This document shows, piece by piece, positions 1 to 15,911 of a stretch of 15,911 nt of DNA; the first letter of the stretch is position 1, and every line of letters begins with the position of its first letter. The position numbers and the translations under genes are program-made. The notes beneath the pieces are model-generated. The model worked only from the letters and a program-made list of their open reading frames with translations. It was not told the DNA's origin and made no database searches. The stretch lies in the NCBI GenBank assembly GCA_030044045.1, contig JASHWO010000046.1, positions 1 to 15,911 of the forward strand. Reading direction: 5' to 3'. This stretch comes from Acidimicrobiales bacterium (lineage in GTDB: Bacteria > Actinomycetota > Acidimicrobiia > Acidimicrobiales > RAAP-2).

Positions 1-797
1 TGGCCGTCGGCCCGCCCGTCACCCGCCGGCGGGGCCCGGTGGGCCCGGTCCGGTGCCGGGGCAGCGGCCGGGGCCACCACGTAGTCCATGACCACCAGGC
101 GCAATGCCTCCTCCACCCCGGCCCCCAGCTCCTCGAGCTGGAGGCGGATGAGCCGGCCGTCCTCGCCCAGCTCGACCAGGTACCCCTCGATCTCGTCGCT
201 GACGCGGGCCACCATCTCGCCCGGCTGGAGCACGGCCACCACGTCGCGCACCGACACCGTGTCCTCCACCTCCAACGTGGAGAGGGTGGCCAGGGCGAAG
301 TCGAACCGGGTCTTGAACCGCTGCACGGTGGAGATGGCCTGGGCCGCCCGGTCGACCACCCGCCCGGTGCGCTGCAGGGTGTGCTTCCGGGCGTGGCGGT
401 AGACGGTGACCGTGGCCATGGCCTCGGACACGGTCACCACCGGCACGTCGATGGAACGGGCCACCCGCTCGGCGGTGCGGTGCCGGGTGCCGGTCTCGCT
501 GGTGGGGATGGAGGCCCGGGGCACGAGGTGCACGTTGGCCCGGGCGATGCGCGAGGCGTCGTGGGCCAGGATGATGGCCCCGTCCATCTTGGCCAGCTCG
601 GAGAGGCGCTGGGGGCTGAACTCGGCGTCGAGCAGGAACCCGCCGGTGCAGATGGACAGGACCACCGGGTCGTCCCCCACCACCACCAACGCCCCCCGCT
701 TGGCCTGGAGGATCCGGTCGAGCCCGGCACGGAGCGGCCTGCCGGGGGCCACGAGCGAGAGCGCCTCGATCAGCGGCTCGCCGCCCTGGTCGACCAC
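1..797 (-). CDS. disA: DisA diadenylate cyclase, C-terminal part beyond window edge
   Basis: DisA makes the second messenger c-di-AMP from two ATP and, in characterised members, binds branched DNA through a C-terminal helix-hairpin-helix domain. About 265 residues are visible and the frame is open to base 1. The N-terminal cyclase domain is clear: APGRPLRAGL near residues 18-26, the DGA motif in AKMDGAIIL (72-74) and the RHR motif in GTRHRTAERVA (105-107). A helical segment with TRFDFALATLSTLEVED follows, then the start of an Ala/Pro-rich stretch (VVAPAAAPAPDRAHRAPP) where the linker domain begins. The helix-hairpin-helix part would lie outside the window. I chose the GTG at 797, which gives the usual short N-terminus; it has no good ribosome binding site and no other in-frame start was seen nearby. 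It lies 29 bases after the clpC stop, so co-transcription with clpC is likely. Family assignment is firm; the exact start is less so. Confidence 0.93.
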   Translation of the reverse strand, partial: MVDQGGEPLIEALSLVAPGRPLRAGLDRILQAKRGALVVVGDDPVVLSICTGGFLLDAEFSPQRLSELAKMDGAIILAHDASRIARANVHLVPRASIPTSETGTRHRTAERVARSIDVPVVTVSEAMATVTVYRHARKHTLQRTGRVVDRAAQAISTVQRFKTRFDFALATLSTLEVEDTVSVRDVVAVLQPGEMVARVSDEIEGYLVELGEDGRLIRLQLEELGAGVEEALRLVVMDYVVAPAAAPAPDRAHRAPPAGDGRADG

Positions 798-826
798 GGA
801 GGCATCGTACCCGGGCGCGCCGCCGG

Positions 827-3340
<2,514 letters not shown>

Positions 3341-3347
3341 GTGACCG

Positions 3348-3352
3348 CCTCC
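3348..3352 (-). promoter_or_regulatory. Ribosome binding site deciding the clpC start
   Basis: The minus strand reads GGAGG here, seven bases before the GTG at 3340. This supports the GTG that encodes the first residue of the conserved FERFTDRAR N-terminus over the longer in-frame start at 3391. Confidence 0.8.
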
Positions 3353-3375
3353 GTGGTGGGTCGTCCTGCGCAGCC

Positions 3376-3381
3376 AGTGTA
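3376..3381 (-). promoter_or_regulatory. Possible -10 element for clpC-disA
   Basis: The minus strand reads TACACT, which matches the -10 consensus TATAAT at four of six positions. It would place a transcript start about 30 bases before the clpC GTG. No convincing -35 hexamer is visible in the GC-rich sequence upstream, and I saw no clear CtsR or HrcA operator in the 190-base divergent gap (3341-3530). This is a weak call based on position and AT content in a GC-rich background. Confidence 0.25.
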
Positions 3382-3519
3382 CAGGGGCCACCTGGGGCGG
3401 GCGCCGCGCCGGAGGGCACCGGCACCACCTGGGACGACGCGCCCGCCCGTCGGCGGCGGCACCCGTCCCGGGGGCCGCGCCGGCCGTTCCTCGGGCTGTC
3501 GCCCGCCGCGGCGGTCGCC

Positions 3520-3525
3520 TATCGT
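3520..3525 (+). promoter_or_regulatory. Possible -10 element giving a leaderless polyprenyl synthase transcript
   Basis: TATCGT fits the actinobacterial -10 pattern TAnnnT and ends five bases before the GTG at 3531. Transcription would then begin at or next to the start codon. No good Shine-Dalgarno stands at a normal distance from that GTG, which agrees with a leaderless messenger. No -35 was recognised. Confidence 0.3.
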
Positions 3526-3530
3526 GCAGG

Positions 3531-4508
3531 GTGGTGAACGCGACGGAGGCCCTGGGCCTTCCCTACCTGGAGGAAGGCCTGGAGCGGCTGGAGCCCCTGC
3601 TCAGGTCGTCGGTGACGACCGGCGACCGGTTCCTCGACGACGTGACCACCCACCTCATCGCCGCCGGCGGCAAGCGCCTGCGGCCACTGCTGGCCCTGGC
3701 CGCGGCCACCGGCGGCGCCCGGGCGGCCACCGAGGAGGATCTGCTCGGCGGGGTGGCGGTGGAGCTGGTCCACCTGGCCTCCCTCTACCACGACGACGTG
3801 ATCGACGAGGCCACCGTGCGGCGCAACGTCGAGAGCGTGAACAGCCGCTTCGGCAACCTGGTGGCCATCGTGGCCGGCGACTACCTGCTGGCTCGCTCGG
3901 CGGCCATCGCCGCCGGCCTGGGGACGGAGATCGCCGGGCTGCTGGCCACCACCCTGGGCCGCCTGTGCCAGGGCCAGGTGACCGAGGTCCGCTCCTCCTT
4001 CCAGACCGGCCGCACGCAGGAGGACTACTTCGAGGCCATCGCCGGCAAGACGGCGGCGCTGATGTCCGCCTCCTGCCGGATCGGTGCTCTGGTGACGGGA
4101 ACCGCCGGCGGGGAGGCCGACGCCCTGACCGCCTTCGGCCAGTGCTTCGGGATGGTGTTCCAGCTCCGCGACGACGTGCGCGACGTCATCGCCACCGACG
4201 AGGAGCTGGGCAAGCCGGCCGGCCAGGATCTGGCCGAGGGGATCTATACGCTGCCGGTGCTGCTGGCCCTGGAGGACCCGGACACCGGGCCGGAGCTGCG
4301 GACCCTGCTGGGCCAGCCCCTGGGCCAGCCCGAGCGGGACAAGGCCCGGGCCATCGTGGCAGCGTCGCCCGGGGTGGTGGGCACGGTGGCCGTGGCCCGC
4401 CGGTACGTGGCCGGCGCCACCGAGGCGGCCGCCGGCATCGGCTCGCCGGCGGTGGCCTCTGGACTGGCGCGCCTGGCGCGCTCGCTCATCGACGACCTTC
4501 CCGGCTAG
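3531..4508 (+). CDS. Trans-polyprenyl diphosphate synthase
   Basis: This enzyme family condenses isopentenyl diphosphate onto an allylic diphosphate to build linear prenyl chains, such as those of menaquinone or lipid carriers. The 325 residues carry GGKRLRP (46-52), the first Asp-rich motif DDVID inside LYHDDVIDEATVRRN (88-92), GDYLLARS (116-123), and the second Asp-rich motif DDVRD inside FQLRDDVRD (214-218). GQDLAEGIYTLPVLLAL follows. Length and motif order match the octaprenyl/heptaprenyl synthase large-subunit group; product chain length cannot be read from sequence by eye. The start is one of two tandem GTG codons (3531 or 3534). It is the only plus-strand gene here. It diverges from clpC and converges on lysS with six bases between the two stops. 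In mycobacteria the comparable clpC-lysS position carries lsr2, which is absent here. Confidence 0.92.
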   Translation: MVNATEALGLPYLEEGLERLEPLLRSSVTTGDRFLDDVTTHLIAAGGKRLRPLLALAAATGGARAATEEDLLGGVAVELVHLASLYHDDVIDEATVRRNVESVNSRFGNLVAIVAGDYLLARSAAIAAGLGTEIAGLLATTLGRLCQGQVTEVRSSFQTGRTQEDYFEAIAGKTAALMSASCRIGALVTGTAGGEADALTAFGQCFGMVFQLRDDVRDVIATDEELGKPAGQDLAEGIYTLPVLLALEDPDTGPELRTLLGQPLGQPERDKARAIVAASPGVVGTVAVARRYVAGATEAAAGIGSPAVASGLARLARSLIDDLPG

Positions 4509-4543
4509 GCCCGCTCACCCGCCCGGGCGGAGGGTGGGGAAGG
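4496..4543. terminator. Possible bidirectional terminator between convergent genes
   Basis: Inverted repeats cover both stop codons. CCTTCCC (4496-4502) can pair with GGGAAGG (4537-4543), and inside them CACCC (4516-4520) pairs with GGGTG (4532-4536) around a self-complementary GCCCGGGC (4521-4528). The right-hand arms abut while the left-hand arms are split by 13 bases, so the stem would carry a bulge. There is no T-run on either side. With only six bases between the genes, a shared structure is plausible but unproven. Confidence 0.3.
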
Positions 4544-6011
4544 CGATGACCTCACGGATGTTGGCCACGTCGGCGAAGAGCATGGCCAGCCGGTCGATGC
4601 CCATGCCGAGCCCAGCGGTGGGCGGGAGCCCGTGCTCCAGCGCCCGCAAGTACTCGGCGTCGACCACCATGGCCTCCTCGTCACCAGCCCGGTGCCGGGC
4701 TGCCTGCTCTTCGAACCGGGCCCGCTGGTCGTCGGGGTCGATCAGCTCGGTGAAGGCGTTGACCAGCTCCCGCCCGGCCACGATGGCCTCGAACCGCTCC
4801 ACCAGGTCCGGGTCGTCGCGGTGCCGGCGGGCCAGCGGCGAGACCTCGGCCGGGTAGTCGCAGACGAGCACCGGCCCCCAGAGGGTGGCCTCGGTGGTTT
4901 TCTCGTAGAGCTCCAGCAGCAGCTTGCCCGGGCCCCAGCCCGGCTCGGGCTCGACCCCGGCGGTGGCCAGGTGGCGGCGCAGCTCGCCCACCGGGGTGTG
5001 CACGTCCACCGACAGCCCGGTGGCCTCTTCGACCAGCGCCGACAGGGTGGCCCGGCGCCAGGGCGGGGCCAGGTCCAGCGGGCGCCCCTGGTAGGTGAGG
5101 GAGGTGGTGCCCAGCAGGTCGGTGGCCAGCCCGGCCACCAGCGCCTCGGTCAGCGCCATCAGGTCCCGGTAGTCGGCGTAGGCCTGGTAGAGCTCGACGG
5201 AGGTGAACTCCGGATTATGCCGGGGGGACAGCCCCTCGTTCCGGAAGAGGCGCCCCAGCTCGAACACCTTCTCGAACCCGCCCACCACCAGCCGCTTCAG
5301 GTAGAGCTCGGGGGCCACCCGCAGGTAGAAGTCGGCGTCGAGGGCATGGTGGTGGGTGACGAAGGGGCGGGCGTGGGCTCCGCCCGGGATAGCGTGGAGC
5401 ACCGGCGTCTCCACTTCGACGAAGCCGCCGGCCCACAACCGCTCGCGGAGCCGCTGGAGCAGGCGGCTGCGCAGCAGCAGCACCCGGCGGCTGCCCTCGT
5501 TGGCCCACAGGTCCACCTCCCGCTGGCGGTAGCGGGTCTCCACGTCGGTCACCCCGCGCCACTTGTCGCCGAAGCCCCGGCGGGTCTCGGCCAGCAACAC
5601 CCACTCGGCCACCTTCACCGACAGCTCGCCCCGCTTGGTCCGCACCACCTCGCCCCGGGCCCCCACCCAGTCACCCAGGTTCCGGCGGACCAGCCCCTCG
5701 AAGTCGGCGGTCACGCCGGCCAGGGCGAAGAGCTGGACCGAGCCGGACGAGTCGCGCAGCTCGGCGAAGGCCACCCGGCCTTGGGGGCGGGACAGCATGA
5801 GCCGCCCGGCCACAGCCACCTCCTGGCCCGACTCCTCGCCGGGGGCCAGCCCGCCCCAACGGGCCGCCACCTCGGCAGCAGTGGCCGTGCGGTCGAAGCG
5901 GTAGGGGATGCTGTGCTGGCTTCGCCCGCCCGGGGCCCCGACCCCGGGCTCCTCCGGAGAGCGGGGACCCCTGCCCCGCTCCCGGCCGTGGTCGCTCTGG
6001 TCGTCGGTCAC
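4515..6011 (-). CDS. lysS: Lysyl-tRNA synthetase, class II, with a repeat-derived N-terminus
   Basis: LysRS charges tRNA-Lys with lysine. The 498 residues contain an OB-fold anticodon-binding domain (about 64-145) and the class II catalytic core: RYRQREVDL (160-168), FVEVETPVL (motif 1, 197-205), ELGRLFRNEGLSPRHNPEFT (motif 2, 251-270) and GLGMGIDRLAMLFAD (motif 3, 467-481), followed by NIREVIAFPTLRP. The start is the GTG whose last two bases begin the coaX TGA (GTGA overlap at 6008-6011); the much longer open frame upstream only shadows coaX. Residues 9-30 ([20 protein letters not shown] and two more) are encoded by a copy of the dispersed hairpin repeat. They replace the usual charged helix before the conserved PYRFDRT (36-42). 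The catalytic part is intact and total length is normal, so I infer a working enzyme. It is the last gene of the long operon. Confidence 0.95.
   Translation of the reverse strand: MTDDQSDHGRERGRGPRSPEEPGVGAPGGRSQHSIPYRFDRTATAAEVAARWGGLAPGEESGQEVAVAGRLMLSRPQGRVAFAELRDSSGSVQLFALAGVTADFEGLVRRNLGDWVGARGEVVRTKRGELSVKVAEWVLLAETRRGFGDKWRGVTDVETRYRQREVDLWANEGSRRVLLLRSRLLQRLRERLWAGGFVEVETPVLHAIPGGAHARPFVTHHHALDADFYLRVAPELYLKRLVVGGFEKVFELGRLFRNEGLSPRHNPEFTSVELYQAYADYRDLMALTEALVAGLATDLLGTTSLTYQGRPLDLAPPWRRATLSALVEEATGLSVDVHTPVGELRRHLATAGVEPEPGWGPGKLLLELYEKTTEATLWGPVLVCDYPAEVSPLARRHRDDPDLVERFEAIVAGRELVNAFTELIDPDDQRARFEEQAARHRAGDEEAMVVDAEYLRALEHGLPPTAGLGMGIDRLAMLFADVANIREVIAFPTLRPGG
5928..5981 (+). repeat. 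Double-hairpin repeat, copy A (in lysS 5' end)
   Basis: Hairpin 1 has stem GCCCGGGG (5928-5935) with CCCCGGGC (5942-5949) and loop CCCCGA. A 9-base linker TCCTCCGGA (5950-5958) follows. Hairpin 2 has stem GAGCGGGG (5959-5966) with CCCCGCTC (5974-5981) and loop ACCCCTG. Similarity to the panC copy extends to about 5924-5988. The copy lies in frame within lysS, about 20 to 30 bases after its start codon, and is read as the reverse complement in the messenger. Confidence 0.85.
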
Positions 6012-6865
6012 CGGGGGCCGCCGGTGCGCACGTTGCGCTCGTAGACGATGCGGAGCCCGTGCAGGGTGAGCCACGGCTCCACGTGCTCGACCACCTCGGC
6101 GTAGGGGGCCACCAGCTCGCTGAGCCCACCGGTGGCCACCACCGTGGCCGGCCCCAGCTCGGCCATGATGCGCCGGCAGAGCCCGTCTACCTGGGCGGCG
6201 AACCCGTAGAGGGCGCCCGACTGGATGGACTCCACGGTGGAGCGGCCGATCACGTCGCGCGGCGGCACCAGCTCCACCCGGCGCAGGGCGGCGGCGTGCT
6301 GGAACAGCGCCTCCAGGCTGATGGCCACCCCCGGGGTGATGGCCCCGCCCAGGTACTCCCCGGCCGCCGAGATGGCGTCGAAGGTGGTGGCCGTCCCCAG
6401 GTCCACCACCACGCAAGGACCCCCGTAGAGGTCGTAGGCCCCCACGGCGTTGGCCACCCGGTCGGCGCCCACCTCCTTCGGGTTGTCGTAGAGGATGGGC
6501 AGGCCGCTCTTGACCCCGGGGCCGAGCACCACGCACGGCACGCCCTCGAACCAGCGGGCGGCCATCTGGCGCAGCTCGCCGGTGACCGCCGGGACCGACG
6601 AGCTGACGGCGATCCCGTCGATGGTGGTCGAGATGTCCAGGCCCTCCAGGTCGAGGAGCTGGGTGAGCAGCACGGCGTGCTCGTCCGGGGTGCGGGTGGG
6701 CACGGTGGAGAGCCGCCAGTGGTGGGTGAGGCCGCGGCGCGGCTCGTCCTCCGCCCCGATGCCGAAGCCGGCGTCGCTCGGGGGCAGGGCCTCGCCCTCG
6801 GCCGCGGTGAGCGCGTAGAGGCCGATGACCGACTCCGTGTTGCCGACGTCGATGGCGAGCAGCAT
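6008..6865 (-). CDS. coaX: Type III pantothenate kinase CoaX
   Basis: CoaX phosphorylates pantothenate, the first step of coenzyme A synthesis, in the cytoplasm. The 285 residues show the ASKHA-fold type III signature: phosphate-binding DVGNT (6-10), HHWRLSTVPTRTPDE (48-62), AVSSSVPAV (86-94), NPKEVGADRVANAVGAY (128-144) with the catalytic-region Asp in GADR, DLGTATTFDAIS (155-166), GGAITPGV (173-180), and IGRST plus IQSGALYG. Residues about 21-45 (TAAEGEALPPSDAGFGIGAE and following) look like an insertion between the first strands compared with typical members. The ATG at 6865 stands three bases after the nadC stop, with a purine-rich GGGAGAGGA upstream inside the nadC end. Its stop overlaps the lysS GTG. 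It completes the local pantothenate-to-CoA set with panC and panD. Confidence 0.95.
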   Translation of the reverse strand: MLLAIDVGNTESVIGLYALTAAEGEALPPSDAGFGIGAEDEPRRGLTHHWRLSTVPTRTPDEHAVLLTQLLDLEGLDISTTIDGIAVSSSVPAVTGELRQMAARWFEGVPCVVLGPGVKSGLPILYDNPKEVGADRVANAVGAYDLYGGPCVVVDLGTATTFDAISAAGEYLGGAITPGVAISLEALFQHAAALRRVELVPPRDVIGRSTVESIQSGALYGFAAQVDGLCRRIMAELGPATVVATGGLSELVAPYAEVVEHVEPWLTLHGLRIVYERNVRTGGPR

Positions 6866-6868
6866 CGG

Positions 6869-7780
6869 TCAATCCTCTCCCACGGCGGTGACGGTCCGCA
6901 GATCCAGGCCGAGGTCGAGCACCGGCGCCGAGTGGGTGAGGGCACCCACCGAGATGAGGTCCACGCCGGCGGCGGCGTACCTCGGCGCGGTGTGCAGGTC
7001 CACGCCGCCCGAGACCTCCACCAGCACCCCGGCCGCCCCGGCCGCCCGCCGGGCCAGGGCGGCGCAGGCGGCGGCCTGGTCGGGGGTCATGTTGTCGAGC
7101 AGGACGGCGGTGGCCCCGGCCCGGCAGGCCTCCTCCACCTGCTCGGGCCGGTCGCACTCCACCTCGACCATGCGGCCCGGCCACAGCGCCCGGGCCCGCC
7201 GCACCGCCTCGGCGATGCCCACCCCGCCCAGGTGGTTGTCCTTCACCAGGACGGCGTCGGAGAGGCTGGCCCGGTGGTTCTGGCCGCCGCCGGCCCGCAC
7301 CGCCGCCTTCTCCAGGGCCCGCAGGCCGGGGGTGGTCTTGCGGGTGTCGAGGACGCGCACCGAGGGGTCCACGGCGGCCACGGCGTCGACGAACCGCCGG
7401 GTCAGGGTGGCCACCCCCGAGAGGTGGCCGAGGAAGTTGAGCGCCGTGCGCTCCCCGGTCAGCACCGGCCGGAGCGGGCCGGCCACCTCGGCCACCACGT
7501 CGCCCGGGGCCACGGCCGAGCCGTCAGGGCGGTGCCAGGTCACGGTCACCGCCGGGTCCACCAGGGTGAAGGCCTCCTCGGCGCAGCGCTGCCCGGCCAC
7601 CACGCCCACCGCCCGGGCCACGATGGCCAGGTGGGCGGTAGCATCGGCCGGCACCAGGGCCGCCGTGAGGTCGCCCAGGGGCAGCACGTCCTCGGCCAGG
7701 GCACGGGCCACCGCCTCCCGCACCGCCGCCGGCGGGGGGTGGACGGGGTCGCCGGGGTCGGGGTCGGGGGGCTCAGCCAT
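6869..7780 (-). CDS. nadC: Quinolinate phosphoribosyltransferase NadC
   Basis: NadC converts quinolinate and PRPP to nicotinate mononucleotide in de novo NAD synthesis. From the ATG at 7780 the protein has 303 residues. Visible are AEDVLPLGDLT (29-39), ERTALNFLGHLSGVAT (110-125), DTRKTTPGLR (145-154), GGGQNHR (164-170), VLVKDNHL (177-184), VEVECD (205-210), LLDN (227-230), EVSGGV (255-260) and ISVGALTHS (276-284), all substrate or PRPP-binding segments of the family. The N-terminal dozen residues are Pro/Asp-rich and unconserved. The start could instead be GTG at 7786 (two residues longer), closer to an AGGGGG. Either start overlaps the 3' end of nadB, so coupled translation is likely. Length is close to the family norm. 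Confidence 0.95.
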   Translation of the reverse strand: MAEPPDPDPGDPVHPPPAAVREAVARALAEDVLPLGDLTAALVPADATAHLAIVARAVGVVAGQRCAEEAFTLVDPAVTVTWHRPDGSAVAPGDVVAEVAGPLRPVLTGERTALNFLGHLSGVATLTRRFVDAVAAVDPSVRVLDTRKTTPGLRALEKAAVRAGGGQNHRASLSDAVLVKDNHLGGVGIAEAVRRARALWPGRMVEVECDRPEQVEEACRAGATAVLLDNMTPDQAAACAALARRAAGAAGVLVEVSGGVDLHTAPRYAAAGVDLISVGALTHSAPVLDLGLDLRTVTAVGED

Positions 7781-9608
7781 GGGCACGCCGGCCCCCTGGG
7801 GCGCGGTGGACCAGGCGGCAGCGCCAGGCCGGGTCGGCCTCGGGGAACTCGACCCGGGCGTGGGCCCCCCGGCTCTCCTCCCGGGCGGTGGCCGAGCGCA
7901 GGAGGGCCCGGGCCAGGGTCACCAGGTTGGCTAGCTCGCCCGGGGCGGCGGCGGGCGGCGGCCCGGCCAGGTGACTGGCCACCTCGTCCAGGCCCGCCCC
8001 GGCGGCCTCGAGGGAGGCCGCGCTGCGCACCACCCCGGCACCGGCGGTCATGGCCCGCTGCAGCAGCTCGCGCTGCTTGCCCCAGTCGACGGTAGTGGGG
8101 CCCCCGGGCGGGCCCGGCGGCACGGCCGGGTCGGGGTTCGTGGGGGGCAGCATCCGGACGGGAATCTCCTCGCCGACGGCCGGCGTGGGGCAGGGGCCCC
8201 ACGCATCGGAGGAGCCCGGGGTCGGGGCCCCGGGCGGGCCCGGAGGCAGCACGGCCGGCGTGGGGCAGGGGCCCCACGCATCGGAGGAGCCCGGGGTCGG
8301 GGCCCCGGGCGGGTAGGCAAACACAGCCGGGGCCAGCAGGCTGCGCATGGCCCCGGTGGGGGTGGGGCCGTCACCACCGCCGGCGATCGACTCGGCCAGG
8401 CGGGCGCCGAACACCATCCCCTCCAGCAGCGAGTTGGAGGCCAGGCGGTTGGCGCCGTGCACGCCGGTGCAGGCCACCTCGCCGGCCGCCCAGAGCCCGG
8501 GCAGCTCGGTGGCCCCCCACAGGTCGGTGACCGCCCCGCCGGAGAGGTGGTGGGCGGCCGGGGCGATGGGCAGCCAGTCGACGGCGGGGTCGAGGCCCAC
8601 CGCGGCCAGCGAGGCGGCGATGGTGGGGAACCGCTCGCCGAACCGGTCCAGGCCGGTGGCGTCGAGCCAGAGGTGCTCGGCCCCCTGCTCGGCCATGCGG
8701 GCGGCCATGGCCCGGCTCACCACGTCCCGCGGGGCCAGCTCGTCCACGAACCGCTCGCCGCCGGCGTCCCGCAGCAAGGCCCCATGCCCCCGCAGGGCCT
8801 CGGACAGCAGAGGCCGGGGCATGGCCGGGTGGTGCAGGGCGGTGGGGTGGAACTGTACGAACTCCACGTCGGCCACGGCCACCCCGGCCCGCAGGGCCAT
8901 GGCCACGCCGTCGCCGGTGGCCTCCCGGGGGTTGGTGGTGACGGCGAAGAGCTGCCCGCCGCCGCCGGTGGCCAGCACCACGTGGCGGGCCCGCACGGCC
9001 ACCGGCGGGCCGGCCGGGGGGAGGGCCAGCACGCCGCCGCACCGCCCGCCCTCCAGCAGCAGGTCGAGGGCGAACCAGCGCTCCAGCACGGCGCCGGCCG
9101 CCGAGCGGGTGGCCTCCACCAGCGCCCGCTCCACCTCGGCCCCGGTGGCCGCCCCGCCGGCGTGGACCACCCGTGGGCGGGAGTGGCCACCCTCCCGGGC
9201 CAGGGCCAGCGAGCCCGAGGCCTCCCGGTCGAAAACGGCACCCAGGGCGATCAGCTCCTCCACCCGGGCCGGGCCCTCGTCGACCAGGACGCGGACGGCG
9301 TCCACGTCACACAGCCCGGCCCCGGCGGCCAGCGTGTCGGCCAGGTGGAGGTCGGTCGAGTCCTCGTCGCCCCCGAGCACGGCGGCCACCCCGCCCTGGG
9401 CCCAGCGGGTGGCCGACTGGGAGAGCTCGCCCTTGGTCATCACCCCGACGTGCAACGCCGGGCCCCGGGTGGGAGTGGCCGTGGTGGCGGCCAGGCGGAC
9501 GGCGGTCGACAGCCCGGCCACCCCGCTGCCCAGCACCAGCACGTCGAAAGGGCCGGGCCCGTCGCCCACCGCCGCCGGAGCCCCGGCGGCGCGCCCCGGC
9601 CGGGTCAC
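7773..9608 (-). CDS. nadB: L-aspartate oxidase NadB with a repeat-filled interdomain insertion
   Basis: NadB oxidises L-aspartate to iminoaspartate using FAD, the first step of NAD synthesis. The 611 residues hold an N-terminal FAD site [15 protein letters not shown] (26-40), [12 protein letters not shown] (65-76), [11 protein letters not shown] (142-152), [11 protein letters not shown] (211-221), the substrate-region QFHPTALH (252-259), APRDVVSRA (292-300), HHLSGG (353-358) and [16 protein letters not shown] (382-397). The C-terminal helical domain restarts near [16 protein letters not shown] (505-520) and holds REESRGAH (577-583). Between them, residues about 432-505 are Pro/Gly-rich and include two identical tracts [21 protein letters not shown] made by tandem copies of the dispersed hairpin repeat. 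The excess over typical NadB (about 540 residues) matches this insertion. The GTG start overlaps the panD stop (GTGA). No nadA is present in the window. Confidence 0.95.
8094..8131 (-). repeat. Degenerate remnant of the hairpin-repeat flank in nadB
   Basis: On the plus strand this stretch resembles the hairpin-1 edge and spacer of the two tandem copies (CCCCGGGCGGGCCCGG then CACGGCCGG), with single-base differences and a shorter spacer. It encodes [11 protein letters not shown], which echoes [12 protein letters not shown] between the full copies. It suggests that the nadB insertion once held, or grew from, a third unit. The match is short and in low-complexity sequence. Confidence 0.4.
8183..8235 (-). 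repeat. Double-hairpin repeat, copy B (in nadB, tandem)
   Basis: In plus-strand coordinates, hairpin 2 is GCGTGGGG (8183-8190) with CCCCACGC (8197-8204), the linker is ATCGGAGGA (8205-8213), and hairpin 1 is GCCCGGGG (8214-8221) with CCCCGGGC (8228-8235). Its orientation is opposite to copies A and D. The identical block shared with copy C runs from 8176 to 8238 (63 bases). Confidence 0.85.
8258..8310 (-). repeat. Double-hairpin repeat, copy C (in nadB, tandem)
   Basis: This copy is identical to copy B and displaced by exactly 75 bases (25 codons). The shared 63-base block is 8251-8313, and the two blocks are separated by 12 unrelated bases (8239-8250). The exact identity points to a recent duplication, and the 75-base period keeps nadB in frame. 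Confidence 0.85.
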
Positions 9609-10000
9609 GCCGGGTCGGCCAGAGAGGTCAATTGGGCGTCGAGCTGGGCCGACGCCTCGTCGATCACCCGGTTCCGCCGGTCGACGTGGACCACCAGGGG
9701 GCGGTAGGTCGCCAGATCTTCCCGGGTGTAGTCGGCGTAGGTGATGAGGATCACCCGGTCACCGGGGGCCACCAGCCGGGCGGCGGCGCCGTTCAGGCAG
9801 ATCTCGCCGCTGCCGCCCTCGATGGCGTAGGTCTCGAAGCGGGCGCCGTTGTCGATGTCGAGCACCGTGACCTGCTCGTAGGGAAGGATGTCGGCCAGGG
9901 CCAGCAGCTCGGTGTCGATGCTCACCGAGCCCACGTAGTGCAGGTTGGCCGAGGTGACCGTGGCCCGGTGGATCTTCGACTTCATCATCCTGCGCTGCAT
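9605..10000 (-). CDS. panD: Aspartate 1-decarboxylase PanD (pyruvoyl enzyme)
   Basis: PanD decarboxylates aspartate to beta-alanine for pantothenate synthesis. It is made as a proenzyme that cleaves itself before a Ser, which becomes the pyruvoyl group. The 131 residues start [16 protein letters not shown], close to the actinobacterial norm, with the cleavage site HYVGSVSID at Gly24-Ser25. [13 protein letters not shown] (49-61), INGAAA-like CLNGAAARL and [12 protein letters not shown] follow. Length is normal. The ATG at 10000 is preceded by AAAGG nine bases upstream. It follows panC after 12 bases, and its stop overlaps the nadB GTG (GTGA). A hairpin-repeat copy in the end of panC ends about 35 bases upstream of this start and could affect its translation (inference). 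Confidence 0.96.
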
Positions 10001-10012
10001 GTGACGGACCTT

Positions 10013-10999
10013 TCAGTCTGTGCTCATATTGCCCGCCTGGGGCCCCAACCCCAGGCTCCTCCGGAGAGCGGGGCCCCTGCCCCGCTCCTGGCCGTCGGTG
10101 ACGGCAGTATGGCTTGCGGCAGCCGCGGCGAGCGGAGAGGGGATCGGGGCCTCGCAGTTGTCGATCAGGCGCACCGGGCCGACCCGGGCGGCCACCAGCA
10201 GGCGGACCTCCCCGGCCCGGTCGAGCGAGGCGGGCACCGAGAGGTCGTCGGCCCGCACCGCCGCCACGTAGTCCAGGCGGGCCAGCGGCTCGGTGGCCAC
10301 CAGCCCAGCCATACGCGAGGCCACCGCCGCCGGCCGGCGCTCGCCGGCGGCCACGGCCTCCCGCCCCGCGGCCAGGGCCCGGGAGAGCACGGTGGCCGCC
10401 GCCCGCTCGTCGGGCGACAGGCGGGCATTCCGGCTGGAGAGGGCCAGCCCGTCGGCCTCGCGCACCGTGGGGCAGCCCACCACCTCGACGGGCAGGGAGA
10501 GGTCGGCGGCCAGGCGCCGCACCACGGCCAGTTGTTGGAAGTCCTTCTCGCCGAAGTAGGCCCAGCACCGGCCAGCCAGGGCGAAGAGCTTGGCCACTAC
10601 GGTGGCCACCCCGTCGAAGTGGCCGGGCCGGGACCGGCCCTCCCACGGCTCGCTCACCCCCCGCACGGACACGGTGGTGGCCGGCGACGCCGGCCAGCCG
10701 GGGTACATCTCGGCCACCGGGGGGGCGAACACGGTGGCCACCCCAGCCGCCCGGCAGGCGGCCAGGTCGGCCTCGGGGGTGCGCGGGTAGCGCTCGATGT
10801 CGTCGGGGTCGCCGAACTGGAGCGGGTTCACGAAGATGGTCACCGCCACGTGGTCGCACGCTCCTGCCGCCCGGGCCATGAGCGAGCGGTGCCCGGCGTG
10901 GACCGCCCCCATGGTGGGGACCAGGCCCACGGTGCGGCCGGTGGCACGGGCGGCGTCGAGCGCCCGGGCGAACCCGTCGGCGGTGCGCACGACCTCCAT
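10013..10999 (-). CDS. panC: Pantothenate synthetase PanC with a repeat-derived C-terminal tail
   Basis: PanC joins pantoate and beta-alanine using ATP. The 328 residues include the HIGH-like VPTMGAVHAGH (27-37), FVNPLQFGDPDD (56-67), YFGEKDFQQLAVVRRL (148-163) and the KMSKS-like SSRNARLS (188-195). The family normally ends near VRLIDN (276-281). Here about 45 more residues follow: an Ala-rich stretch, then GQERGRGPALRRSLGLGPQA (303-322), which is encoded by a dispersed hairpin repeat. The extension has no family meaning that I recognise and probably arose by insertion near the old stop. The ATG at 10999 has GGAG about ten bases upstream and lies 13 bases after the DUF2520 stop. Confidence 0.95.
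   Translation of the reverse strand: MEVVRTADGFARALDAARATGRTVGLVPTMGAVHAGHRSLMARAAGACDHVAVTIFVNPLQFGDPDDIERYPRTPEADLAACRAAGVATVFAPPVAEMYPGWPASPATTVSVRGVSEPWEGRSRPGHFDGVATVVAKLFALAGRCWAYFGEKDFQQLAVVRRLAADLSLPVEVVGCPTVREADGLALSSRNARLSPDERAAATVLSRALAAGREAVAAGERRPAAVASRMAGLVATEPLARLDYVAAVRADDLSVPASLDRAGEVRLLVAARVGPVRLIDNCEAPIPSPLAAAAASHTAVTDGQERGRGPALRRSLGLGPQAGNMSTD
10035..10087 (+). repeat. Double-hairpin repeat, copy D (in panC 3' end)
   Basis: Hairpin 1 is GCCTGGGG (10035-10042) with CCCCAGGC (10049-10056) and loop CCCCAA. The linker TCCTCCGGA (10057-10065) is identical to copy A. Hairpin 2 is GAGCGGGG (10066-10073) with CCCCGCTC (10080-10087) and loop CCCCTG. Compared with copy A, one stem pair changes from C-G to T-A with both sides altered, and the second loop is one base shorter. 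That shift makes panC read the element in a different frame from lysS. Confidence 0.85.
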
Positions 11000-11012
11000 C
11001 GCCGGCCGGCTC

Positions 11013-11879
11013 CTACCTCGCCACGGCGGCGACCGCGCCGCCTACCAGGCCACCGGGCACATCCTCCACGACCCCGCCGTCCGCTCCGACCAGGAGGGCG
11101 CCGCCCGCCGGGGTGGCAGTCGGAGCGGCAGTGGCCAGGGGCGCCGCAGTGGCCAGGGGCGCCGGGTCGTGGCCGGTGGCCAGGCGCACGGCCAGGGCCA
11201 CCCCGGCGTTGTAGCCGGGGCGCTCCTCCGGAGCCAGGGCTCGCCCGTGGCGGGCCAGGGTGGCCCAGTCGCCGCGGGCGGCGGGACCGGTCAGCGCCCG
11301 CTGCGGGCCGAGCCGGGCCACGTCGTCGACCGCCGTCCGGGTGAGGTCCAGGAAGGCGTCGAGCGGCAGCCCGGCGGCGGCGGCCACCCGCTCCACCTGG
11401 CCCAGCAGGGCCACCACGTGGTTGGCGGCGATGCACGCCGCCGCGTGGTAGGTGGCACGGTCGGCATCGGCCACCTCCATGGCCCTCCCGCCGAGCGACT
11501 CGGCCATCTCCCGGGCCACCGGGTCGCCGGCCACGGCGAAGGCCACGCCACCGGCCAGGCGACGGGCCCCGTCGGCCGGGTTCGGCAGGGGCACCAGCGG
11601 GTGCAGCGCCGCCCGCCGCGGGTGCGGGGCCAGCACGTCCAACCCCAGCGAGCCCGAGAGGTGGGCCACCACGGTGGCCGGGTCCGGCCGGACGGTGGCC
11701 GCCACCTCGGCCACCACGTCGTCGGGCGTGGCGACGACCAGCACGTCGACACCGGAGGCTGCGGCCGACGGATCGTCCCCCCGGCCGAGCAGGCCCACCA
11801 CGTCCCAGCCCGCGCCCCGCAGGGCAGTGGCCAGCGAGCATCCGGCCCGACCGGGGCCGATGATCCGTAGGGAACGCAC
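11013..11879 (-). CDS. Rossmann-fold/DUF2520 protein, candidate ketopantoate reductase
   Basis: The 288 residues start with a nucleotide-binding Rossmann motif IIGPGRAGCSLA (6-17) and VDVLVVATPDDVVAEV (44-59). The DUF2520-like helical half follows, with LHPLVPLP (92-99), YHAAACIAANHVVALLGQVE (144-163) and GPAARGDWATLARHGRAL (197-214). The arrangement resembles ketopantoate reductase and related 6-phosphogluconate dehydrogenase-like enzymes. Its place just before panC suggests a role in making pantoate, but that is inference; actinobacterial members are usually annotated as unknown. The start is GTG at 11879, with a strong AAGGAGGA just upstream. The C-terminal 50 residues are Ala-rich and include an APLATA tandem repeat from an 18-base duplication. 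The folK stop is 72 bases upstream, the widest gap inside the long minus-strand run apart from folE-folP. Confidence 0.8.
   Translation of the reverse strand: MRSLRIIGPGRAGCSLATALRGAGWDVVGLLGRGDDPSAAASGVDVLVVATPDDVVAEVAATVRPDPATVVAHLSGSLGLDVLAPHPRRAALHPLVPLPNPADGARRLAGGVAFAVAGDPVAREMAESLGGRAMEVADADRATYHAAACIAANHVVALLGQVERVAAAAGLPLDAFLDLTRTAVDDVARLGPQRALTGPAARGDWATLARHGRALAPEERPGYNAGVALAVRLATGHDPAPLATAAPLATAAPTATPAGGALLVGADGGVVEDVPGGLVGGAVAAVAR
11128..11163. repeat. Two tandem 18-base units in the DUF2520 gene
   Basis: GCAGTGGCCAGGGGCGCC occurs at 11128-11145 and again at 11146-11163 without spacing. The duplication adds six codons in frame (PLATAA repeated) in the Ala-rich tail, as expected from replication slippage. 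Confidence 0.8.
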
Positions 11880-11883
11880 CGAG

Positions 11884-11891
11884 TCCTCCTT
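11884..11891 (-). promoter_or_regulatory. Strong ribosome binding site of the DUF2520 gene
   Basis: The minus strand reads AAGGAGGA, ending four bases before the GTG at 11879. It fixes that GTG as the start and suggests independent translation after the 72-base gap that follows folK. No clear promoter was seen in that gap (11880-11951). Confidence 0.7.
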
Positions 11892-11951
11892 CGGCGTTCC
11901 AGCCCCTCACCGAGGGTGCCGGTCGCCTTCAGCGATCACGACTGCAGACCC

Positions 11952-12422
11952 TCACAGCATACCCAGGCGGCGCACCTCCCCACCAGCGCCGGCCAGCGCC
12001 CCGGCACCCACCAGGTCGGGGGCCAGGTCGGCCAGCGGGGCCAGTACGAACCGCCGCTCCCCCATCCGGGGGTGAGGCACCTGGAGGTCGGGCTCGTCCA
12101 CCACGGCGTCGCCCACCAGCAGCACGTCGGCGTCGAGAGTGCGCGGGCCGTGGCGCACGGTGCGCACCCGGGCCGCCGCCGCCTCCAGCGCCCGGCAGCG
12201 GGCCAGCAGCGCCCGCGGGTCGTCGGTGGTGCGCAGCTCGACCACCAGGTTCAGGTAGGGCTCCTGCCCGGGCGGGCCGCCCACCGGCGCCGTCTCGTAG
12301 ACCGGCGAGACGGCGACCACGTCGCCCCCCTCCCGGAGCCGGGCCACCGCCGCCCGCAGGAGGGCCCGCCGGTCGCCCAGGTTCGACCCCAGCCCCAGGA
12401 ACGCCCGCGCCGGCTCGCTCAC
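11952..12422 (-). CDS. folK: FolK, hydroxymethyldihydropterin pyrophosphokinase
   Basis: FolK transfers pyrophosphate from ATP to 6-hydroxymethyl-7,8-dihydropterin in folate synthesis. The 156 residues show GLGSNLGD (10-17), SPVYETAPVGG (39-49), YLNLVVEL (56-63), GPRTLDADVLLVGD (92-105) with the two Mg-binding Asp residues at 97 and 99, and VPHPRMGERRFVLAPLADLAP (start 115). Length is normal. The GTG start overlaps the folB stop as GTGA (12419-12422), so the two are translationally coupled. It is the last gene of the folate block. Confidence 0.95.
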   Translation of the reverse strand: MSEPARAFLGLGSNLGDRRALLRAAVARLREGGDVVAVSPVYETAPVGGPPGQEPYLNLVVELRTTDDPRALLARCRALEAAAARVRTVRHGPRTLDADVLLVGDAVVDEPDLQVPHPRMGERRFVLAPLADLAPDLVGAGALAGAGGEVRRLGML

Positions 12423-12871
12423 CTGCCGATGGCCGGGTCGCCGCCGGCCGGATCCCGGCGGCGCACCACCCGGACCCCCACCGACCCGACGTGGTGGGGC
12501 AGGGGCGGGCGCAGCTTGCGCACGGTCACCGCCACCACCGCCAGCCGCCGGTCCCGGTCGAGCACGGCACCGGCCACGGCCCCGGCCAGCGCCTCCAGGA
12601 GCTGGAACCGGCGGCCGGCCACCACCCCGGCGGCCACCTCGACCAGGTCCCCGTAGTCCACGGTGTCGGCCAGGGCGTCGCTGGCCCCAGCCGGGGCGGC
12701 GTCCAGCCAGGCGTCGAGGTCCAGGGCGAAGGGCTGCGCCCGCTCCCGCTCCTCGGGCAGCACCCCGTGCACCCCGAGCAGGTGGAGGTCGCGGATCTCG
12801 ATGCGGTCGCCCCCGCGCCGGCCAGTGGGGAGGGGACGGGGACCGCCGGAGGCCCGCGCTGTCTCCGTCAC
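12419..12871 (-). CDS. folB: FolB, dihydroneopterin aldolase
   Basis: FolB cleaves 7,8-dihydroneopterin to 6-hydroxymethyl-7,8-dihydropterin and glycolaldehyde. The family core begins at DRIEIRDLHLLGVHGVLPEE (22-41), with the conserved Glu pair at 40-41, TVDYGDLVEVA (70-80), RFQLLEALAGAVA (88-100) and the catalytic-type Lys119 in VTVRKLRPPLP. At 150 residues it is longer than the usual 120 or so, with about 20 extra unconserved residues at the N-terminus and a short Arg/Pro tail. The GTG at 12871 is the only in-frame start after the preceding stop at 12890 and has no well-placed Shine-Dalgarno. A 17-base tandem duplication lies across the junction with the upstream gene. Confidence 0.92.
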   Translation of the reverse strand: MTETARASGGPRPLPTGRRGGDRIEIRDLHLLGVHGVLPEERERAQPFALDLDAWLDAAPAGASDALADTVDYGDLVEVAAGVVAGRRFQLLEALAGAVAGAVLDRDRRLAVVAVTVRKLRPPLPHHVGSVGVRVVRRRDPAGGDPAIGR

Positions 12872-12903
12872 CTCACACCGCCTGGCACCTCACACCGCCT
12901 GGC
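12870..12903. repeat. 17-base tandem duplication across a stop/start junction
   Basis: ACCTCACACCGCCTGGC occurs at 12870-12886 and again at 12887-12903. The unit carries the phosphatase-like gene's stop and the bases next to the folB GTG. Removing one unit would leave TGAGGTG, with the folB start one base after the stop, which looks like the ancestral arrangement. Confidence 0.85.
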
Positions 12904-13417
12904 GGGGCGGCACCGGGCGCGGCGGGACCCGCTCGGCGGCCACCACCAGCTCGCGCCCCTGGGGGCCCATCTGGCGGCCCACCAGGTGCTCGACCAGCGA
13001 CACCGCCTGCGGGCCCGAGGCCAGCCGACCCGACCACACCAGGAAGCCGGCCAGCACGCCCATCACCCGGTCCCCCAGCTCGTCCTGGTGGACCAGGATC
13101 CGCAACCCCTGGCCGAGCGACTGCTCGAAGTCGGCGAAGCAGTCGGCCAGCACCGCTCGGGGATCGCCGACCAGGGGGAGGGGGTAGTGGGCGTAGACCA
13201 GCTCCTCCTCCTCGTAGGCGGCGAGGTTGTGCGGGGAGGGGAGCAGCGAGACGATCCGGGTGAACCCCTGCACCCGCAGCCAGATGATCTCCTCCTGGCG
13301 GCGGACCCGGCGGTGGCTGGCCGAGAAGCCCCCTGGCCGCTCGCTGACGGCCAGGCGGTCCCGGATGACCCAGGTGAAGTTCCGGGGCGGGATGCCCGCC
13401 GCCCACTTCCCCTTCAC
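12890..13417 (-). CDS. Dual-specificity-phosphatase-like protein lacking the catalytic Cys
   Basis: The 175 residues resemble the compact dual-specificity/tyrosine phosphatase fold: IPPRNFTWVIRDRLAVSERP (9-28), QGFTRIVSLLPSPHN (50-64), HYPLPLVGDP (77-86) where a general acid Asp would sit, and ILVHQDELGDRVMGVLAGFL (107-126) in place of the phosphate loop VHCxxGxxR. In this loop the catalytic Cys position is Gln111 (codon CAG), while His110, Gly115 and Arg117 are kept. I infer a catalytically dead or altered member that may bind a phosphorylated ligand. It starts with a GTG overlapping the folP stop (GTGA) and ends 18 bases before folB, so it is embedded in the folate operon. The fold call is by motif resemblance only. 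The longer open frame to 13936 just shadows folP. Confidence 0.65.
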   Translation of the reverse strand: MKGKWAAGIPPRNFTWVIRDRLAVSERPGGFSASHRRVRRQEEIIWLRVQGFTRIVSLLPSPHNLAAYEEEELVYAHYPLPLVGDPRAVLADCFADFEQSLGQGLRILVHQDELGDRVMGVLAGFLVWSGRLASGPQAVSLVEHLVGRQMGPQGRELVVAAERVPPRPVPPRQAV

Positions 13418-14274
13418 GCCGCCACCGCCCCCGCCGGGCCAGGCTGAGCGCCGGTCGGGCCGGGCTGGACCCCCGCCGGCCCCACCAGCACCGCGGCGTG
13501 GTGGGCCGGGGCCACGTCGTGCACCCGCACCATGCCAGCGCCGCCGGCCATGGCCCACGTCTCGACGGCCAGCGACGCCGCCAGGCGGTCGCCCACCGGC
13601 ACCGGCTCCCGGCCGGTGGCCCCGAACCGGCCGAGGAAGCGCTTCCGGCTCACCCCCACCAGCACCCCGAACCCTTCCCGGCGGGCGGCGTCGGCCAGCG
13701 CCGACAAGCCGGCCAGGAGGGCGAGGTTGTGGGTGGCGGTCTTGCCGAACCCGATGCCCGGGTCGACCCACACCTCGGGCACCCCGGCACCAGCGGCGGT
13801 GCGGGCCCGGTCGAGGACGACGCCGTGGACCTCGGCCACCACGTCCCCGTAGCGGGGATCGCGCTGCATGTCCCGGGGCGTGCCCTGCATGTGCATGGCC
13901 ACCCAGCCCACCCCCAGCTCGGCGGCGACCGGCCACAAGGCGCCGGACACGTCGTTGACCAGCGTGGCCCCGGCAGCCACGGCGGCGGCGGCCACCGCCG
14001 GCTTGACCGTGTCCACGGAGACCCGCACCTCGCCGGCCAGGGCCTCCACCACCGGCAGCACCCGGCGCAGCTCCTCGGCCTCGGCCACCGGGAGGGCCCC
14101 CGGCCGGCTGGACTCGCCTCCCACGTCCACCAGGTCGGCGCCCTGGGCCACCATCTCCCGGCCGTGGGCCACGGCGTCAGCCGCCCGGAAGTACCGGCCG
14201 CCGTCGGAGAAGGAGTCGGGCGTGACGTTCAGCACGCCCATCACGAGCGGTCGTCCCTGCTGGTGGCCCAACAC
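13414..14274 (-). CDS. folP: FolP, dihydropteroate synthase
   Basis: FolP condenses hydroxymethyldihydropterin pyrophosphate with p-aminobenzoate and is the sulfonamide target. The 286 residues form the expected TIM barrel with VMGVLNVTPDSFSDGG (11-26), VDVGGESSRPGA (49-60), VSVDT (85-89), LVNDVSG (105-111), AMHMQGTPRDMQ (126-137), DPGIGFGKT (171-179), GVSRKRFLG (207-215) and VRVHDV (249-254). The tail after residue 265 is a Pro/Gly stretch (VQPGPTGAQPGPAG). The GTG at 14274 is the likely start, but no Shine-Dalgarno is visible; the GTG at codon 11 is an alternative. The stop overlaps the next gene's GTG. The 78 bases upstream to folE are GC-rich with a repeated CGGCCGGCAGC. Confidence 0.95.
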   Translation of the reverse strand: MLGHQQGRPLVMGVLNVTPDSFSDGGRYFRAADAVAHGREMVAQGADLVDVGGESSRPGALPVAEAEELRRVLPVVEALAGEVRVSVDTVKPAVAAAAVAAGATLVNDVSGALWPVAAELGVGWVAMHMQGTPRDMQRDPRYGDVVAEVHGVVLDRARTAAGAGVPEVWVDPGIGFGKTATHNLALLAGLSALADAARREGFGVLVGVSRKRFLGRFGATGREPVPVGDRLAASLAVETWAMAGGAGMVRVHDVAPAHHAAVLVGPAGVQPGPTGAQPGPAGAVAA

Positions 14275-14352
14275 GGCGGAAAGCGTAGGCCAACGGCCGG
14301 CAGCCGGTGGCCGGCCGGCAGCGGCGGCCGGCCCGGCGCCGTGGCTGGCCGC

Positions 14353-14922
14353 TCAGCGGCCGTGGACGAACTGCATGGCCTCGGCCCGGGTGGCGGCGTC
14401 GGAGCGGAAGAGCCCCCGCACCGAGGAGGTCACGGTGAGGGCACCGGGCTTCTTCACCCCCCGCATGGACATGCAGAGGTGCTCGGCCTCCACCACCACC
14501 AGCACTCCCCGGGGGCCCAGGGCCGACTCGATGGCGTCGGCGATCTGGGTGGTCATCCGCTCCTGGACCTGGAGGCGGCGGGCGAAGCCGTCGACCAATC
14601 GGGCCAGCTTGGACAGGCCGGTGATGCGGCCGTCGGTCCCCGGGATGTAGGCCACGTGGGCCCGGCCGATGAAAGGCACCAGGTGGTGCTCGCAGAGCGA
14701 GGCGAACGGGATGTCCCGCACCATCACCATCTCGTCGTGGTCGGCGGCAAAGGTGACGGTGAGGTGGCGGGCCGGGTCGTCGTGCAGCCCCGAGAACAGC
14801 TCCTCGTACATGGCGGCCACCCGGACCGGGGTGTCCTGCAGGCCGTCGCGCCCGGTGTCCTCGCCGATCGCCGCCAGCAGTTCGGTGACGGCGCGCGCCA
14901 CCCGATCCCTGTCTACGCCCAT
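14353..14922 (-). CDS. folE: FolE, GTP cyclohydrolase I
   Basis: FolE converts GTP to 7,8-dihydroneopterin triphosphate, the entry step of folate synthesis, as a zinc enzyme. The 189 residues include [20 protein letters not shown] (27-46), [20 protein letters not shown] (71-90) with zinc-type Cys77 and His80, [20 protein letters not shown] (102-121), and [16 protein letters not shown] (145-160) with the third ligand Cys150. Length is normal. The ATG at 14922 follows a clear AAGGGAGGG eight bases upstream and lies 26 bases after the tilS-hpt stop. In mycobacteria ftsH precedes folE; here it does not. Confidence 0.97.
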
Positions 14923-14930
14923 GGTCGGGA

Positions 14931-14939
14931 CCCTCCCTT
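14931..14939 (-). promoter_or_regulatory. Ribosome binding site of folE
   Basis: The minus strand reads AAGGGAGGG, eight bases before the ATG at 14922. It is among the strongest such sites in the operon and sets the folE start over longer in-frame options that would run into the hpt end. Confidence 0.75.
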
Positions 14940-14948
14940 CGGTCGCCC

Positions 14949-15911
14949 TCAGCCGGGCCCGGGCCAGCCCGGGCCGGGCACCCCGGGCCCGAGGTAGGTG
15001 TGCACCCCGGCAAGGTTCCGGTAGCGCTCGGCCACGTCCAACCCGTAGCCCACCACGAACTCGGCCGGGATGACGAAGCCCACGTAGCGCAGGTCCAGCT
15101 CCACCCGTTGCTCGCCCTCCTTCACCAGCAGGGCGCACACGTCGACCGCCGTCGGACGGCGCGCCTGGAGGTATTTGCGGAGGTAGTTCAGGGTGAGGCC
15201 ACTGTCGATGATGTCCTCCACCACCAGCACCCGGCGGCCGGTCAGCTCGGCGTCGAGGTCCTTGACGATGCGCACCACCCCGGAGGTCCGGGTGGCGCTG
15301 CCGTAGGAGGAGACGGCCATGAAGTCCACGTCGACCGGCAGTTCGATGGCCCGGCAGAGGTCGCTCATGAAGGGCATGGCGCCCTTCAGCACCCCGACCA
15401 GCAGGGGTGGGTCGTCGGCGTAGTCGGCGGTGATCCGGGCCCCCAGCTCGGCCACCCGGTCGGCGATGGCCTCGGCGCTCACCACCACCGGGCCGACCGC
15501 CGGCGCCGCCCAGTCCGGGACCGCCCGCGCCGCCGTCTCCGCCTGCACCGGCGAGACCTTACTGGACATGGGGGCGGCGGCCCCGGGGGTCGGGGTCGGG
15601 GCGGCGTCCTCAGGGGCGAAGGTGGGGCCGGGGGCGGCGGCCCCGGGAACGGGGCCGTCCGGCCCCTCGACCGACAGCCGGCCGCCGGACCGCCGCACCC
15701 GGGCCCCGCCGGCCAGTTCGGTGGCCACCCCCCGCCCGGCGGCCACGGCCAGCACCCGGTCGACCTCGGCCAGCGACGGCGGGTGCCTGTCCGCTCCGGG
15801 AGGTCCGCCGGCCGATCCGGGCCGGCCCCCGGTCGGCGCCGTGGCCCCGGCCTCCCGCAGCCAGCGGCGGACCGCCCGGCGGGCCAGCGGCACCGGGACC
15901 GCGGCCAGGGC
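14949..15911 (-). CDS. tilS/hpt: TilS-Hpt fusion, 5' part beyond window edge
   Basis: One uninterrupted frame of 320 residues runs from the right edge to 14949. The first 80 or so ([51 protein letters not shown]) match the C-terminal domain of tRNA(Ile)-lysidine synthase, which modifies the wobble base of the CAU-anticodon tRNA-Ile. An Ala/Pro-rich linker follows. From about residue 140 comes hypoxanthine phosphoribosyltransferase, which salvages purines: [17 protein letters not shown], the PRPP loop [13 protein letters not shown] (about 228-240) and [16 protein letters not shown]. An internal ATG at 15569 could start a separate Hpt, but it has no Shine-Dalgarno and TilS shows no stop before it. 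Adjacent tilS and hpt genes are usual in bacteria, and a TilS/HprT bifunctional protein is known in Listeria. Fusion is the plain reading, barring a sequencing slip. It is the first visible gene of the long operon. Confidence 0.85.
15571..15647. repeat. 17-base direct repeat in the TilS-Hpt linker
   Basis: GGGGCGGCGGCCCCGGG occurs at 15571-15587 and 15631-15647, offset by 60 bases (20 codons), so each encodes PGAAAP in the linker. This is low-complexity, probably slippage-derived sequence. It is not a copy of the hairpin repeat, because the TCCTCC linker and second stem are missing. Confidence 0.6.

What the first reader, a model, noticed from the sequence alone, without database searches (positions are those of the whole stretch)
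5924..10090. Dispersed double-hairpin repeat family with compensatory stem changes
Four copies of an element of about 54 bp share one architecture: an 8-bp stem with a 6-base loop (CCCCRA), a 9-base linker TCCTCCGRW, then a second 8-bp stem with loop (A)CCCCTG. Copies lie at 5928-5981 and 10035-10087 (one orientation) and 8183-8235 and 8258-8310 (the other). Stem differences are paired. Stem 1 is GCCCGGGG/CCCCGGGC in three copies and GCCTGGGG/CCCCAGGC in the panC copy. Stem 2 is GAGCGGGG/CCCCGCTC in lysS and panC but GCGTGGGG/CCCCACGC in nadB, with two pairs changed on both sides. Paired change implies that the folded DNA or RNA is what is kept. The pattern recalls REP/BIME, MIRU or rickettsial palindromic elements, but I do not recognise this sequence as a described family.
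Basis: partly seen in the sequence, partly recalled or inferred. Interest (0 to 1): 0.85.

Follow-up and report, generated by a model that had tools for sequence, protein, structure and literature searches.

The report
Mobile double-hairpin DNA repeats in Acidimicrobiia
A roughly 60-base, very GC-rich sequence that folds into two hairpins has spread to dozens of places in some uncultured actinobacterial genomes, landing between and even inside genes, apparently as a small hitch-hiking mobile element whose mover is still unknown.

Summary
The four copies are real and not chance (4 hits, 0 in 200 shuffles). They belong to a family with 55, 46, 29 and 17 hits in four actinobacterial genomes, present in 30 of 397 sampled genomes of one order and 2 of 396 of the phylum. 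Both stems covary. Sites are polymorphic: syntenic G009 lacks copies at the window's three places and has its own at two places empty in the window; L218, L219 and L222 of G305 and L226 of G306 have empty counterparts in relatives. At one filled/empty pair a 14-16-nt target is duplicated around the array; elsewhere leader repeats are enriched but in a minority of arrays. Units stand head-to-tail. Y1 transposase was found in 1 of 16 carriers tested; reverse transcriptase does not correlate. No Rfam match. Best reading: a new family of non-autonomous mobile double-hairpin elements moved in trans by an unidentified enzyme. Tested REP/BIME features fail. A mismatch bias hinting at an RNA intermediate did not replicate; how it moves is open.

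The parts
5913..5927 (+). leader GTGCTGGCTTCG + CCC of the lysS copy
   Evidence: sequence; leaders of other copies
5928..5949 (+). lysS copy, hairpin 1 (8-bp stem, loop CCCCGA)
5950..5958 (+). lysS copy, linker TCCTCCGGA (includes 5' foot of hairpin 2 and bulged A)
5959..5981 (+). lysS copy, hairpin 2 (8-bp stem, loop ACCCCTG)
5982..5989 (+). lysS copy, 3' foot and tail CCGGCCGT; the copy lies in the N-terminal extension of the lysS reading frame and is absent from the syntenic G009 lysS
8183..8235 (-). nadB copy A (second unit of the tandem pair), hairpins 1 and 2
8236..8257 (-). tail and leader-like linker between the two tandem nadB copies
8258..8310 (-). nadB copy B (first unit of the tandem pair), hairpins 1 and 2; both copies are open in frame within the variable linker of NadB
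   Evidence: NadB linker alignment with 15 relatives
8311..8324 (-). CCC and leader GTGTTTGCCTA of the nadB array
   Evidence: sequence
10020..10034 (+). leader GTGCTCATATTG + CCC of the panC copy
   Evidence: sequence; resembles the G009-group leaders (by eye)
10035..10056 (+). panC copy, hairpin 1 (C-G to T-A paired change)
10057..10065 (+). panC copy, linker TCCTCCGGA
10066..10095 (+). panC copy, hairpin 2 and tail; the copy lies in the 3' end of the panC frame before panD, absent from G009 where panC and panD adjoin

Best explanation
The feature is a new family of short, non-autonomous mobile elements. The core unit (about 62 nt) is CCC - hairpin 1 - TCCTC - hairpin 2 with a bulged A - tail ending CCGT. 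It inserts at preferred short sites, often at gene ends, and at least sometimes duplicates the stretch just 5' of the insertion point (14-16 nt at the one filled/empty pair where it is shown; 7-14 nt shared stretches elsewhere, supported statistically). Because the repeated leader recreates the target behind the copy, repeated insertion or slippage gives head-to-tail arrays of leader-core units (inferred). The hairpins are probably what the mobilising enzyme recognises, as folded single-stranded DNA or RNA (inferred). The enzyme acts in trans and is unidentified. Most copies have no stop codon in any frame, so in-frame insertions into genes such as nadB, lysS and panC can be tolerated (inferred).
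For: Copy number and patchiness: hits in 9 of 9 genomes behind the pattern scan, with G009 46, G006 29, G002 17, G004 9 at E 0.01; G293 55 at E 0.001; 30 of 397 genomes of the order; 3 of 6 of G009's family, itself included. Empty sites: syntenic block in G009 with reciprocal presence/absence at five places; 15 other NadB proteins lack the insertion; L218 (G305) empty in G306, G009, G307, G308; L219 in G306 and G009; L222 in G306; L226 (G306) in G305 and G009 (flank HSPs 71-88% identical). Same junction but opposite orientation in G009 (L251) and G293 (L165), hence separate events. Target duplication: L222 has (CC)GTCATCTGTCCTCC on both sides, G306 has CCGTCATGTCCCCTCC once. Leader found again behind the array with at least 7 matching nt in 15 of 42 arrays of G009/G305/G306 vs 1.7% of mispaired controls, and in 6 of 40 of G293 vs 2.9%; 9 of these 21 shared stretches start with GT. 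Target preference: up to 1.1 bits per position in the 12 nt 5' of the core, at most 0.39 (G293) and 0.25 (G009 group) on the 3' side. Covariation: 42 cells with two-sided change vs 13.1 in shuffles, 95.2% vs 82.7% paired; the variable pairs of stem 1 are Watson-Crick in 78, 74 and 70 of 83 distinct copies vs means of 40-44 in shuffles. Stop-free in all six frames: 90 of 113 copies.
Against: No enzyme is linked or correlated: no recurrent mobile gene seen among 535 predicted proteins near copies (judged by eye); Y1_Tnp in 1 of 16 carriers tested; RVT_1 in 5 of 15 carriers and 5 of 13 non-carriers. The clean target duplication rests on one DNA-level pair; other pairs were too diverged or had extra DNA. 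Most arrays show no clear leader repeat behind the last unit, and many repeats run on into a partial next unit, so some are array remnants. In the second set the leader repeat exceeds same-genome mispairs less clearly (16 of 39 vs 25.7%). In G006, G710, G732 and G753 the leader is itself conserved and seems to belong to the unit rather than to the target. Two of the five covariation measures are not above shuffles (pairs with two-sided change 7 vs 5.7, reached by 75 of 500; further pair types 10 vs 11.3). The named source genomes are MAGs, most others are unnamed, and the window's own genome is not held.
Confidence: 0.68

Rival explanations
1. Single-strand (HUH-type) transposition as in IS200/IS605 and REP/REPIN: the hairpins are recognised in single-stranded DNA and the element is pasted next to a short target.
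For: Hairpins with a bulged base, one-sided target preference, strand-asymmetric element.
Against: Y1_Tnp found in only 1 of 16 carriers tested, G007, a Bipolaricaulis MAG with one hit (G305, G306 and the window genome not tested). Direct repeats around copies are not expected of IS200/IS605 (recalled). Arrays are head-to-tail.
Confidence: 0.2
2. Retroposition: a small RNA from the bottom strand is reverse transcribed at the target, giving variable target duplications and truncated copies.
For: Direct repeats of variable length. Partial copies keeping leader + hairpin 1 stand downstream of 15 arrays, partial copies keeping hairpin 2 + tail stand upstream of about 7, of 84 arrays (read). In the first set stem mismatches were 12 C.A vs 0 G.T/T.G on the top strand, bulged A excluded.
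Against: The mismatch bias did not replicate: 3 C.A vs 6 G.T/T.G in 40 further copies. Both kinds of partial copy occur. RVT_1 was not found in G009, G305, G006 and G249.
Confidence: 0.12
3. A fixed regulatory or structural element (terminator, mRNA stabiliser, gyrase or nucleoid-protein site) spread by descent; paired changes reflect selection on the fold.
For: Often at gene ends (crude gene calls); stable stems.
Against: Both orientations relative to genes and copies inside reading frames, reciprocal empty sites, no hits in the five nearest relatives by NadB (G239, G287, G252, G147, G088), though the sixth, G233, has two.
Confidence: 0.08
4. Paired stem changes come from palindrome-correcting mutation (template switching at hairpins), not from selection on the fold. 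This concerns the covariation, not the mobility.
For: GC-rich perfect stems invite it (general knowledge); no pair had a one-sided wobble change.
Against: Loops, linker and tail are also conserved across genomes while stem letters vary, which a purely mutational process would not explain; one-sided mismatches do occur in larger sets.
Confidence: 0.25
5. Coding tandem repeats kept for their peptide.
For: Copies in nadB, lysS and panC are open in frame.
Against: Different strands and frames give different peptides; 15 of 22 G293 copies were called intergenic; relatives lack the insertions.
Confidence: 0.02

Closest known systems
REP / REPIN / BIME with RAYT (TnpA-REP)
   Same: Short dispersed palindromes, high copy in some genomes, thought non-autonomous; tandem clusters that include flanking DNA are reported for REPINs (passages of PMC3116915).
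   Different: Here two same-orientation hairpins make one unit, arrays are head-to-tail, no GTAG tag, Y1 transposase in 1 of 16 carriers tested, direct repeats around part of the arrays.
CGTC-tagged palindromic repeats, incl. Rickettsia palindromic elements (passages of PMC3733652; RPE also in PMC10969869)
   Same: Short palindromes with a CGT-containing end, also inside genes, without a dedicated transposase.
   Different: The fourth tag base is not fixed here: CGTC 45, CGTG 49, CGTT 14, CGTA 12, no CCGT 21 of 141 hits. CGTC repeats are reported from five phyla, Actinobacteria not among them, and mostly as HH dimers.
Mitochondrial double-hairpin elements (Allomyces) and yeast GC clusters
   Same: Hairpin-forming elements thought mobile, with no settled enzyme; yeast GC clusters are flanked by short direct repeats (passages of PMC4478555; Allomyces elements only through passages and citations in PMC2800124).
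   Different: Mitochondrial, other sequences; yeast repeats are AG or ACT, not a stretch of 7-16 nt. Homology was not tested.
Small dispersed repeats (SDR) of cyanobacteria
   Same: Tiny mobile repeats without a known enzyme (recalled; the term was only counted once in PMC3116915, passage not seen).
   Different: Not compared by sequence.

Membership tests
REP/REPIN (RAYT-mobilised) | RAYT / Y1 tyrosine transposase in the genome | tested here: not met
   PF01797 in 1 of 16 carriers tested, the exception G007 having one hit; G305, G306 and the window genome not tested; genomes may be incomplete
REP/REPIN (RAYT-mobilised) | GTAG tag at one end | tested here: not met
   conserved tail is CCGT, conserved 5' side CCC
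BIME | alternating orientation of neighbouring units | tested here: not met
   among the 118 hits no two neighbours within 130 nt lie in opposite orientation
CGTC repeats / RPE | CGTC at one end | tested here: not met
   CGTC in 45 of 141 hits, CGTG in 49
CGTC repeats / RPE | insertion inside protein-coding genes | tested here: met
   nadB and lysS in the window
MITE (DDE transposase-mobilised) | terminal inverted repeats | tested here: not met
   core ends NCCCGG... and ...CGGCCGT are not inverted repeats of each other (by inspection); the palindromes are internal
MITE (DDE transposase-mobilised) | target-site duplication | tested here: inconclusive
   one clean filled/empty pair; leader repeats of variable length in a minority of arrays
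Rfam families | match to a covariance model | tested here: not met
   0 matches in the window at gathering score; 0 at E 0.1 over six sources
SINE-like retroposon | reverse-transcriptase partner that goes with the copies | tested here: not met
   RVT_1 in 5 of 15 carriers and 5 of 13 non-carriers
SINE-like retroposon | transcribed RNA intermediate | not testable with these tools
   no expression data

The most novel reading that the evidence does not exclude
A bacterial mobile element of a new kind: hairpin units inserted by an RNA- or single-strand-templated reaction that duplicates a target of variable length, often starting at GT, so that each insertion recreates its own target and grows head-to-tail arrays, driven in trans by an unknown enzyme with lineage-specific target preference (GTRACAY, RTGCTSATT-like, or a small hairpin).
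Probability: 0.2. Interest if true: 0.82.

Novelty: new variant of a known kind. Interest (0 to 1): 0.62.

Why it matters
It adds a well-defined family of tiny mobile palindromes in a phylum that the survey of tagged palindromes, as far as its passages were seen, does not list, with filled and empty sites, leader repeats and arrays in hand. Because hits range from 0 to 55 within one order, the unknown mobilising enzyme could be sought by gene-content comparison, which bears on the old question of how transposase-less palindromes (CGTC repeats, RPE, mitochondrial double-hairpin elements) move. The in-frame insertions also suggest a route by which metabolic enzymes acquire linker peptides.

Tried and rejected
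Looked for the own genome (not held). Coding conservation: rejected, frames and strands differ. TnpA-REP: found in 1 of 16 carriers tested and 1 of 8 non-carriers. Reverse transcriptase: no correlation. Linked transposase: all-against-all comparison of 535 predicted proteins near copies gave clusters that look like housekeeping orthologues plus some out-of-frame ORFs, judged by eye and not by family search. Vehicle: pattern absent from viral contigs; no match to the panC copy in plasmids or phages at E 0.001. Strand bias of mismatches: 12 to 0 in the first set, 3 to 6 in the second, so dropped as evidence. 5'-truncation as a sign of retroposition: both kinds of partial copy occur, so only weak. 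The leader was first taken as host DNA only; in several genomes it is conserved and probably part of the unit (the 1.28 Mb examined is mostly DNA fetched because of copies or of the window's genes, so stand-alone leaders elsewhere are not excluded). My GC3-based gene caller is crude; gap lengths from it are not relied on. One search used 141 hits: 47 could not be anchored (deviating linker or loop), 83 distinct copies were counted, the rest were duplicates. In one search only 40 distinct copies from the 60 fetched stretches met the anchor; none from G684, G738 or G690.

Papers: only search listings and found passages (PMC3733652, PMC4478555, PMC3116915, PMC2800124, PMC10969869) were seen. In those eight listings I saw no paper whose title or abstract start describes this sequence; most subscription journals are not in the library.
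Full report
OBSERVATION. The window (75% GC) holds folE, panC, panD, nadB, nadC, coaX and lysS by family match above a curated cut-off; hpt, folP, folB, folK, clpC and a polyprenyl synthase are named from memory or from matches below the cut-off. A 25-base pattern taken from hairpin 1 and the linker hits only these four places even with three mismatches allowed, against 0 in 200 shuffles. In lysS and panC the unit is antisense to the gene, in nadB sense; the three peptides differ.

FAMILY. One scan of the collection of 84,980 genomes with the exact pattern gave 21 stretches with 23 matches in 9 genomes, nearly all titled as Acidimicrobiia, Acidimicrobiales or unclassified actinobacterial MAGs; one is a MAG called Frankiaceae and one a MAG called Bipolaricaulis, each with a single hit by the later model. 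The pattern fixes the inner four pairs of stem 1 and the last base of its 3' arm, but leaves the other three letters of that arm free; the outer four letters of the 5' arm and all of hairpin 2 lie outside it, so these sequences test the outer pairing fairly. On 23 copies (19 of the 23 matches plus the 4 of the window; two matches were left out for masked bases, two, L013 and L014, because hairpin 2 was not intact) 95.2% of 352 cells pair against 82.7% in shuffles, and 42 cells have changes on both sides against 13.1; the number of pairs with such a change (7 against 5.7) and of further pair types (10 against 11.3) is not above shuffles. A covariance model from these copies gave 1 to 46 hits in the 9 genomes (E 0.01) and 55 in G293 (E 0.001). 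Samples: 12 of 296 genomes of the class at E 0.001, 30 of 397 of the order at E 1e-5, 2 of 396 of the phylum at E 1e-5, namely G009 itself and G010; these large samples use stricter filters and lose weak matches. No Rfam family matches.

ANATOMY. Across genomes the unit is: leader - CCC - hairpin 1 (GNNNGGGG, loop mostly CCCCRA, CCCCNNNC) - TCCTC - hairpin 2 (3-5 bp foot, bulged A, 7-8 bp, loop of 6-7) - tail ending CCGT. Stem letters vary in pairs while loops, linker and tail are mostly kept. In 83 distinct copies anchored on unpaired letters, the three variable pairs of stem 1 are Watson-Crick in 78, 74 and 70, against shuffle means of 40.0, 42.9 and 43.5 (the hits came from the structure model, so they lean towards pairing). 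In 40 further copies 154 of 160 outer stem-1 cells and 120 of 144 stem-2 cells pair (same caveat). Leaders differ by lineage: GTRACAY in G293, RTGCTSATT-like in G009, G305, G306 and the window, and a small hairpin (GGCGGCTTCGCCGC) in G006, G710, G732 and others (consensus by eye). In the two groups tested the information peaks at 1.1 bits in the 12 nt 5' of CCC and reaches at most 0.39 and 0.25 bits on the 3' side.

PLACEMENT AND MOBILITY. The window is syntenic with a 19.9-kb stretch of G009 (protein matches 46-84% identical). G009 has no copy at the window's three places: coaX and lysS lie close together, panC and panD adjoin, NadB lacks the inserted linker. It has its own copies before folE (where ftsH precedes, unlike in the window) and after the polyprenyl synthase gene, and the window has none there. 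Fifteen other NadB proteins lack the insertion, and the 15 panC-panD junctions printed from relatives show none by eye. Of 15 pairs of loci with orthologous neighbours, only the groEL locus of the close relatives G305 and G306 shares site and orientation clearly; L176/L008 may; L251/L165 and L217/L019 are at the same junction in opposite orientation; the rest differ in junction (read by eye). Using flanks of 13 G305/G306 loci as one query, DNA-level empty sites were found: L218 (G305) against G306, G009, G307 and G308 (1, 85, 42 and 35 nt between the flanks), L219 against G306 and G009 (1 and 6 nt), L222 against G306, and L226 (G306, three units) against G305 and G009. For L222 the filled site has (CC)GTCATCTGTCCTCC on both sides of the two-unit array and the empty G306 site has CCGTCATGTCCCCTCC once. 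L215, L216, L217, L220, L223, L224 and L229 were too diverged, had extra DNA at the site or lacked one flank, so their ends cannot be placed. The L219 leader (GCCATC) is present in the empty G306 site, so there the leader is host DNA; at L218 the stop codon TGA is host DNA but the last 8 leader bases are not found in the empty site.

DIRECT REPEATS AND ARRAYS. The 118 hits in 80 loci of G293, G009, G305 and G306 fall into 84 arrays of one to three detected units; G753 has four hits within about 400 nt. The spacing is 75-78 nt in 19 of 31 neighbouring pairs. The leader is found again behind the last unit with at least 7 matching nt in 15 of 42 arrays of the G009 group (mispaired control 1.7%) and 6 of 40 of G293 (2.9%); 9 of these 21 shared stretches start with GT (2 of 84 arrays dropped). 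In the second set 16 of 39 share at least 8 nt, against 25.7% of same-genome and 12.3% of all mispairs, a weaker contrast because these leaders are alike. Many such repeats run on into a partial next unit, so some are array remnants rather than target duplications.

MOVER. Y1_Tnp: 1 of 16 carriers, 1 of 8 non-carriers. RVT_1: 5 of 15 carriers, 5 of 13 non-carriers. No shared neighbouring mobile gene was seen. A hint that the bottom strand is the folded one (12 C.A against 0 G.T or T.G mismatches) failed on new data (3 against 6).

CONCLUSION. Shown: a real, covarying, multi-copy, site-polymorphic family. Likely: mobility by insertion with a preferred target and, at least sometimes, duplication of it. 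Inferred: recognition of the folded form and a trans-acting enzyme. It works like REP, RPE and mitochondrial double-hairpin elements, but fails tested membership features of REP/BIME, CGTC repeats and classical MITEs.

Noticed in passing
L064-L068 and L314-L324 (G006), L334-L345 (G710), L352-L356 (G732), L001, L002: In several carriers the leader is a third small hairpin (GGCGGCTTCGCCGC, shorter in L001 and L002) with paired changes (e.g. GGCGCCTACGGCGC), so the unit there may be a triple hairpin.
   Followed up: partly
window 5928-5981, 8183-8310, 10035-10087: On the strand opposite to the unit's orientation each unit has four GGGG runs (GGGGCAGGGG and GGGGTYGGGG), so a G-quadruplex is an alternative fold; the linker there reads GGAGGA, like a Shine-Dalgarno sequence.
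   Followed up: no
L015 (JAGUVP010000226.1): The single copy in a MAG titled Bipolaricaulis is on a 3.4-kb contig of 67% GC whose ORFs look like nuo subunits (by eye); possibly an actinobacterial contig binned wrongly.
   Followed up: partly
window 11013-11879 (-): An ORF between panC and folK with no NCBIfam match; it resembles DUF2520/Rossmann dehydrogenases from memory. It was not among the proteins searched in... the query list included it and no match to the syntenic G009 stretch was returned.
   Followed up: partly
L255 (G009 contig 47), about 12.7-17.2 kb: About 4.5 kb lies between lysS and the polyprenyl synthase gene in G009 that the window lacks.
   Followed up: no
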